A stretch of 64,000 nucleotides of DNA, from NCBI RefSeq assembly GCF_000019965.1, contig NC_010571.1, forward strand, positions 3,605,001-3,669,000, read 5' to 3'. Made by a program: the position numbers and the translations under genes. The notes beneath the pieces were generated by a model that ran no database searches, was not told where the DNA came from, and saw only the letters and a program-made list of their open reading frames with translations. Shown one piece after another: positions 1-64,000 of this stretch; position 1 is the first letter of the stretch, and each line of letters opens with the position of its first letter. The DNA comes from Opitutus terrae PB90-1. GTDB lineage: Bacteria; Verrucomicrobiota; Verrucomicrobiia; Opitutales; Opitutaceae.

Positions 1-128
1 GCCCAGATGCCGAGATTCACCTGATCGAGTGTCGCGGCGAACACGAGCACGAGCGACAGGATCAGCAGCACGACCGTGAGCCGGAGCGAGACGAAGAAGT
101 CGCGGAACTGGCGGGTGGTGTCGTTCAT
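1..128 (-). CDS. ResB-like cytochrome c biogenesis protein, N-terminal fragment
   Basis: Read on the minus strand from an ATG at 128, the frame stays open for 42 codons and runs off the left edge of the window. It begins MNDTTRQFRDFFVSLRLTVV, continues into one hydrophobic helix (about residues 15-33), and then reads LDQVNLGIWA. A short cytoplasmic start, one helix and an L-D-Q-x-x-L-G-I stretch are typical of ResB/Ccs1 proteins of system II cytochrome c maturation, which hold apocytochrome and haem at the membrane. The ATG overlaps the TGA of the lipoprotein gene upstream (ATGA, 125-128), so the two are probably translated together. Only the N-terminus is visible, so the family call is an inference from about 40 residues. 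Confidence 0.7.
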   Translation of the reverse strand, partial: MNDTTRQFRDFFVSLRLTVVLLILSLVLVFAATLDQVNLGIW

Positions 129-778
129 GGCTGGGCGGGGGCGGAAACTTTGACCGAGCGAAGCAGATCGAGCAGCGCGGGCTTTTCCTTGGCGACAAGT
201 GCGTCGGGGCCGGCGAGTTTGAAAAACCAGGTGGCTTGGCCGACCGGCACGATCGCGCCGATCATCCGCTGCGCGGGTTGGGAATCGGGGTTGGCGAATT
301 CGACGACCGCGAACCGCAGTCCGTCATGCTCGAAGCGCGTCACGGCATTCTCGTAATCGGACGCCGGCAGCGGCGACAGTCCAATCTGGCCGCGCCAACG
401 GTTGAAGTTGGCCACCTCGCCGCCGACGTCGCCCGGGAAAGCGGTGACCGAGAAATCGGCTGGCGCGCCGCCTTCGCCGGGTACGGCGTAGCTGCCCTTG
501 CGCATGGCGGAAGCGGGCTTCGCCTGCCAGTGCTCCGGAGCCGTCCACGTCAGCGCAGGGCCGGTGTTGGCGGTGGACACGGCCGTATTGGCCATCGCGC
601 CTCCGCTCATCGGATTCGGCGCGCCAGCCGCGGGCGGAGTATCCAGTCCGCCCGTGAGGATCGGTGGGAGCGGTTCGGGCTTCTCGCTCGCGACACGGTA
701 GGTTTCGATCTTGGCGTCGCGGCAGGCTGCTAGTCCGAGCAGGGCCAGGACCAGCGTAGGGACGAGGGAAACGCGCAT
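125..778 (-). CDS. Predicted lipoprotein upstream of ResB-like gene
   Basis: The product is 217 aa. It has a lipoprotein signal: Met-Arg, a hydrophobic run, then LAAC with the lipidated cysteine at residue 19. A Pro/Ala/Gly-rich linker covers about residues 25-75 and is followed by a compact domain (about 75-217) containing WTAPEHW, FPGDVGG and NRWRGQIGL. I have seen the W-x-x-P...FPGDVGGxxxNxNRWRxQ pattern in uncharacterised planctomycete and verrucomicrobial lipoproteins, but I know of no assigned function. Its stop codon overlaps the start of the ResB-like gene, which suggests a role near cytochrome c assembly at the outer face of the inner membrane. That role is inferred from context only. 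Confidence 0.85.
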   Translation of the reverse strand: MRVSLVPTLVLALLGLAACRDAKIETYRVASEKPEPLPPILTGGLDTPPAAGAPNPMSGGAMANTAVSTANTGPALTWTAPEHWQAKPASAMRKGSYAVPGEGGAPADFSVTAFPGDVGGEVANFNRWRGQIGLSPLPASDYENAVTRFEHDGLRFAVVEFANPDSQPAQRMIGAIVPVGQATWFFKLAGPDALVAKEKPALLDLLRSVKVSAPAQP

Positions 779-1009
779 AAACGCCCCGAATCAGGCTCGG
801 TTCGACGAAACTGCAACCCAATCTGCACGCCTCGAAAGAAGTCGGCGCCGGACTCCCGGAGCGGGGCGGATGTTTCTGTCCAACTTGTTACCGTAAGCGT
901 TTCGCGCTCCGGGCGGCGTGAATGTTGGGTGGATGGCGCCGGACGCGCGTGGCCGAGACCGTCGCGAATTCCTCGCTTCGCCCCCGCCACGCTGTCGGCG
1001 AACCCATCC

Positions 1010-2233
1010 ATGAACAACACACGGTTTCTCGGCTTCCGCTTGCTGGGCGCACTCGGCGCCTTGTCTCTGGTTCCGGTGTCGGCGCAGATCGTAGAACTGC
1101 GCGCGACGATCAACGCACAACAGGAAACGACCGCGAGTGCATCCCCCGCCACGGGCACGGCGGTGATGCTCTACGACGTCGCGACAAACAAATTCGATCT
1201 CACGGTGACGATCGAGAATTTCGCCAACCCGATCACCAATTCGCACATCCACGAAGGAGCCGTCGGAGTGGCGGGCGGGGTGGTGACCGGGCTGGGCGCC
1301 GAGGCGGTCTACCAACGCAGCGGTAACACGGTGACGGCGACCTTCGCCGGGGTGACCCACGGCGGCTCGCCGGCGACGCTGCTCAGCGGTGGCGCGTACT
1401 ACAACGTGCATTCGGCCACGTATCCGGGCGGCGAGGTCCGCGGGCAGTTGCTGCCGCAGCCGGTGAAACTGGTGGCCGTGCTCGACGGCGCTCACGAGAG
1501 CACGCCGAACACCTCGACCGCCGTCGGCGCGGCGCTCATTACCTTTCAACCGGACACGAAAAAGATCACCACGCGGATCAACGTCTATCGTTTCACCAAC
1601 CCGCTCACTAACTCCCATTACCATGAAGCCGACCCTGGCACGGCCGGCGGAGTCGTGCACGGGCTCGGCGGCGCGAGCGTCTACACGCGGACCGGCGATT
1701 CTTACGGCGCGGTGTTTGCGGACCAAACCTATGGCGGCGATACGGTGAAACTGCTCGCCGGCGGTGCGTATCTCAACGTGCACAGCGACGTCTATCCCGG
1801 GGGCGAGATCCGCGGCCAGGTGCAGGTGAGCAATCGGACGACGGAGTCGCGGCTGGTGAATGTCTCAAACCGCGGCTGGGTCGGCACCGGCGACCAGGTG
1901 CTGATCACGGGTTTCGTGATCGAGGGCGGGGAACCGCTGCGAGTGCTGGTGACCGCGCGCGGGCAGTCGCTCGCGGCCGCCGGCGTGACCGGCGTGCTCG
2001 CGGATCCGATGGTGTCGCTGCACGACGCGCAGAGCCGCCAGCTCCTCACCAATGACAAGTTCACCGAAACGTTCGGGGCCGGCGAGTTGCCCGCCATCGG
2101 TTATGGGCCGAGCAACCTGGACGAGGCGGCGCTCCTCGTGATCCTGCCTCCCGGCGCTTACACCGCGATCACCAGCGGAGTCGGCGGCACCACGGGCATC
2201 GCGATCTCCGAAGCCTACGAGGTGCAACCGTAG
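1010..2233 (+). CDS. Secreted protein with two CHRD domains
   Basis: The product is 407 aa. The start at 1010 is preferred over an in-frame ATG at 929 because the protein then opens with a clean signal peptide (MNNTRF, hydrophobic core, cleavage near VSA-Q at 25-26). Two CHRD-type domains follow at about 26-150 and 153-275. Each has an N-S-H-[IY]-H-E motif and ends in a GGAY-x-NVHS-xx-YPGGE-[VI]-RGQ motif. CHRD domains occur in chordin and in many exported bacterial proteins of unknown role. The C-terminal 120 residues form a separate domain (SNRGWVGTGDQVLITGF, later LPPGAYTAITSG) that resembles repeated C-terminal modules I associate with Opitutus-like exported proteins. It stands alone, divergent from the lipoprotein gene. 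Confidence 0.9.
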   Translation: MNNTRFLGFRLLGALGALSLVPVSAQIVELRATINAQQETTASASPATGTAVMLYDVATNKFDLTVTIENFANPITNSHIHEGAVGVAGGVVTGLGAEAVYQRSGNTVTATFAGVTHGGSPATLLSGGAYYNVHSATYPGGEVRGQLLPQPVKLVAVLDGAHESTPNTSTAVGAALITFQPDTKKITTRINVYRFTNPLTNSHYHEADPGTAGGVVHGLGGASVYTRTGDSYGAVFADQTYGGDTVKLLAGGAYLNVHSDVYPGGEIRGQVQVSNRTTESRLVNVSNRGWVGTGDQVLITGFVIEGGEPLRVLVTARGQSLAAAGVTGVLADPMVSLHDAQSRQLLTNDKFTETFGAGELPAIGYGPSNLDEAALLVILPPGAYTAITSGVGGTTGIAISEAYEVQP

Positions 2234-2316
2234 CGCGCGTTGAGCGATGGGCGCCGGACGGGAGACCGGCCGGCGCCGGCTGGACATATCTCATTTTTCC
2301 GCAGACCCGCGGGCGC

Positions 2317-2348
2317 CCGGCCCATGTCACAAAGGTGAGATGGGCCGG
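2317..2348. other. Strong hairpin between CHRD gene and pxp operon
   Basis: CCGGCCCAT (2317-2325) pairs perfectly with ATGGGCCGG (2340-2348). Inside it, after one mismatched base on each side, TCAC pairs with GTGA around an AAAG tetraloop, giving a 13-bp interrupted stem. A bulged GC extension continues outwards. It ends about 50 bases before the pxpB start and is followed by a broken T-rich stretch (tattttta). It could be a terminator for the upstream gene or a leader or operator for pxpBCA; the sequence does not decide. Confidence 0.6.
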
Positions 2349-2398
2349 CGCGTATTTTTACTTTGTTTCCCGGCGAGCAATCACGCATAGGTTGAGTC

Positions 2399-3121
2399 AT
2401 GATTTTTGCGCCGTCGGGCGATTCGTCGGTGGTGGTGACCTTGGGAGCCACGTTGGACGAATCGACGCTGGCGCGGGTGCGGGCACTGGCGGCAGAACTC
2501 GAGCGGGCCCCTGACGCGGGCATCATCGATGTCGTGCCGGCCTATGCGACGGTCGCGGTTTACTACGAGCCGAGTACGGCCAGCGGCACGGACGAGACGC
2601 CGTATCAGCACATCTGTGGCGTGATCGAAGCGTGTGCGGCGAAGGTCGAGCACGGCTGGCCGGATCTCGTGCGGCAAAAGCTCGGGGCTGCGGGACGGGA
2701 CGCGCCGCAGGCGATCGAGATTCCCGTGTGCTACACAGGGGAGTTCGCGCCCGATCTGGCGGAGGTGGCGCGTCATTGCGGGCTCGCGCCGACCGAGGTG
2801 AGCGCGCTGCACAGCGGGGCGGACTATCACGTACACGCGGTGGGATTCTCGCCCGGGTTCGCGTATCTCGGCGGGCTGCCGGAGAAGCTCTTCACGCCGC
2901 GGCGGCCGACGCCGCGCACGCAGGTGCCGGCGGGATCCGTGGGGATCGGCTGGATGCACACGGGTGTGTATCCGCTCGCTACTCCCGGTGGCTGGCAATT
3001 GATCGGTCGCACGCCGCTTATCCTGTTCCGCCTCGACGAGGCGAATCCCGCGCGGTTGCGGGTGGGCGATCACGTGAAGTTCCGGACGATCACGGCCGAG
3101 GAGTTTGCGCGATGGAAATGA
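2399..3121 (+). CDS. pxpB: 5-oxoprolinase subunit PxpB (KipI-like)
   Basis: The product is 240 aa, the normal length for the family. It is one of three subunits of the ATP-dependent 5-oxoprolinase that opens 5-oxo-L-proline to L-glutamate. The N-terminal half carries the KipI-type start ([14 protein letters not shown]). The C-terminal half carries the cyclophilin-like core with [14 protein letters not shown], followed by [13 protein letters not shown] and [16 protein letters not shown], which are the family's strongest signatures. It is the first gene of a pxpB-pxpC-pxpA operon, and its TGA (3119-3121) overlaps a possible ATG of pxpC. KipI of Bacillus is also a kinase inhibitor, but the complete pxp set points to the metabolic role. 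Confidence 0.96.
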
Positions 3122-4068
3122 GGATCATTCGCGCCGGCCAGTTGACGACAGTGCAGGATCTGGGACGGTGCGGACTGCGCGCGGCCGGGGTGCCGTTGAG
3201 TGGGGCGATGGATCCCTTCGCGCTGCGCATCGCCAACGCCCTGGTGGGTAATTCCGAGTTGGCGGCGGCGCTGGAATTCACCCTGGTCGGACCGGAAATC
3301 GAGTTCACGGCCGAGGCACGCGTCGCGCTCACCGGAGTCGAGTGCGACGGCTTCGCCGCGTGGAAGCCGGTCGTCGTTCCAGCCGGTGCGCGGGTTAATC
3401 TCAGCCGGTGTGTGCGCGGGTGCCACGGTTATCTGGCGATCGCCGGGGGTGTGGAGGTGCCGCTCGTGTTGCGGAGTCGCAGCACGTATTTGCGCGGCGG
3501 GTTCGGCGGATGGCAGGGGCGGGCGTTGCGCGACGGCGACGTGCTGCCGATCGGCGCCGCGGCGGCAATCGAGGGTACCGCGCTCGCAGGTGTGACGGGC
3601 TGGCGGATCGATCCGCGAATCCTGCCGGCGTATTCCGCGAAGGCGACAGTGCGGACGTTGCCGGGCGCGCAAGGGGAGGAGTTTGGCGGCGCGTTGTTCG
3701 AGCGGGAGTTCACGGTTGCGCCGCAATCGGATCGGATGGGGCTGCGACTGCTCGGACCCAAACTGGAGCGCAGCAACACTGCGGACCTGCTCTCGATGGC
3801 GGCGGCGCCGGGCACGATCCAAGTGCCACCGGATGGCCAGCCGCTCGCGCTCATGGCGGACGCCCAGACGATCGGGGGCTATCCACAGGTTGCGCACGTG
3901 ATCAGCGTCGATCTGCCGGTGCTGGCACAGCTGCGGCCCGGTGACACGGTGCGGTTCGCGCCGGTGACGCTCGCCGAGGCGCACCGGCTCGCGCAGGCGC
4001 GGGAGCACGCCGTGGCGATGCTGCGCGAGGGGCTCGCCGAGAAACTGGGCGCGCACCCGCAGCCGTGA
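3112..4068 (+). CDS. pxpC: 5-oxoprolinase subunit PxpC (KipA, biotin-dependent carboxyltransferase family)
   Basis: The product is 318 aa from ATG 3112, or 316 aa from the in-frame ATG at 3118, which overlaps the pxpB stop. A GAGGAG at about 3099-3104 is well spaced for 3112. Family signatures visible are an early TVQDLGR, then [17 protein letters not shown], and in the C-terminal half [20 protein letters not shown] and [15 protein letters not shown]. This subunit belongs to the carboxyltransferase-like fold and works with PxpB in activating 5-oxoproline. Its stop overlaps the GTG start of pxpA (GTGA at 4065-4068), so all three genes are translationally coupled. Confidence 0.95.
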
Positions 4069-4802
4069 CGAGCCTCGATCTGAATTGCGACTTGGGGGAG
4101 GGCGGGGCGCACGATGCGGAATTGATGCCGTTGATCAGCTCGGCGAACATCGCGTGCGGCGCGCATGCGGGCGACGCGCAGACGATGCAAGCGGCGGTCG
4201 CCCTGGCGCAGCGGCACGGCGTCGCGATCGGCGCGCATCCGGGTTTTGCGGATCGCGAATATTTTGGCCGGCGCGAGTTGGAGCTGCCGCCGAGCGGAAT
4301 CGAGCGGCTCGTCGGGGAGCAGGTGAACGCCTTGCGCGCGCTTGCACCGCTGCGGCACGTGAAGCCGCACGGCGGACTCTACAACCGGGCGGCGTGCGAT
4401 CGCGCGTGCGCGGAAGCTGTCGCTCGCGCGGTGCGGGCGGTGGATCCAGCGCTCGTGCTTTATGCGCTGGCGGGCAGCGAACTGGTGCGCGCCGGCCGCG
4501 CGGCGGGTTTGCGGGTGGCGGAAGAGGTGTTTGCCGATCGCACGTATCGCGCCGACGGCTCGCTCACGCCGCGTTCGGAGCCGGGGGCGCTGATCGAAAG
4601 TGAGGACGCCATGGTCGTGCAGGTGCTGCAGGTCGTGCGCGAGGGGATCGTGAGATCGATCGACGGCGTGGACGTGAAGATCGTGGCGGACACGGTGTGC
4701 CTGCACGGTGACGGCTCGCAGGTGGTGGCGTTTGCGCGCAGACTGCGCACCGCGCTTGAGAGCGCGGGCATCGAGATCGCGGCGATGGCTGCGGCTCGGT
4801 AG
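4065..4802 (+). CDS. pxpA: 5-oxoprolinase subunit PxpA (LamB/YcsF family)
   Basis: The product is 245 aa from a GTG start that overlaps the pxpC stop. It is a member of the LamB/YcsF family, the third subunit of 5-oxoprolinase. Family motifs are present in order: DLNCDLGEG near residue 5, SSANIACGAHAGD, GAHPGFAD, VKPHGGLYN, FADRTYRADGSLTPR and CLHGDGSQVV. These conserved Asp and His residues line the putative metal/substrate pocket. It is the last gene of the operon; a double hairpin follows directly and separates it from the convergent hisF. The reaction consumes ATP and yields glutamate, so the operon probably recycles spontaneously formed pyroglutamate. Confidence 0.97.
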   Translation: MTSLDLNCDLGEGGAHDAELMPLISSANIACGAHAGDAQTMQAAVALAQRHGVAIGAHPGFADREYFGRRELELPPSGIERLVGEQVNALRALAPLRHVKPHGGLYNRAACDRACAEAVARAVRAVDPALVLYALAGSELVRAGRAAGLRVAEEVFADRTYRADGSLTPRSEPGALIESEDAMVVQVLQVVREGIVRSIDGVDVKIVADTVCLHGDGSQVVAFARRLRTALESAGIEIAAMAAAR

Positions 4803-4867
4803 CGGCAGGTCTCTGCCTGCCCGCGGGTCGGGGCGCGTTGGCCGGCAGGCAGGGACGCCTGCCGCCA
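4802..4867. repeat. Twin-hairpin palindromic element (loops TCTCT / AGGGA)
   Basis: This lies between the convergent genes pxpA and hisF. Hairpin 1 is GGCAGG (4804-4809), a 6-nt loop, then CCTGCC (4816-4821). Hairpin 2 is GGCAGGC (4844-4850), a 6-nt loop, then GCCTGCC (4857-4863). The loops contain TCTCT and AGGGA, which pair over 5 positions (one T-G wobble). The whole element is also an imperfect inverted repeat. It may act as a bidirectional terminator; it belongs to the element family described in the findings. Confidence 0.75.
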
Positions 4868-4881
4868 CGATGGCTGGCGTA

Positions 4882-5643
4882 CTACGACCGGACGGGCACG
4901 CCACGCTGGCCAAGGAAGGCCTTCGCTTGGGCGATCGTGTAGGTGCCGAAGTGGAAAATGCTCGCCGCCAGCACGGCGCTGGCGTGGCCCTGATCGAGCA
5001 CGTCCGCCAGATGTTGGAGCGTGCCGGCGCCGCCGCTGGCGATGACCGGCACGCTAACGGCGTCGCTCACGCCCCGAGTCAGCTCCAGGTCGTAGCCATC
5101 GCCCGTCCCGTCACGGTCCATGCTCGTGAGTAGGATTTCGCCGGCGCCGAGTTCCACCGCGCGGCGAGCCCACGCGATCGCATCAAGCTCGGTGGGATTG
5201 CGGCCGCCGTGCGTGTAGACGCGCCACGATTGGCCGTCGGGTTCGCGTTTCGCGTCGATCGCGACGACGATGCACTGCACCCCGAACCGCTCCGCGGCGT
5301 CCGCGATGAGCTGCGGGTTCTTGATCGCGGCGGTGTTGAGCGAAACCTTGTCGGCACCGGCTTTCAGCATCGTCTCGATGTCCGCGACCGTGCGCAGACC
5401 GCCGCCGACGGTGAGCGGCATGAAGCATTGTTCGGCGGTCGCGGCGACGACGTCATGCATGATCTTCCGCTCATCGCTGGAGGCGGTGATATCGAGGAAG
5501 ATGAGTTCGTCGGCGCCCTGCGCATCGTAGGCGCGCGCGCAGGCCACCGGGTCGCCCGCGTCGCGCAGTTGCTGGAACCTGACCCCTTTGACGACGCGGC
5601 CGGCGTTGACGTCGAGGCAGGGGATGATCCGGCGAGAGAGCAT
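4882..5643 (-). CDS. hisF: Imidazole glycerol phosphate synthase cyclase subunit HisF
   Basis: The product is 253 aa. The ATG at 5643 was chosen because the protein then starts [12 protein letters not shown], exactly as HisF proteins do; an upstream in-frame start at 5658 would add five residues. It is a TIM-barrel enzyme. The catalytic pair is visible as Asp11 in CLDV and the Asp in VVAIDAKR, together with the phosphate-binding TVGGGLRT and [14 protein letters not shown]. With HisH it makes imidazole glycerol phosphate and AICAR in histidine synthesis. No other his gene is adjacent (hisG is about 42 kb away), so the pathway is not in one operon here. Confidence 0.98.
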
Positions 5644-5650
5644 GGAGGAA

Positions 5651-5736
5651 AGTAACAAGGATCAAGGGGCAAGTAACAAGCGGGGACGCAAAACAGTCCG
5701 GGCTCCTGTTACTTGATACTTGTCTCTTGTTACTTG
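5651..5736. repeat. Inverted repeat built from AAGTAACAAG-like units
   Basis: CAAGTAACAAG at 5670-5680 is repeated perfectly inverted as CTTGTTACTTG at 5726-5736. A second pair of partial units lies at 5651-5659 (AGTAACAAG) and 5708-5717 (GTTACTTGAT). Each arm therefore holds two or three direct copies of a word close to AAGTAACAAG or AAGTATCAAG. It fills the gap between hisF and the 586-aa gene, both on the minus strand. Function unknown; it is AT-richer than its surroundings. Confidence 0.75.
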
Positions 5737-5752
5737 CGGCGCGCTGCGCCGT

Positions 5753-7513
5753 TCAACTGTCGATCAGCGCGACGTCGGGATCGAAGTTAACGATCAGCCG
5801 GTAGACGTGGCCGGGACGCATGATCAGCGGATGATCGCGCACGAGATACTGCAGATAGTGAATCTTGCCGTAGTTCGTGCGGTAGGTCGCATCCGCGCTG
5901 ACCACTTCGGTCTCGCGCCAAGTCGCCTGAAAATCGTCCTTCGCCACAGTGCAGCGATGGCCCTGCGGCCCGAGCGTGAGCGAGCCGGGCAGCCGGTAGG
6001 TCGAATGCGGCGCCGCGATCGCGAGAGCGTAGCGGAACTTGTCCAGCTGCACCTGCTGCTTCACGAGGTAGGCGAACTCCGCGCTGATCTTGTTGCCGGA
6101 GAAAGTCCACTGGACCTTCACGCTGCCGAGATTGCGCACCAGCTCCTCGTTGGTGTTGATCAGCTCCGGCTGCTCGTAGCGGAAGTAGAAGCTGTTGCGC
6201 AGGCCGAGGCCCGTGACGCAGTTCTTCCCATAGAACGCCGGCAGCGTCACCTGGTCGCCGAACGTGAGTTCGGGCAGCATGATCGGCAGATAGACGTTGT
6301 TCGGCCAGTCGAACACGCCCGGCGTGTGCGGGAACGGCAGCGTATCCGAGGTCAGGTGACTGCCGGAGCTGACGAGCGGGATCTGGGCATGCAGCCCGCT
6401 TTCCGCGTCGCGGTAGAGAAACAGGCCCTGCTCCTTGCGGTTCGATTTGTCGAAGATGACGAAGCGGCCGCTGGTGCGGATCGGCTCGGTCTTCGGCGTG
6501 CCGGCGGGGAGCTGCACGGTCTTCGCGAGCCGCGACCACTGGCAGAGGTAGCGGGCGGCATCGAAGTTGGCCATCCGCGTCGTGTGGCGCTCGTAGGCGG
6601 TGCGCTCCTGGTCGCGAAGGTCGAGGTAGCCGTGCTCCTGGTCGAGGTAAGTGCCGTAGAAGAACAGGAACAGCCGGCGCAGGATGTCGAAATACTTCGT
6701 CTTCTGGTCGTCCGGAATCCAGCCGTCACGCAGGCCCTGCAGGATAAGGCTGATGCAGTGCATCTGGCCGTAGGCGCCGCACGCGCGGCCGAACGCCCAG
6801 CCGAGTCCGTCCGCGCGGACGAGGTCCGGCATCATGCGGATGTATTTCTCGGCGTAGGTGCGGAGCGTCGGGAGCTTCCGGTCGCGCACGCCGCTGTTGG
6901 CGTGGAGCTGCAGCGCGGAGCGCGTGAAGACGAACGTCATCACGCCGTAGAGATTGAAATTGCCGCCGAAGCCGGTGGTGGCGTCGTCGAAGAAGCCGGC
7001 CGAACTGGTCTGCTGGATGCGATCGCACATCCGCTCGATCAACCGCGAGGTCTCGTCCTTCTTCGAGAGGCCGAAGCTGAAGCGCGCGACCGCCTTGGCG
7101 ATGTTGAAGGCCTGCCAGTGGTTATCGTAGTCGCTGCGGTGGAGGAGTGCCTTGTCGATGCGCTCGCGGGTTTCCTCGACGAGCCGTTCCCAGACGGGAT
7201 TGCGCTCCTTGGAGGGGCCGAAGCAGAGCAGGCCGAGCGCCGCGTAAGCGAGCCCGTTTTCCGTGGCGGGCTCGGTGAAGATTTGCGCCGTGATGCAGCG
7301 GGCTGCGAGATCGATCAGATCGTGGCCCTTGAGGGTGGTCTCGCCGGTGCCGCGGTAGAATTCGCCGAGCGCGAAGGCGACGTGGCCGGGTTCATCGGAG
7401 CGGGCTTGCTCTCCTTCCACAGGCAGGAGCGTGCCGTCGGGTTGAATGGATTCGAGATTGTGGGCCAGCATCGATCTGGCCATGTCGAGACATTGCTCGG
7501 AAAAACTGTGCAT
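5753..7513 (-). CDS. Conserved hypothetical protein, probably alpha/alpha-barrel-like
   Basis: The product is 586 aa. I cannot assign a family with confidence. There is no signal peptide or membrane helix. The first 330 residues are helix-rich with many aromatic and conserved-looking short motifs (NHWQAFNIAKAVARFSFG, GFGGNFNLYG, ADGLGWAFGRACGAYGQMH), resembling six-hairpin (alpha/alpha) toroids of glycoside hydrolase/lyase-like enzymes. The last 230 residues are beta-rich (FVIFDKSNRKEQGLFLYRD, later PGHVYRLIVNFDPD), as in the C-terminal beta-sandwich of heparinase-type lyases. A cytoplasmic carbohydrate-active role is only a guess. It lies alone upstream of hisF on the same strand, with an inverted repeat between them. 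Confidence 0.8.
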   Translation of the reverse strand: MHSFSEQCLDMARSMLAHNLESIQPDGTLLPVEGEQARSDEPGHVAFALGEFYRGTGETTLKGHDLIDLAARCITAQIFTEPATENGLAYAALGLLCFGPSKERNPVWERLVEETRERIDKALLHRSDYDNHWQAFNIAKAVARFSFGLSKKDETSRLIERMCDRIQQTSSAGFFDDATTGFGGNFNLYGVMTFVFTRSALQLHANSGVRDRKLPTLRTYAEKYIRMMPDLVRADGLGWAFGRACGAYGQMHCISLILQGLRDGWIPDDQKTKYFDILRRLFLFFYGTYLDQEHGYLDLRDQERTAYERHTTRMANFDAARYLCQWSRLAKTVQLPAGTPKTEPIRTSGRFVIFDKSNRKEQGLFLYRDAESGLHAQIPLVSSGSHLTSDTLPFPHTPGVFDWPNNVYLPIMLPELTFGDQVTLPAFYGKNCVTGLGLRNSFYFRYEQPELINTNEELVRNLGSVKVQWTFSGNKISAEFAYLVKQQVQLDKFRYALAIAAPHSTYRLPGSLTLGPQGHRCTVAKDDFQATWRETEVVSADATYRTNYGKIHYLQYLVRDHPLIMRPGHVYRLIVNFDPDVALIDS

Positions 7514-7726
7514 GCGGTGAGTTTGGCGTGGGAATCGGCGGGCCGGCGCGGCTGCCGTGAGAAGGGAATGAATCTCAGGAGAATCCGAAGCGGGGCAAGA
7601 GGGAAGTTCGGGGAAATGCGGCGCGCAGGATGGAACCTATAGGACCAATAAGCCCCATAGGACCCAGGGAACGGGGCCGCGCTCGCGGGCGGCGCTGGCG
7701 TGAACTTCGCCGGCCGGGGGCCAGCC

Positions 7727-8965
7727 CTACCGCTGAATCAGCTTCAGGAACTCGGCGTTGGTTTTCGTCTTCGAGAGTCGCGCGATCATTGTTTCGGTCG
7801 ACTCCTCGATCTTCTGCTGCACCAGCGCGCGGCGGAAGAAATGGATCCCCTCGAGCGTCTTCGCGTCGATCAGGAGCTCTTCCTTGCGGGTGCCCGAGGC
7901 CGCGACGTTGATCGCGGGCCAGAGCCGCATCTCGGCGCACTTGCGATCGAGCACGAGCTCCATGTTGCCGGTGCCTTTGAACTCCTGGAAAATCACGTCA
8001 TCCATCCGGCTGCCGGTCTCGACCAGGACGGAGGCGATGATGGTGAGCGAGCCGGCTTCCTCGGTCTTGCGCGCGGAGGCGAAGAGCTGGCGCGGTTTTT
8101 CCAACGCGCGGACGTCCAAGCCGCCGGAGCCGGTGCGACCGCTGTTGCGTGCCGTGTTATGCGCGCGCGCGAGCCGCGTGATCGAATCGAGGAACAGCAC
8201 GACGTCGCGGCCGACCTCGACGAGCCGCTTGGCGCGCTCGATGCAAAGGTCCGCGATCCGGAGGTGATTTTCGATCTGCTCGTCATTGGACGAAGCCCAC
8301 ACCTCGGCGGGCACGCTGCGCTTGAAGTCGGTGACTTCCTCCGGGCGCTCGTCGACCAGCAGGATCATGACGAAGCACTCGGGATTGTTCTCCAGCACGC
8401 CCAGCGCCATGTCGCGGAGCAGGGTGGTCTTGCCGGTGCGGGGCGGCGCGACGATCAGGCCGCGCGTGCCCTTGCCGATCGGGCAGAACAGGTCGACGGC
8501 GCGGGTGGTCATGCGGCCGTCCTTCATTTCCATCTTCAGGTGCTGATTCGGCGAGATGGTCGTCAGCGTGGTGAACTCGAACTTCCCGCGACGTTCCTCG
8601 AGCGGGATGCCGTCGACGGTTTCGATAAACCGCATTTTCGGGTTCGGAAAACGGCCGTCAGGCGGGAACGCCGTGCCGCCGATCATCGAACCCTGTTTCA
8701 GCTTGAACCGGCGGATGAGTTCTTTCGGGACAAAGGGGTCGGTCGGGCGGCGTTTGCCGCCGCGGCTGATGTCGATCAACTGGCCGTTGCCGCCGCGCTG
8801 GAGGTCGATGTCGAGGACGCCCTCGACTTGGATCGTTTCGACCGGAGCGGGGGCCGGCGCGGTCGCGACCGCGGAGCGAGCAGCGTCAGGAGAGGGGGCA
8901 GTATCAGCGGCGGCGTTTTCCGGCGCAGGGGTGTCCACGGGGGCGGACGCGTTTTTCTTTTCCAT
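7727..8965 (-). CDS. rho: Transcription termination factor Rho
   Basis: The product is 412 aa. It is the hexameric RNA-dependent ATPase that ends transcription. The first ~45 residues are Ala/Pro-rich and low in complexity, and I see no typical Rho_N helical domain. From about residue 46 come the RNA-binding cold-shock-like domain (VEGVLDIDLQRGGNGQLID) and the RecA-like motor: Walker A APPRTGKT at 173-180, Walker B-like DVVLFLDSITRLARA, the Q-loop region and an R-loop (GTGNMELVLDRK). The motor is complete, so the protein should be functional. The Walker A has Arg where E. coli Rho has Lys181. It is monocistronic, divergent from acs. Confidence 0.98.
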   Translation of the reverse strand: MEKKNASAPVDTPAPENAAADTAPSPDAARSAVATAPAPAPVETIQVEGVLDIDLQRGGNGQLIDISRGGKRRPTDPFVPKELIRRFKLKQGSMIGGTAFPPDGRFPNPKMRFIETVDGIPLEERRGKFEFTTLTTISPNQHLKMEMKDGRMTTRAVDLFCPIGKGTRGLIVAPPRTGKTTLLRDMALGVLENNPECFVMILLVDERPEEVTDFKRSVPAEVWASSNDEQIENHLRIADLCIERAKRLVEVGRDVVLFLDSITRLARAHNTARNSGRTGSGGLDVRALEKPRQLFASARKTEEAGSLTIIASVLVETGSRMDDVIFQEFKGTGNMELVLDRKCAEMRLWPAINVAASGTRKEELLIDAKTLEGIHFFRRALVQQKIEESTETMIARLSKTKTNAEFLKLIQR

Positions 8966-9062
8966 ACGAAGGTATTAGATGTGCTCCTCCACTTGACGCC
9001 GAGAACTCATAGGTGAATAAGTGCCGCGCTTTGCGTTCTTAAACCCTACAATCCGCCACGAC

Positions 9063-11012
9063 GTGACAGACCAGACGATTACCTCAGTATCCCGGGAGCA
9101 CCGGTTAATCAGGCCTTCGGCCGAGTTCAAAGCCCAAGCCAACCTTGGGAGCGATGCAACTTACAAAAGGCTCTATGCGGAGTCTGTCAACTCCCCAGAG
9201 GAATTCTGGGGGCGGCAGGCGAAGGAGCATCTGGTCTGGCGCAAACCGTTTAAGAAGGTTCTGCGGTGGTCGCCGCCGCATGCGGAGTGGTTCTTGGGCG
9301 GGAAGTTAAACGTCTCGGAAAACTGTCTCGACCGCCACCTCGGCACTGCGCGCGAGAACAAGGCCGCGCTGATCTTTGAGGGTGAACCCGGCGACGTGCG
9401 GACGATCACGTACAAGCAGCTGCATTTCCACGTCTGCCGACTCGCGCACATTTTCGAGAACATGGGCATCGGCGCCGGCGATCGGGTCGCGATTTACATG
9501 CCGATGATCCCCGAGGCGGTGATGGCGATGCTGGCGTGCGCGCGCGTCGGCGCGATCCACACCGTGGTGTTCGGCGGGTTCAGCCCGGAAGCGCTCAAGG
9601 ACCGGATCAACGACTGCCAGGCGAAGCTCGTGATCACCGCCGACGGCGGCTGGCGGCGCGGCAAGATCGTCGAGCTGAAGGCGAATGTCGACCGCGCCCT
9701 CGAAGGCGCGCCGAGCGTGCAAACCGTCATGGTGGTGAGGCGCTGCGGCAACGAGATCACCATGGTCGACGGTCGCGATGTCTGGTGGAAGGAGGCGTGG
9801 CTCGGCGCGCCGAATACGCATGAGGCGAAGGGCTTCGATGCGGAACATCCGCTGTTCATCCTCTACACCAGCGGCTCGACAGGAAAACCGAAAGGCGTCC
9901 TGCACACCAGCGCGGGCTACCTGCTTGGCTGCAAGTTGAGCTCCCAATACGTTTTCGATCTCAAGGAAAACGACCGCTATTTCTGCTCCGCCGACATCGG
10001 CTGGGTAACCGGCCACAGCTACGTCGTCTACGGGCTGCTCTCCAACGGCGCGACGATCTTCATCTACGAAGGCGCGCCCAATCATCCTGAGCCGGATCGT
10101 TTCTGGCAGATGATCGACCGGCACGGATTGACGATCCTCTACACCGCGCCGACGGCGATCCGCGCGTTCATGCGTTGGGGCGACAACTACGTGCTGCGGC
10201 ACCGGCTCGACTCGCTCCGGCTGCTTGGGTCGGTGGGCGAGCCGATCAATCCGGAAGCGTGGATGTGGTATCACCGGATGATCGGCAAAAAACGGTGTCC
10301 GATCGTCGACACGTGGTGGCAGACCGAAACGGGCGCGATCATGATCGCACCGCTGCCGGGGCTCACTCCGCTGAAACCGGGCTCGGCCACGCGGCCGTTT
10401 TTCGGCGTGGTGGCCAAGGTCGTCGACGAGCGCGGTCGCGAAGTGCCGCGCAACACCGGCGGGAAGTTGGTCATCACCAAACCATGGCCGTCGATGCTTC
10501 GCACGCTCTGGGGCGACGACGAGCGGTACAAGAAGGCGTATTGGAGCGAGATCAAGGACGTGTATTTCACCGGCGACGGCGCGCGCCAGGACGAGGACGG
10601 CTACTTCTGGATCGTCGGCCGGATCGACGACGTGCTCAACGTTTCGGGACACCGCATCGGCACCGCGGAAGTGGAGAGCGCGCTCGTCTCGCATCCGGCG
10701 GTCGCCGAGGCCGCAGCGGTCGGACGGCCCGACGAGTTCAAGGGCCAGGCGCTCGTGGTATTCGTTTGCCTGAAGGCGGGACACACGGCTACGGACCCGC
10801 TCAAGGAGGAACTGCGCAGCCACGTCGCGAAGGAGATCGGTTCGCTGGCGCGGCCTGACGTGATCCGGTTCGCCGCAGCGCTGCCGAAGACGCGCAGCGG
10901 AAAAATCATGCGACGGATCCTCAAGGAGATCGCCACCGGCGGAATCGTGAAAGGCGATACGACGACGCTTGAAGATTTCAGCGTGGTCGCGAGCCTGCAG
11001 GCGGAGGAGTAG
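9063..11012 (+). CDS. acs: Acetyl-CoA synthetase
   Basis: The product is 649 aa from GTG 9063, which gives the usual Acs length and an N-terminus ([20 protein letters not shown]) like other Acs proteins. An alternative GTG at 9021 adds 14 residues and has an AGGTGA four bases upstream, so the start is uncertain. AMP-forming family motifs are clear: the P-loop [12 protein letters not shown], the acetyl-CoA synthetase-specific [21 protein letters not shown], and the C-terminal [11 protein letters not shown] with the lysine that is acetylated in homologues. It converts acetate, ATP and CoA to acetyl-CoA, feeding the same pool as the PDH operon at 26-30 kb. Confidence 0.97.
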
Positions 11013-11095
11013 GAGGATCGGACCTTCTCGCGCAGTCGTGTAGCAGGATGGGGCGCGTGGCCTCAACGCGCTCGGTTTTCTGTGGCCTCCGCCCG

Positions 11096-11186
11096 TGGGG
11101 CCGGCGCTCGCCTGCGGTGAGCCGGTCGAATCCGCCGCCGGCCGGGAGCACGAAAGTTTCGCGGCTGCCGGTGAACGGCAGGCCGA
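11096..11186. repeat. Degenerate twin-hairpin element
   Basis: This is a decayed copy of the element seen at 20799-20875. It keeps GGCCGGCGCT at its left side, GCCGCCGGCC in the middle and CTGCCG-GTGAA-CGGCAG at 11165-11181, but an extra G breaks the right stem and the GTAG/CTAC ends are gone. It lies between acs and the response regulator gene, which converge here. Confidence 0.55.
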
Positions 11187-11223
11187 CGCACACGTGCTTC
11201 TCAGGAAGCGGGAATAGGCCCGT

Positions 11224-11970
11224 TCAGCCCGGCAATCCCAGACGCGCTGCGATACGGTTGAGTTCGGCTTCGACGCCTTTCAACTCTTCCGCCACTTCGA
11301 GCGGCGAGGGGGCCAGCATGTCTCCGTGCTGTTCGCAATAATTGCGGGTAAATGACGCTTCGACCAATTCCATTTCCTGCCCCAGCACGCGCAAGCTGAG
11401 GTTCGCGCACGCGCCGCGGAGCGCGTTCGATTCGATGGTGGCGCGCGTGAATTCCTGCGGTGTTTGCGCCTGCCGGGCCGAGTCCATCCACGCGCGGACT
11501 TTGCCCAGGAGAGCGGTGACCAGCTGCGTCACGGCACCAGGGGGTACCCCGAGGCGTTGCGCGATGTCCGCCGTCGGGTCCGCGGCGGTGCGCGCCGCTT
11601 TCTCGGCGGCGGTGCTGCGGATTTTTTCGAGCACGGCTTCCCGGCTGTAGGGCTTCACGAGGTAGTGGCGCACTCCGAGCTGCGCCGCGCGAACGACGGA
11701 TTGCCGGTCCTTGACAGCCGTGCAGAGAATGACGGACAGGTTGCGCAGAGCCGCCACCCCCCGAATGCGTTCCACGAGCGCCAGCCCGTCGAGCCTCGTC
11801 GCGGCCAGGTCGATGATCGCGAGATCGAAGGTCTGGCCGGATTCGCGCAGCATCGTCCACGCTTCTTCGCCATCATACACCTCCGTGAGGTCGTGGCCCG
11901 GATCGAGGGCGGTGATCCGCCGCATCAAGTCGCGGTTGGTGCTGTCATCGTCGGCAAGCAGAATGTTCAT
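11224..11970 (-). CDS. Response regulator: receiver domain plus C-terminal helical domain
   Basis: The product is 248 aa. Residues 1-120 form a CheY-like receiver: acidic pocket DDD at 7-9, phospho-acceptor Asp54, Thr84 and Lys106 (LVKPY). The usual Met-Pro after the phospho-Asp is replaced by Ala-Thr, and the loop reads IIDLAATRLDG. Residues ~125-248 are helical with no recognised output domain; they contain several Glu/Leu-rich stretches and could be a dimerisation or HPt-like helical bundle without an obvious active histidine. It aligns gap-free over its receiver with the 122-aa regulator at 18590-18958, so the two are paralogues. It lies close to a hybrid kinase locus but is not in an operon with it. 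Confidence 0.9.
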   Translation of the reverse strand: MNILLADDDSTNRDLMRRITALDPGHDLTEVYDGEEAWTMLRESGQTFDLAIIDLAATRLDGLALVERIRGVAALRNLSVILCTAVKDRQSVVRAAQLGVRHYLVKPYSREAVLEKIRSTAAEKAARTAADPTADIAQRLGVPPGAVTQLVTALLGKVRAWMDSARQAQTPQEFTRATIESNALRGACANLSLRVLGQEMELVEASFTRNYCEQHGDMLAPSPLEVAEELKGVEAELNRIAARLGLPG

Positions 11971-12154
11971 GCGCAGATGCAGACCTGAATCGGCTGTTGT
12001 CGACGGAAGTTGATGGGCAATGCGGGCCTTCGCGGCGGGTGTTCATTTGCGCGCCCGGCGCCATCCGAGAGCGGACCAAACCTTCCCGCCCGCCCGGGCC
12101 GATCCGCTGGTCGGCCCCGGCTGGAAAAATCGCCGCGCGCATGCACATTGCCGC

Positions 12155-13099
12155 ATGCTGCAACTGTCCGGAATTCATCACCTCACTGCGGTCACGGCGG
12201 CCGCGTCCCGGAATCACGCCTTCTACACCCGCGCGCTCGGAATGCGGCTGGTGAAGAAGTCGGTGAACCAGGATGACGTGTCCGCGTATCACCTGTTCTA
12301 TGCCGATGGTGCCGGTTCGCCCGGCACGGACCTGACGTTCTTCGACTGGCCGGCGGCGCGGGAGCGGCGCGGCACGCACAGCATCGTCCGCACGGGACTG
12401 CGTGTGGCCGACGAGGCGACGCTCCGGTGGTGGGTCGAGCGGCTCACGGCGGAAGGCGTGCGACCGCAGTCGATCGCCGCGATCGACGGCCGGCTGACGG
12501 TCGAGTTCGAGGATTTCGAGGGACAGCGGCTGGCGCTGATCGTCGACGCACAGCCGCGCGAACCAGCGCGGCCGTGGAACAAGAGCCCGGTGCCGGCAGA
12601 ACGGCAGATCCTGGGCCTGGGACCGATTACCCTCAGCGTGCCGGCGCTCGCACCGACCGATGCGGTACTTACCCAGGTGATGAACTTGCGACCCGGCCGG
12701 GAGTATGTGCAGGGCGAGGCCAAGGTGCACGTGTATGAAATGGGGCCGGGCGGCGCGGCGGCGGAGCTGCACGTGATCGTGCAGCCGAACCTGCCGGCGG
12801 CGCGACTCGGTGCGGGCGGCGTACACCACGTGGCGTTCCGGACGACCCGGGCCGACTACGAGGCTTGGGGGCAACGCCTGCAGGAGCTACATATTCCCTC
12901 CAGCGGGCCGGTCGACCGGTTCTACTTCCAGAGTCTCTATTTTCGTGAGCCGAACGGGATCCTGTTCGAGATCGCAACGGATGAACCCGGGTTTGCCGCG
13001 GACGAGCCGCTCGAACACCTTGGCGAAAAGCTCGCGCTGCCGCCGTTTCTCGAAGGACGCCGCCCAGAAATCGAGGCCGGGCTGAAGCCCCTCGCGTAG
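12155..13099 (+). CDS. Two-domain VOC (glyoxalase-fold) ring-cleaving dioxygenase, LinE/MhqO type
   Basis: The product is 314 aa. The start at 12155 gives [15 protein letters not shown], the usual family N-terminus. Two vicinal-oxygen-chelate domains are present: residues ~4-135 with GIHHLTAV (metal His) and [19 protein letters not shown], and residues ~150-290 with [12 protein letters not shown] and a final [18 protein letters not shown] (metal Glu). Proteins of this type cleave or detoxify hydroquinones and similar ring compounds with Fe(II), for example Bacillus MhqA/E/O and Sphingomonas LinE. The substrate here is unknown. It stands between two response regulator genes with which it has no evident link and converges with the double-receiver gene 25 bases downstream. 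Confidence 0.9.
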
Positions 13100-13124
13100 C
13101 GACGACGCAACGTCCGGGCGTGGC

Positions 13125-13907
13125 TTACGCGCACGCGCGGAGCGCCGTGCGTACCTTGCCGCTGTCGAGCGGCTTGAGCAGGTAGCTGTCGATGTGCAGA
13201 TGGCTCAAGGCGACGATCTTGTCGCGATCGCGCAGCCCGGATACGACCGCGATCCGCAACGCATGCAGCTGTGGATCCTGCCGGATCTGCCGGATCAGTT
13301 CGAGACCGTCCATTCCCGGCATTTGCAGATCGATGAAGCAGATATCCGGCGCCGGGTTTTTCCGCAGCAGTTCCAACGCCTTGAGACCGTCTTCGGCCTC
13401 GATCACGCTCCAGTAGTCCTCTTCCTTCGCCATCGCGGCGAGGGCCGCGCGGGCGACATTGTCGTCGTCAACGACCAGGGCGACCTTGCTCAGCAGATTG
13501 CGCAGTCCACTGGAATCCTCGTCCGGATCGGGGATCGTGGCGAGAATCGGCCGGAGCACGCTGAGGATTCGCTCCGTCTCGAACGGTTTCAGCAGGTAAC
13601 CGTCGATCGCGAGCTTGGCTAGTGCCAGAATGGTGGCCCGGTCGCGGTTGCCGGAAGCGATGACGACGCGCAAGCCGCGCAGATCGGGATCATCGCGGAT
13701 CCGTCGGAGGAATTCGACGCCGCCGATTTTCGGCATCTGGAGATCGACGATGCATAGCTGCGGGCGAAAACCACGGCGAAGCAGGTCCAGCGCCTTCTGG
13801 CCGTCGATCGCCTCGTGGATTTTCCAGGACGACTCGGCGCCCAGAATTTCGCGGAGCGCGGTGCGTTCGATCGCCTCGTCTTCGACGATGAGGATTTGCT
13901 TGCTCAT
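13125..13907 (-). CDS. Double-receiver response regulator
   Basis: The product is 260 aa and consists of two complete CheY-like receivers with no output domain. Receiver 1 covers about 3-120, with phospho-acceptor Asp55 (VDLQMPKIGG) and Lys107 (LLKPF). Receiver 2 covers about 141-260, with Asp193 (IDLQMPGMDG) and Lys245 (LLKPL). Both keep the acidic pocket, the Met-Pro and the Lys-Pro, so both should be phosphorylatable. The gene starts at ATG 13907, which overlaps the stop of the hybrid kinase by four bases, so it is almost certainly a partner of that kinase and its HPt domain. Phosphate sink or protein-interaction output are the plausible roles. Confidence 0.95.
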   Translation of the reverse strand: MSKQILIVEDEAIERTALREILGAESSWKIHEAIDGQKALDLLRRGFRPQLCIVDLQMPKIGGVEFLRRIRDDPDLRGLRVVIASGNRDRATILALAKLAIDGYLLKPFETERILSVLRPILATIPDPDEDSSGLRNLLSKVALVVDDDNVARAALAAMAKEEDYWSVIEAEDGLKALELLRKNPAPDICFIDLQMPGMDGLELIRQIRQDPQLHALRIAVVSGLRDRDKIVALSHLHIDSYLLKPLDSGKVRTALRACA

Positions 13908-16798
13908 GGGGAAAGTTTCGCGGGCGCTGCGGCGGTCCGGCTGGCGCGTACCTTTTCATACTCCTGCTCGATCTGCCCGAGCAGCGCGGCGAGCGCGGCG
14001 GGCGTTGCGGTCAGCGCCTGCGCCTCGACCGACGCGGCGAGCTCGCTCATCCGGACCGCGTCGACATAGCGCGCGGCGCTCTTGAGCGCGTGGGCGGTGC
14101 CGCCCAAGCCGTTGCGATCACCGGCTTCGAGCCCGGCGCGCATCGCCGTGATCCGCTTCGGCGCGTCCTCGTGAAAAATCGCGATCAGCTGCTGCTTCGT
14201 GCGGTCGGGCAGTGCGGGGGCGGCCGGCGCCGAGGCCGGTTCCTCGAGCAGTTTGAGCAACTCGGCCTCGCTCAATCCGGTGGGCGGCACGGAGGCGGAG
14301 GGGGAGGGCGTCGAAACCGCGGGCAGAACCACGCCGCGCTCGCGCAGCCGGTCGATGGCGCGATCGATCGCGGCGGCGAGCGTTTCGCGGCGCAACGGCT
14401 TGGTGATGCAATCGTCCATGCCATTATCGAGAAATTCCTTTCGGCTGACCTCCGACGCGTTGGCCGAGGCGGCGCAGACGTAGATCTTCGGATCGAGCGC
14501 GCCGTTCGCCGGGTCGCGCAGCATCCGGGTTGCGCTGACGCCATCGAGCACCGGCATCCGGCCATCCATCAGCACGAAGTCGAACGGTTTCGAGCGCAGC
14601 AGATCGAGCGCGAGCGCGCCGTTTTCGGCGAAGGTGACCTCGTGGCCGAGGTCGATCAAGAACTCGCCGGCGACGAGCCGGTTGGCGCGATCGTCCTCGG
14701 CGCAAAGCACACGGAGCCGTGCCTTGGAGCGGAGGTCCGGGGCTTTGGCGGTGGCGGCTGGCACCACCACGTCGCTGCGGGGGCGTGCGAGCGGCACGAC
14801 GAACGTGAACGTGGCGCCACGGCCCGGTTCACTCTCGACGCTCACCGAGCCATTCATAGATTCGGCGAGCGCTTTCACGATGGAGAGACCGAGGCCCGTG
14901 CCGCCGTACCGTCGCGTGGTCGACACGTCGGCCTGCTCAAACTTTTCGAAGAGCCGAAGCTGCGTCGCCTGGTCGATGCCACAGCCGGTGTCACGCACCG
15001 CGATGAGGAACACGACGGACTCCTTGCGCACCTCGGGACAGGTGAGCGTGACGGTGATGCTGCCGGATTCGGTAAACTTGAGGGCGTTGTTCTGCAGGTT
15101 GTCCACCACTTGCCGCAACCGGACCGGGTCACCGACGAGGACCTCTGGCATGTTGGCGCTGAAGATGTGCTTGAACTCGAGTTTTTTCGCCTCGGCGCGG
15201 AGCCGGGCGGCTTCGCAGACGTTCTTGAACACCTCGCGCGGCCGGAAGGGCACGGCTTCGATGCGGAGTTTGCCGGCCTCGATCTTTGCCGTGTCGAGAA
15301 TGTCGTCGAGGATGCGCAGCAGCGACTCGGCACTGTCGCGGGCGACCGCGGTGTATTCGCGGAGCAGGTGCGCGGGCGGATTATTGCGCAACAGGTCGAG
15401 CACCCCGATCACGCCGGCAAGCGGTGTGCGGAGCTCATGGCTCATCACCGCGAGGAAATCGCTCTTCGCCTTGGTCGCGCGCTCAGCGGCGTCGCGGGCC
15501 AGCTCGAGCCGCTGCGCGCTTTCGCGCAGGTGCTCCTGCGCCACGAAGGAGCCGAGCACGAGCAGGAACACGAGCAGGACGATGAACGTCACCGGCAATC
15601 GGGCGGCCCGGACCTCCGCGGCCCACCGGTGGGCGGACACATCGAGGTCGAGATGGATGCTGCGCCCGGCGCCGAGATCGAGGAGCGGTACCGAGCCGGT
15701 GACCCATTCCCCCCAGCGGTCGGCGATCGGTCCGAGGACAAATGGCTGTCGCTCCGCGAGCGACCCGAGGTAAACCGGATCGGCTTCATCGTAGAGCTGT
15801 CCTGGCGGCGAATAGTCCGGCGAATCGGGCGATTCGGAGTCGACGAGAAACCGCACTTGCCCGTGCGCGAGGCCCATCAACATCGCGAAGCGCAGGTCGG
15901 GATTGGCCGAGCGCATCGCGGTGAACACGCGTTTCAATTTCGCATAGCTTTCCCGCGTGAGGTCGGTTTCATCCCAGTGCAGCGCGCGAATGGCTGCGAT
16001 GTCGAGCGACGCGGCGGCGAGCTTGGTGCGCAGCAGGATTTGTTCGCGCATCGCCCGGTCCTTGGCGGCGCTGACCTCGTTCGCGACGAGGATACCGCCG
16101 GCCAGCAGCAGGAGAACGGTCACGAAACAAAGATACCGACGGCGGCGCCACGCACGGGCGGCAGGCGCGCCGAGTTTGCGCTGGTGAGCGATGGCGTAGC
16201 CGGCATAGAGCGGCAGCGTGAGCAGAATGACCGCGGCCAGTTCGATCGCTGCCGGCACCGCTTGGCCGGCACCTACGAGGTCGAGCCGGGCTCGATAGGG
16301 CTCCGGCAGCGCGGACATCAACGCGTAGACGGGAAGAATCAGTCCAATCAGCCGCAGTCGTTTCGCTTCGTCGGTGACCGAAACCCGCGCGCGCCGGAAC
16401 TGCCACACGGACGCCCAGCCGCCGCTGACCACCGCGGCCAACGCGATGAGCAGGCTAACCGTCGCCGTGCCGGCGAGGGCGGTCATTCCGCCGATCGCCA
16501 CCGTTGCGCCCACATACCAGCGGCGCGGCGCAGGCGCGTGCAGCAAAAACCGATACCGCCGCGCAAACTCGAACAGCCCGATCACTGCGACCATTTGCAG
16601 GCCGGTCTGAGCGAGCTCGAGCGGGCGGGAGGTTTGGGTGCCGAGCGCGGCAATGGCGAGCCAGTTGAGCCCGGCATGAGCCAGCAAAAACAGCCCGAGC
16701 CATCGCCACGAAGGCTCGTCGCGTCCGAGAACACTCAGCCCAATCGCGGTGGCGACCAGCAGCCCGCTTCCGGCCAGCAGAATGAAATCAACATTCAC
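13904..16798 (-). CDS. Membrane hybrid histidine kinase with receiver and HPt domains
   Basis: The product is 964 aa. The N-terminus has about seven hydrophobic helices (roughly residues 4-240), a periplasmic-looking stretch at 241-400 and another helix at 402-420. It is followed by HisKA with phospho-His454 (MSHELRTPL), HATPase_c (N-box NNALKF at about 570, DTGCGID, GGTGLGLSIV), a receiver at about 695-815 with Asp745 (LMDGRMPVLDG) and Lys800, and a C-terminal HPt domain with His903 (AHALKSAARY). The full His-Asp-His relay is thus in one chain, and the final acceptor is probably the double-receiver protein encoded by the overlapping downstream gene. The signal sensed is unknown. Confidence 0.97.
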   Translation of the reverse strand: MNVDFILLAGSGLLVATAIGLSVLGRDEPSWRWLGLFLLAHAGLNWLAIAALGTQTSRPLELAQTGLQMVAVIGLFEFARRYRFLLHAPAPRRWYVGATVAIGGMTALAGTATVSLLIALAAVVSGGWASVWQFRRARVSVTDEAKRLRLIGLILPVYALMSALPEPYRARLDLVGAGQAVPAAIELAAVILLTLPLYAGYAIAHQRKLGAPAARAWRRRRYLCFVTVLLLLAGGILVANEVSAAKDRAMREQILLRTKLAAASLDIAAIRALHWDETDLTRESYAKLKRVFTAMRSANPDLRFAMLMGLAHGQVRFLVDSESPDSPDYSPPGQLYDEADPVYLGSLAERQPFVLGPIADRWGEWVTGSVPLLDLGAGRSIHLDLDVSAHRWAAEVRAARLPVTFIVLLVFLLVLGSFVAQEHLRESAQRLELARDAAERATKAKSDFLAVMSHELRTPLAGVIGVLDLLRNNPPAHLLREYTAVARDSAESLLRILDDILDTAKIEAGKLRIEAVPFRPREVFKNVCEAARLRAEAKKLEFKHIFSANMPEVLVGDPVRLRQVVDNLQNNALKFTESGSITVTLTCPEVRKESVVFLIAVRDTGCGIDQATQLRLFEKFEQADVSTTRRYGGTGLGLSIVKALAESMNGSVSVESEPGRGATFTFVVPLARPRSDVVVPAATAKAPDLRSKARLRVLCAEDDRANRLVAGEFLIDLGHEVTFAENGALALDLLRSKPFDFVLMDGRMPVLDGVSATRMLRDPANGALDPKIYVCAASANASEVSRKEFLDNGMDDCITKPLRRETLAAAIDRAIDRLRERGVVLPAVSTPSPSASVPPTGLSEAELLKLLEEPASAPAAPALPDRTKQQLIAIFHEDAPKRITAMRAGLEAGDRNGLGGTAHALKSAARYVDAVRMSELAASVEAQALTATPAALAALLGQIEQEYEKVRASRTAAAPAKLSP

Positions 16799-17106
16799 GG
16801 GCAGGAATGCACAAGCGATCGCGCCGGGTGCGGACTAGCAGCCGGGCCGTTGAAGCGGGCGGAACACATGAGGACACTCCCTCATCGTCGCGCGCCGTAC
16901 GGCCTGAAGGGCCAGATGCACGATCTTTTAAAGAATCGCGCGCCCTATTAGCCGGAAAAATTTCTGGAAGGCCCGCGCAAGTAACGCTAGACAGGGATAA
17001 ACCGGAGGTGACACCACGCGGCGCGAAGACCAGAGCGGGGCAACCGGACGTTCATCCCGGGTCGCCCCGGCGGGCCCCCGACTCCCGAATTACGACCAAT
17101 TTAGGA
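16799..17106. other. 308-bp gap without a recognisable gene
   Basis: This lies between the start of the hybrid kinase gene and the stop of ffh, both on the minus strand. I looked specifically for an SRP RNA beside ffh and did not find its conserved core on either strand. No strong hairpin plus T-run is present. It must contain the kinase promoter, but I cannot place it. Confidence 0.5.
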
Positions 17107-18450
17107 TCAGAAGCCCGGCATGCCGCCCTTGCCGCGCATGGCCTCGAGCTGGCGCATCATCTTCTTGCCGCCGCCGCCTTTGAACATGCGCATCATCTTC
17201 TGCATTTCGGAGAACTGTTTCAGGAGCTGGTTGACCTCGACGATCTTCGTGCCCGAGCCGTCGGCGATCCGCTTGCGGCGACTGCCATTGAGGATCTCGG
17301 GCTTCCGCCGTTCCTGAAAGGTCATGGACTTGATGATCGCTTCGGTGCGGGCCATCTGCTTGTCCGCGCCTTCGGGCAGCTGCATGCCGCTCATGCCGGG
17401 CAGCATCCCCACGATGCTCTGCATCGAGCCCATCTTTTTCACCTGCTGCATCTGCGCGAGGAAGTCCTCCAAATTGAAGTCCGCCTTGCGGAGCTTCTCC
17501 GCCATCTTCTCGGCGTCCTTCTGGTCGATCGTCTCCTGCGCTTTTTCAACGAGCGACACGACGTCGCCCATGCCAAGGATCCGCGAAGCCAGCCGGTCGG
17601 GATGAAACGGTTCGAAGTCCGCCGTTTTTTCACCCGTGCCGACGAATTTGATCGGCACGCCGGTGATCGTCTTGATCGACAGCGCCGCGCCCCCGCGCGC
17701 ATCGCCGTCCATCTTCGTGAGGACCAGTCCGGTGAGCTGCAGCGCATCGTGAAACGCCTTCGCGACGTTGACCGCTTCCTGACCGAGCGCGCCGTCCGCC
17801 ACCAGCAGCACTTCGTCGGGCTGTACGCGCGCCCGGAGCCGCTTCACTTCCTCGATGAGATCCTGGTCGATCTGCAACCGGCCGGCGGTGTCGAAAATGA
17901 TGCAATCAGCCGTCGCCGCCTGGGCCTCCGCGAGCGCCGCGCTGCCGATCGCGGGCACGTCCTTCGAGACGCGATCCGCGTAGAAACCGAGCTCCTCCTG
18001 CTTCGCGAGAATCTCGAGCTGGTCGATGGCGGCGGGGCGATACACGTCGCACGCGACGACGAATGGCCGATACCCGCGCTTCTTGAGCAGCTTGCCCAAT
18101 TTCGCCGTGGACGTCGTTTTGCCCGAGCCGTGGAGACCCACCATCAGCACCTTCAGCGGCCGCTCGCCGGAGAGCGCCGTGGTACCTTCGCCGAGCAAGC
18201 GGACCAGTTCGTCGTGGATGATCTTGATGACCTGCTGGCCGGGCGCGATGCCTTTGGTGACCTGCTGGCCGACGGCCTGCTGCTGGACGCGTTCGACGAA
18301 CTCGCGCGCGACCTTGAAATGGACGTCGGCGGAGAGGAGGGCGGAGCGCACTTCCTTGAGCGCTTCCGCCATGTTTTCCTCGGACAGGGTGCCGACGCCG
18401 CGAAGGTTGCGCAGGGCTTGGCCCAGTTTCTCGGTGAGCGATTCGAACAT
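17107..18450 (-). CDS. ffh: Signal recognition particle protein Ffh
   Basis: The product is 447 aa from ATG 18450, which gives the family N-terminus [20 protein letters not shown]; an upstream in-frame ATG at 18489 would add 13 unconserved residues. It contains the N domain (1-85), the SRP GTPase G domain with P-loop [11 protein letters not shown] at about 105-115, [16 protein letters not shown] and the family GTGEK loop, and the methionine-rich M domain (about 300-447) ending [10 protein letters not shown]... MPGF with SGMQLP and [12 protein letters not shown] for RNA binding. It delivers ribosome-nascent chains to FtsY at the membrane. Complete and of normal length. Confidence 0.98.
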
Positions 18451-18563
18451 GGAAGGGAGATGAGAAACCACGAATGAGTGCGAATGCACTCAAATTTCCA
18501 GCGCGGACCGGGATTCCACGCCGCGTCGGCGAGCCACAAGCGCGGAGATGAACCGCGACTGCT

Positions 18564-18582
18564 CACGGGCGGGACGCCCGTG
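18564..18582. repeat. Short perfect hairpin with GGA loop
   Basis: CACGGGCG (18564-18571), loop GGA, CGCCCGTG (18575-18582): an 8-bp perfect stem. It sits in the gap between ffh and the small response regulator. It resembles single-hairpin relatives of the twin-hairpin family; a similar hairpin, CGGGCG-AGA-CGCCCG, lies at 42124-42138. There is no T-run, so it is not a standard terminator. Confidence 0.65.
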
Positions 18583-18589
18583 CCAGAGC

Positions 18590-18958
18590 TCACGCCACCG
18601 CGGCGCGGATCTTTTCGCGCAAGCCCGCCGTGTCGTAGGGCTTCACGACGTAGTGGGTGATTCCCAGCCGGACCGCCTTGGCGACCGTTTCTCGATCGGA
18701 CAGGCCGGTGCATAGGATCACGGGCATCATCCGCAGCGCGGGGACTGATCGCATCCGCTCGACCAGCGCGATTCCGTCGACCACGGGCATCTTCACGTCG
18801 ATGACGCAGACGTCGAACTCCTGCCCGGGCTCGGTCAGCAGCCACCACGCCTCGGCGCCGTCCCCGGCCGGCGTGATCTGCACATAGGGTTCCGCCGCGA
18901 AGATGTCCTGCAGCAAACGGCGGCAGGCCTCTTCATCATCGACGACGAGAATTTTCAT
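18590..18958 (-). CDS. Stand-alone receiver (CheY-like response regulator)
   Basis: The product is 122 aa, a single receiver with no output domain. All key residues are present: Asp7/Asp8, phospho-acceptor Asp54 (VIDVKMPVVDG), Thr84 and Lys106 (VVKPY). It shares residue numbering without gaps with the receiver half of the 248-aa regulator at 11224-11970, including VILCT at 80-84 and HY-[LV]-VKPY at 102-108, so one arose by duplication. It lies upstream of ffh on the same strand with about 140 bases between. No cognate kinase is adjacent; the hybrid kinase at 13.9-16.8 kb is the nearest candidate. Confidence 0.93.
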   Translation of the reverse strand: MKILVVDDEEACRRLLQDIFAAEPYVQITPAGDGAEAWWLLTEPGQEFDVCVIDVKMPVVDGIALVERMRSVPALRMMPVILCTGLSDRETVAKAVRLGITHYVVKPYDTAGLREKIRAAVA

Positions 18959-19077
18959 GGGGATCGAGCGGGTGGGGCGTTCCCTTCGTCACAAAAGCAC
19001 AGTGGCTTAAACAATTTAGGTCGGGATGATTTCGCTCTGGTCAAAGCGGCGGTCTTCCCGGATAACGCCGGTCCCGT

Positions 19078-19566
19078 ATGAATCCTGTTCTACAGCTCTT
19101 GATCGAAGGCGGCAGCCTCACGACCAGCCAGATGGCGACGGTCATGGGGTTGACTGAGGCCGAAGTTCAACAGCACCTGGAACAGCTGAAAAAAGATAAA
19201 ATCTTCCTCGGCTGGCATCCGGTGCTCGATCTTTCGCACGAAGCCGCCGCCGCCGCCGCCGTTCGCGCGGTCATCGAGGTCAAGATCACCCCGGAACGCG
19301 GGGGAGGATTCAACCGGCTCGCCGACCGGCTGGCGCGATTCGATGAAGTCGAGTCCTGCTACCTGATGTCGGGCGGCTACGACCTGCTGGTGTTCGTCCG
19401 GGGCGCGTCGCTGCAGAAAGTGGCGGCGTTCGTGTCCGAGAAGCTGTCGACGATCGAGGGCGTGCTCTCGACCTCCACCCATTTCATGCTTCGCTGCTAC
19501 AAGGAGCAGGGTTTCCTGCTCAGCGACGGCGAGAGCAACAGCAGCCGGCTCAACGTCTCGCCCTAA
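19078..19566 (+). CDS. Lrp/AsnC-family transcriptional regulator
   Basis: The product is 162 aa. It has an N-terminal helix-turn-helix (about residues 12-45, TSQMATVMGLTEAEVQQHLEQL), a short linker, then the RAM/ligand-binding domain (about 65-145) with VEIEVKI-like strand VIEVKITPERGGGF, GGYDLLVFVRG and IEGVLSTSTHF. The HTH starts closer to the N-terminus than in E. coli Lrp and has a non-standard first helix. Lrp-family proteins sense amino acids as octamers. The gene is 18 bases upstream of an aminotransferase gene on the same strand, so it probably controls that enzyme in response to an amino acid substrate or product. Confidence 0.94.
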   Translation: MNPVLQLLIEGGSLTTSQMATVMGLTEAEVQQHLEQLKKDKIFLGWHPVLDLSHEAAAAAAVRAVIEVKITPERGGGFNRLADRLARFDEVESCYLMSGGYDLLVFVRGASLQKVAAFVSEKLSTIEGVLSTSTHFMLRCYKEQGFLLSDGESNSSRLNVSP

Positions 19567-19584
19567 CCGGCGGACCGCACTCCC

Positions 19585-20772
19585 ATGAGCAACGACCCGA
19601 AACGTTGGGTGGCGGGACACGTGTCCGTGCTGCCGAAGAGTGGCATTCGCGACTTCTTTGAGCTCGTCGCGAAGATGAAGGGCCAGGATGTGATTTCGCT
19701 CGGCGTCGGCGAGCCCGACTTCGTCACGCCGTGGCACATCCGCGAAGCCGCGATCTACGCGTTGGAGCGGGGCAAGACCTACTACACGTCGAACCTCGGC
19801 ACGCCGGAACTGCGCAAGGCGATCGCCGGCTACGTGGCCGAGCATTTTCACATCGGCTATCGGCCGGAGGACCAGATCATCGTGACCGTCGGCGTGAGCG
19901 AGGCACTCGATCTCGCCTGCCGCGCGTTCATCAATCCGGGCGACAAGGTGATGTTTCACCAGCCCTGCTACGTGAGCTATCACCCGAGCATCGCGCTGAC
20001 GCACGGCGAGCCGATCGCGGTGCCGACGTATGCGAAAGATGGATTCGCACTCACTGCCGCGGCGCTGCGCGAGGCGTGGCAGCCCGGCGCGAAGATGCTG
20101 ATGCTGAACCTGCCGACGAATCCGACCGGCGGCACGTGCACGAAGAAACAACTCACCGAGATCGCGGAGTTCTGCCGCGAGAAAGACCTGCTGGTGCTGA
20201 CGGACGAGATCTATTCCGAGCTCACGTTCGACGGCACGCACACCAGCATCGCCAGCCTGCCGGGCATGGCCGAGCGCACAATCTTCCTGCACGGTTTCTC
20301 GAAGGCGTTCGCGATGACCGGCTGGCGGATCGGCTATGCATGTGGTCCGGCCACGCTGATCGACGCGATGATGAAGGTGCATCAGTATACGATGCTCTGC
20401 GCGTCGATCGTCGCGCAGGAAGCGGCGCTCGAAGCGCTGCAGCACGGCTGGGACGACGTCCTCAAGATGCGCGAGCAGTATCATCGCCGGCGCGATCTGA
20501 TCGTCCGCCGGTTCAACGAAATCGGGCTCACGTGTCACTCGCCGCGCGGCAGCTTTTATGCGTTTCCCGACGTGGCGAAGACCGGGCTCTCGGAGAAGGA
20601 TTTCGCCGTCGGGCTGCTGCAGCAGGAGAGAGTCGCGGTCGTGCCGGGCAACGCGTTCGGCGTGAATGGCACTGGCCACGTCCGCGCCTGCTTCGCGACG
20701 AGCTACGAGCAGATTGTCGAAGCCTGCGACCGGATCGAACGCTTCGTTGCTCAAGGCCGCGCTAAGCGGTAG
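19585..20772 (+). CDS. PLP-dependent aminotransferase, class I/II
   Basis: The product is 395 aa. It is a fold-type I aminotransferase with the standard elements: YTSNLGTPELRKAIAGY near the N-terminus, NLPTNPTGG (Asn contacting PLP and substrate), DEIYSEL (Asp to the pyridine N), the Schiff-base lysine in GFSKAFAMTGWRIGY, and a C-terminal Arg region. The SKxxAMTGWRxGY pattern fits the aspartate/aromatic/alanine group of subfamily I-gamma enzymes such as PatA. The substrate cannot be fixed from sequence alone. Co-directional with, and just after, an Lrp-type regulator, a pairing found in several bacteria and archaea. Confidence 0.95.
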   Translation: MSNDPKRWVAGHVSVLPKSGIRDFFELVAKMKGQDVISLGVGEPDFVTPWHIREAAIYALERGKTYYTSNLGTPELRKAIAGYVAEHFHIGYRPEDQIIVTVGVSEALDLACRAFINPGDKVMFHQPCYVSYHPSIALTHGEPIAVPTYAKDGFALTAAALREAWQPGAKMLMLNLPTNPTGGTCTKKQLTEIAEFCREKDLLVLTDEIYSELTFDGTHTSIASLPGMAERTIFLHGFSKAFAMTGWRIGYACGPATLIDAMMKVHQYTMLCASIVAQEAALEALQHGWDDVLKMREQYHRRRDLIVRRFNEIGLTCHSPRGSFYAFPDVAKTGLSEKDFAVGLLQQERVAVVPGNAFGVNGTGHVRACFATSYEQIVEACDRIERFVAQGRAKR

Positions 20773-20798
20773 GAACTCCCCGGCTGAGTTTCCCATCT

Positions 20799-20875
20799 GT
20801 AGGGCCGGCGCTTGCCGCCGGCCGGGCATTGCCACCCGCTTCTACTTCCCGGCTGCCGGTGAACGGCAGCCCTAC
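20799..20875. repeat. GTAGGG...CCCTAC twin-hairpin element
   Basis: The ends are GTAGGGC and GCCCTAC. Hairpin 1 is GGCCGGCG (20803-20810), loop CTTGC, CGCCGGCC. Hairpin 2 is GGCTGCCG (20851-20858), loop GTGAA, CGGCAGCC. Both stems are 8 bp and perfect. The same two loop types recur at 29832-29913 and 52964-53015 on different stems. It lies between the aminotransferase gene and der. Confidence 0.85.
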
Positions 20876-20929
20876 AAAGGACCCGCTGTCTCGTCGCGGT
20901 CGACGAAGAGAAACACGTTAGCCGTCGCT

Positions 20930-20966
20930 GAAGCTTTAGGCTGGGCTAGCGCGGCCTAAAGCTTTC
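20930..20966. repeat. AAGCTTTAGGC inverted repeat upstream of der
   Basis: AAGCTTTAGGC (20931-20941) is perfectly inverted as GCCTAAAGCTT (20954-20964), with a 12-base loop. It is followed by heptamer-like GCTTACC/GCTTATC words up to the der start at 20988. It is in the der 5' untranslated region or promoter. Function unknown. Confidence 0.65.
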
Positions 20967-20987
20967 TGCTTACCGCTTATCGCCTCC

Positions 20988-22493
20988 ATGAACCGCACCG
21001 TTGCCATCGTCGGCCGACCCAACGTCGGCAAGAGCCGCCTCTTCAACCGGCTGGCGCGGAAGCGCATTTCCATCGTTCACGACCAGCCGGGCGTGACCCG
21101 CGACGTCGTTTCCACCGATATCGCCGACGGCGGCTACACGCTGCTCGACACGGGCGGCATCGGTTATCGCGGCAGCGACACGCCGGCGGCGCTGACCGCC
21201 GCGTCGGAGGAGCAGGTCGAGTTCGCGATCGCGACGGCGGCGCTGATCCTGTTCGTGGTCGACGGACTCGACGGGATCAGCGGGCTGGACGCGAAGATCG
21301 CGGAGCGGCTGCGCAAGAGCGGCAAGCCGGTGCGGCTCGTCGTCAACAAGGCCGATTTCGACGACGAGAAAATCGACCTCGCCGAGGTTTACCGGCTCGG
21401 CCTGGGCGAACCGCTGCGGGTCTCGGCGGAACACGGACGCGGTGAGTCGGAGCTGCGCGCGGCCATCATCGAGGCGCTCGGAACGGCCCCGGAGATCGAA
21501 GAAGCGCGCGATCCGCAGAAGCCACTGGGCGTGTGCTTCATCGGCCGGCCGAACGTCGGCAAGTCGTCGCTCAGCAACCGGCTGCTGCAGAGCGACCGAC
21601 TGATCGTGAGCGAGGTGCCGGGCACGACGCGCGACGCGATCGAGCTGCCCTTCGAGTTCATCGGCCGCGACGGCAAAAGCTATCCGTTCCGGCTGATCGA
21701 TACGGCGGGGATCAAGGCGGCGACGAAGCTGGCCTCGCCGGTGGAGTATTTTTCGCGGCTGCGTTCGCTCGACGCGATCAAGGAGACCGACGTCGTGTTC
21801 CTCGTGCTCGACGCGCTGGAAGGCGTGACGCAGCAGGACAAAGCGATCGCGGGCGAGGCGGTGAAGGAGCACAAGCCGATCGTGCTCGTGGTGAACAAGT
21901 GGGATCTCGTGAAGCGGGCGTTCAAGGAGCGCGGCGCGTTCGAGCCCTACAAGAGCGAGCGCGACTATCGCGAAAAATACGAGAAGGCGCTCTTCGACCG
22001 GCTGTATTTCACGCCGGGGTCGCCGGTAATCTTCGTCTCGGCGGTGAGCGGCTACGAAGTCGACCGGATGCTCAACGCGGCCGTGAAGGTGAACCGGATG
22101 ATGGACGCGAAGCTGCCGACGGCGAAGCTCAACCGCGCGATCGAGTTCCTCACCGAGCGCACGCCGCCGCCGGCGATCGGCGGCAAGCGATTCCGCGTCT
22201 ACTACGCCACGCAGACCGGCAACCGGCCGTTCCGAATCCGGCTGTTCTGCAATCGCGAGGAACAGTTGAGCGAGCAGTATCGCCGGTATCTCGAGGCGGG
22301 GCTGGTCGACGAATTCGGGCTCGCGGGCTGTCCGATCTACTTCGATCTGGTGGGCAAGCCGAAGCACGAGCCGGGCACGTCGTTCTCGGCCATGCGCGAG
22401 GCGCAGGAGCAATTGCGACAGAAGAAACCTGCGGCGAAATGGCGGGCGGCGGAACAGTCCGAGGAACCCTCTCATGAAACTCTCGAAGATTGA
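20988..22493 (+). CDS. der: Ribosome biogenesis GTPase Der (EngA)
   Basis: The product is 501 aa. It has the double GTPase architecture unique to Der: G domain 1 with GRPNVGKS at residues 9-16, DTGG and NKAD; G domain 2 with a second GRPNVGKS near 185, PGTTRD, DTAG and NKWD; and a KH-like C-terminal domain (VNRMMDAKLPTAKLNRA, then YYATQTGNRPFRIRLFCN). It is needed for 50S subunit maturation. The C-terminal tail (about 475-501) is charged and longer than the E. coli protein. The 3' end overlaps the next gene by 20 bases. Confidence 0.98.
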   Translation: MNRTVAIVGRPNVGKSRLFNRLARKRISIVHDQPGVTRDVVSTDIADGGYTLLDTGGIGYRGSDTPAALTAASEEQVEFAIATAALILFVVDGLDGISGLDAKIAERLRKSGKPVRLVVNKADFDDEKIDLAEVYRLGLGEPLRVSAEHGRGESELRAAIIEALGTAPEIEEARDPQKPLGVCFIGRPNVGKSSLSNRLLQSDRLIVSEVPGTTRDAIELPFEFIGRDGKSYPFRLIDTAGIKAATKLASPVEYFSRLRSLDAIKETDVVFLVLDALEGVTQQDKAIAGEAVKEHKPIVLVVNKWDLVKRAFKERGAFEPYKSERDYREKYEKALFDRLYFTPGSPVIFVSAVSGYEVDRMLNAAVKVNRMMDAKLPTAKLNRAIEFLTERTPPPAIGGKRFRVYYATQTGNRPFRIRLFCNREEQLSEQYRRYLEAGLVDEFGLAGCPIYFDLVGKPKHEPGTSFSAMREAQEQLRQKKPAAKWRAAEQSEEPSHETLED

Positions 22494-23385
22494 TTACCGC
22501 GGTGGCGATGCGCTGCTGCTCGCGTCGCGCGCGCTCGAACTGGTGGCAACGACGGCGGTGGGACCGCGGGTCATCTCACTGCGCTCGTTTGCCGGCAAAA
22601 AGCGGAACCTGTTCATCGAGCTGCCCAACGCGCCGCGACTGCACGGCTACGCCTTGCGCGGTGGCCATCGGCTCTGGCATTCGCCCGAGCACATCGTCCG
22701 CACGTATCAGCCCGACGACTCGCCGCTCGAGATCAAGCCGCTGCCGAAAGGCGTGGCGCTGACGCAGCCGATGGAGGTCAAGACCGGGCTGGTGAAGGGA
22801 ATGAGGCTTGAGCTCCTCGGAGAGCGGACGATCAAGGTGACGCACACGCTGACCAACCGCGGAGTGTGGGCGGTGGAGTGCGCGCCGTGGGCGTTGACGA
22901 TGCTGCGGCCGGGCGGCTATGGCGTGTTGCCGCTGCTGCCGAAGGGCAATCACGCCGACGGCGATCTGCTGCCGAACGCGACGCTGATTCCCTGGACCTA
23001 CACGGACCTGTCGCAGCCGGTGTGGGAGCTGCATCGGGATTTCATCGGGATTAACGTGGCGAAGGCGACCGAGCCCCAGAAGCTCGGCATCTCGAATTAT
23101 CCCGGCTGGTCCGCCTACTGGAACGAAGGCGCGACGTTCGTGAAATATGCGCCCGTGGTGCCGGGCGCCACGTATCCGGATCTGGGCTGTGCCTTCGAGA
23201 CGTTCACGAACGGCGAGATGATCGAGTTTGAAACGCTAGGTGTGTTCGGTCCGCTCGCCCCGGGCAAGACGATGACGCATGTCGAACACTGGACGGTGCT
23301 GGACGGACTCGTGCGGCCGAACACCGACGCGGCGTTTGCGAAGCTCGCGGCCGCGGTGAAACTGTGGGTGCGAAGTCTGAGGTAG
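22474..23385 (+). CDS. Galactose mutarotase-like (aldose epimerase fold) hypothetical protein
   Basis: The product is 303 aa, cytoplasmic, with no signal peptide. The beta-rich sequence with ATTAVGPRVISLRSFAGKKRNLF, GHRLWHSPE, THTLTNRGVWAVECAPWALTML and EHWTVL fits a galactose mutarotase-like supersandwich (DUF4380-type proteins have this pattern). The GHRLWHSPE and THTLTN motifs probably frame a sugar site, but catalytic His/Glu cannot be assigned with certainty. It starts 20 bases inside der and is in a different frame, so the pair is co-transcribed. A twin-hairpin repeat follows its stop. Confidence 0.8.
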   Translation: MKLSKIDYRGGDALLLASRALELVATTAVGPRVISLRSFAGKKRNLFIELPNAPRLHGYALRGGHRLWHSPEHIVRTYQPDDSPLEIKPLPKGVALTQPMEVKTGLVKGMRLELLGERTIKVTHTLTNRGVWAVECAPWALTMLRPGGYGVLPLLPKGNHADGDLLPNATLIPWTYTDLSQPVWELHRDFIGINVAKATEPQKLGISNYPGWSAYWNEGATFVKYAPVVPGATYPDLGCAFETFTNGEMIEFETLGVFGPLAPGKTMTHVEHWTVLDGLVRPNTDAAFAKLAAAVKLWVRSLR

Positions 23386-23452
23386 GGCGCGGACTCCGCT
23401 CCGCGCCGTGACCCGTCGACGCGCGCGGCGGTGAACGGAGTCACCGCCCTAC
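23382..23452. repeat. GTAGGG...CCCTAC twin-hairpin element with 5-nt complementary loops
   Basis: Hairpin 1 is GGCGCGGA (23386-23393), loop CTCCGC, TCCGCGCC. Hairpin 2 is GGCGGTGA (23427-23434), loop ACGGAG, TCACCGCC (to 23448). Both are perfect 8-bp stems. Loop segments CTCCG and CGGAG are exact reverse complements. The element starts within the last four bases of the mutarotase-like gene, supplying its TAG stop, and ends 11 bases before fmt. Confidence 0.85.
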
Positions 23453-23463
23453 GATCCCAACCC

Positions 23464-24477
23464 ATGCCACCGCTCCGGATTGTTTTTCTCGGTTCTGATC
23501 CGATCGCGCTGCCACTGCTGGAGTGGCTGGCGGGCGAGGGGCGCGCGATCGGCGAGATCGTCGTGGTGTTCACCCAGCCCGACCGTGCGGCCGGTCGCGG
23601 CCAGAAAATCACGCCGAACGCGATCAAGACCTGGGCGCTGGCGCGTGGGATTCCCGTGCTGCAGCCGGAGAAAGTGACCGACGAGGTCCGCACGCAGCTC
23701 GCTGGCTTCGCGCCTGACGTCTCGCTGGTCATGGCCTACGGGCACATCCTGCGCGACGAGTTCATCAGCACGCCGCGGCTCGGAACGCTGAACCTGCACA
23801 CGTCGATCCTCCCCAAGTATCGCGGCGCGTCGCCGATCCAGACGGCGGTGGCGAGTGGCGACCGCCAGACGGGCGTCACGCTGATGCGGATGGTCCGAAA
23901 ACTCGACGCGGGTCCCATCGGCGACGTGGAGCGCGTGGCCATCGAGCTGGACGACACTGCGCTCGACGTGGAGGCGAAGCTCGCGGCGGCCTGCGTGCCG
24001 CTGCTGCAACGAGCACTGCCGCGCCTGCGCGATGGCACGCTGGCGTTCGCGGCGCAGGATGACTCGGCGGCGAGTTATTGCCGCAAACTCGCGAAGGAGG
24101 ATGGGGTGCTGGATTTCGCGATGTCGGCAGACGTTCTCGCGGCGCGGATCAACGGACTCTTCCCTTGGCCGGCCTGCTCCGTGGAGATTGCCCGGCAGCC
24201 AGTGAAATTCGGCGCGGCGACGGCGCGCGATCTCCCGCCTTCGGCCGTGGGCCGCGGCAAGCCGCCCGGCGAAGTGCTCGGCGCGGACACCGAGGGGCTG
24301 CTGATCTCGACCGGCGAGGGCGCGCTGTGCGTGCGACGGATGCAGCGGCCGGGCGGTCGAATGCTGCCGACGGCGGAGTTTTTGCGCGGCTTTCCCATTG
24401 CGGTCGGCATGCGGTTGCCTTCAGGGCCGATGCCGCCGCTGATCTCGGATGCGCCGTTTCCGCGACCGGCGCGGTAG
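23464..24477 (+). CDS. fmt: Methionyl-tRNA formyltransferase
   Basis: The product is 337 aa. ATG 23464 is chosen because the protein then begins MPPLRIVFLGSDPIALPLLE, the normal Fmt start; an upstream start at 23431 would lie inside a palindromic repeat. The formyl-transferase domain carries NLHTSILPKYRGASPIQTAV (Asn-x-His catalytic motif and SLLP-like signature), then GVTLMRMVRKLDAGPIG. The C-terminal tRNA-binding OB domain begins near residue 205. It formylates initiator Met-tRNA with 10-formyl-THF. No def gene is adjacent. Confidence 0.97.
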   Translation: MPPLRIVFLGSDPIALPLLEWLAGEGRAIGEIVVVFTQPDRAAGRGQKITPNAIKTWALARGIPVLQPEKVTDEVRTQLAGFAPDVSLVMAYGHILRDEFISTPRLGTLNLHTSILPKYRGASPIQTAVASGDRQTGVTLMRMVRKLDAGPIGDVERVAIELDDTALDVEAKLAAACVPLLQRALPRLRDGTLAFAAQDDSAASYCRKLAKEDGVLDFAMSADVLAARINGLFPWPACSVEIARQPVKFGAATARDLPPSAVGRGKPPGEVLGADTEGLLISTGEGALCVRRMQRPGGRMLPTAEFLRGFPIAVGMRLPSGPMPPLISDAPFPRPAR

Positions 24478-24562
24478 CGAGCCCGCGCGAAAAACGTGCG
24501 ACGCGGCGAGTGGCTGCACAACCCGCTTGTTTTCGGCACTAGTTTATCCAAGCTCGGCCCCC

Positions 24563-25126
24563 ATGTGGAAAACGGTCTTGTGGGCCTTGGTGCTCGCGGC
24601 CAGTGCGAGCGCGCAAACCCCGTCGGTTGAACTGGCCAATCTGCGGGAAGACGTGCGCGGACTGGTGCAGCGCGTTGGTGAGCTTTCGCTGCGTGTCGAA
24701 CAGCTCGAGCGCGAAAACACCCAGCTGCGTGCGCAGGCCGGTGAAGCGGGACGGTCCTACGCCACCGTGGCGCAGCTCAACGAAGCCGTGGCCGCGCTGA
24801 ACCAGAGCATCCGCGCCAGCGCAGCGAGCACCCGGTCGGAGACGCTGCAGCAGGTGAGCGGGCAAATGGAAACGCTCGCGAAGCAAACCAACGCCGCGAT
24901 CGACTCGCTGGCGAAAGGCCTGGCCACGCGCGCTCCGGTGCAGACGACGTTCACCGAAGATTATCCGAAGGAAGGCATCAGCTACACGGTGCAGCGCGGC
25001 GACACGCTCGCGGTCATCGCGCGCAAAACCGGCGCGAAGGTGCAGGACATCGTCAACGCGAACAAGATTTCCGATCCGTCCCGGATCAACGTCGGCCAGA
25101 CCCTTTTTATCCCCGGAGGAAAGTAA
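24563..25126 (+). CDS. Exported LysM-domain protein with coiled coil
   Basis: The product is 187 aa. ATG 24563 gives a signal peptide (MWKTVLWALVLAASASAQ). Residues ~22-60 form a heptad-rich coiled coil (VGELSLRVEQLERENTQLRAQ), and helices continue to about 120. A single C-terminal LysM domain (about 137-187) reads YTVQRGDTLAVIARKTGAKVQ ... ISDPSRINVGQTLFIPG. LysM binds peptidoglycan, so the protein is probably a periplasmic wall-binding coiled coil (YbgF/CpoB-like layout without TPRs). It ends three bases before parB, so the two genes are co-transcribed, a pairing that could link cell wall and chromosome segregation, though this is speculative. Confidence 0.9.
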   Translation: MWKTVLWALVLAASASAQTPSVELANLREDVRGLVQRVGELSLRVEQLERENTQLRAQAGEAGRSYATVAQLNEAVAALNQSIRASAASTRSETLQQVSGQMETLAKQTNAAIDSLAKGLATRAPVQTTFTEDYPKEGISYTVQRGDTLAVIARKTGAKVQDIVNANKISDPSRINVGQTLFIPGGK

Positions 25127-25129
25127 TTC

Positions 25130-26059
25130 ATGTCCGCTGCTCCCAAATCCCGGCTCGGCCGTGGTCTTGGCGGTTTGATCGCCAGTGCCGCCCCCGCCGC
25201 TCCGCAACCTGCCGCCGCGTCCGCCGCGACTGCCCGTCCCGCTGCGCCGGCGCCCGAGGTGCCGGGGTATCAGGAAGTCGGCGTGCATCTGATCGAGCCC
25301 AGCCCCTATCAGGCGCGGCGCGAAATCCCGCCGGACCAGCTCAACGAACTGGCCGAGAGCATTCGCTCCGAAGGGCTGCTGCAACCGATCGTGGTGCGAA
25401 AGGTGGGCGAGAAATTTCAACTGATCGCGGGCGAGCGCCGCTGGCGCGCATTCCAGCAGCTGAAGATCAAGACCATCCCGGCGCGGGTCGTGGAGGCGAG
25501 CAACGCCTCGGCCGCGGCGCTCGGTTTGATCGAGAACTTGCAGCGCGAGGGACTGAATGCGATCGAGGAGGCGCACGGTTTTGCCAGCCTGATTCGCGAT
25601 TTCGATCTCACGCAGGAAACCGCGGCGGATCGCGTGGGCAAAGCCCGCGCGACGGTGGCGAATTCGCTCCGGCTGCTCTCGCTCGATGGCGAGATTCAGG
25701 GCTTTATCGCGCGCAATCTGCTGACCGTCGGTCACGCGAAGGTGCTGCTCGGCATCGCCGATCCGGCGCAGCGCAGCCTGCTGGCGCGGCGGATCATTGA
25801 GGAAGGCCTGAGCGTCCGCGGCACGGAAAAGCTCGTGCTGGCCCGCAAGGCGGCCGGCGGACACACGCCGAAGGCGAAGAACCGGAATCTTCCCGCGAAG
25901 GACGCGGAGGCCGTGGCGGGCATTGAGAAAAAACTCACCTCGCATCTCGGGGCGCGCGTGGCCGTGCTGCACACGCCGAAGAAGGGCCGGATCGTCATCG
26001 AGTATCGCGGCAACGAGGATCTCCAGCGGCTGCTCGAGAAACTCGGGGTGGAAGCGTAG
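25130..26059 (+). CDS. parB: Chromosome partitioning protein ParB
   Basis: The product is 309 aa. After an Ala/Pro-rich N-terminus beginning SAAPKSRLGRGLGGLIA (the ParA-stimulating Arg/Lys segment of ParB) comes the ParB/Srx CTPase domain (about 45-140) with PYQARRE, EGLLQPIVVRK and the CTP-binding GERRWRAF, then ENLQREGLNAIEEA. The DNA-binding HTH domain (about 145-230) reads TQETAADRVGKARATVANSLRLL. A C-terminal dimer domain follows. It binds parS sites as a sliding clamp. No parA lies next to it in this window, which is unusual for a chromosomal parB. Confidence 0.96.
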   Translation: MSAAPKSRLGRGLGGLIASAAPAAPQPAAASAATARPAAPAPEVPGYQEVGVHLIEPSPYQARREIPPDQLNELAESIRSEGLLQPIVVRKVGEKFQLIAGERRWRAFQQLKIKTIPARVVEASNASAAALGLIENLQREGLNAIEEAHGFASLIRDFDLTQETAADRVGKARATVANSLRLLSLDGEIQGFIARNLLTVGHAKVLLGIADPAQRSLLARRIIEEGLSVRGTEKLVLARKAAGGHTPKAKNRNLPAKDAEAVAGIEKKLTSHLGARVAVLHTPKKGRIVIEYRGNEDLQRLLEKLGVEA

Positions 26060-26090
26060 CGCGGTCGGGTGGTCAACAAAGCCCTGCCTT

Positions 26091-26137
26091 GTAGCCGGCC
26101 TCGGTGAGGCCGGGCCGGGGTCATCGACCCCGGCTAC
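26091..26137. repeat. GTAGCCGG...CCGGCTAC twin-hairpin element
   Basis: Hairpin 1 is GGCCTC (26097-26102), loop GGT, GAGGCC. Hairpin 2 is GCCGGGGTC (26114-26122), loop ATC, GACCCCGGC (to 26134). The outer ends GTAGCCGG and CCGGCTAC are inverted. A near-identical copy lies at 50981-51029. It is located between the convergent parB and pdhC genes. Confidence 0.8.
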
Positions 26138-26184
26138 ATTGTGAGGGTAGGCAGCAAGCCTGCGCCCCTACAAACCGATCACGC

Positions 26185-27540
26185 TTACACCAGCAGCAGC
26201 GCCGGCGCTTCGAGCACCTGCTTCAGCGCGCCGAGATATTGCGCGCCGACCGCACCGTCGACCACCCGGTGATCGCAGCTCAGCGTGAGCGTGATCGTCT
26301 GGCCGACGACGAGCTGGTCGTTCTTCACCACCGGTTTCTTGACCGTCGTGCCGACGGCGAGGATCGCGGCGTTCGGCGGATTGATGATCGCGGTGAACCG
26401 CGGGATGCCCATCATGCCGAGATTCGAGACGCAGAACGTGCCGCCGGTGAATTCCTCCGGCTTGAGCTTCTTCTCCTTCGCGCGCTTGCCGAGCGCCTTC
26501 GCCTCGGCGCTGATCGCGAAGATCGATTTCAGATGCGCATCCCGGATGACCGGCGTGATCAATCCGTCGTCCATCGCGACCGCGAACCCGACGTGCGCCG
26601 CGGCGAAGTAGCGGATCTGCGAGCCTTCCCACGACGAGTTGACCTGCGGCACCCGGCGCAGCGCTTCGGCGCTGGCTTTGAGGATGAAGTCGTTGACCGA
26701 GAGCTTCACGCCCTCGGCTTCCAGCGCGCGATTGAGCTGCTCGCGCAGCGCGAGCAACGGCTCGGCGTCGATCTCGATGTCGACGTAGAAGTGGGGCAAT
26801 TGCGTCTTGGACTCGAGCAGCCGGCGCGCGATCGCGCCGCGCATGTTGGAGACGGCGACGGCGCGCTCTTCCTGAATTGGGCCGGTGCGCATCGGAGCGG
26901 CGCCGGTGAACGCCGCGCCACCCCCGCGAGGGGCCGCGCCGGCTTTGGCGCTGCCGGATTTTTCCGCGGCGAGAATGTCGGCGCGCACAATCCGGCCGCC
27001 CGGACCGGAACCCTGGACCTGTGCGGGATCGATGCCTTTCTCGGCGGCGAGCTTGCGGGCGAGCGGCGAAATCCGAACGCGACCGCCTGAAGGGGAGGGG
27101 GACGTAGCCGGGGCCGTCGGCGCCGGGCTGGGCTCGACGCGCCCGGCTGCAGGAGCGGGCTTCGCCGCCGGCTGCGCCTGGACCTCGTTCTTCGAGGTCG
27201 TCGAGGCGCCGGGCGACGTTGTGGTCGTGTCGTCCGCTTTTTTCTCCGGCTGCGGCGCGGCGGCGGGGGCCGCGGGTGCGGCCGGCGCTTCGACCTTCTC
27301 ACCGGGCTTGCCGATCGCGCACAGCGGCGCACCGATGGCGACTTGCGAGCCGGCGGGGGCGAAGATCTTCAGCAGCGTACCGTCAAAAAAGCACTCCAAC
27401 TCCATCGTAGCCTTGTCGGTTTCGACTTCGGCGAGCATGTCGCCCGTGGCAACGGTGTCGCCTTCGTTCTTCAGCCACTTGACCAGCGTGCCCACCGTCA
27501 TGGTGTCGCTGAGTTTCGGCATGTCGATGATGTTGGCCAT
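26185..27540 (-). CDS. pdhC: Pyruvate dehydrogenase E2, dihydrolipoamide acetyltransferase
   Basis: The product is 451 aa. It has a single lipoyl domain (1-78) with the lipoylated Lys43 in VETDKATME, an Ala/Pro/Thr-rich flexible linker, a peripheral-subunit-binding domain (about 145-185, RISPLARKLAAEKGIDPAQV then GSGPGGRI), a second linker, and the catalytic acetyltransferase domain (about 220-451) with the active-site motif SCDHRVVDGA near the C-terminus. It transfers the acetyl group to CoA. It is the last gene of pdhA-pdhB-pdhC; E3 (lipoamide dehydrogenase) is not in this window. One lipoyl domain rather than three is typical of PDH complexes outside the enterobacteria. Confidence 0.97.
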   Translation of the reverse strand: MANIIDMPKLSDTMTVGTLVKWLKNEGDTVATGDMLAEVETDKATMELECFFDGTLLKIFAPAGSQVAIGAPLCAIGKPGEKVEAPAAPAAPAAAPQPEKKADDTTTTSPGASTTSKNEVQAQPAAKPAPAAGRVEPSPAPTAPATSPSPSGGRVRISPLARKLAAEKGIDPAQVQGSGPGGRIVRADILAAEKSGSAKAGAAPRGGGAAFTGAAPMRTGPIQEERAVAVSNMRGAIARRLLESKTQLPHFYVDIEIDAEPLLALREQLNRALEAEGVKLSVNDFILKASAEALRRVPQVNSSWEGSQIRYFAAAHVGFAVAMDDGLITPVIRDAHLKSIFAISAEAKALGKRAKEKKLKPEEFTGGTFCVSNLGMMGIPRFTAIINPPNAAILAVGTTVKKPVVKNDQLVVGQTITLTLSCDHRVVDGAVGAQYLGALKQVLEAPALLLV

Positions 27541-27587
27541 GACTGAAGTTGAGAGTTGAGGGATGGGAGTTGAGAGGGCGAGGCGGT

Positions 27588-28565
27588 TCAGGCGAGGACT
27601 TCCAGCGCGGCCTTGAGCACGCGCTGCGGGTTCGGGAGTTGTTCGACTTCGACCGGCGGACTGTAGATCGACGGCGCGTCGATCGTCGCTACGCGATGGA
27701 TCGGCGCATCGAGTTCATCGAACGCCTCGCGTTGAATCATGTAGGCGAGTTGGGAACCGACGCTGGCGAACGGCTTCTGCTCCTCGACAATCAGCACGCG
27801 GTGCGTCTTCGCCACGGAGGCGAGCACCGTGTCGATGTCGAGCGGTCGGATCGTGCGCAGGTCGACCACCTCGACGGAGATGTCGTGCTCCTTGGTCAGC
27901 TGCTCGGCGGCCTTCAGCGCGTGCAGCACGGAGCGGCCGTAGGTCACGATGCTCAGGTCGCTGCCGGGCCGCTTGATATCCGCCTTGCCGAGCGGGATCA
28001 GGTACTCGTCCGGCGGCACCTCGCCCTTTTCGCCGTAGAGAATCGTGTTCTCCAAAAACATCACCGGGTCGTTGTCGCGGATCGCCGATTTGAGCAGGCC
28101 CTTCGCGTCATAGGCGGTGGCGGGTACGACGACCTTTACGCCGGGATGGTTGGCGAGGACGTTTTCCGGCGTGTGCGAGTGCGTCGCACCGACGTTCGTG
28201 CCGCCGTTTGCCGGGCCGCGGATCACGATGGGGCAGTTGATCAGCCCGCCGGACATGTAGCGGACGTTCGCCGCGTTGTTAAGAATCTGGTCGAAAGCGA
28301 CGGAATAGAACGACCAAAACATCAGCTCCACCACCGGGCGGACGCCGAGCATCGAGGCTCCGACCCCGAGTCCGATGAACGCCGCCTCACTGATTGGGGT
28401 GTCGACGACGCGCTTGGGACCGAATTTTTCCAACAGGCCTTCGGTGACCTTGTAGGCGCCGTTGAACTGGCCGACTTCTTCGCCGATGATCACGACGTTC
28501 GCATCGCGTTCGAGCTCTTCGGCCAGGGCGTGGCGGACGGCTTCGCGGTAGGAAATGACGGGCAT
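27588..28565 (-). CDS. pdhB: Pyruvate dehydrogenase E1 component, beta subunit
   Basis: The product is 325 aa. ATG 28565 is chosen since the protein then begins MPVISYREAVRHALAEELER, the standard E1-beta start; the open frame upstream is unconserved. Transketolase-like pyrimidine domain motifs are visible: GEEVGQFNGAYKVTEGL, DTPISEAAFIGLGVGAS and RPVVELMFWSF, followed by a C-terminal domain with VVDLRTIRPLDIDTV. It forms an alpha2beta2 heterotetramer with PdhA. It lies 47 bases upstream of pdhC and 49 downstream of pdhA. Confidence 0.97.
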   Translation of the reverse strand: MPVISYREAVRHALAEELERDANVVIIGEEVGQFNGAYKVTEGLLEKFGPKRVVDTPISEAAFIGLGVGASMLGVRPVVELMFWSFYSVAFDQILNNAANVRYMSGGLINCPIVIRGPANGGTNVGATHSHTPENVLANHPGVKVVVPATAYDAKGLLKSAIRDNDPVMFLENTILYGEKGEVPPDEYLIPLGKADIKRPGSDLSIVTYGRSVLHALKAAEQLTKEHDISVEVVDLRTIRPLDIDTVLASVAKTHRVLIVEEQKPFASVGSQLAYMIQREAFDELDAPIHRVATIDAPSIYSPPVEVEQLPNPQRVLKAALEVLA

Positions 28566-28614
28566 GTTTGGGATCTCGATCTGAGACTTGAAAGTTGGAC
28601 TTCGCGAAGGTGGT

Positions 28615-29712
28615 TCAGTCGAAGAAGAGCCGTCCGGAGGATTTCCGCTCGGAAGGATTGTCGGCCTCCCAATACACATCCTTCTGGATGTCTTCGGCGG
28701 TGGGGAACGGACTGGCCTCGGCAAACTCGGCCGCGGTCTCCGCTTCGTTGCGCGCTTCCTGGTCGATCTGCGCGATCAGCGCTTCGTTCAACACGCCCTC
28801 GCTCACGAGCTGATTCTGGAAGAGCTGGATCGGATCCTTCGTCCGACGATATTCTTCGATCTCTTTCTTGCTGCGATAGGTGTTGTCGGGATCGGCGACC
28901 GAGTGGCCGCGGTAGCGGTAGGTGTCGATCTCGACGGTGCTTGGCCGCGATTTCTCGCGCGCGAGCGTGAGGAATTTGTCCATCGTCGCGCGCACCTCGT
29001 AGACGTCGTGGCCCCGGCACTGGCCCCATTCCATGTCGTAGCCGGCGGCGCGCTGCGCGAGTTCGCCGGCGGAGGAACGCTCCTGGCTGGTCCCCATCGA
29101 GTAGCCGTTGTTCTCGATCACGAACACGACCGGCAGATTCCAGAGCGAGGCGAGATTGTAGGCCTCGGAGACCGCGCCCTGATTCACCGCGCCGTCACCC
29201 ATGAACGCCATCGCGGCGCCTTTCAGCCCCTTGTATTTGATCGCGTAGGCGAGACCCGTGCCGAGCGGAACCTGCCCGCCCACGATACCGTGGCCGCCCC
29301 AGAAGTTTTTGTCGGGCGCGAAATAGTGCATCGAACCGCCCTTGCCCTTCGAGCAGCCGGTGACCTTGCCGTAGAGTTCGGCCATCAGCGGCTTCGTGTC
29401 CATGCCGACGGCGATCGCGTGACCGTGATCGCGATAAGCGGTGATGACGTGATCGTGCTGGCCCATCAGCGAACAACAGCCGACGGCGACGGCCTCCTGG
29501 CCGATGTAGAGGTGCAGGAACCCGCCGATCTTCTTGCCCTGGTAGGCGCGCAGACTGCGCTCCTCGAAACGGCGGATGCGCATCATTTTTCGGTAGAGCC
29601 CGATCTTGTCGTCCGCCGTCAGTCCGGCGTTCACCGGCGCGGTGCGGAACGAAGAGGTTGGAACGGGCTCGGCCGGGCGGTTCTCTGCGGCGGGAGTGGA
29701 TTTCTTGGTCAC
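28615..29712 (-). CDS. pdhA: Pyruvate dehydrogenase E1 component, alpha subunit
   Basis: The product is 365 aa. It carries the thiamine diphosphate-binding motif GDGAVNQGAVSEAYNLA, ending in IENNGYSMGT. Upstream comes RIRRFEERSLRAYQGKKIGG and YIGQEAVAVG, and the phosphorylation-loop-like RYRGHSVADPDNTYR follows. The N-terminal ~30 residues (Thr/Ala/Pro-rich) look unstructured. It decarboxylates pyruvate and passes the hydroxyethyl group to E2 lipoate. It is the first gene of the PDH operon; a GTAGGG repeat element lies 120 bases upstream. Confidence 0.97.
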   Translation of the reverse strand: MTKKSTPAAENRPAEPVPTSSFRTAPVNAGLTADDKIGLYRKMMRIRRFEERSLRAYQGKKIGGFLHLYIGQEAVAVGCCSLMGQHDHVITAYRDHGHAIAVGMDTKPLMAELYGKVTGCSKGKGGSMHYFAPDKNFWGGHGIVGGQVPLGTGLAYAIKYKGLKGAAMAFMGDGAVNQGAVSEAYNLASLWNLPVVFVIENNGYSMGTSQERSSAGELAQRAAGYDMEWGQCRGHDVYEVRATMDKFLTLAREKSRPSTVEIDTYRYRGHSVADPDNTYRSKKEIEEYRRTKDPIQLFQNQLVSEGVLNEALIAQIDQEARNEAETAAEFAEASPFPTAEDIQKDVYWEADNPSERKSSGRLFFD

Positions 29713-29831
29713 GGAAGGTGAATCGGTTGTGCGGATCGGTTACTGTCCGTTGGATGTTCGAGAAATCAAGTTTGGATTGGGTCAGGATTTCCTGAAGGGC
29801 GACTTCAGATCCGTGTCGGGCCCGGATTCGT

Positions 29832-29913
29832 GTAGGGCCGGCGCTGGCCGCCGGCCGCGAGCGTGTTCGCGGGCTCGCCTTCATTCTCGGCCGCCGGTGA
29901 ACGGCGGCCCTAC
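29832..29913. repeat. GTAGGG...CCCTAC twin-hairpin element
   Basis: Hairpin 1 is GGCCGGCG (29836-29843), loop CTGGC, CGCCGGCC. Hairpin 2 is GGCCGCCG (29889-29896), loop GTGAA, CGGCGGCC (to 29909). The ends are GTAGGG and CCCTAC. It is located between the Nudix gene and pdhA, both on the minus strand. Confidence 0.85.
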
Positions 29914-29956
29914 GAAGATCCGATAAATGCGGCGAAGCCCTCCCGGCCGCCTCGCT

Positions 29957-30466
29957 TCAGCCGACCGGCGGAATGATCTCCTCGACTTCCGCAACCACGG
30001 CCTTGCCGGGTGCGCAATCGGCCCGGAGCGCGACGAACCGGTCGCGATAGCGATCGTAGGTCGGCCAGAGCGCAGTGCGATCGGTCTCCGGGATCGGCAG
30101 GGTGTCGATCGTCGCGCGGCTGAAGAAACCGAATTTCCCCTCCGTGATGTCGGCGGGCAGCACATTGAGCGGACGGCGGCAGCGGAACAGGAACATCAGC
30201 CAGTGGCTTTCGCCTTCGTAGGCCTTTTCCGCAACCATCGCGAAAAGGTGCAGATCGGCCGTCGTGATCTCGAAACCCGTTTCCTCTTTTGTCTCGCGGA
30301 CGGCGCATTCGAAGGGCGACTCGCCAATCGCGGTCTCCAGTTTTCCGCCGATGGGGCTCCAGATCCCGAAATTCGGCGGCTTGGCGCGGAGCAGGAGGAG
30401 GTGTTCTCCGGCGGCGTTCTCGAGGAAAACGAGGACGGCGAGCTTGTAGCTGAGCGGCTGGGACAT
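29957..30466 (-). CDS. NUDIX hydrolase
   Basis: The product is 169 aa. The Nudix box is centred on residues 40-65: GGKLE, then ESPFECAVRETKEETG with Arg57-Glu58 and Glu61-Glu62 as the metal-binding core. There are two extra residues between the first Gly and the Glu compared with the textbook Gx5E spacing. The substrate is not predictable; family members hydrolyse nucleoside diphosphates linked to other groups, for example 8-oxo-dGTP. It is a single small domain with no signal peptide, on the same strand as the PDH operon but 245 bases away with a repeat between, so probably separate. Confidence 0.92.
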   Translation of the reverse strand: MSQPLSYKLAVLVFLENAAGEHLLLLRAKPPNFGIWSPIGGKLETAIGESPFECAVRETKEETGFEITTADLHLFAMVAEKAYEGESHWLMFLFRCRRPLNVLPADITEGKFGFFSRATIDTLPIPETDRTALWPTYDRYRDRFVALRADCAPGKAVVAEVEEIIPPVG

Positions 30467-30630
30467 TTCGCAAGAAAAAGGCGAGATTCGACGTGACGCT
30501 GCAAGAGGGATGCACCATGCTGCCGGTCTCTGTCATGCACCAGATCCGGTTTCTGCTTCCCGGTTTTGGATGCGGCTTGAATGTCCGCGCGTCTGCGCGT
30601 CGGCGTCAACGCGATTGAGCAGCCCCGGTC

Positions 30631-32313
30631 ATGCGCTCGTCCCGCCTGCTCGCATTGGATCTTGATGCCAGTCGTTTGACCTGCGCGCTGTTCGCGAGCG
30701 ACGCGCAGCGCCGGCTGCACTTGGAGGAACTTGGCAGCGAACCCGTGCATGGCGAGCTGGCGTCGGAACCGGCCGGCGCGCAGGACCTGGCTCGTGCCGT
30801 CCGCGCGCTCGCGGCGCGCGTGCGCCACCGCGGAGAAGTGCGCATCGCGCTCCCCGGCGCGCTGGCGTTCACCAAATGCGTGCGCACGCCGGCCATCACC
30901 GGGGCGAAGCGGCGGCGCGTCGTGGAGTTCGAGGCGACGCAAAATATCCCCCATGCGCTCGATGAGGTTTGGTGGGATCACTGGGTGATTGCACCGGACG
31001 CGGCGGATCTGGAGATCCTGTTGATGGCGGCGAAGCGCAGCGCGATCTCGGCGCTTTGCGCGGCCCTCGACGTGCCGGGGTGGCGGCTGGAGCGGGCGAT
31101 GCCGGCTGCGGCTGCGCTGCACGGCACCGTGCGCTGGAACTATCCCGACGTATCCGCACCGGTGTTGTTGATAAACCTCGGGGCGCGCTCCACGCATCTG
31201 ATCGTGTCGGGCGAAAAACGGCTGTGGCTGCGCACGATCGGGTTCGGCGAAACCTCGATCTCGCCCACCGTCGCGATGCCGCCGACCGCGGACAGCGCGC
31301 GAGGAGCCAGGCTGACGCCGCCGGTTGCTTCTGATTGGCCGGCGGCGTCGCTCGCAGTCATCGAGCGCAGCGTGGCCGAGAGCGGAGCGGGGCAGTTTCG
31401 CAGCCGGCTGCAGCTCGAAATCGCGCGAACGCTTGCGGGCTTCGCCGAGCATCGATCCGGCGAGAGTGTTGACCGTTTTTATCTCACCGGCGGTGGAGCC
31501 GGGCTGCCGATGCTGGCGGATTTCTTGCGCGAACAGTTCGGCGTTCCGGTCGAGCGCTTCGATCCGTTGCGGCGCATGAGTCCCGGCGCAGCGGTGACGG
31601 GGATGCCGGAGTCGGCGGCCGGATTGGCGGTCGCGGTGGGGCTCGCGGCGGACCTCGTCGCGCCGGCGACGGTCGTGGGCAACCTCCTGCCGCCGGAACT
31701 GCGGCGACGGACAGAGCGCCGGCATCGGCAGGTCGTGTGGCTGGCGGCTGCGGCGCTCTTGCTGGCCGCGCTGCTGTCGTCGGCGTGGCACTTCCACCGC
31801 GTGACGATTGCAGCCGAAGCGGCGCTGCGCGAGCGGCAGGCCCAACTGCACGTTGGGCGCGGCCTCGCGCAGCAAAACGCGATGAAAAGCGCGCGCCTCG
31901 CGCAGGCTCGCGAGGAACTCAGGGCGATCCAGACGCTCGCGGAGCGACGCGGCTATTGGGTGGCATTCCTCGACGATTTGCAGTCGAGGCTCGGCGAGGT
32001 GGAAGACGTGTGGCTCGATGAGCTCACCGTGCTGGAACCCGAGCCGGAAGGCAGCGGCAGTGGCCGGGAGGCTGGTTCAGCCGACGGCGAATTGAAGCTC
32101 GTGGTGAGTGGGCGCTTGCTCGATGCCAGCCATCCTGCGGCGCCACCGGGTCAGGAAAGTCACGCACGCGCGCAGAAGCTGCTCGCGAGTCTGGCGGCCT
32201 CGCCATTCGTGAGCGCGATCGGCGAAGAGCGGTTCGACGACCGCCAGCCGGCCATCCTGCGGTTCAGCTGTCAGCTCACGACGAAACGACCGCGTTCAGC
32301 GCCGCTGCCATGA
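30631..32313 (+). CDS. PilM-like pilus protein with C-terminal PilN-like part (Amuc_1101 family)
   Basis: The product is 560 aa. Residues ~1-340 show the actin/FtsA-like fold of PilM: LLALDLDASRLTCALF at the start, GDIEILL-like catalytic core, INLGARSTHLIVSGEKRLWLRTIGFG, and the nucleotide-binding FYLTGGGAGLPMLADFL with ERFDPLRRM. A single membrane helix lies at about 369-388, followed by an alpha-helical stretch and a small alpha/beta domain (GYWVAFLDDLQSRLGEVEDVW... LKLVVSGRLL), which is the layout of PilN. This looks like a natural PilM-PilN fusion. It is the first gene of a three-gene unit with an Amuc_1100-like gene (4-base overlap) and a secretin. The Amuc_1101 name is from recollection of the Akkermansia cluster. 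Confidence 0.85.
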   Translation: MRSSRLLALDLDASRLTCALFASDAQRRLHLEELGSEPVHGELASEPAGAQDLARAVRALAARVRHRGEVRIALPGALAFTKCVRTPAITGAKRRRVVEFEATQNIPHALDEVWWDHWVIAPDAADLEILLMAAKRSAISALCAALDVPGWRLERAMPAAAALHGTVRWNYPDVSAPVLLINLGARSTHLIVSGEKRLWLRTIGFGETSISPTVAMPPTADSARGARLTPPVASDWPAASLAVIERSVAESGAGQFRSRLQLEIARTLAGFAEHRSGESVDRFYLTGGGAGLPMLADFLREQFGVPVERFDPLRRMSPGAAVTGMPESAAGLAVAVGLAADLVAPATVVGNLLPPELRRRTERRHRQVVWLAAAALLLAALLSSAWHFHRVTIAAEAALRERQAQLHVGRGLAQQNAMKSARLAQAREELRAIQTLAERRGYWVAFLDDLQSRLGEVEDVWLDELTVLEPEPEGSGSGREAGSADGELKLVVSGRLLDASHPAAPPGQESHARAQKLLASLAASPFVSAIGEERFDDRQPAILRFSCQLTTKRPRSAPLP

Positions 32314-33911
32314 AACAGGCGTTCCGATCCGTTTACGTGTGGTCGATCCCGGCGGTTGTCGCGCTCGCGGTCGGTGGCCTGGGCGAACGCGCGTGGGCCG
32401 CGCATCGGGCACGCGTGGTCCTGCGGGAAACGGAGCAGGTGTGGCGCACGCTGGCGGCAAGCCGGCCCGAGCCGACCGCGGCGGCAGCGGCCGAACTCGA
32501 CGCGGATCTGGCCGATGCGACGAATGCGCTGCTCGAGCTTCGATCCGCTACCGCGCGCAATCGGTCGGCGCTCACGGAGCTGGATCAAGCGGAGCTTCCC
32601 GCCAGCGCCGCGGAAGCCTTTTTCGATTTGGCTCGTTTTGGTGAACGGATGCGCGGCGTCGCGCGGGACCATCAGGTGGAACTGGCACCGGAGGAGCGGT
32701 TCGGATTCGCCGCCTACGCCCACGCCGGTCCGGCGGAGCCGGCGATCGCGGGTGTGTTCCGGCAGCGACAGTTGATCGAGCGCCTGCTGGCAATCGTATT
32801 TGCGGCGGAACCGAGGGAACTCGTTTTGCTCGAACGCCCACGGGTCGCTGGCGAACCGACCGCGGAGGCGCACGTCGGGCAACGCGCGACCGACGCACTG
32901 TTTTTTCGCGTCGGGTTCACGGGCGAGACGGCGGCGCTGTGCTCGGTACTCAATGCGCTGGCGACGTCCGAGCTGCCCTGGATCGTGCGGACAATTGAAG
33001 TCGAGCCGGCGTCGGCGAAGCAGACCGCCAGTCAGAGCGAAGCGAACGCACCGGAGGTGCGTGTCGCGCGCGGTTTGTCGCAATTCATCATCCACGTCGA
33101 TTGTGCTTCGCTGCCGCCGTCGGCGGACGAACCTGCCTCGACGACCGCTTCGTTGCCTCCCGCGGACGCCGTTTCGCGCCCGCCAATCGGCGGTGCGATG
33201 ACGAACACGCTGTGGCGGGCACCGGCCTCGCAGCGACGAGGCGACGATTGGATCTATGATCTCTTCACGCCGCCGCAGATCAGGTATGAACAACGATCGG
33301 GACGGCTGGTGGTCGTGTGCGAGCCCCTCGCGCTCGTGATGGACGAGACCACGGCGATCGGGAGCGGCGATGCGGATTTTCCGCTGACGCTCAAGCGCAT
33401 CGAGCCGGAGCCGTTCCGCCTCCAGTTGGTGGGTTTGGTCGGTCCACGGGACGCGCCCCGGGGAGTTTTCGAAAATGTGCTGAGCGGCGAGATGTTGCTG
33501 ATCGGCGCGCAGACTTCGATCGGTTCGCTGGCGCTGACGGTGGAACAGGTGTTCGTCGAACGCCGTCGCGCTGCCGAGGCCTCCGACGCACCGCTTGCGC
33601 CGCCGGTCGCCACGGCGATCGTGCGTGACGAACGCACGGGCACACGGGTGACGCTCACCACCGCGTCGCGCTCGTTCACCTCGGAACTTGTGGCGTTCAT
33701 TGCGTCCGCGCCCTCCGACGACGAGACTCAAGCGGTCCGGGCCGGGGACCTTATCCGCGATGGCGCGGTCGTATACCGAATCGAAAAAATCCAACTCGCG
33801 CCAGCGGCGGTGAGCGTTAGCAAGTGGGGAGCCGGCCAGCTCGCTCCCGAATCGCGCATGCTCAGCCTCCCGCCCGAAGCGGGGGCGGAGCAGTCGCCCG
33901 GCGCTCTCTGA
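32310..33911 (+). CDS. Amuc_1100-type pilus-associated protein, apparently fused to an Amuc_1099-like part
   Basis: The product is 533 aa. One membrane helix lies at about residues 10-29, then a coiled coil (about 35-110) and an alpha/beta domain (about 130-235) with LIERLLAIVF and VGFTGETAALCSVLNALA, the arrangement of Amuc_1100/PilO-like proteins that sit in the periplasm. From about residue 290 a second module starts (TNTLWRAPA, DDWIYDLFTPPQIRYEQRSG) and runs to the C-terminus with beta-rich sequence; it resembles the separate Amuc_1099-type protein. The linker between is Ser/Pro/Ala-rich (about 255-290), consistent with a fusion. The start overlaps the upstream gene by four bases. Amuc_1100 of Akkermansia is known for host TLR2 signalling, but nothing here shows such a role. 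Confidence 0.8.
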   Translation: MKQAFRSVYVWSIPAVVALAVGGLGERAWAAHRARVVLRETEQVWRTLAASRPEPTAAAAAELDADLADATNALLELRSATARNRSALTELDQAELPASAAEAFFDLARFGERMRGVARDHQVELAPEERFGFAAYAHAGPAEPAIAGVFRQRQLIERLLAIVFAAEPRELVLLERPRVAGEPTAEAHVGQRATDALFFRVGFTGETAALCSVLNALATSELPWIVRTIEVEPASAKQTASQSEANAPEVRVARGLSQFIIHVDCASLPPSADEPASTTASLPPADAVSRPPIGGAMTNTLWRAPASQRRGDDWIYDLFTPPQIRYEQRSGRLVVVCEPLALVMDETTAIGSGDADFPLTLKRIEPEPFRLQLVGLVGPRDAPRGVFENVLSGEMLLIGAQTSIGSLALTVEQVFVERRRAAEASDAPLAPPVATAIVRDERTGTRVTLTTASRSFTSELVAFIASAPSDDETQAVRAGDLIRDGAVVYRIEKIQLAPAAVSVSKWGAGQLAPESRMLSLPPEAGAEQSPGAL

Positions 33912-33916
33912 ATCTC

Positions 33917-36604
33917 ATGAAAACGCGGTCACAGGTGTGGGCAGGCATTCACCGACTGGGGTTGGCCATGGCGCTCGGGTGGCTCGCACCGGCGCCGCTG
34001 CTCGTCGGCCAGACGCCGACGGAAACCAAGATTCGGCTGATGGCTGATGCGCTGCGCGCGCGAGATGCGGGGGAATTGGAGCGGGCGCGGAAAATTGCGG
34101 AGGAACTGCAGGTGCTGTTGCCCAACGATCCCGCCGCGCGTCGGCTGCTGGAAGAGATCGATGCGCGCATCGCCGCGCGGGACGAAGCAGCGCGCAATCC
34201 GAAACCGCCGCCGATGCAGGAGGTGCAGATTCCCGAGCCCACCCAGCCGCGGGCGGACGCGAACCGCTCGGCGGGGCCGCCAACCACGCCGGCGAGTTCC
34301 TCGGCGAACGACGTGCCCGTCGACCTGCAAAACGAGGCGGATCAGCTGGCGCGAGCCGAGGCGCGGCGAATCGAAAGCCTCGTGGCGGAGGTGCCGCGGC
34401 AGCGGCAGCGCGCCCGGCGACTCGCGGCCGCAAGCCGGTTCGACGAGGCGCTGGACCTGCTCGATGCGGCGATCGCAGCGCTGCCCGCGAATCCTGCGAC
34501 GAAGCAAGCGGTGGCGGATCTCGAGGCCGAGCGGGAATCGATTGCGACAAAGCAGCCGCGCAAGCCGGCGGACAAATCGTCCGCGGACACGTCGGGCACG
34601 CCGTCGGCTCGCACTTCGGAGCGGGCACGGAGCGGACTCCAGCACGATCCCCCCGAGCGCTCAGACGGGCTGGCGCAACGGATCGCGCGCGGTCGCAGCC
34701 AGTATCTGGCGGGCGATTTCGAAGCCGCGCTGATTACCTTCCGCGCGGTGGAGCAGAGCGATCCGGGGAACCAGCAGGCGAGGGAGTTTTTGGCACGGAT
34801 GGCGGGAGAGGGGATGACGGGGAAGATGAGCCGGGAGCAGACGCGGGCGCGGTTGTTGGCGGACGTGACGAAAAGCTGGCAACAGCCGCCGACCATGGAC
34901 CGGCCAGCGAACGAAATCGGCGCGCTCGAAGTCGGCGCGGGCTTGCGGCGAAAATTGGAGTCGATCGTGCTGCCGAGCGTGAGTTTCACACGCACGGAGA
35001 TTGGACAAGTGGTGGCGGCGCTCGGCGCGATCGCGGAGGAGTTCGATACAGGCGTCGAACCGAAAGGCGTGAACATCGTGCTGCTCGATCCGAGCCACAA
35101 AAAGCCAACGGTTACGCTCACGCTGCGCAACACGCCCTTGAATCGCGTGCTCGACTTCGTGACCGAATCGATCGGCTACCAGTATGAGGTGCAGGCGGAC
35201 GCCGTGGTCGTGCGGCCCGGCGGCGACAACGGGGTGCTCGACACGCGATTTTTCCCGGTGGCCAGGGCGACGGTGCTCCGGATGACCAACGGCGGCGCGC
35301 CGGCGAATGTCACCGCCACGCGCGCGGAGCCGGTGGGCGGGTCCGCCGCGCCGATCCCTCCCAGTGCGGCGAGCGAGGGGCCCGCGCTACGTGCGTTTTT
35401 GCAGCAGGCCGGGGTGAACTTCGACGCCGTCGCCGGCGCGAGCCTCGCCTACGACGGGGCCGCGTTGATCGTGACGCAGACGCCGCGGAATCTGGCGCGG
35501 ATCGGCAACCTGCTCGAACGCTACCGCGACGTGCGCCAGGTGGAGATCGAGGCGAAGTTCCTCGAGGTGCAGGAAGGCGCGCTTGAGGAATTGGGCGTGA
35601 ACTGGACCGTCGCGACCAAGGCGACCCAGCGCAACGCCGGCGCCAACGCACGCTACCAGACGAGCGGCCGGGCCCTGGCTTCCGCCTTCAACGATGCGAC
35701 CGGCGCGCAACAGGGGAGAATCGTGCGGCCGGCGCTGCCGTCCGTGTTCGCCGATGAAAACGAGAACGGCGTCTACGATCCGGGCGAACCGGTGACCTCC
35801 AGCGCACAGATCGGGATCGACCTGCCGATCGTGAACAACGCGCCGCGGATTCCCGGTGGCGCGGATCTGGCGCTGGGCGCGGGCCCGCTCGCCACGATCA
35901 GCGGCGTGATCGGCGAGTTCGACGTGAACGCGGTCGTTCGCGCGCTTTCCCAACAGCAGGGCACCGATCTGCTTAGCGCGCCGAAGGTGACGGTGCTGTC
36001 CGGCAACCCGGCGACGATCACCGTCGCGCAGGAGATGCGGTATCCGCAAAGCTTCGGGCAGACGCAGAGTCAGGTCGGTACCGGCAACGCGAGCGGCGGC
36101 GGCTCGGCCGGCGTCGCGATCACCGCCGGCACGCCGCAGGAATTCACCAAACGCAACATCGGCGTCGAGCTGCGCGTGACACCGACGGTGGAGGAGGACG
36201 ACTACAGCATCAGCCTCGATCTGAATCCCAAGGTCACGGAGTTCGATGGCTTCGTCGAATACGGCGGGCCCAGCATCGCGATCTCCGGCAGCACCACGGT
36301 GACCGTGCCCTCCGGCTTTTATCAGCCGATTTTTTCCGTGCGCGACATTGCCACGAAGGTGACGATTTGGGATGGCGCGACGCTTGTGATGGGCGGACTC
36401 ACGCGCGAAGAGGTGAAAAAGGTGAACGACAAGGTGCCGATCCTCGGCGACCTGCCGCTGATCGGCCGGGCGTTCCGCTCGAAAGGCGAGAGCGCGCAGA
36501 AGCGCAATCTGCTGATTTTCGTCACGGCCAACCTGGTCAATCCTGGCGGCGCGCCGAAGAAGCTGCGGATGGAGCAGCTCGCGGCGACGGCGCTGGAGCG
36601 ATAG
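33917..36604 (+). CDS. Secretin-family outer membrane protein (Amuc_1098 family / PilQ-like)
   Basis: The product is 895 aa. ATG 33917 follows the previous stop by five bases and gives a signal peptide (MKTRSQVW, hydrophobic core, cleavage near VGQ at about 32). The N-terminal third has helical repeat, TPR-like segments (ARDAGELERARKIAEELQVLLPNDPAARRLLEE) and Pro/Ala-rich linkers. A secretin N-type domain with SFTRTEIGQVVAALG follows at about 350. The C-terminal secretin domain (about 540-880) has VEIEAKFLEVQEGALEELGV, LSAPKVTVLSGNPATITV, ELRVTPTVEEDDYSISLDL and the closing KVPILGDLPLIGRAFRS. It should form the outer membrane pore of the pilus-like apparatus whose inner parts are encoded just upstream. 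Confidence 0.95.
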   Translation: MKTRSQVWAGIHRLGLAMALGWLAPAPLLVGQTPTETKIRLMADALRARDAGELERARKIAEELQVLLPNDPAARRLLEEIDARIAARDEAARNPKPPPMQEVQIPEPTQPRADANRSAGPPTTPASSSANDVPVDLQNEADQLARAEARRIESLVAEVPRQRQRARRLAAASRFDEALDLLDAAIAALPANPATKQAVADLEAERESIATKQPRKPADKSSADTSGTPSARTSERARSGLQHDPPERSDGLAQRIARGRSQYLAGDFEAALITFRAVEQSDPGNQQAREFLARMAGEGMTGKMSREQTRARLLADVTKSWQQPPTMDRPANEIGALEVGAGLRRKLESIVLPSVSFTRTEIGQVVAALGAIAEEFDTGVEPKGVNIVLLDPSHKKPTVTLTLRNTPLNRVLDFVTESIGYQYEVQADAVVVRPGGDNGVLDTRFFPVARATVLRMTNGGAPANVTATRAEPVGGSAAPIPPSAASEGPALRAFLQQAGVNFDAVAGASLAYDGAALIVTQTPRNLARIGNLLERYRDVRQVEIEAKFLEVQEGALEELGVNWTVATKATQRNAGANARYQTSGRALASAFNDATGAQQGRIVRPALPSVFADENENGVYDPGEPVTSSAQIGIDLPIVNNAPRIPGGADLALGAGPLATISGVIGEFDVNAVVRALSQQQGTDLLSAPKVTVLSGNPATITVAQEMRYPQSFGQTQSQVGTGNASGGGSAGVAITAGTPQEFTKRNIGVELRVTPTVEEDDYSISLDLNPKVTEFDGFVEYGGPSIAISGSTTVTVPSGFYQPIFSVRDIATKVTIWDGATLVMGGLTREEVKKVNDKVPILGDLPLIGRAFRSKGESAQKRNLLIFVTANLVNPGGAPKKLRMEQLAATALER

Positions 36605-36622
36605 GCGAGGCTCCGAATTCGT

Positions 36623-36682
36623 CCCGCTCCTCACGGAGCGGGGTACGTCCGGAGTCTCGTGGCCCTGCGCGTGAGCGCAGGG
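36623..36682. repeat. Twin hairpins with TCAC and GTGA tetraloops
   Basis: Hairpin 1 is CCCGCTCC (36623-36630), loop TCAC, GGAGCGGG (36635-36642). Hairpin 2 is CCCTGCGC (36663-36670), loop GTGA, GCGCAGGG (36675-36682). Both have 8-bp perfect stems, and the two tetraloops are exact reverse complements. It starts 19 bases after the secretin stop. Confidence 0.85.
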
Positions 36683-36774
36683 AAATCCGACAAAAAAGAT
36701 TTTGGAAAACGCGCCCTGGTCGCGCCGGTGTTCGCCGTCGATCGGGAACGCGCTGGTCGCTCTGTCTGGGTTCG

Positions 36775-36800
36775 CGGCTGCCGGCCAGCGGCAGCCCTAC
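36775..36800. repeat. Half copy of the GTAGGG/CCCTAC element
   Basis: GGCTGCCG (36776-36783), loop GCCAG, CGGCAGCC (36789-36796), then CTAC. This equals the right half of the 20799-20875 element. No matching left half is evident. It lies in the gap between the secretin gene and the convergent sensor kinase gene. Confidence 0.6.
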
Positions 36801-36883
36801 GACTGGCGCAGTCTCGGTATTTGGGCGCCGGCTCGCCGAGCGGGCCTACAACCGGGACCCTGCGCCTCCGTGGTTGGCTATTC

Positions 36884-39800
36884 TCAGTTCGACCGCGTCA
36901 GACCCGCAGCGCCCACCGCGTAGTCGCTGATCACGGCGTGCAGCGCTCGCGCGAGATCGTCACCGCTGAACGGCTTGGGCAGCACGACGCACCGCGGCAG
37001 TGCCTTGACGTTGGCGCGCACCGCGTCGCCGCGGTAGCCGGTGATGATGACGGCGGGAATCAGCCAGCCGCGGCTGCGGATTTGCCGGATGAGATCGGCG
37101 CCGGTGAGCCGCGGCATCGTCAGGTCCGTCACGATCGCCTGGAAGCGCGTCGGCTGCGAGGCGAAGGCATTCAGGGCGGCCTGCGGATCGCAGAACATCA
37201 TCGGCCGGTAACCGAGCTGGTGCAGCCGCGTGGCGACGAAATTTGCGACGGAGCGCTCGTCATCGACGACGATGATCTCCTGTTGCGCTCCGCGCGGTAC
37301 GGGAGAATTCGGCGCGGGCGGGCTGCTGGTTTCACTCGACGGAGGAAAATAGATCTCGAACGAGGTGCCGAGCCCCGGGCTGCTGCGCACGCGAATCGCG
37401 CCCTGGTGTCCGGTGACGACGCCCTGCACGATCGACAGCCCCAGACCGGTGCCTTCGCCCTGCGGCTTGGTGGTGAAGAAAGGATCGAAGATCCGACCCA
37501 GCGTGGAGGCGTCCATGCCGCTGCCGTCATCGCTGACGACCAGCCGCATCGCTTCGCCGATCCACAATGAGTCGACCTCCGCCGCGATTTCACGGGAGAC
37601 TTGCACGGACTGCACGGTGATCTCGAGGCGGCCGCGCTCATTGGGCAAAGCTTGCAGCGCATTGGTGCAGAGGTTCAGGACGACCTGCTGGATCTGCGTC
37701 GCGTCGGCGCGGATGGTGCCGCTCTGCAGCGTGGTCACGATCTCGACGGTCGAAGGGGCTGAAGCGCGGATGAGCTTCACTGCCTCGGCGACGGGCTGGG
37801 CGAGGTCGAGCGGCACCAGTTGCACGTGCGTTTGCCGCGAGAACGTGAGGATGCGTGCGACCAATTCCTTGGCGCGCGTACCCGCCGAGCGGATGCCGGC
37901 GAGATCGCCCTGGAGCGCCGGGTTGTCGGGAGCGTCCTGGCTGGCGAGCTCACAATAGCCGAGGATCGCGGTGAGGATGTTGTTGAAATCATGCGCGATC
38001 CCGCCCGCGAGCGTGCCGATGCTTTCGAGCTTCTGCGCCTGGATGAGCTGCGCCTCGAGCCGGCGCCGGCGCTCCTGCTCATTCAGCGATTCCGTGATGT
38101 CCTCTTCGAGCACCAGGTAGTGGTGGGCGTCGCCCCCCGCCTGGCGGATGGGGGCGATCAAGCAGCGCACCTGGAAGTCGCGTCCTTCGGGTCGGCGGTT
38201 GGTCAACTGGCCGCGCCACGTCTCGCCGCGCTGCACCGTGGCGGTGATCTGCTGGACGAGCTCGGGCGTTATCGTGGGCGTCCGCACCGACCGCAGCAGT
38301 TGGCCGACGAGCGTGGAGTCGGCACGGCCGTTCATCTCGTAGGCGCGGGGATTGGCGAAGACGATCGTCTCCTCCCGATCGACGATGAAAATAGCGGCCG
38401 GGCTCTGCTCGATCGCTTTGGAGAGAATCTGGTTTTGCTGGAGCTGGGCGGCGAGCCGCTCGTTGCTCGCGTGCAGCTCGCGGGTGCGCTCGGCGACGAG
38501 CCGCTCGAGTTGCGTGTTCTTGCGTCGTTGCAGCGCAAAGGTCAGCTGGCCGCCGACCAGGATCAGCCCGAGGCCGACGACGCAGAACGCGACGTACGCG
38601 GCAACGGTGCGGTACCAGGGAGGCCGGATGGCGAATTCCACCGTCGCTTCCGTGCCCAGGGTGGAGCCGCTCTGCGGGCGCACATGCAGCCGATAGCGGC
38701 CCTCGCGCAGGTCCTTGAAGGCGATCGAGCCGCTGCTGCGCAGCGGCATCCAACCGGCGCGGCCACCCTCGAGCCACACGTCGAACTCCACCGGCTTGAA
38801 GGCGCTGGACGGCGCGCAGAAATGCACGGTGAGGGAATTGTCCGCATACGGCAGCGGTGTCGCCAGCGCGGCCGTGCTGAGCAGCGTGCGCCGGCCAGTG
38901 CGGGTTTCGATGCGGGTGATCAGTGCGCGCAACGGCTCCTCGGGGGCAGTTGCCATGGCCGGATCGAAACGCGTCAGGTGGCCGTCGGCGTGCATCCACA
39001 CGACGCCGTCGGGCTGGAACGTGAAGTAGTAGGGGCGGAATCCTGCGGGCATTTTCTCGCGCAGATCGCGCCAGCCGCCGGGGCGCTCCTCCAGCACATG
39101 CACTCCCTCCCGCGTGGTGATCCACCAACGGCCGCGGCTGTCGCGTCCCGGCCGGCCCACGATGTCGGTGACACGCGGGAAATGGCGGGCAAATTCCGTG
39201 TCCGGCAGGAAGCGGCGGGCCGACTCGTCGAACCGCAGGATCCGATCGCCGACGTTGAATCGCACACCCGGTTTCCAGCGAAACACCTGGGCCCAATTGT
39301 TCGGCACGCCGTGTTCGGCGCCGAAGTATTCAATCGTGGGCCGGCCCTCGACCAGCCGCATGCGGCCGAGCCGACCGTTGCCGAGTTCCAGCCAGACGGA
39401 GCCATCGTCGGCGGCCACGGAACCATAAATCTTTTCGAGCGATGGCTCGGGAAAAGACTCAAGCTGGAACGTGTCGCCGCGGCGCGCGATCCATCCGATC
39501 TGACCGGTGGCGCCGTAGAGCCAGCGACCGTTCACCGGCGGATGATCGACCAGCCGCAGGTTGTCCACCTCCGGAGCGAACGCGACCCACTGCTCCGCCT
39601 GGCGGCAATACGCGCCGCGGTCAGTGGCGACGACCAGCACGCCCATTTCGGTGGAAGGATTGGAAACGAAACGGCCCGCCGGCGTATCTGGCCGCAGTTC
39701 GATCATTCGGCCGTGATCATCATAGATCGCACGCCGGGCCGTGCCGTCGGCGAGGACCCAGAGACGTCCCTCGAAGCGGAAGGGCTGCGCGACATTGAGG

Positions 39801-40900
39801 CCGGAGCCGATCAGCGGCTCGAAGTGGGAGATCCGGGACGGAAATTCCACCTGCAGTACCCCGTCGCTGAGCAAGCCCCAGATCACGCCGCCAGGCGCGG
39901 CGACGAGGCGCAGGACGCGGCCGAGCCGGCGGTCGTAGCTGCGGTCGAGGACCTGCACGACGCGGCCGCTGGCATCGAAAAACACGACGCCGAGGTTTTC
40001 GATTGCGGCCGCATAAAAGCCACCGGCAGTCGCGCAGAGATCGTTCACCTGAATGTCACCGGCCATCGGCCCGGCCGCGCCAAACGGCCGCAGGGTCCGG
40101 CCATCGAACACGCGCAGCCCATGGCCGTAGGTGCCCACCAGCATTTCCTCTTCGAGCGGCACCGCACACGTGATCGTGTCGCTGGCGGAAATCGCCGGTG
40201 CGTAGGACACGGGATGCATGCCTCCGGCGTCGATCCGCCAGAGCGCTCCGCCGGTGCGATCGCTCACGTAGCTGGTGCCTTGGAACCAGAACGCGTGCTG
40301 GATCGAATCGACGCGTCCGATGGCGCGCGCGGACTCGCCCGGCCGCCACGCCAGAATCGGACCGCTGCCGCTGTGCCACAGCCAGGCCGGACCGGCTTCG
40401 ATCGCCTTGCGCGGCGTAGCGCCGTCGCGGCGATCGTCAGCGGACCAAGGCTGCACGACGTGGGCCCGCCAGCCGCCTCGCTCCTCGAACTGAATCTGCG
40501 CGAAGCCCTCCGGGGCGGCGACGTAAAGATCGCCGTTGGCATCCACCGCCACGCCGGTGGCCGTTAGCGGCGCCTCGTCCTCGGCGTGCGGGAATACTTC
40601 CCAACGCGTCCCGTCGCCGAGTGCCAGCTGCTGGTTCGCGAAGACGAGGATGCGTCCATCGGGCAGCACATGCAGGTCCGTCGGCGGCGTGCCCAAGCCG
40701 AGGGAAACCGACGTGTGCACGTTGAAAAGAGGCGCACCGACTTCGAGCAGCCCCGGAGCCGGCGCGCCCATCTGCTGCGCGAGGAGTCCCACGCCGGAGA
40801 AACCAAGGCACAGCGCCACGCTCAACCGCGCCACGCCAGCGAAGAGGGGCCGCACGGGCGGCACGGCCGGCCGGTCAGAAAACGACGGCGAGAAGCGCAT
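36884..40900 (-). CDS. Periplasmic-propeller hybrid sensor histidine kinase
   Basis: The product is 1338 aa. A signal peptide lies within residues ~15-45 (LSVALCLGFSGVGLLAQ). A large periplasmic region (about 50-650) has two-component-regulator-propeller-like repeats (PPTDLHVLPDGRILVFAN, VAVDANGDLYVAAPEG, PRVTDIVGRPGRDSRGRWWI). A Y_Y_Y-type beta-sandwich follows (about 680-760), then a membrane helix (about 767-790), a PAS domain (about 835-940), HisKA with the phospho-His near 968 (GGIAHDFNNILTAILGYCEL), HATPase_c (NLCTNALQA, DDGSGMD, GTGLGLSIV), and a C-terminal receiver with Asp near 1257 (VTDLTMPRLTG). The sensor half resembles Bacteroides HTCS polysaccharide sensors, but the AraC output domain is missing. 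It is monocistronic. Confidence 0.95.
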   Translation of the reverse strand: MRFSPSFSDRPAVPPVRPLFAGVARLSVALCLGFSGVGLLAQQMGAPAPGLLEVGAPLFNVHTSVSLGLGTPPTDLHVLPDGRILVFANQQLALGDGTRWEVFPHAEDEAPLTATGVAVDANGDLYVAAPEGFAQIQFEERGGWRAHVVQPWSADDRRDGATPRKAIEAGPAWLWHSGSGPILAWRPGESARAIGRVDSIQHAFWFQGTSYVSDRTGGALWRIDAGGMHPVSYAPAISASDTITCAVPLEEEMLVGTYGHGLRVFDGRTLRPFGAAGPMAGDIQVNDLCATAGGFYAAAIENLGVVFFDASGRVVQVLDRSYDRRLGRVLRLVAAPGGVIWGLLSDGVLQVEFPSRISHFEPLIGSGLNVAQPFRFEGRLWVLADGTARRAIYDDHGRMIELRPDTPAGRFVSNPSTEMGVLVVATDRGAYCRQAEQWVAFAPEVDNLRLVDHPPVNGRWLYGATGQIGWIARRGDTFQLESFPEPSLEKIYGSVAADDGSVWLELGNGRLGRMRLVEGRPTIEYFGAEHGVPNNWAQVFRWKPGVRFNVGDRILRFDESARRFLPDTEFARHFPRVTDIVGRPGRDSRGRWWITTREGVHVLEERPGGWRDLREKMPAGFRPYYFTFQPDGVVWMHADGHLTRFDPAMATAPEEPLRALITRIETRTGRRTLLSTAALATPLPYADNSLTVHFCAPSSAFKPVEFDVWLEGGRAGWMPLRSSGSIAFKDLREGRYRLHVRPQSGSTLGTEATVEFAIRPPWYRTVAAYVAFCVVGLGLILVGGQLTFALQRRKNTQLERLVAERTRELHASNERLAAQLQQNQILSKAIEQSPAAIFIVDREETIVFANPRAYEMNGRADSTLVGQLLRSVRTPTITPELVQQITATVQRGETWRGQLTNRRPEGRDFQVRCLIAPIRQAGGDAHHYLVLEEDITESLNEQERRRRLEAQLIQAQKLESIGTLAGGIAHDFNNILTAILGYCELASQDAPDNPALQGDLAGIRSAGTRAKELVARILTFSRQTHVQLVPLDLAQPVAEAVKLIRASAPSTVEIVTTLQSGTIRADATQIQQVVLNLCTNALQALPNERGRLEITVQSVQVSREIAAEVDSLWIGEAMRLVVSDDGSGMDASTLGRIFDPFFTTKPQGEGTGLGLSIVQGVVTGHQGAIRVRSSPGLGTSFEIYFPPSSETSSPPAPNSPVPRGAQQEIIVVDDERSVANFVATRLHQLGYRPMMFCDPQAALNAFASQPTRFQAIVTDLTMPRLTGADLIRQIRSRGWLIPAVIITGYRGDAVRANVKALPRCVVLPKPFSGDDLARALHAVISDYAVGAAGLTRSN

Positions 40901-41110
40901 GGAATCAGGTGGAGACCGGATCGTCGGAACCAGGTGCCGCGCGAGCGCGACAGAGACGGGTGCAAGCCGAAGCCGGTTGGGAAGTGGCGGGTGTTTCCTG
41001 CACTATCGGCGTCGGTAGGTTGTACTTAAGACGCGGACGTGTCGAGCCTCCCCGCGCGCGTGCGCCTGACCTCACTTGACCCGGGCGCGGCACGCGCCTC
41101 TCGTTGAGTC

Positions 41111-42073
41111 ATGGCAAAATGGCTGTTGGTCGACGGATTCAATCTCGCCTACCGGTGCTTCTACGCGATCCCGGAGCTGACCCGAGCCGACGGTTTTCCC
41201 ACCAACGCGCTGCACGGCTGGCTCAAATCGCTGTGGATGCTCGCAGACCAGACCAAGCCAGACGCCTGCGTGGTGTTTTTTGATTTGGGCGGCGCGCAGG
41301 ACCGGCTGGCACTGCACGCGGACTACAAGGCGCAGCGCGAAGAGATGCCGGAAAGTCTCGCGCGGCAGCTGCCGTACGTGAAGTCGCTCACCCGCGCCAT
41401 GGGCTGCGTGGGCGTGGAGCAGGAAGGCGTGGAGAGCGACGACCTGCTGGCGTCGCAGGCCGTGGCGTTGAGCCGCGCCGGGCACGAGGTGCTGATCGTG
41501 AGTTCCGACAAGGATTTCGCCCAGATCGTTGATGAGCGGGTGAAGATCATGCTGCCGCCGCCGACCGCGAATCCAAAGCTCGGTTGGCGATTGATGGACG
41601 CGGCGGGCGTGCAAGCGAAGTTTGGCGTGCCGCCACGGATGATTGCGGATTATCTCGCGCTGGTCGGCGACACGTCGGACAACATCCCGGGGCTCGCCGG
41701 GGTGGGGCCGAAGACGGCGGCGAAATGGCTGAACGAATTCGAGACGCTCGAGGGCGTGATGGCGCACTGCGCCGAGTTGAAACCGGAGCGTTTTCGCGAG
41801 CCGATTTGCGCGGAGGCGGACAAACTGCGACGCAATCTGAAGCTGACGACGTTGAATCTCGGGCTGCCGGTTCTCTCCGTGCCGCCGGTGCAGCCGCAGC
41901 CGGAGGCGTTGTTTGCGCTGATCGAGGAACTCGGGATGAAAACGAATCTGGCGGAAGCGCGCCGGCGCTACGCGGCGGGAGCGGCGACGACGAAGATCGG
42001 TGCGCTTACCGGCGCACCGCCGCCCACGCCGGTCGCTGCTCCGCTGACGCCGGTGCAGGGCGAATTGTTTTGA
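41111..42073 (+). CDS. 5'-3' exonuclease (PolA N-terminal / flap endonuclease family)
   Basis: The product is 320 aa. It matches the stand-alone 5' nuclease fold. The metal-binding residues appear in order in WLLVDGFNLAYRCFY (Asp), VVFFDLGG, EGVESDDLLASQAV (Asp-Asp) and VSSDKDFAQIV (Asp-Asp), followed by the helix-hairpin-helix DNA-binding segment GDTSDNIPGLAGVGPKTAAKWL. The C-terminus (about 280-320) is Ala/Pro-rich. It is not fused to a polymerase domain. It probably trims RNA primers or flaps, like Xni/ExoIX or phage T5-type nucleases. It stands alone. Confidence 0.95.
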   Translation: MAKWLLVDGFNLAYRCFYAIPELTRADGFPTNALHGWLKSLWMLADQTKPDACVVFFDLGGAQDRLALHADYKAQREEMPESLARQLPYVKSLTRAMGCVGVEQEGVESDDLLASQAVALSRAGHEVLIVSSDKDFAQIVDERVKIMLPPPTANPKLGWRLMDAAGVQAKFGVPPRMIADYLALVGDTSDNIPGLAGVGPKTAAKWLNEFETLEGVMAHCAELKPERFREPICAEADKLRRNLKLTTLNLGLPVLSVPPVQPQPEALFALIEELGMKTNLAEARRRYAAGAATTKIGALTGAPPPTPVAAPLTPVQGELF

Positions 42074-42123
42074 AGCGGGGAGCCGCGGCATCTGGCCCGC
42101 GGTTCGCACCGGGTGGACGGATA

Positions 42124-42138
42124 CGGGCGAGACGCCCG
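42124..42138. repeat. Short hairpin CGGGCG-AGA-CGCCCG
   Basis: This is a 6-bp perfect stem with an AGA loop in the 296-bp gap between the exonuclease gene and the NHL-repeat gene. The surrounding sequence (GTGGAGCGG-CTTGCCCTCAACGCGTTCG at 42170-42197) is closely similar to that at 46308-46330, so this gap and the gap after the NHL gene carry related repeat material. Confidence 0.55.
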
Positions 42139-42369
42139 CGCTCCCACGCCAGCGTGGTCGGGTAGTCCAAGTGGAGCGGCTTGCCCTCAACGCGTTCGAA
42201 TCGGCAGCGTCGGCCCGGGGCGGCCGTCCTCCGAGGCGCAGGCGCGTTCGAGTCGCGGATGCAAACCATCGCTACTTATCCCGACAAGAGATCCTGCAAT
42301 CCTCGTTCTCGCCATTTTGTTGCTCGTTCTGTGGCAAGGAAGTCGCATGTTCGAAGTCCCGCTTCGATC

Positions 42370-45300
42370 ATGTTATTTCCACAATTGGTGCGCCTGGCAG
42401 TGCTGACGTCCATTCTGCCGGCGCTTGCGTTCGACGGTGCGGCGCAGCCTGCGCCCGCCTATACGTTCACGACCTACGTCGGCCGCAACAATATCGGCTA
42501 CGTCGACGGCGAAGGCACCCAGGCTCGGTTCCACGAACCGGCCGGACTCGCCTGTGATGCCGATGGCAACCTTTATGTGGTTGATCCGGGTACCAACCTG
42601 ATTCGCAAGATCACGCCCGCCGCCTCGGTGAGCACGTTTGCCGGAACGCCGACAGGGTGGGGCTTGGTCGACGGACCCGCCGCGAGCGCCCGCTTCGGCC
42701 TGCCTCAGGGCGTCGCGGTCGGTGCCGACGGTACGGTGTACATTGCCGACACCGGCAACGCCGCCATTCGGATCATCACCCCGGATGGCAGCGTCCGCAT
42801 TCTGGCCGGAGGGCGGAGTGGCAGCCAGGATGGCTACGGCACCGGAGCCACCTTCAATCTGCCCGAAGCCGTGGCGGTGAATGCGGCCGGTGTCGTGTAC
42901 GTCGCGGACTCGGGCAACAACACCGTGCGACGGATCGAAGAGGGCAACGTTACGACGCTCGCGGGCTTGGCGGGAGCCTCTGCCGGGGCGGTGGACGGGG
43001 CCGGCTCGGACGCCCGCTTTAATGGCCCGAAGGGAATTGCGGTCGATGCGAACGGGACGGTCTACGTGGCGGACACTTCAAATCATATCATTCGCAAGGT
43101 AACGCCGTCCGGTGTGGTCACGACGCTGGCGGGATCGCCCGGGATCAGCGGCAACAGCGACGGAGCGGGTGACGCTGCACGCTTCAATGCACCCACCGAC
43201 ATCGCAGTGGACGACGCGGGGACGATCTATGTGGTTGATCAGAGCGGCTCGCTCCGGAAGATCACACCCGAGGGGGTGGTAACGAGTCTCGCCTCGGGTT
43301 TCAGCTATCCTCGCGGCGTGGCGTTCGATCGAAGCAGCGGAGTGTTTTTTGTGGCGGACACAGGGCACCACGTGATCAAGCGGGTCACACCCAATGGGAG
43401 TGTTACCGTGTTTGCCGGCGCCGACGTGCTGGTGCGGAGCGCTGACGGCGTGGGGCTCAATGCGCAATTCACGTCACCGCGCGGGTTGACCGTGGCAGCC
43501 GACGGCACCGTGTTCGTCGCCGACAGCAATGCGTATGTCATCCGCAAGGTGACGCCGGGACTGCTGGTGACCACCTGGGCGGGCAGTCTGGTGCGGCCGA
43601 TCTATCAGACAGTTGACGGCCAGGGCAGCAACGCAGGTTTCGGTAATCCGACAGGCATTGCGGTGGATGCGGCAGGCAATCTCTTCGTTGCCGATTTCAA
43701 GGCCACGATTCGCAAGATCGACGCCACCGGCTACGTCTCGACCGTGGCGGGAGCACATGGCCTCGACGGGAGTCTGGACGGGGAAAAGACCGCGGCCCGG
43801 TTCAATGCGCCCCACGGGCTTGCGGTGGACCAGCACGGGAATCTTTACGTTGCCGACACCTTCAACCACTCGATTCGCAAGATCGACGCGGCCGGGCAGG
43901 TCACCACTCCGTATGGTGTCTCCGGCGTCGAGGGCACGGTTGATGGCATCGGCAATGCCGCGAGATTTGGTTCACCAACCGCGCTGGCGTTCGATCGGGA
44001 CGGAAGTCTTTTCGTGGCCGACGGCCACCGCGTGCGCCGGATCTCGCCCGAGGGCGTGGTGACCACGGTGGCGGGCACGGCGAATGCCACCGGCAGCATC
44101 GACGGGGTGGGCGCGGCCGCGACGTTTGGGGAAATTAAGGGACTCGCGGTGGACCGGGCCGGGAATGTTTTCGTCGCGGAGAACACCACGCACGTGATCC
44201 GAAGAATCACGCCGGACGGCACGGTCGTCACCATCGGCGGTCTCGCCGGCAGCATCGGCACGGCGGATGGAGTCGGCAGTGCGGCGCGGTTCAACGAGCC
44301 GTGGGGACTGGCGCTGGATCGGTTCGGCCACTTGTACATTGTCGATTCGGGCAACAACACGATCCGCAAGGGCGTGATTGTCGGCGCGACCGCACCGGCG
44401 ATCACCAAGGACCCGGTGGCGAAGGCCGCCGGCGCCGGCCGGCAGGCGAGCTTCACCCTCACCGCCACGGGGCTACCGGCGCCCCAGTTCCAGTGGCAGC
44501 GAAAACGCGCGGGCGAAAGCGATTTCGTCGCGCTGAGTGAAATCGCCGAGTTCAGCGGGGTCGAGACGGCCACGCTGACGGTCACCACGGCCGCCGCCAT
44601 GACGGGCGATCAGTTCCGTTGTGTGGTGGAGAATGGCATCGGTCCGGCGGTGACCTCCGGGACGGCGACGCTGACAGTAGTTCCGCCGCCGAGCTTCAGC
44701 AGTGAGGCCGAGACGACCTTCACAGTCGGAGCAGCGGGAAGGTTCCAGGTCGCGGCGGCGGGTGCCACGGTGCTGGCCTTGAAGTCCGGCGCGTTGCCCG
44801 CGTGGGCGCACTTCGATCCGGCAACCGGCATTCTCTCGGGCACGCCGACGGAACTGGCGGCGCCGTTGCAGCTCGTGTTCGAGGCGGGCAACGCGGCGGT
44901 GACCCCGACCGAGCAACCGTTCACCCTGAAGATCAGCGCCGGGCCGCTCGTCGTCGCGGATCCGGTAGCGCACACCGCCAACGCCGGTGCGACGGCGATT
45001 CTGTCGGTGGACGCGGCGGGCGTGGCGCCGTTGAGCTATCGCTGGACCAAGGACGGCGTACCGGTCGTGAACTCAACGCGCATCTCCGGCGCGGACGGAC
45101 CGGTGCTGGCGCTGGGTCGGACCCAGCTCGCCGACGGCGGCACTTACGCGGTCACGGTCACCGGGCCGGACGGCACGGCCGTGACGTCGCGCGCGGCCGT
45201 GCTTTCGGTGGCGCAACCCCCGACGATCTCCACGGCACCGGCCAGTGCGATTGTCGCGTCCGGCGCGCGCGCCAACTTCACTGTCGCGGCCACCAGCAAC

Positions 45301-46248
45301 TCGCCGCTAGCGTTTCAATGGCTCTATAACGGCGATCCGGTCGCCGGCGAAAACGCGTCGATGTATGCCATTGCGGCAGTGAATCCCGGCTGGTCGGGAC
45401 TGTACTCGGTGCGGGTGAGCGACGCGGCGACAGCGGTCGAGACCACGCCGGTGATCCTAGGCGTTCCAATCGATCAGAAGCTGTGGGGATGGGGCAGTGA
45501 GGCAGGGGCGGACATCGTTCATCCCAATGGCAATCTCTATGACCAGGTGCTGCTCACGAGTTCGACGGTGGCGCTGAAGGCCGATCCAGGGCAGGTCACG
45601 CGGGTTTCGTTCATCGATCTGAGTGATGACATCGTGCAGGTTGAATTCTCCGGCGCGGGGACGCTGCACGTCCAGCTCAAGAATGCGGCGGCGCCCGCCG
45701 CGCCGCTGTTCTACAATCAGAACGTGAGTTACGTGAAGGGCCACGCCGGCATCACGATCGTTGGCGCGGACGAAACGACCCACCTCTCGGTGTTTTCGGT
45801 GGGTCGGGTGACGGCGGTGAATCAGGGCCTGTTCCGGCCGGAGGTGAACTACGATGGCATGGCCGACATCGCGTTCATCGCAATCAGCAGCGCCAACGGA
45901 AAGTTCGGCGGCCTCTACGCGGGCAACGCCGTATGCTCGGAGACCACGGGTGTGACGGGGATTTTCGCACCGGGAGTGGAGTTCACCTACCGCGTGGTGA
46001 TCAGCGATATCAACGCATCCGACAGCGCGCAGCCATGGCTGCTGCTGGGTGCCGCGGAGGACGTTCGCATCGCTGGCGGCGATCTCGCGCAGGCGAATCA
46101 TCGACCGCTGGCGGTCGGCGGGTTCTCCGCGCTGCAAATGATCGCAGGATCAAACTCGCACGGGGTCGGTCTGCCGGCGCAGCCGCTTCGCGCGCGCGTC
46201 GAACGAGACGGCGACGACATCACCGACGAGTTGACGCTGCGCTACTGA
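42370..46248 (+). CDS. Secreted NHL-repeat and immunoglobulin-like protein
   Basis: The product is 1292 aa. ATG 42370 gives a signal peptide (MLFPQLVRLAVLTSILPALAF). Residues ~30-672 are a run of about a dozen NHL-type blades, each with a motif like FNxPxGIAVDxxGTVYVADTSNHxIRKVTPxG and a DGxGxxARF spacer, forecasting two stacked propellers. Then come an Ig-like domain (about 675-770), a He_PIG-type putative Ig domain (about 772-855), two more Ig-like domains (about 857-945 and 946-1033) and a C-terminal 260-residue domain I do not recognise (IDQKLWGWGSEAG ... ISDINASDSAQPWLLLG). No membrane anchor or sortase signal is visible. Probably an exported binding or surface protein. The blades have clearly diverged in DNA sequence, so expansion is old. 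Confidence 0.93.
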   Translation: MLFPQLVRLAVLTSILPALAFDGAAQPAPAYTFTTYVGRNNIGYVDGEGTQARFHEPAGLACDADGNLYVVDPGTNLIRKITPAASVSTFAGTPTGWGLVDGPAASARFGLPQGVAVGADGTVYIADTGNAAIRIITPDGSVRILAGGRSGSQDGYGTGATFNLPEAVAVNAAGVVYVADSGNNTVRRIEEGNVTTLAGLAGASAGAVDGAGSDARFNGPKGIAVDANGTVYVADTSNHIIRKVTPSGVVTTLAGSPGISGNSDGAGDAARFNAPTDIAVDDAGTIYVVDQSGSLRKITPEGVVTSLASGFSYPRGVAFDRSSGVFFVADTGHHVIKRVTPNGSVTVFAGADVLVRSADGVGLNAQFTSPRGLTVAADGTVFVADSNAYVIRKVTPGLLVTTWAGSLVRPIYQTVDGQGSNAGFGNPTGIAVDAAGNLFVADFKATIRKIDATGYVSTVAGAHGLDGSLDGEKTAARFNAPHGLAVDQHGNLYVADTFNHSIRKIDAAGQVTTPYGVSGVEGTVDGIGNAARFGSPTALAFDRDGSLFVADGHRVRRISPEGVVTTVAGTANATGSIDGVGAAATFGEIKGLAVDRAGNVFVAENTTHVIRRITPDGTVVTIGGLAGSIGTADGVGSAARFNEPWGLALDRFGHLYIVDSGNNTIRKGVIVGATAPAITKDPVAKAAGAGRQASFTLTATGLPAPQFQWQRKRAGESDFVALSEIAEFSGVETATLTVTTAAAMTGDQFRCVVENGIGPAVTSGTATLTVVPPPSFSSEAETTFTVGAAGRFQVAAAGATVLALKSGALPAWAHFDPATGILSGTPTELAAPLQLVFEAGNAAVTPTEQPFTLKISAGPLVVADPVAHTANAGATAILSVDAAGVAPLSYRWTKDGVPVVNSTRISGADGPVLALGRTQLADGGTYAVTVTGPDGTAVTSRAAVLSVAQPPTISTAPASAIVASGARANFTVAATSNSPLAFQWLYNGDPVAGENASMYAIAAVNPGWSGLYSVRVSDAATAVETTPVILGVPIDQKLWGWGSEAGADIVHPNGNLYDQVLLTSSTVALKADPGQVTRVSFIDLSDDIVQVEFSGAGTLHVQLKNAAAPAAPLFYNQNVSYVKGHAGITIVGADETTHLSVFSVGRVTAVNQGLFRPEVNYDGMADIAFIAISSANGKFGGLYAGNAVCSETTGVTGIFAPGVEFTYRVVISDINASDSAQPWLLLGAAEDVRIAGGDLAQANHRPLAVGGFSALQMIAGSNSHGVGLPAQPLRARVERDGDDITDELTLRY

Positions 46249-46329
46249 ATGCCCCGAGTCTGAGGTCAGCGATGGCGGGTGGGACTCGTCAGGGTAGTGC
46301 AGGTGGAGCGGGTTGCCTCGACACGCTCG

Positions 46330-46347
46330 GCGGCCGAGGGCGGCCGC
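46330..46347. repeat. Hairpin GCGGCCG-AGGG-CGGCCGC
   Basis: This is a 7-bp perfect stem with an AGGG tetraloop, the loop also found at 50918-50921, and complementary to the CCCT loops at 50960 and 59104. It lies between the NHL-repeat gene and the convergent OmpR-type regulator gene. Upstream sequence from 46308 repeats the motif seen at 42170. Confidence 0.65.
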
Positions 46348-46427
46348 GTTCCCACGCAGGCGTCACCCGACGAACCCCGAACTCCGAACCCGGAACGCGA
46401 AACTCCGAACGGCGCGTGAAGCGCGCG

Positions 46428-47177
46428 CTACCGGCCTTCCTTCGACACGCCGGCAGGGTCGAAGATGTAGCCGATGCCATGCACCGTGCGGAAAGTCGAC
46501 AGGTCGAGCCCATGCTCCTTGAACAGCTCGCGCACTTTCACGATGTACTGGTCGAGCGAGCGGCTGCGGACGTCGGCATGAATGCCCCACACGGCGTGGA
46601 TGAGCGCCTTGCGGGTGATGACTGCGCCTTGATTCGCGTTCAGGTACGCGAGAATCCCGAGCTCCTTGCGGCCGAGTTTTTCCACCGTGCCGTCCGGAAA
46701 AATAATCTCGAGCCGGTCGGGCACGATCTTGGCGCCGCAGAAATCGAACGGCTCGTCGCCGACCCGCACGTTTTTCGTGAGGTTCAAATCCGTCTTCGAT
46801 TCGGCGCGGCGGAGCACGGCGCGAATCCGGGCAACAAGCTCGGCGTAGCTGAACGGCTTGGTGATGTAGTCGTCGCCGCCCATCTCCAACCCGCGGACCT
46901 TGGTAGTCTCGGTCCCTTCGCCGGTGAGGAAGATCACCGGCACGTTGATGTCGGCGCCCTTGAGCTCCTCGAGCAGCGTGAAGCCACTGCCGTCGGGCAG
47001 GCTGATGTCGAGCAGCAGCAGATTCGCGAAATTGTTTTTCAGGAAACGCATCGCATGCGCGGCGCGATTGCAGATCTGCGTCTGCATCCCGGCGGATTCC
47101 AGGTGCGTGGCGATGAGGTTCGCGAGTTCCACCTCGTCCTCGACGACGACGACAAGCGGTTTGGGTTCAGCACGCAT
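46428..47177 (-). CDS. OmpR/PhoB-family response regulator
   Basis: The product is 249 aa. It has a receiver domain (1-125) with the acidic pair at 13-14, phospho-acceptor Asp57 (LLLLDISLPDGSG), Thr85 and Lys107 (ITKPF), and an OmpR-type winged helix (about 145-245) ending RSLDQYIVKVRELFKEHGLDL and TVHGIGYIF. The recognition helix region is intact. No histidine kinase gene is adjacent, so it is an orphan regulator. The gene is divergent from hisG, with 139 bases between the two start codons; that gap includes TTGACA (minus strand, 47228-47233), a candidate -35 box, but no convincing -10. Confidence 0.95.
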   Translation of the reverse strand: MRAEPKPLVVVVEDEVELANLIATHLESAGMQTQICNRAAHAMRFLKNNFANLLLLDISLPDGSGFTLLEELKGADINVPVIFLTGEGTETTKVRGLEMGGDDYITKPFSYAELVARIRAVLRRAESKTDLNLTKNVRVGDEPFDFCGAKIVPDRLEIIFPDGTVEKLGRKELGILAYLNANQGAVITRKALIHAVWGIHADVRSRSLDQYIVKVRELFKEHGLDLSTFRTVHGIGYIFDPAGVSKEGR

Positions 47178-47316
47178 GGGAGATCCGCCGTGGGGTCACG
47201 TGGCGTATGTAGTTTCGGCAGGCCATTTGTCAAAAGAGAATAGCCCCGGTTTACCCTGACGCGAGCACAAGGCGAATTTGCTTGAAGACGTGATTCCACG
47301 GGTGAGGTTTTCCCGC

Positions 47317-48201
47317 GTGTCCACGCGCAAACCGCTTCTGATGCTTGGGCTGCCCAAGGGCAGTCTGGAAGAATCCACGAAAAATCTTTTCGCGAAGGCT
47401 GGTTGGAGAATCACCACCAGCTCGCGCTCCTACAAGCCCGCCATCAACGATCCGGAGCTGGACGGCCGGTTCGTGCGCGCGCAGGAGGTCAGTCGTTATG
47501 TGGAACATGGTTTCTTCGATTGCGGGCTGACAGGGTTGGACTGGGTGCAGGAAAACCAGTCGGACGTCGTCGAGGTTTGTGATTTGATCTATAGCAAAGT
47601 GTCAGTGGTGAAATCGCGTTGGGTGCTGTGCGTGCCCGAGGCGTCCGACATCACCCGGCCGGAGCAACTGGCGGGCAAGCGCGTCGCCACGGAGTTGGTC
47701 GGCACGGTGCGGCGCTATTTTGAGCAAAAAGGCATTGCCGTAAACGTGGAGTTTTCGTGGGGCGCCACGGAAGTGAAGGTGCCGGACTTGGTCGACGCCA
47801 TCGTGGACATCACCGAAACGGGGAATTCGATTCGCGCGAACAAGCTGCGGATCATCGACACGCTGCTGGAGACGAACACGAAGCTAATCGCCAACAAGGC
47901 CAGCTGGGCGAACCCCGAAAAGCGGCGGAAGATCGAGACGATCGCGCTGCTGCTCCGCGGCGCGCTGGAAGCGGAGAGCAAGGTCGGGTTGAAGATGAAC
48001 CTCCCGAAAGCGTCGCTCGAGGCGGTGGTCAAGGCGTTGCCGGCGCTGCGCAATCCGACCATTTCCCAACTCAGCAACGCCGAATGGGTGGCGCTCGAAA
48101 CGATCATCGACGAGAGCGTCGTGCGCGAAATCATCCCGGAGTTGAAGCGACTGGGCGCCGAAGGCATCGTCGAGTACCCGCTGAACAAGGTCGTGTATTG
48201 A
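47317..48201 (+). CDS. hisG: ATP phosphoribosyltransferase HisG, long form
   Basis: The product is 294 aa from GTG 47317. Other in-frame possibilities are TTG 47278 and ATG 47341, so the start is uncertain by a few residues. It is the first enzyme of histidine synthesis. Motifs include LGLPKGSLEESTKNLF, the HisG-type DCGLTGLDWVQEN, RVATELVGTVRRYFE, and the PRPP-binding VDAIVDITETGNSIRAN. A C-terminal domain (about 215-294, VGLKMNLPKASLEAVVKALP) marks the long form, which has the regulatory ACT-like domain and needs no HisZ. Histidine feedback is therefore likely built in. Confidence 0.95.
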   Translation: MSTRKPLLMLGLPKGSLEESTKNLFAKAGWRITTSSRSYKPAINDPELDGRFVRAQEVSRYVEHGFFDCGLTGLDWVQENQSDVVEVCDLIYSKVSVVKSRWVLCVPEASDITRPEQLAGKRVATELVGTVRRYFEQKGIAVNVEFSWGATEVKVPDLVDAIVDITETGNSIRANKLRIIDTLLETNTKLIANKASWANPEKRRKIETIALLLRGALEAESKVGLKMNLPKASLEAVVKALPALRNPTISQLSNAEWVALETIIDESVVREIIPELKRLGAEGIVEYPLNKVVY

Positions 48202-48205
48202 TGGC

Positions 48206-48324
48206 CGATTTCCGATCGCGGATTGCCGATTGACCCAAGCGCAACCCGGCGGGGCCGGTGCGTTTCGTCACGTTGCCTTGCCCGCCGGCAAACCGCGGTT
48301 GCGATCGCTCGGCAATCGGCAATC
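48206..48324. repeat. GATTGCCGATT inverted repeat
   Basis: GATTGCCGATT (48221-48231) is inverted as AATCGGCAATC (48314-48324). Further partial copies of the same word lie just inside each arm (CGATTTCCGAT at 48206-48216, GGCAATCGG at 48311-48319). It occupies the gap between hisG and aguB. It is built on the same plan (arms of short direct units) as the 5651-5736 element, with a different word. Confidence 0.65.
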
Positions 48325-48335
48325 ATCCATCGACA

Positions 48336-49214
48336 ATGAGCACCGTCACCCTCGGTCTTCTCCAACACGCCTGCTCGCCGGATCCGGCGGCGAATCTCAA
48401 AAAGTGCCTCGCGTTAGCCGAGGAGGCGGCGCGACGGGGCGCGAACATCATCTGCACGCCGGAGCTGTTTCGCTCGCAATATTTCTGTCAGAGCGAGGAC
48501 CACGCGAACTTCCAGCTCGCGGAGCCGATCCCCGGCCCGAGCACGGCGGCGTTTCAGGAACTCGCGAAAAAACACGGCGTCGTGATCGTCGCCTCGCTTT
48601 TCGAGAAGCGCGCGGCGGGTCTGTATCACAACACCGCGGCCATCATCGATGCCGACGGCGCGCTGCTCGGTGTCTACCGGAAGATGCACATCCCGGACGA
48701 TCCGCTGTACTACGAGAAGTTTTATTTCACGCCGGGCGATACGGGCTTTCGCGCATGGGACACGAAATTCGGCCGGGTCGGCGTGCTCATCTGCTGGGAC
48801 CAGTGGTATCCCGAGGCGGCGCGGCTGACGGCGATGCAGGGCGCGGAGATCCTTTTCTACCCGACGGCGATCGGCTGGCATCCGAAGGAAAAGGCGGACT
48901 ACGGCGCCGATCAACACGGCGCGTGGGAGACGATCCAGCGTGGGCACGCCGTGGCGAATGGCTGTTTCGTTGCCGCCGTGAACCGGATCGGACTCGAGCG
49001 GCCGGTCGGCGGGGACGGCATCGAGTTCTGGGGCCAGAGCTTCGTGGCTGGCACGAGCGGGCAGATTCTCGCGAAGGCGCCGGTCGAGCGCGAAGAGGTG
49101 CTGATCGTGCCCGTCGATCTCGGGAAAGTGGATGTCACGCGGACGCACTGGCCGTTCTTGCGCGACCGGAGAATCGACGCCTACGAAAACCTCACGAAGC
49201 GGTTCATCGATTGA
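48336..49214 (+). CDS. aguB: N-carbamoylputrescine amidase
   Basis: The product is 292 aa, a nitrilase-superfamily amidase with the catalytic triad Glu43 (CTPELFRSQYF), Lys116 (YRKMHIPDDP) and Cys153 (LICWDQWYPEAAR). HIPDDPLYYEKFYFTPGDTGF and WDQWYPEAARLTAM are typical of the AguB group, which splits N-carbamoylputrescine to putrescine, CO2 and ammonia. It is followed by aguA 76 bases downstream on the same strand, which supports the assignment. A palindromic repeat sits between hisG and this gene. Confidence 0.97.
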   Translation: MSTVTLGLLQHACSPDPAANLKKCLALAEEAARRGANIICTPELFRSQYFCQSEDHANFQLAEPIPGPSTAAFQELAKKHGVVIVASLFEKRAAGLYHNTAAIIDADGALLGVYRKMHIPDDPLYYEKFYFTPGDTGFRAWDTKFGRVGVLICWDQWYPEAARLTAMQGAEILFYPTAIGWHPKEKADYGADQHGAWETIQRGHAVANGCFVAAVNRIGLERPVGGDGIEFWGQSFVAGTSGQILAKAPVEREEVLIVPVDLGKVDVTRTHWPFLRDRRIDAYENLTKRFID

Positions 49215-49224
49215 CCGATCCTTC

Positions 49225-49304
49225 CACCGCGGATTACACGGATGGGCGCGGATAAGAAGTGCCACAATCCGACCGAATCCGTGCTAATCCGTGCGATCCG
49301 TGGT
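49225..49304. repeat. CCGCGGATTACACGGAT inverted repeat
   Basis: The left arm (49226-49252) has words like GCGGATTACACGGAT. The right arm (49278-49303) has ATCCGTGCTAATCCGTGCG and ATCCGTGG, so it is an imperfect inverted repeat built of ATCCGTG units. It fills the aguB-aguA gap and runs into the possible GTG starts of aguA (49291, 49300). Similar repeats are known from many unrelated bacterial genomes. Confidence 0.7.
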
Positions 49305-50364
49305 CAAAACAAAAACGCCTAGACAGCTCCGAGACACGCCGGCGGTGTTGGGTTTCCGCATGCCGGCGGAGTGGGAGCCGCAGGCGGCGGTGTGGCTGTC
49401 GTGGCCGCACAACCGCAAAACGTGGCCCGGTTTGTTCCGGCCCGTGCCAAAGGCGTATGCGGCTTTCGTCGCCGCGATCAGCCGCTATGAATCGGTGCGG
49501 ATCAACTGCGCCGCAACGCTGCAGCCGCGCGCGCGCCGACTTTGCGAGCGCGCAGGCGCCGTGATGGAGCGCGTGGCGTTCTTCGATCATCCGACGAACG
49601 ACGCTTGGTGCCGCGATCACGGGCCCCTCTTCGTGCGGAATGATCGGACCGCGGAGATCGCGGTCACGGATTGGCGGTACAACGCCTGGGGCGACAAATA
49701 TCCGCCCTACGATCTCGACAACCGGATCCCGCCGTTGATCGCACGCCGGCTGAAGCTGCGGCGATTTGAGAATGACATGGTGCTCGAGGGCGGCTCGATC
49801 GACGTCAACGGGGCCGGGGCGTTGCTCACGACCGAGCAGTGCCTGCTGAATCCGAATCGAAATCCGCACCTCACGCGCGAGCAGATCGAACGGAACCTGC
49901 ACGACTACCTTGGGGTGGAGACGATGCTGTGGTTGGGCGACGGAATTGTCGGCGACGATACCGACGGGCACATCGACGACATCACGCGATTCTTCCGCGC
50001 CGACGCGATCGTCACGTGCGTGGAGCCTAACCGGCGCGACGCCAACCATGCTCCGCTGAAGGAGAACCTGCGCCGGCTGAAAACGTTTCGGACGGCGAGG
50101 GGAAAATCCTTCGAAATCGTTGAACTGCCAATGCCGAAGCCCGTGGCGTTTCGCGGCCAGCGCGTGCCAGCTAGCTACGCGAATTTTCTCGTCGTCAATG
50201 GAGCCGTGCTCGTCCCGAACTTCCGGCAGCCGCCGCGCGATCGCGAAGCCAACGCGATTCTCGCGCACTGCTTCGCCGGACGCGAGGTCGTGCCGGTTGA
50301 CGCTTACGATCTGATCTGGGGGCTTGGAACGCTGCATTGCCTTTCGCAGCAACAGCCGGCTTGA
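49291..50364 (+). CDS. aguA: Agmatine deiminase
   Basis: The product is 357 aa from GTG 49291. Alternatives are GTG 49300 and ATG 49360 (MPAEWEPQ), and the first two lie within the palindromic repeat, so the N-terminus is uncertain. It belongs to the pentein fold: PAEWEPQAAVWLSWPHN, DAWCRDHGPLFV (Asp/Arg/His of the active site), EGGSIDVNGAGALLTTE, DTDGHIDD and the catalytic Cys350 near the C-terminus (GLGTLHCLSQQ). It converts agmatine to N-carbamoylputrescine, which AguB then cleaves. Agmatine must come from arginine decarboxylase encoded elsewhere. Confidence 0.97.
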   Translation: MRSVVKTKTPRQLRDTPAVLGFRMPAEWEPQAAVWLSWPHNRKTWPGLFRPVPKAYAAFVAAISRYESVRINCAATLQPRARRLCERAGAVMERVAFFDHPTNDAWCRDHGPLFVRNDRTAEIAVTDWRYNAWGDKYPPYDLDNRIPPLIARRLKLRRFENDMVLEGGSIDVNGAGALLTTEQCLLNPNRNPHLTREQIERNLHDYLGVETMLWLGDGIVGDDTDGHIDDITRFFRADAIVTCVEPNRRDANHAPLKENLRRLKTFRTARGKSFEIVELPMPKPVAFRGQRVPASYANFLVVNGAVLVPNFRQPPRDREANAILAHCFAGREVVPVDAYDLIWGLGTLHCLSQQQPA

Positions 50365-50374
50365 TCGGTCCGCC

Positions 50375-50860
50375 ATGCGGACCTTCCTCACGCTTTCGTG
50401 CTGTGTCGCGGTGCTCGTTGTTGCCGGCTGCGATTCGGTCAGCTCGTTTCCCAGCCGCGTGCAGGAGCGATTCGAAGCGCCGCAACCGCAACTGCGGCTC
50501 TACTCAGCCGAGCAGAAGCCGGTGTTCGAGGCCGCGCAGCGCGCGATGAAACGGATCGATTTCGTCGTTTCAAGAGCGGGTGCAGCGACGGGAATCATCA
50601 AGGCCCACAGTCCGCTGCGATCCACGACGTCTTTTGGCAAAGCCCGGCAGTATGCGTTCGAGGTGCATGTGCAGACGATGGGCCCCGGCGAAACGCAGGT
50701 TTCCGCCGTTTTGCGTGAACAGGAGGAGAGTGAGTCATTCGCCGGCGCCACCGACATCCCGCTGCGGCAGCACGGGTTGTATGATTCGTTTTTCGCGGCA
50801 CTCGGCCAGGAGTTGGGAGAATCGGGACGCGAGCCGGGGATGCCAGCGACGGCGAAGTAG
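50375..50860 (+). CDS. Predicted small lipoprotein
   Basis: The product is 161 aa. ATG 50375 gives a lipoprotein signal with lipobox VAGC (lipid-bearing Cys at about residue 19). The rest is a mixed alpha/beta domain with VFEAAQRAMKRIDFVV, GIIKAHSPL and FEVHVQTMGPGETQVSAVLR, reminiscent of small periplasmic DUF-type lipoproteins. I recognise no function. It begins 10 bases after aguA on the same strand, so it is probably in the same transcript, without an obvious link to polyamine metabolism. Confidence 0.85.
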   Translation: MRTFLTLSCCVAVLVVAGCDSVSSFPSRVQERFEAPQPQLRLYSAEQKPVFEAAQRAMKRIDFVVSRAGAATGIIKAHSPLRSTTSFGKARQYAFEVHVQTMGPGETQVSAVLREQEESESFAGATDIPLRQHGLYDSFFAALGQELGESGREPGMPATAK

Positions 50861-50908
50861 CACAGTCCCGGCGGGTTGGAAAAACGTCATCGGGCGGTTT
50901 GACGATCA

Positions 50909-50970
50909 GCCGCGGCGAGGGCGCCGCGGCTCCATCGGCTCAGACTTGGAGGCGCGACGCCCTCGTCGCG
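50909..50970. repeat. Twin hairpins with AGGG and CCCT tetraloops
   Basis: Hairpin 1 is GCCGCGGCG (50909-50917), loop AGGG, CGCCGCGGC (to 50930). Hairpin 2 is CGCGACG (50953-50959), loop CCCT, CGTCGCG (to 50970). Stems of 9 and 7 bp are perfect. The loops are exact reverse complements. It lies between the lipoprotein gene and rpsA. Confidence 0.85.
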
Positions 50971-50980
50971 TTTGCGCAGT

Positions 50981-51029
50981 GTAGCCGGCCTCGCTGAGGC
51001 CGACAGCCGGGGTCAACGACCCCGGCTAC
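50981..51029. repeat. GTAGCCGG...CCGGCTAC twin-hairpin element
   Basis: Hairpin 1 is GGCCTC (50987-50992), loop GCT, GAGGCC. Hairpin 2 is GCCGGGGTC (51006-51014), loop AAC, GACCCCGGC (to 51026). It is a near copy of 26091-26137 with different loops. It directly follows the AGGG/CCCT element. Confidence 0.85.
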
Positions 51030-51275
51030 GGAGCAGCCCGCGCCGTAACCGACGCGGCTACGACCCCAAATTCAGGCTTGCGGCGCCTCTGGCACTCCGA
51101 GAACGTGACCGTTCGCGGCATTTTCATTGGTCAGATCGGCGTCGCCGCGTGCTCCCGTCGATCTTTCCCGTCAGTTAAACAGTCAACCCACGATTCGGTC
51201 GCGTTCCGCGCGATCGGGTCGCCGCCGGGGAACAGGTGCAACGGAGCAGGCATCGGTTCGCCGGTTTTCCGTTCT

Positions 51276-52949
51276 ATGAGTTCAGTCATGCAAGACCTGC
51301 TGGCGCAGTCCTCCTTCGACAAGTTGAAGGAAGGTTCGATTGTCCCCGGCGTCATCACAGAAATCCGCCAGAATGAGGTCGTCGTCGACATCGGCGGCAA
51401 ATCCGAAGGCTTGGTCCCCGCAAACGAGTTCATCGATATCGGCGAGCTGCAAGTTGGCTCCACGATCGAGGTCCTCGTCCAGAAACTCGAAGGCAAGGAC
51501 GGCGCGCCGATCCTGTCGTTCGACCTGGCCGAGCAGAAGAAGAATTGGGACAACATCCTCACCAAGTTCCCTGAGGGCTCCGTCGCGACCGGCCGCGTGA
51601 AGGCCAAGGTCAAGGGCGGCTTGATCGTCTCGATCGGCGTCGACGCCTTCATGCCCGCGTCGCACATCGATGTGCAGCCCCCGAAGAACCTCGATCAATA
51701 CGTCGGCCAGACCTACGATTTCAAGGTTCTCAAAATCAATCTCGAGCGGAAGAACATCGTTCTCTCGCGCCGCGAGCTCATCGAGGAACAGCGCACCAAC
51801 AAGCGTCGCGCGCTGCTCGACTCGATCCAGCCGGGCCAAATCCGCCGTGGCGTGGTCAAGAACATCACCGACTTCGGCGCGTTCATCGACCTCGACGGCA
51901 TGGACGGCCTGCTCCACATCACCGACATGTCGTGGGGCCGCATCTCGCACCCGAGCGAAATGCTCAAGCAGGGCGAGGAAGTTCAGGTCATGATCATCGA
52001 GGTGAACCGCGAGAAGGAACGCGTTTCGCTCGGCCTAAAGCAGACCACGAAGAACCCGTGGGACGAGATCGACCGCAAGTATCCGGTCGGCGCCAAGGTC
52101 CACGGCAAGGTGGTCAACCTGGTGCCCTACGGCGCGTTCGTCGAAATCGAACCCGGCGTCGAAGGCCTCGTGCACATCACCGAGATGTCCTGGACGAAGC
52201 GCATCACCAAGCCCTCCGAGTTGCTCAAGGTCGGCCAGGAGCTCGATGCGGTGGTCCTCGGCATCCAGAAGGAAGAGCAGAAGATCTCGCTCGGCCTGCG
52301 CCAGCTGGAGCCGAATCCGTGGGACATGGTTCGCCACAATTACCCGATCGGTGCGCGCGTGCGCGGCAAGGTCCGCAACATGACGACCTACGGCGCCTTC
52401 ATCGAACTCGAGGAAGGCATCGACGGCATGGTGCACGTCTCCGACATGAGCTGGACCCGCAAGGTCAACCACCCGTCGGAAATCCTGAAGAAGGGCGACG
52501 AAGTGGACGCGATCGTGCTCGACGTGGATCCGCAGCAGCAGCGGATCAGCCTCGGCATGAAGCAGCTCGCCACCGATCCGTGGTCGGACATCGATGCGCA
52601 CTTCCGCATCGGCGACGTCGTTACCGGCACGGTGACGAAGCTGACCTCGTTCGGCGCCTTCGTGGAATTGAAGGACGGCATCGACGGTCTCGTGCACATC
52701 TCGCAGATCAGCGAGGAGCGCATCGACAAGGTGAAGGACGTCCTGAAGCCGGGCCAGCAGGTGACCGCTCGCGTGATCAAGATCGATCGCGAAGAGCGTC
52801 GCCTCGGCCTGTCGATCAAGGCGGCCAACTACTCGGCGGAGCAGCTCGCGGCGGAGACGAACGCCTTCGAGGCGCTCAACCGCAGCAGTGCCGGCACCGA
52901 CATGATGAACCTCGGCGACATCCTCGACGAGGCGTCGAAGAAGGAATAA
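51276..52949 (+). CDS. rpsA: 30S ribosomal protein S1
   Basis: The product is 557 aa, the usual S1 length. ATG 51276 (MSSVMQDLLAQS) is chosen; ATG 51288 is a close alternative. Six S1-type OB domains can be counted: EGSIVPGVITEIRQNEVVVD, the variable second domain, IRRGVVKNITDFGAFIDLDG, VHGKVVNLVPYGAFVEIEPG, VRGKVRNMTTYGAFIELEEG and VTGTVTKLTSFGAFVELKDG, each followed by GLxHIS/GLVHITEMSW-type motifs. It helps the ribosome load mRNA. A strong intrinsic terminator follows at 53057-53086, so it is monocistronic at its 3' end. Confidence 0.98.
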   Translation: MSSVMQDLLAQSSFDKLKEGSIVPGVITEIRQNEVVVDIGGKSEGLVPANEFIDIGELQVGSTIEVLVQKLEGKDGAPILSFDLAEQKKNWDNILTKFPEGSVATGRVKAKVKGGLIVSIGVDAFMPASHIDVQPPKNLDQYVGQTYDFKVLKINLERKNIVLSRRELIEEQRTNKRRALLDSIQPGQIRRGVVKNITDFGAFIDLDGMDGLLHITDMSWGRISHPSEMLKQGEEVQVMIIEVNREKERVSLGLKQTTKNPWDEIDRKYPVGAKVHGKVVNLVPYGAFVEIEPGVEGLVHITEMSWTKRITKPSELLKVGQELDAVVLGIQKEEQKISLGLRQLEPNPWDMVRHNYPIGARVRGKVRNMTTYGAFIELEEGIDGMVHVSDMSWTRKVNHPSEILKKGDEVDAIVLDVDPQQQRISLGMKQLATDPWSDIDAHFRIGDVVTGTVTKLTSFGAFVELKDGIDGLVHISQISEERIDKVKDVLKPGQQVTARVIKIDREERRLGLSIKAANYSAEQLAAETNAFEALNRSSAGTDMMNLGDILDEASKKE

Positions 52950-52963
52950 GCGACCACGCAGCT

Positions 52964-53015
52964 GTAGGGCTGCCGCTTGTCGGCAGCCGCGGCCGGCGGT
53001 GAACGCCGGCCCTAC
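52964..53015. repeat. GTAGGG...CCCTAC twin-hairpin element, compact
   Basis: Hairpin 1 is GGCTGCCG (52968-52975), loop CTTGT, CGGCAGCC. Hairpin 2 is GGCCGGCG (52991-52998), loop GTGAA, CGCCGGCC (to 53011). Compared with 20799-20875, the stems are swapped between the two hairpins while the loop types keep their order. It lies between rpsA and its terminator. Confidence 0.85.
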
Positions 53016-53056
53016 GGCAGCGAAGGGCGTCGCAAGCGACGCCCCTGCAATTCAAA

Positions 53057-53086
53057 GCCGCCCGGAGCAATCCGGGCGGCTTTTTT
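53057..53086 (+). terminator. Rho-independent terminator after rpsA
   Basis: GCCGCCCGGA (53057-53066), loop GCAA, TCCGGGCGGC (53071-53080), followed directly by six T residues. A perfect 10-bp stem with a stable GCAA tetraloop. It is 107 bases after the rpsA stop and lies after a repeat element. It is the one unmistakable intrinsic terminator in the window. Confidence 0.95.
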
Positions 53087-53198
53087 GTGCGTGGGAATCT
53101 GCTCAGGCCCGAGTGGGGATCCACAATACGGGCCATTTGCGCGGATTGCACCGGAATGGCAATTGACGTCCGCTTTCTGCGTTCATCTCCTGCAAGCA

Positions 53199-53753
53199 AT
53201 GAACAAACTGCTGTGGATTTTGTTGCTGTCGACCTCATCCATGCTCTTCGCAGCGACCCCGTATGTCGGTGCGAATGCCGGTTACATGCTGGATAGTGAG
53301 ACCGGCTTTTATAGCGCACGCATGGGGCTCGATTTCGCGCGACGGGGAATTGTGGTCCATGCGCTTGAGGGGGAAATCGGCTACAGCCGCACTCGTTCAG
53401 ATCAACGCGATCCAATGATTCCACCGCAATATTGGACCACTGCTCGATCCGAGATGACCTCGTTCCTGCTGAACTATCGGGCGACTCTGGAGCCGAGCGC
53501 GAGCCGGTTCAGCTACTCGCTTGGGGGAGGTCTCGGCACGACCCGCTGGAACGTTTCACAAGGCAGATTCGAAGACCGCAAAGAAGCCTTCACTCTTCAA
53601 GCACGCGGCGGCGTGGAGTATGCGATGACCCCGAAGATCCGACTAGGCGCAGCGGTGCGATATCTGTGGTTCGACGAGATCACGTTTTTCAGCCGCGACT
53701 ACGGCTCAAGTGACGACGTCGTTCTGGAAACGGCGATTCGCATCGCGTTCTGA
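53199..53753 (+). CDS. Small outer membrane beta-barrel-like protein
   Basis: The product is 184 aa. ATG 53199 gives a signal peptide (MNKLLWILLLSTSSMLFAAT). The mature part alternates short amphipathic strands (FYSARMGLDFARRGIVVHALEGEIGYSRT, TSFLLNYRATLEP, FSYSLGGGLGTTRWNVSQG, FTLQARGGVEYAMTPKIRLGAAVRYLWF) and ends in LETAIRIAF with a terminal aromatic, the classical BAM signal. It fits an eight-stranded OmpA/OmpW-like barrel. No peptidoglycan-binding domain. It stands alone. Confidence 0.88.
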   Translation: MNKLLWILLLSTSSMLFAATPYVGANAGYMLDSETGFYSARMGLDFARRGIVVHALEGEIGYSRTRSDQRDPMIPPQYWTTARSEMTSFLLNYRATLEPSASRFSYSLGGGLGTTRWNVSQGRFEDRKEAFTLQARGGVEYAMTPKIRLGAAVRYLWFDEITFFSRDYGSSDDVVLETAIRIAF

Positions 53754-53926
53754 CGGTCCAGTCCGCGGAAGAAGACAGGTTTGCCGATGGATCTTCATCG
53801 GCAGGGGTTAGTTTCCTCCGCTGTTCGCGGTCATCCCGGCGGTTTTATGTGAGACGATGCCAAGGCCCGGTTCGGCACTCGCGGAATCGGGATTGTCGCG
53901 GCGAGTCCTTTGCAGAAACTGGGGCA

Positions 53927-55750
53927 GTGCACTTCCACCCCGGATCCGTTCGACGCGGAATAGTCGGTTGCGTGCTCATGCTCCTTTCCGCTGCGGCGGC
54001 TTTCCCCGCGAAGGAGCCACAGTGGTTGCGGGTTTCGGCGCCGGAATTCACCGTGATCACGACGCTGTCGGAGAAGGAGGCCGTGGCGTGGGCGGGCGAG
54101 TTCGCGCAGTTCATCGGGGCGTTGCAGGGATTCATCCCCGTCAACCCGCAACGATTGCCGCGGCTGACGATCGTGGTCTTTGGTCGCGAGCGCGAGTTTG
54201 CGGACTACCGTCCGCTCGGCGACGATATCAAGGTTCAGGAGGTGGCCGGCTTCTTCGCCCGCCGTGATTCCTGGGCCGTGGCTGGGCTGGCGAAGAACGA
54301 CTGGAACGAGCGCACGAAGGCGACCATCTTTCACGAAGGGACGCATTGGTTCCTGAGTGCGTTCGAGCTGCCGAACCCGGTGTGGCTAGAGGAGGGGCTC
54401 GCGGAAGTGTTTTCGACGTTCGCCATCGGCAAGAAGAAGATCTCGTGGGGCCGGGCGATCGAAGATCATGTGATGGTGCTGAATGAGCTGCCGCCAATGC
54501 CGCTGGAAAAACTGCTGTTCATCAGTGAAGGCAGTCTGTTCACCGGAGGCGAAGAGGGCGCGGTGCGGACCGGCATGGCGTATGCGCAATCCTGGGCCTT
54601 CGTGCACTACCTGATGTTCGGCCAAAACGATGCGCCGCGCGGGGCGATGATGGCCTATGTGCGAGCGCTGCGGACCGCGACCCATCCGGACGAAGCGTTT
54701 CGCCAAGCGTTTGGCCAGGACTATGCGACGATGGATGAGAAGCTGCGCCGATATCTTCGCGGCGGACGCTATTATGTAGCGGAGAGGCCACCCGCGACGT
54801 TGGCCGAACTGCGCGCGGAACCTGCGAGTGTGGCGGACGTGGAGGACGCTTTGGCGCGGCTCTGTCTCGGCGGGCGTCGCATGGGCGAGGCGCTGGCGCA
54901 CGCGAACCACGTGCTCGCGGCTGCGGGTGACAGTGCTGTCCCCTTCGAGTTGCTGGGGCAGGTGCATCTGGAGCGGGGCAATCGGCCGATGGCGCAGGCG
55001 GCGTTCGAACAGGCCGTGGCGCGGAAATCGCTGGATTTCCGTCCCTACTACGAAATCGCGCGCGCTCGACACGCCGGCTCGGCGCAACCCGACGGGAGTC
55101 TCGGCGATGTGTCGCCGGTAGAAGCCCGCAAGATCGCCAACGGCTACGAGCGCGCCATTAACCTGAACGCGCGCTACCGGCCGGCGTACGAAGGCCTCGC
55201 GGGCGTCGTCGAACTCACCCCGGCGGGCAATCCCCAAGATCTGGCGTTCCTGCAACAAGGCGTGCTGCTGTTCCCCGACAATGGAATGATCCGGCTGGGC
55301 TTGGCCGTCGTAGAAAAGCGCGACGGCGACGCGACCAAGGCGGCGATGTTGCTGAACGAAGTGCTCGAGTCGGAAAAACCCCAGCCGGTTCACGTCCGCA
55401 ACTATGCGCATCGGCTCGAAACGGCGTGGCTCGAACGCGACGTCTTTGGCCAAACGGACGCGTTGGTGAAGGAGAAGAAGTTTGCGGAGGCTTTGGCGCT
55501 GCTCGACCAGCGCGCCGCGGAGAATAACACGCTGCGTTTCCTGCGACGGGTTCGGGTCACACGGCAGAACATTCAGAATACGCAGCGCCTCGAGGTGGTG
55601 CGCGAGGCTTGGGAAGGCCGGCAGTGGACGGAAGTGCGCCGACTCATCAACGAAATCCTCGAGTCCGACGCCTCACCGGTGCTGAAAGCCCAGATGCGTC
55701 GCCGGCTGGACGACTTGGATCGTCGCGGATTGGGTAAGCCCAAGGAGTAG
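53927..55750 (+). CDS. Exported HExxH metallopeptidase-like protein with TPRs
   Basis: The product is 607 aa from GTG 53927, chosen because a signal sequence follows directly (RRGIVGCVLMLLSAAAAFPA); the start is uncertain. The domain at about 30-290 is peptidase-MA/DUF1570-like: the zinc motif is His136-Glu-Gly-Thr-His140, with a downstream third-ligand glutamate in PNPVWLEEGLAEVFS. From about 300 to 600 there are TPR-like helical repeats (PFELLGQVHLERGNRPMAQAAFEQAVARK, YERAINLNARYRPAYEGLA). It is probably periplasmic. The substrate is unknown. Confidence 0.88.
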   Translation: MHFHPGSVRRGIVGCVLMLLSAAAAFPAKEPQWLRVSAPEFTVITTLSEKEAVAWAGEFAQFIGALQGFIPVNPQRLPRLTIVVFGREREFADYRPLGDDIKVQEVAGFFARRDSWAVAGLAKNDWNERTKATIFHEGTHWFLSAFELPNPVWLEEGLAEVFSTFAIGKKKISWGRAIEDHVMVLNELPPMPLEKLLFISEGSLFTGGEEGAVRTGMAYAQSWAFVHYLMFGQNDAPRGAMMAYVRALRTATHPDEAFRQAFGQDYATMDEKLRRYLRGGRYYVAERPPATLAELRAEPASVADVEDALARLCLGGRRMGEALAHANHVLAAAGDSAVPFELLGQVHLERGNRPMAQAAFEQAVARKSLDFRPYYEIARARHAGSAQPDGSLGDVSPVEARKIANGYERAINLNARYRPAYEGLAGVVELTPAGNPQDLAFLQQGVLLFPDNGMIRLGLAVVEKRDGDATKAAMLLNEVLESEKPQPVHVRNYAHRLETAWLERDVFGQTDALVKEKKFAEALALLDQRAAENNTLRFLRRVRVTRQNIQNTQRLEVVREAWEGRQWTEVRRLINEILESDASPVLKAQMRRRLDDLDRRGLGKPKE

Positions 55751-55893
55751 TTGGCCCGCTCTCGTCCAACTGCGCGGCCAGCATCGTGTGTCGCCGGAGG
55801 GGCGCTCTTGTTGGCACCCTGCCATGCAGCCGATACGGCCTGGTCCTACCGTAAGGCGGCCGACGATCCGCGCTGACCGGCACGACCGTGGCG

Positions 55894-56238
55894 TCAGGAG
55901 CCTCGGCGTTTCCGTCGTTTGCGGGCCGGCGCCTTGCCGTCAGGCGAACTCGAGTTCGCGCTCCCGGCGCCGGGCTTCAGCTTCGACTTTTTTCCCGCGT
56001 CCGACGCTGTCGCGGACGACTTTTGCTTCGGCGCGAGACTTTCGAAATCGAGCGGGCTGATCGTTCCAAGGGCTGCATTCTTCATGCTCGCGGCGAGCAC
56101 CCGGCCCACCAACGCGCCAATGGGACCCGCCACGAACAGTCCGACCACCTGACTGTCCTGATCCGCTGACTCAGCCGGCATCGAACCCAGCGGTAGCCCG
56201 GAATCAGCCGAGGGATGTGGACGACGGCGATAGCTCAT
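55894..56238 (-). CDS. Small protein with one hydrophobic Gly-rich segment and basic tail
   Basis: The product is 114 aa. A Gly-rich hydrophobic helix (about 31-50, VVGLFVAGPIGALVGRVLAA) suggests membrane insertion or oligomerisation. The C-terminus is Ser/Lys-rich and ends in ARKRRKRRGS, a strongly basic tail that could bind nucleic acid or phospholipid. Codon use is like the neighbours'. I know no homologue. It is possible that the gene is not real; its length, coding-like bias in third positions and distinct domain features give moderate support. It is convergent with the metallopeptidase gene and divergent from the SDR gene. Confidence 0.5.
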   Translation of the reverse strand: MSYRRRPHPSADSGLPLGSMPAESADQDSQVVGLFVAGPIGALVGRVLAASMKNAALGTISPLDFESLAPKQKSSATASDAGKKSKLKPGAGSANSSSPDGKAPARKRRKRRGS

Positions 56239-56509
56239 GGTCGATGGATGTCAGACCCATCTCTGACAGAGTGCGGAATCGCGTGCGGGTTCCGCTGGGG
56301 AACGAAATCGTTCGGCTGCGCGTGCGGCGAGCCACGCCGGACGTTGGACGTGCGGATTGCGCGCCTGCTCCGCCGTAAAGTTGCAGTTCGCGGCGGTGAT
56401 CCCGGCGTTCCCGGCGGGTCCGGCAAGGAGCGCCATTTCTTAAGCAACCGCGCTCAACCGCTTGTGCACAGCGCGTCGTTCCCGGCACGACGGTAGCTTG
56501 GCCACGGCC

Positions 56510-57379
56510 ATGAAACCCACGCACACCAGACCCGAAATGACGCTGATCACCGGCGCATCGAGTGGAATCGGACTGGCCTTGGCCCGCGAATTCGCTCGCC
56601 ACGGGCACCCGCTGGCGATCGTCGCGCCGGTCGAGCCCGAATTGCACGAGATCGCCGCGAAGTTGACCGCTGAGTTTGGCGTCACCGTGCTGCCGATCGC
56701 CAAGGATCTCGCGCAGGAGACGGCCGCGGACGAGATCTTCGATGCGCTGATCAACGCGGGCGTATCGATCGAGATCCTGGTCAACAACGCCGGCTTGGGT
56801 CAGCGGGGAAATTTCTGGGAGACGCCGCTCGACCGCGACATCGAGATCTTGCGCGTCAACATCGAAGCGGCCCTTCGGCTGACGAAACGGTTTCTCTCAC
56901 CGATGATCGAGCGCAAGCGCGGCCGGATCCTCAACACCGCCTCGATCGCCGGATTCGAGCCGGGGCCGTTGCTGGCGGTTTATCATGCCTCGAAGGCCTT
57001 CGTGCTTTCGTGGTCCGAGGCGCTCGCGACCGAACTGCAGGATGCCGACAGCGGTGTCACGCTTACCACGCTGTGCCCCGGGCCGGTCGACACGGACTTC
57101 TTCCCCAAAGCGGACATGGTTGACACGAAGGTTTTTCAAAAGGGGAACGTGATGAGCCCGCAGGAAGTCGCCGAGACGGCCTACGAGGCGTTGATGAAAG
57201 GCGAGCGCGTGATCGTGCCCGGTGCGATGAACAAGGCGATTGTCGCGGGGCGGCGGATGATGCCGATTTCGGCGCAAGCCCGGATGAACGAGAAGATGTA
57301 TGAGGAAGTCGCACCGGAAGACCGCAAACGCGAGCGGGGTGACATTGAAGAAAAAGAAGCAGCCCGCCGCGGCGAATGA
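56510..57379 (+). CDS. Short-chain dehydrogenase/reductase
   Basis: The product is 289 aa. ATG 56510 is chosen because it places the coenzyme motif TGASSGIG at residues 14-21. It continues with NNAG, a serine in NTASIAGFEPG, and the catalytic Tyr158-x-x-x-Lys162 (VYHASKAF). The TGxxxGxG and NNAGLGQRG patterns fit classical SDRs close to the DltE/YqjQ group. The C-terminal ~60 residues are charged (KRERGDIEEKEAARRGE). Cofactor preference (NADP+ or NAD+) cannot be settled. The substrate is unknown. Confidence 0.93.
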   Translation: MKPTHTRPEMTLITGASSGIGLALAREFARHGHPLAIVAPVEPELHEIAAKLTAEFGVTVLPIAKDLAQETAADEIFDALINAGVSIEILVNNAGLGQRGNFWETPLDRDIEILRVNIEAALRLTKRFLSPMIERKRGRILNTASIAGFEPGPLLAVYHASKAFVLSWSEALATELQDADSGVTLTTLCPGPVDTDFFPKADMVDTKVFQKGNVMSPQEVAETAYEALMKGERVIVPGAMNKAIVAGRRMMPISAQARMNEKMYEEVAPEDRKRERGDIEEKEAARRGE

Positions 57380-57422
57380 TCGCGCCTTAGCGCACTGAAC
57401 CAAAACCACCCGGGGAGTTCGC

Positions 57423-57642
57423 ATGGAGCCAACACCCGACCAGAAGAAACGCGAGAGCAGCGCCAAGCCGAAGAGCGGGAAAACCGACGGCCGCGGCAAT
57501 CAACCGGCTGATCACGCTGCTCAGCGCCGTCGGGGCGAAGCTGAGCGTCCAGGAAGTGCATGATTCCTCCCTCGATCCCCTGCGCAAAGACGTGGCACCC
57601 GAGCAGGTACTGGAACGGCTCGATCGCGTGGACGGGGAGTAG
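57423..57642 (+). pseudogene. Small protein gene interrupted by a frameshift
   Basis: From ATG 57423 the frame gives MEPTPDQKKRESSAKPKSGK and then out-of-character sequence to a stop near 57563. One frame over, the sequence from about 57490 to the TAG at 57640-57642 reads AINRLITLLSAVGAKLSVQE, then VHDSSLDPLRKDVAPEQVLERLDRVDGE. The two parts join if one base is removed near 57485-57495, giving about 73 aa: a charged N-terminus and an alpha-helical C-terminus. Total length 220 bases is one more than a multiple of three. Either a recent mutation or a sequencing slip. Confidence 0.5.
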
Positions 57643-57690
57643 GCCGTGGCTGGCATGAAACGAGACGCGCGTGAGTCTTGGGAGTTCGCC

Positions 57691-57731
57691 GGGCTCAGCG
57701 AGCCGGCGCTGAGCTCAGCGACCTCGGCTAC
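57691..57731. repeat. GTAGCCGAG-type palindromic element before desaturase
   Basis: GGCTC-AGC-GAGCC (57692-57704) is followed by the perfect 12-bp palindrome GCTGAGCTCAGC (57708-57719) and CGGCTAC at the right end. On the minus strand this begins GTAGCCGAGGTC, as does the element at 59126. It lies just upstream of the desaturase start. Confidence 0.65.
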
Positions 57732-57816
57732 GGGTCGCTCGCGACGGAATAATTTCTCCGGATTCCAGCACGATTGCGCTCGCGCGACGGACAATTGCCG
57801 CCACGGTGTGCGCACC

Positions 57817-58998
57817 ATGCCGTTTCGGATTCCTACTGCCCGCATTAACTGGACGAATAGCTCGTTCCTGATCGGGACCGCTTTCGTCACCTGCACCGCG
57901 GTGCCGCTTTACCTCTGGCACTTCGGCTTGGACGCGTTTCAGCTCACCCTGTTTCTCGCGTTCGTCATCGGCACCGGGCTGAGCATCACGTTGGGATATC
58001 ATCGGCTTTTCGCTCACATCGCGTTCCAGGCCAAATGGCCGGTGCGATTGGTCACGCTGCTGTTCGGGGCTGCGGCCTTTGAGAACAATGCACTCGCGTG
58101 GGTTTCCGATCACCGACGGCACCACAAGCACGTCGACCACGACGACGATCCTTATGACATCAGCAAGGGGTTCTGGCACGCACACATCGGCTGGATCCTC
58201 TTCAAGCTCGATCCCGAGCCGCCGTGGGACAACGTGAACGATCTGCGCAAGGACCCGCTGGTGATGTGGCAGGTGCGTTGGTACGTGCCGATCGCGGTCG
58301 GCGTGGGTTTCGTGCTCCCCGCCGCGCTGGGCTACCTCTACTCGGGCTGGGCGGGTGCGCTCGGAGCCTTTCTGCTCGCGGGGGTCGCGCGCGTCACCGC
58401 GGTGCAGCACATGACATTTTTCATCAACTCCCTTTGCCATACGGTCGGCCGGCAGCCGTATTCCGACCGCTGCAGTGCGCGCGACAGCTGGGTCATGGCG
58501 CTGTTTACGTTTGGCGAGGGCTACCACAACTATCACCACGAGTTTCAGCACGACTACCGCAACGGCGTGAAGTGGTGGCAATGGGATCCGACCAAATGGA
58601 CGATCTGGACGCTCGAGAAGCTGGGACTCGTCGAGGGGCTCCGCCGCGTACCCGAGGAGAAGATCCTTCTCTCGCAGCTCGCCGACACGCGGCGACGCTT
58701 GAATGCCCGGTTGGCCAGCGGCCATCCGCACCTCAACGAACGGCTGCGCGACATGCTCCAGCGGTCCGACGCGAAACTTCATCAACTCGGCGAACGCTGG
58801 GCGGCTTTGAAATCCGAATACGCGGCCAAGGCCGGGGCGCTGAAGGCGGAATACGCCGAGAAGGCGGGAGCGCTGAAGGCCGAGTACGCGGAGCGGGCCA
58901 ACACGCAATTGGCGGAGGCGCGCGCGGCGCTGGCCGAAATGCGGCGGGAGATCGCCGCGGCGCTCTCGCTCCTCGAGCGCGCGGGTGCGACGACCTAG
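57817..58998 (+). CDS. Membrane fatty acid (acyl-CoA type) desaturase with repeat-containing coiled-coil tail
   Basis: The product is 393 aa. ATG 57817 is chosen since MPFRIPTARINWTNSSFLIG is the usual N-terminus; an upstream ATG would cross a palindromic repeat. There are four membrane helices and the three histidine boxes of delta-9-type desaturases: His62-RLFA-His67, HRRHH at 99-103, and HNYHH about residue 240. The catalytic domain ends near 280. The tail (about 285-393) is unusual: predicted coiled coil with three 11-residue repeats of consensus ALKxEYAxKAG (58804-58902). The electron donor is not adjacent. Introduces a double bond into fatty acyl chains at the inner membrane. Confidence 0.93.
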   Translation: MPFRIPTARINWTNSSFLIGTAFVTCTAVPLYLWHFGLDAFQLTLFLAFVIGTGLSITLGYHRLFAHIAFQAKWPVRLVTLLFGAAAFENNALAWVSDHRRHHKHVDHDDDPYDISKGFWHAHIGWILFKLDPEPPWDNVNDLRKDPLVMWQVRWYVPIAVGVGFVLPAALGYLYSGWAGALGAFLLAGVARVTAVQHMTFFINSLCHTVGRQPYSDRCSARDSWVMALFTFGEGYHNYHHEFQHDYRNGVKWWQWDPTKWTIWTLEKLGLVEGLRRVPEEKILLSQLADTRRRLNARLASGHPHLNERLRDMLQRSDAKLHQLGERWAALKSEYAAKAGALKAEYAEKAGALKAEYAERANTQLAEARAALAEMRREIAAALSLLERAGATT

Positions 58999-59095
58999 CG
59001 CGCCGTGACGGCGCGCCAGTTGAAGATCAAAGTTTAGGTTTAAGAACACCAATCCGGCTGGTGGTCCTCGCGTGCTCGCCCGTGTCCGGATAGAG

Positions 59096-59150
59096 ACGCG
59101 GCGCCCTCGCCGCGTTGGGTTAAATGTAGCCGAGGTCGCCGACCCCGGCG
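59096..59150. repeat. CCCT-loop hairpin plus GTAGCCGAG element
   Basis: ACGCGGCG (59096-59103), loop CCCT, CGCCGCGT (to 59115), then a GTAGCCGAGGTC-GCC-GACCCCGG stretch from 59126. The CCCT loop is the one seen at 50960. The right-hand CTAC end is not clean. It lies between the desaturase gene and the convergent cardiolipin synthase gene. Confidence 0.7.
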
Positions 59151-59249
59151 CCGGCCTCATCCTCCTTCGCTGAAGCTACGGAGGACGAGCCAACGCCGGC
59201 TAAACTTCAACTTTCCACTTAAACTCTGCTCTGAACGAGCGCCGCGCGT

Positions 59250-60698
59250 TCAGAGCAGCGGTGCGAGCAGTCGGCTGAGGTCCTCGAGCACGTTGCCCAC
59301 AAACGTCCGTTTCCGCCGCTTGTCGGGGCGATGCGGCTTCGACTGGCTGACCAGCGATGACGCCCAGCCCTTGATGGCGAGCACGTCGGCGGAAGAATGC
59401 ACGAAGACGCCGATCTCGAAATTCACGAACAGACTGCGCATGTCGAAGTTTGCCGAACCGAACAGCGCGACGCGATCGTCGACGATCATGGCTTTGCTGT
59501 GCAGCATCCCGGGCTGGAAGAGCCAGATCCTGCCGCCGGCGCGCTGGAGTTCGCGCACGTAGTGACGGCGCGCGAAGTCGGTCACCGGATGGTTCGAGCG
59601 CGCGGGGAGGATCAGGTTTACGGCGCAACCGGCGTGTGCCTTCACCATCAGCGAGCGCAGCAGTACCTCGTCCGGGAGAAAATAGGGTGTGACGATCCAC
59701 AGACTGCGTTTGGCATCTTGAATCATCGCCAGAATTCCCTCGTAGAGCGGATCGCCGGGCACATCGGGTCCACTGGCGACGATCTGCAGGTCTGCCTCGC
59801 CACGCGGACGCACCACCGCGTCCGGCGAAATCTCCGCGTGCAGCCCATCGGCAGACTGCCGGCTCGCGAACGACCAGTCGGCGATGAACACCTCGTTGAG
59901 CAGGGCAGCAGCGGGGCCTTCGATCAGCGTGCCGAAATCATTAAACCGGCGGCGATAGGGCACGGGGCCCATGTATTCGCGCGCGAGGTTTTGTCCGCCG
60001 ATGATCGCGGTGCAGTGATCGAAGACGGCGATTTTGCGGTGATTGCGGAGATTGGCGGAACCGCGCGAGGTAAACGGCAGCACCGGCATGAACCAGACGA
60101 CCTCGCCGCCGGCTTTCTTGATCGGCAGCACGAACCGTCGGCTGAGAAACATGCAGCCAACCGCGTCGAGCAACAGCCGCACCTTCACGCCGGCGCGGGC
60201 CCGCTCCGCGAGCAGTCGCACCAGTCGGCGTCCCGTGTCGTCCCGTCCCAGGATGAAGGTGGTGACGTGAATCGAATGTCGCGCGCCGCGGATGCCGCGT
60301 TCCAGCGCGGCATAAGCGGCTTCGCCGGTCGTGAGGAGCGTCAGCCGGTTGCCGGCGACAGGCGCGGCGGCCCCACTGGCCATGACGGTTTGCGCCACCG
60401 CTTCCGCATCCGTGGTGGGAGTCGGGGCGCCAGCCGGCAGCGTGGGCCGGAGGCGGGACTTACGCTCGGCGAGGCGCCGCAGTTTCCGGCCGCCGAGCAG
60501 CAGGTAAAGCGGAACGCCGACGTAGGGCAGCAGCACGATGATCAGCAGCCACGCGAACGTGTTGGCCGGCGCGCGTTTTTCGCTCATCAACCGGGCGATC
60601 AAGAAGACGGCGAAAACAAAACCGGCGATCGAGAACAGCACGGCCACGAGGCCGCGATCGAGGAACTGCTCGAGGAAATCGCGCGGGAGTTCGAGCAT
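59250..60698 (-). CDS. cls: Cardiolipin synthase
   Basis: The product is 482 aa. ATG 60698 gives MLELPRDFLEQFLDRGLVAV; upstream codons are unconserved. Two N-terminal membrane helices (about 15-36 and 48-70) are followed by two phospholipase-D domains, each with an HKD motif: HRKIAVFD ... GGQNLAREYMG and HSKAMIVDD ... GSANFDMRS. The protein condenses two phosphatidylglycerols to cardiolipin plus glycerol. It shares the region with a desaturase, so two membrane-lipid genes converge at about 59.1 kb. Confidence 0.97.
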   Translation of the reverse strand: MLELPRDFLEQFLDRGLVAVLFSIAGFVFAVFLIARLMSEKRAPANTFAWLLIIVLLPYVGVPLYLLLGGRKLRRLAERKSRLRPTLPAGAPTPTTDAEAVAQTVMASGAAAPVAGNRLTLLTTGEAAYAALERGIRGARHSIHVTTFILGRDDTGRRLVRLLAERARAGVKVRLLLDAVGCMFLSRRFVLPIKKAGGEVVWFMPVLPFTSRGSANLRNHRKIAVFDHCTAIIGGQNLAREYMGPVPYRRRFNDFGTLIEGPAAALLNEVFIADWSFASRQSADGLHAEISPDAVVRPRGEADLQIVASGPDVPGDPLYEGILAMIQDAKRSLWIVTPYFLPDEVLLRSLMVKAHAGCAVNLILPARSNHPVTDFARRHYVRELQRAGGRIWLFQPGMLHSKAMIVDDRVALFGSANFDMRSLFVNFEIGVFVHSSADVLAIKGWASSLVSQSKPHRPDKRRKRTFVGNVLEDLSRLLAPLL

Positions 60699-60801
60699 GC
60701 GACGAAGCCAGACAAACTGTTGTCGCAGAGGTGGCAAGGATGCCGTGAAAAAAACCTTGCGGTCTCCGCGCCGAGTCGAGAATTTCCGCGTTCCTTCGGT
60801 C

Positions 60802-60887
<86 letters not shown>

Positions 60888-61093
60888 CTTCCCCCAAAAG
60901 GAGAAGTCGCAGGACCCCCGCCGCTTAGTGGCGAAACGAAGCTGCCTAGTCCGCAGTGGCTGACCGACGGCCTGCTTCAATGCTTCACCCGGAACGCATT
61001 CGCGCGGCTTCATCGGCGACGACGCGGCCACTTCTGAGTTGGTGACTCGCTTGCGGTCCACGCGCGTTGGCGACATACCTCCACGCGGTTCCC

Positions 61094-61819
61094 ATGTCGA
61101 TCAACGCCGTCTCTCCTTCCCTGCATGATCACCGGCTCGCGGCGTTGGTCTCGAGCCTGCGGGCGTGTCCGTTGTTCGATGCTTTGCCCCACGCCGACCT
61201 CGAGACCATCGCGGAGGGGTGTCAGATGCGTAGTTTGCAGAAAGGCGAGATCCTCTTCCACGAAGGTGAACCGGCCGAGGGATTTTACGTCATTCAACTC
61301 GGGCAAATCGGCATCTTCTTCATCACGCCGGAGGGGCGGGAGCAGATCTTTTCCGTGTTCCGGGCGCCCGAGAGTTTCGCCGAGGTGGTGATGGCGATGC
61401 GTCACTTCCCGGCCGGAGCGAAGGCCCTCGAGTACTCCCGCGTGATTCTGGTGCGCCGCGCGCCTTTTCGCGAGTTGCTCGGCCGCAAACCGGAACTGGC
61501 GTTGCAGATGCTGGCCTCGATGAGCATGCATCTGAAGGAACTGCTGCGCTTGCTGCAGGATTCGCGCGGCCGGCAGATCGAGGCGCGGCTGGCCGAGTGG
61601 CTGCTGCAACAAAGTCCGGCGGCGGCCGCCGGTTGCCCCGCAGTGTTCGAATTGCCCGTGGCGAAGAAAGTGCTCGCCAGCCAGCTCGGCGTCACAAGTG
61701 AAACGCTGTCCCGGACCTTCGCACGTTTTCGGGAGGAGAAAGTTATCCAAGTCACCGGCGCGACGATTGGGGTCCTGAACGGCGCGAGGCTGCGGGCGTA
61801 TGCCGCCGGGACGGCGTGA
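61094..61819 (+). CDS. Crp/Fnr-family transcriptional regulator
   Basis: The product is 241 aa. ATG 61094 is preferred to an upstream TTG at 61067. The cyclic-nucleotide-binding-like sensor domain (about 20-130) reads LQKGEILFHEGEPAEGFYVIQLGQIGIFFITPEGREQI. A dimer helix follows, then a Crp-type winged helix (about 165-240) with KVLASQLGVTSETLSRTFARFREE. It has only a few cysteines and no FNR-type 4-Cys cluster, so it is not an oxygen-sensing FNR; the DNR/NnrR group is closer. Its gene is convergent with the cbb3 oxidase operon, ending 57 bases from it. A role in oxidase control is likely. Confidence 0.93.
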   Translation: MSINAVSPSLHDHRLAALVSSLRACPLFDALPHADLETIAEGCQMRSLQKGEILFHEGEPAEGFYVIQLGQIGIFFITPEGREQIFSVFRAPESFAEVVMAMRHFPAGAKALEYSRVILVRRAPFRELLGRKPELALQMLASMSMHLKELLRLLQDSRGRQIEARLAEWLLQQSPAAAAGCPAVFELPVAKKVLASQLGVTSETLSRTFARFREEKVIQVTGATIGVLNGARLRAYAAGTA

Positions 61820-61876
61820 GTTCTTGCGCGACCGTGGAACGCGAGGAATTCGCTTCCCGGTCGGAGCGGCTTCCGG

Positions 61877-62290
61877 CTAGGTTTTGATCGACGCGTAGGT
61901 GATCAGGTAGTGGGCGGCCCAGCCGACGAAACCGATGATCAGCACGATCACCCAGGCCGGAATCCCGCGCGGCGTCTCGCTCCCATAGAGGCGGAATTGT
62001 TTCTGATCTCCCTTGCCGTAGGCATTGATCAACAGCGGCAGCACGCCGTCGACGGTTTGGTGGTCGCGCACGCCTTCGACATCGATCGCCGGGCCGTTGC
62101 GCACCGTGAACGGCAGCAGGCGCAGCCCTTCGTGGCCGGTCGCGTCGGTGCTGACGATCCTGAGCACGTGCGCCCCATCGGCGAGCCGGCGCGTGTCCAG
62201 CTCGAAGCTGACCGGCGCGGCGTATTCACCGATGGGTTCCGCCGCGTCGTCGAGGTACAGCCGGATGCGGGTTTTCGTTTCCATGATCAT
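61877..62290 (-). CDS. Unknown membrane protein of the cbb3 oxidase operon
   Basis: The product is 137 aa. The start ATG at 62290 overlaps the stop of the upstream gene (ATGA). Residues 5-105 look like a small beta-sandwich (ETKTRIRLYLDDAAEPIGEY, SFELDTRRLADGAHVLRIVSTDA), and one C-terminal helix (about 113-132, WVIVLIIGFVGWAAHYLI) anchors it. It has neither haem nor copper ligands of an oxidase subunit. Last gene of the oxidase operon. It could be an assembly factor or a small accessory subunit; no family recognised. Confidence 0.85.
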   Translation of the reverse strand: MIMETKTRIRLYLDDAAEPIGEYAAPVSFELDTRRLADGAHVLRIVSTDATGHEGLRLLPFTVRNGPAIDVEGVRDHQTVDGVLPLLINAYGKGDQKQFRLYGSETPRGIPAWVIVLIIGFVGWAAHYLITYASIKT

Positions 62291-62550
62291 TCCTGTTCGA
62301 GGATCGCGCGCTTGATGTGGTCGGCACCGCGTTCGCCGGGCCGCAGCAGGTATTTCAACGAGTAACCCAGCGTAACGCCTACCACGGCGACGGCGCAGAG
62401 CACGATGACGTAGTCGAACGGACCCTGCGGTCCGCCGCCGTGGGTGAAGCGTTGCCAGATCGACGGCTGCTGGGCGCTGCAGACTTCGCAGGCGAAGGCG
62501 ACGGTCCGCGAGAGCAGGAGCAGCGCGAGAAGATGGAGCAGGCGACTCAT
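62287..62550 (-). CDS. Small exported/membrane CxxC protein of the cbb3 oxidase operon
   Basis: The product is 87 aa. ATG 62550 overlaps the stop of the ccoO-P-like gene by four bases. A signal-like N-terminus (SRLLHLLALLLLSRTVAFA) is followed directly by CEVC, then a Trp/Phe-rich loop and a second membrane helix (about 48-68, YVIVLCAVAVVGVTLGYSL), ending with a charged tail. The CxxC just after the signal could bind copper or form a disulphide. It may take the place of CcoQ or a copper-delivery protein. Unknown family. Confidence 0.85.
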   Translation of the reverse strand: MSRLLHLLALLLLSRTVAFACEVCSAQQPSIWQRFTHGGGPQGPFDYVIVLCAVAVVGVTLGYSLKYLLRPGERGADHIKRAILEQE

Positions 62551-63551
62551 GGTTGAATCGACTGAAGCACGGCGTTCACTTGTTCCTGCGAGACCTCGGG
62601 TGCCTGATTGCCCCAACTGGTCCGCTCGTGATTGATGATCGCGCGCACCTCGGCGGGCTTGAGTTTCGCGATCGTGCCGATCGGCGGCATCACGGCGAAG
62701 CCTTCCGACACCCGGCCGTCATAGCCCTTCATCACGATGCCGATGAGTTTCGCCGGATCCTCGGCGAGCACGATCGAGCTGCCCTTCAGTGACGGAAAAG
62801 CTCCCTTCAGGCCCTGGCCGTTCGGTTGGTGGCAGGCCTGGCAATGCGTCGCATAAAGCGCGGCGCCGTCCAGTTCGGTGGTGATCACGGCCGCGTCGCT
62901 TGGACCCGTTGCCGAGGAATCGCGCTGGTAGAGAAACGCCGGCGCGGCAGTGCCGCCGGGCAACGCGGGTTGCTTCAGCGACTGGAGATACGCGACGAGT
63001 TGCAGCGCCTCGGGCCGGGCAACCACCGTCCCGGGACCGCGCTTGTACTCCTCTGGGACCGCGACGACCGTGTCGCCGGGCGCGGCCTGCTCGCGGTATT
63101 CAAACAACCACTCGTAGGCCGGCATGATCGACGCCGCGACGACGGCGCGCGGGTTGTAGAGATGGAGCAGATGCCAGGTGCTGCTGGGCTGCCGTTCCCC
63201 AATGCTGGTCAGGTCGGGACCCGTGCGCTCGGTGCCCATGAGGGTGGCGGTGTTGCGCCAAAGATCCATTCGGTCGATCCGGGCGTAGTCGGCCGCGATG
63301 CTGGGCCGACCGCCCCAGACCTGATCCATCGCGACGTTCCGGACCTGTTGGGTGTGGCAACTCACGCAGCCGTTGGCGACGAAGAGCCGTTTGCCCGCGA
63401 GCTCGTCGGCGGTCAGCGGCTGGCTGTCGGGCAGCGGGGCGTTGTTGGCCTGATTGTCGAGCGCGGGGAAGATGGCGATGAGGGAGGTGAGAACGGCGAA
63501 CATGCCGAACGCCGAACCGAACAGGAGCCGGTGATCGTCGTGCAGGCTCAT
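62547..63551 (-). CDS. ccoO: cbb3 oxidase subunit II fused to a second cytochrome c domain (CcoO-CcoP-like)
   Basis: The product is 334 aa. An N-terminal membrane helix (about 12-32) is followed by a CcoO-type cytochrome c domain with haem motif CVSCH at 62-66 and the family HTQQVRNV. It also contains GPDLTSIGERQPSSTWHLLHLYNPR, which is diagnostic of CcoO. After about residue 200 comes a second mono-haem domain with CQACH at 237-241 and an axial-Met candidate in AVMPPIG. Normal CcoO has one haem, while CcoP has two and is separate; here one chain carries both a CcoO domain and a c-type domain. Its start overlaps the end of ccoN by four bases. Confidence 0.93.
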   Translation of the reverse strand: MSLHDDHRLLFGSAFGMFAVLTSLIAIFPALDNQANNAPLPDSQPLTADELAGKRLFVANGCVSCHTQQVRNVAMDQVWGGRPSIAADYARIDRMDLWRNTATLMGTERTGPDLTSIGERQPSSTWHLLHLYNPRAVVAASIMPAYEWLFEYREQAAPGDTVVAVPEEYKRGPGTVVARPEALQLVAYLQSLKQPALPGGTAAPAFLYQRDSSATGPSDAAVITTELDGAALYATHCQACHQPNGQGLKGAFPSLKGSSIVLAEDPAKLIGIVMKGYDGRVSEGFAVMPPIGTIAKLKPAEVRAIINHERTSWGNQAPEVSQEQVNAVLQSIQP

Positions 63552-64000
63552 GCCGTCACCTCCGCGGGGAATGGATCGCGAGGAGAGCGGGCCGCGGTGG
63601 ACGCGACCGCGCGCGGACCCGCGATCATGCGATAGAGGTTATAGGCGAACACCCAGTGCGAGATCCACATGAGCGTCCCGCCGATCGCGCGCCACAGCCA
63701 GTAGGGCGCCATGAGCACAACGCTGTCGATGAACGGCTTTCCCTCCAGCCACGCGAGGCCGCGCAGGGTCCCGCCGATCATCAGCGGCACCGTGTAGAAC
63801 AGCAGTCCCAGCAGCGCCATCCAGAAATGCGCCCCGACCGTGGCCTGCGGCGGTTCGCGACCCGTCAGCCGCGGCACCGTCGCGTAGATACAGCCCCACA
63901 GCAGGAACGTGATGATGCCGTACATTGTGAGGTGCGAGTGCGCGACCGTGAAGTCGGTGAAGTGCCAGAACAGATTGGTCGACCGGAACGCTTCCGCGGT
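63548..64000 (-). CDS. ccoN: cbb3 oxidase catalytic subunit CcoN, C-terminal part
   Basis: An open frame runs from the right edge (64000) to the stop at 63548, 150 codons; the N-terminal part lies outside the window. It reads FRSTNLFWHFTDFTVAHSHLTMYG, and the HSHLTMYG region is the haem b3-proximal part of the haem-copper oxidase. Then come four or five membrane helices (GIITFLLWGCIYATVPRLTG, GAHFWMALLGLLFYTVPLMIGG, ALIGGTLMW-type). The subunit binds haem b, haem b3 and CuB and reduces oxygen. It is the first gene of a four-gene operon joined by ATGA overlaps. Confidence 0.95.
   Translation of the reverse strand, partial: TAEAFRSTNLFWHFTDFTVAHSHLTMYGIITFLLWGCIYATVPRLTGREPPQATVGAHFWMALLGLLFYTVPLMIGGTLRGLAWLEGKPFIDSVVLMAPYWLWRAIGGTLMWISHWVFAYNLYRMIAGPRAVASTAARSPRDPFPAEVTA

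Follow-up and report, generated by a model that had tools for sequence, protein, structure and literature searches.

REP and RAYT systems described so far

REPs of Opitutus terrae, head-to-head pairs included, have already been reported (Di Nocera 2013, PMC3733652). The GTAG families described there agree with those considered below in head and stems, and they too form head-to-head dimers as well as heterodimers, several families being present in the one genome. That study identified REPtrons, in which REPs of the same class flank the gene for a REP-associated tyrosine transposase (RAYT), for most of the species shown in its Figure 1, so the RAYT loci of O. terrae described below may already be listed in it. 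Among the papers found on REPs, REPINs and RAYTs, it alone treats REPs in O. terrae. The frequency of unlike REP pairs is stated there to have no obvious explanation, and E. coli REP dimers have unlike partners as well (PMC3733652). The E. coli transposase TnpArep (PDB 4er8) is homologous to the family I RAYT of O. terrae (E 9.6e-9), with the same GTAG head. The E. coli REP stem is bulged (PMC8266576), whereas the stems of the element described here are perfect.

The REPINs of Pseudomonas fluorescens likewise consist of two inverted REPs with a spacer and are linked to a RAYT (Bertels and Rainey 2011, PMC3116915), but their stems and loops are unlike those of O. terrae family I. Long-hairpin and clover folds have been proposed for them, and the legend of Figure S11 of that paper suggests that recognition concerns the clover form and is unlikely for the long form. 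The stem adjoins GTAG directly in O. terrae, whereas in REPs of fluorescent pseudomonads two or three extra bases intervene (PMC3686654). Stenotrophomonas REPs, as in O. terrae, have a GTAG that leads directly into a perfect, short-looped palindrome of 8-9 bp (PMC8266576, PMC3686654), but they belong to another phylum, and the REP tested there has the loop GCT instead of the nTCCnn of family I (PMC8266576). In vitro, recognition by the Stenotrophomonas enzyme depends on head, loop and hairpin shape: one base of the loop is critical, the inverse strand is unbound, and stem mismatches are harmful while complementary changes are milder (Corneloup 2021, PMC8266576). In pseudomonads and stenotrophomonads, orthologous RAYTs occur with differing REPs, and some REPs have no cognate RAYT (Nunvar 2013, PMC3686654); the group 3 TnpA-REP of Stenotrophomonas likewise comprises orthologous RAYTs with differing flanking REPs.

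Anatomy of the element

The element at 23382-23452 is a head-to-head pair of GTAG-tagged REPs, i.e. a REPIN, composed of two REPs of the same class in inverted orientation, separated by a spacer and with their GTAG heads pointing outward (Table 1). Direct reading gives GTAG-GGCGCGGA-CTCCGC-TCCGCGCC for the left arm (23382-23407) and GGCGGTGA-ACGGAG-TCACCGCC-CTAC for the right arm (23427-23452), with 8/8 pairing in each stem. The top-strand loops CTCCGC and ACGGAG share the exact 5-nt complement CTCCG/CGGAG. The two perfect 8-bp hairpins and the loop complement given in the initial annotation thus hold letter for letter. So does its statement that the element provides the upstream stop codon: the element is placed right where the upstream gene ends, and ORF 22474-23385 therefore ends in the TAG of the left head. 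This ORF scores 203.9 bits against the TTE1925 profile, below the cut-off of 550. An Rfam scan of the window, i.e. the whole 64-kb stretch of DNA analysed, gave no match at gathering score.

The element had also been considered much more ordered than a simple REP, a view that does not survive, as it is an ordinary REP doublet. Its REP nature is supported by the GTAG head at the 5' side of the palindrome and by high copy number. The kind of REP is one already reported in O. terrae and the element belongs to the RAYT-REP system, a placement that removes its apparent oddity.

Table 1. Features of the element, its neighbours, other REP pairs of the window, and the main REP families
Feature	Positions	Strand	Description
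Whole element	23382..23452	.	71-base head-to-head pair of family I REPs (REPIN)
Left REP	23382..23407	+	GTAG head 23382-23385; stem 23386-23393/23400-23407; loop CTCCGC 23394-23399
Spacer between both REPs	23408..23426	.	19 nt
Right REP, inverted	23427..23452	-	head CTAC 23449-23452; stem 23427-23434/23441-23448; own-strand loop CTCCGT
Upstream gene	22474..23385	+	mutarotase-like, TTE1925 family; stop TAG in left REP head
Downstream gene fmt	23464..24477	+	methionyl-tRNA formyltransferase-like; Formyl_trans_N and _C
Family II REP pair	20799..20875	.	
Family III REP pair	26091..26137	.	GTAG CCGnnnTC, 1-nt spacer
Family II REP pair	29832..29913	.	
Family II REP pair	52964..53015	.	
Family I			GTAG head, stem GGCGnnnn, loop nTCCnn; includes 23382-23452
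Family II			GTAG head, stem GGCyGsCG, loop YTnnC
Family III			GTAG head, stem CCGnnnTC, loop Gnn
Family IV			GTGG head, stem CAyGGGCr, loop TCy

REP families in the genome and the window

The source genome is a single contig of 5,957,605 bases. An untargeted sample of 1,984,000 bases, made up of 96 stretches chosen regardless of REPs and of the window, contains 84 head-to-head pairs. Both arms belong to the same family in 70 of these, and the remaining 14, with arms of differing family, include chance pairs. Families were separated by head, stem and loop, and smaller ones exist beside families I-IV. GTAG hairpins are more abundant than expected by chance: before perfect 8-bp hairpins in 784 kb, GTAG is the most frequent 5' tetramer of 256 (84 cases; GTGG 33, CGCG 26), and a single random sequence of equal length from an order-1 Markov model gave 0 such cases. 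The pattern GTAGGGC-N35-65-GCCCTAC occurs at 70 places genome-wide, compared with 7 for a reversed-pattern control.

The pairs at 20799, 23382, 29832 and 52964 had been taken as copies of one element. They represent two families, 23382 belonging to family I and the other three to family II, which has its own RAYT, and a MAFFT alignment of them is not sensible. A covariance model of the four copies was therefore set aside, and the model was built from family I arms instead. At E 0.01 or better it matched at least 124 places in its own genome (150 of 12,426 candidates were scored, which makes the count a minimum, and E-values are rough), so that the scarcity of copies that would have spoken against the initial annotation did not appear. 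In eight other genomes there were 2 to 149 matches, again with rough E-values. The model had no match in G001, the other genome of the same genus, and no GTAGGGC pair was present there, though the der-mutarotase-fmt order is kept. Single REPs of families II, III and VII (the last with a GTGG head) lie in the window at 36776-36800, 51007-51029 and 4843-4868, respectively.

Like GTAG-type REPs in general, the pairs are high in copy number and mostly extragenic. By crude gene calls, 40 of the 58 well-scored pairs of all families in the sample are intergenic, 17 fall within gene calls and 1 is at an edge; the TAG of a head serves as the stop codon of a neighbouring gene in four of them, the present element included.

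Compensatory changes in the stems

Stem pairing was assessed at places chosen solely for a GTAGGGC that has a GCC at the distance of a hairpin, taking the best of loop lengths 4-6. All five inner pairs were present in 67 of the 116 places of the sample, with 13 distinct inner stems, while five other tetranucleotides before GGC, with an unchanged tail, gave five inner pairs in 0 of 44, 30, 16, 91 and 76 places. For GTAGCCG...CGG, inner pairing was found in 3/60 places versus 1/154 for the control GATGCCG, a test whose 4-6 range excludes the 3-nt loop of family III. Ten chosen family I arms had 80/80 cells paired and a covariation score of 0.583, compared with 0.134 for shuffled and at most 0.097 for slid structures; these arms were preselected as hairpins, which makes the 116-place test the fairer one. 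In family I, head and TCC loop are fixed and the stems vary with compensation. The compensatory stem changes for which the initial annotation had proposed to look are thus present. The in vitro results from Stenotrophomonas fit this combination of a conserved loop with varied stems.

RAYT genes of O. terrae

PF01797 matched four genes of the O. terrae genome, three of them above the cut-off. The RAYT at L041 is flanked on both sides by family II REPs and that at L042 by family III REPs. PF01797 alone had indicated that the genome lacks a family I RAYT. This was overturned by a profile of the RAYTs from two relatives, G031 and G003, which located L242 (G000:C1:5903670-5904149) with an E-value of 1.1e-63; L242 scores 19.7 with PF01797, below the cut-off of 23. 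It is flanked on both sides by GTAG-GGCGCGTTA-tcct-TAACGCGCC, and the RAYT-type transposase gene sought for the element is thereby found, bracketed by family I REPs. These REPs belong to subfamily CGTT, whereas the element belongs to subfamily CGGA; no CGGA-bracketed RAYT was seen in the own genome, and among the loci examined only G080 has one (L283). The L242 protein contains a PDHLH (HUH) motif and reaches 94.6 bits with NF047646 (REP_Tyr_transpos; cut-off 80), a cut-off that the L041 and L042 proteins exceed as well. Its sole PDB match at E 1 is 4er8. The RAYTs have a conserved Y before an NP motif, a putative catalytic tyrosine.

L242 is located between mreB and mreC, and a homologous RAYT with REP occupies the same place in G031, G128 and G145, so that these loci (L242, L260, L262 and L278) span four genomes of three genera; at the G145 locus one REP was found, which is degenerate. 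This suggests inheritance of the RAYT with its REPs at a constant position beside cell-shape genes.

The stop codon of the RAYT gene coincides with the TAG of the adjacent REP head at L041 (9701-9704), L220 (1720-1723), L222 (2033-2036) and L225 (2191-2194). A perfect palindrome at L042 15693-15730, GTAGCCATTTTCACGT...ACGTGAAAATGGCTAC, is richer in AT and unlike the other families; GTAG stands at both of its ends. The other two genes matched by PF01797, Y1 transposase genes at L040 8025-8957 and L043 ~10072-10607, the latter with a broken reading frame, are flanked by inverted repeats of ~23 nt (by eye) that are not REPs.

RAYT-REP loci in Opitutaceae

At E 1e-35, RAYTs of the family I clade were detected in 60 of the 150 genomes from Opitutaceae. 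The 48 best-scoring loci among the profile matches were examined; one without a RAYT by tblastn, two duplicates and ten other clades or fragments were removed, leaving 35. A GTAGGG hairpin lies within 250 bp on both sides of 31 of these RAYTs and on at least one side of all 35, while seven control heads gave 0/35 for both sides and 0-2/35 for either side. The presence of such hairpins in other Opitutaceae, raised in the initial annotation, is thus supported at every RAYT locus retained. Among the loci set aside, the REPs at L247, L255 and L256 are those of a different family, and no GTAG REP was found near L248, L249, L250, L257, L258 or L246 and L259, the last two being pieces of one broken gene in G028.

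REPs and RAYTs diverge together. Stem distance tracks RAYT distance with a rho of 0.19 (Mantel 4 of 2000), and loop distance does so with a rho of 0.21 (3 of 2000). The stems of RAYTs that share more than 58% identity are unlike at 0.96 of 8 positions (n=49), and those of RAYTs sharing less than 50% at 3.25 (n=370); pairs between 50% and 58% enter the correlation only. At L283 of G080, which belongs to another genus, one flank is an exact 26-mer of the left arm, 23382-23407, and the other is the same 26-mer with one loop base changed. A RAYT bracketed by subfamily CGGA is thus present in another genus and none was seen here, and the REPtron arrangement exists for subfamily CGTT at L242 and for CGGA at L283. 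With their diverged and mostly compensated stems, these 35 related RAYT loci of a single bacterial family constitute a natural data set that bears on how a single-strand transposase and its hairpin shift specificity together.

L241 and L263, in G003 and G119 of two genera, contain a related RAYT in a locus with leuS; the REPs there have a stem with a GA mismatch and a TCC-like loop.

The der-mutarotase-fmt site and the origin of the element

A search of 20 relatives located the upstream gene in eight, and the der-mutarotase-fmt order is kept in all eight. None of the eight carries the element at the site, and its arms occur nowhere in the fetched loci. Seven have a spacer without the element; in G024, a different GTAG REP pair, one head of which is degenerate, lies further along the locus. 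The mutarotase-like proteins of the relatives end near the same residue, each with its own stop codon. The absence in relatives could also reflect loss.

The element is most probably (about 0.87) a REPIN in the sense of a non-autonomous mobile repeat whose hairpins are the substrate of a RAYT. Its single-stranded hairpins, with GTAG head, paired stem and conserved TCC loop, would be bound and cut by the RAYT, and the copy at 23382-23452 would have arrived by RAYT action. An enzyme that recognises head, loop and hairpin shape would account for fixed loops and varied stems. What is directly observed comprises the anatomy, the copy number, the compensated stems, the REP-bracketed RAYTs, the co-divergence and the absence from the site in relatives. 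For transposition by a RAYT, one of the functions proposed in the initial annotation, the supported part is the presence of REP-bracketed RAYT genes. The mismatch between subfamily CGTT around the own family I RAYT and subfamily CGGA of the element counts against this reading, and no target-site signature was established.

Unlike arms and alternative folds

The two arms of a pair differ in a regular manner. Among 119 distinct pairs from the sample and targeted places, a C/G swap between the arms occurs at stem position 6 in 23/23 pairs of family II and 23/23 of family III, and at stem position 5 in 29/33 of family I, where one further pair has A/C; random pairing would give a C/G difference in about half of the pairs. 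In the untargeted sample alone, the arms differ at that position in 13/13 (II), 18/18 (III) and 18/18 (I) pairs. No C/G arm rule applies to the 12 pairs of family IV. The passages available from the REP, REPIN and RAYT papers found describe no fixed C/G stem position. The rule offers a concrete handle on the question of why REP pairs are often unlike.

The fixed C/G difference may be selected, poising the pair between a long hairpin that is silent and a twin hairpin competent for the RAYT, a rather unlikely proposal that the excess over random pairing nevertheless favours. Fold energies, calculated with DNA parameters as the long form minus the best form without pairing between arms, average +1.2 (I), +0.5 (II) and +4.3 kcal/mol (III) for the top strand. 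Differing arms therefore bring the long and twin folds close in energy in these three families, whereas giving both arms the same sequence tips the balance towards the long form by 18.7, 17.5 and 11.0 kcal/mol, respectively. When arms were re-dealt, the mean fell to -4.7 (II) and -0.2 (III), again in line with selection, but it was unchanged in family I (1.13 vs 1.17). For the element itself, the long form is the more stable one by 3.1 (top strand) and 5.0 kcal/mol (bottom strand), and natural pairs of families IV, VI and VIII favour it by 2-6 kcal/mol, which argues against a poised fold, as does the lack of the rule in family IV.

The relatives give a divided picture. Among 36 pairs (40 minus four dropped for a GTGG head or unlike first two bases), 23 from 13 genomes have a C/G difference at some position of the stem, which favours the fold-switch proposal, whereas seven have identical arms, which does not; six are of other kinds. 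These counts come from a hairpin scorer that under-counts families with GA mismatches in the stem. Listings read by eye show that identical-arm pairs are frequent in G003, G016 and G029 and present in G027. They rule out a universal rule of unlike arms and contradict a general purging of long palindromes. Moreover, the copies share ancestry, so that descent from an unlike founder could explain the C/G rule. The broader reading, in which C/G-unlike arms are a built-in transposition brake maintained in some families as stems and RAYTs radiate through Opitutaceae, is about as unlikely.

Action at the RNA level and complementary loops

The hairpins might instead act in RNA, terminating transcription or protecting the upstream mRNA from its 3' end. 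This explanation of the element is improbable, even though the RNA fold is stable (z -4.41) and, by crude gene calls, the 40 intergenic pairs comprise 22 tandem, 15 convergent and only three divergent cases, with divergent gaps making up ~20% of intergenic bases. No T run follows the GC hairpin at 23382-23452, so that the site is not like an intrinsic terminator and the termination role suggested earlier is not supported. In addition, the copy at der-mutarotase-fmt is not common to the relatives, and RNA stability requires neither a conserved GTAG head nor a strand-specific loop. The mobile-repeat reading accommodates both head and loop as putative features of the RAYT substrate.

When each arm is read from its own GTAG, the loops of the element are near-identical, CTCCGC and CTCCGT; their complementarity arises because the same REP is placed twice in inverted orientation. 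Loop match between partners of family I is 3.91, compared with 3.51 after re-dealing within the family (P 0.0065) and about 2.1 for random 6-mers. There is no excess in family II (2.30 vs 2.63) or in family III with its 3-nt loops (1.43 vs 1.61). A device in which both hairpins form together and lock through CTCCG/CGGAG, with selection preserving the complementarity, is thus very improbable: the exact 5-nt complement and the family I excess speak for it, but the presence of the family loop in both arms makes complementarity automatic, and families II and III lack any excess. The loop complementarity of the initial annotation is accordingly a by-product of the inverted arrangement, and kissing loops as a design are not supported. 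Its own reservation, that the complementarity may be no greater than the inverted repeat gives, is in essence borne out by families II and III, and fails for family I to the extent of a small excess, which would be expected if subfamilies spread as pairs.

Spacer lengths between paired REPs cluster near 2, 21-22 and 31-32 nt. These clusters may correspond to steps of about one helical turn, and shared ancestry of the copies could account for them.
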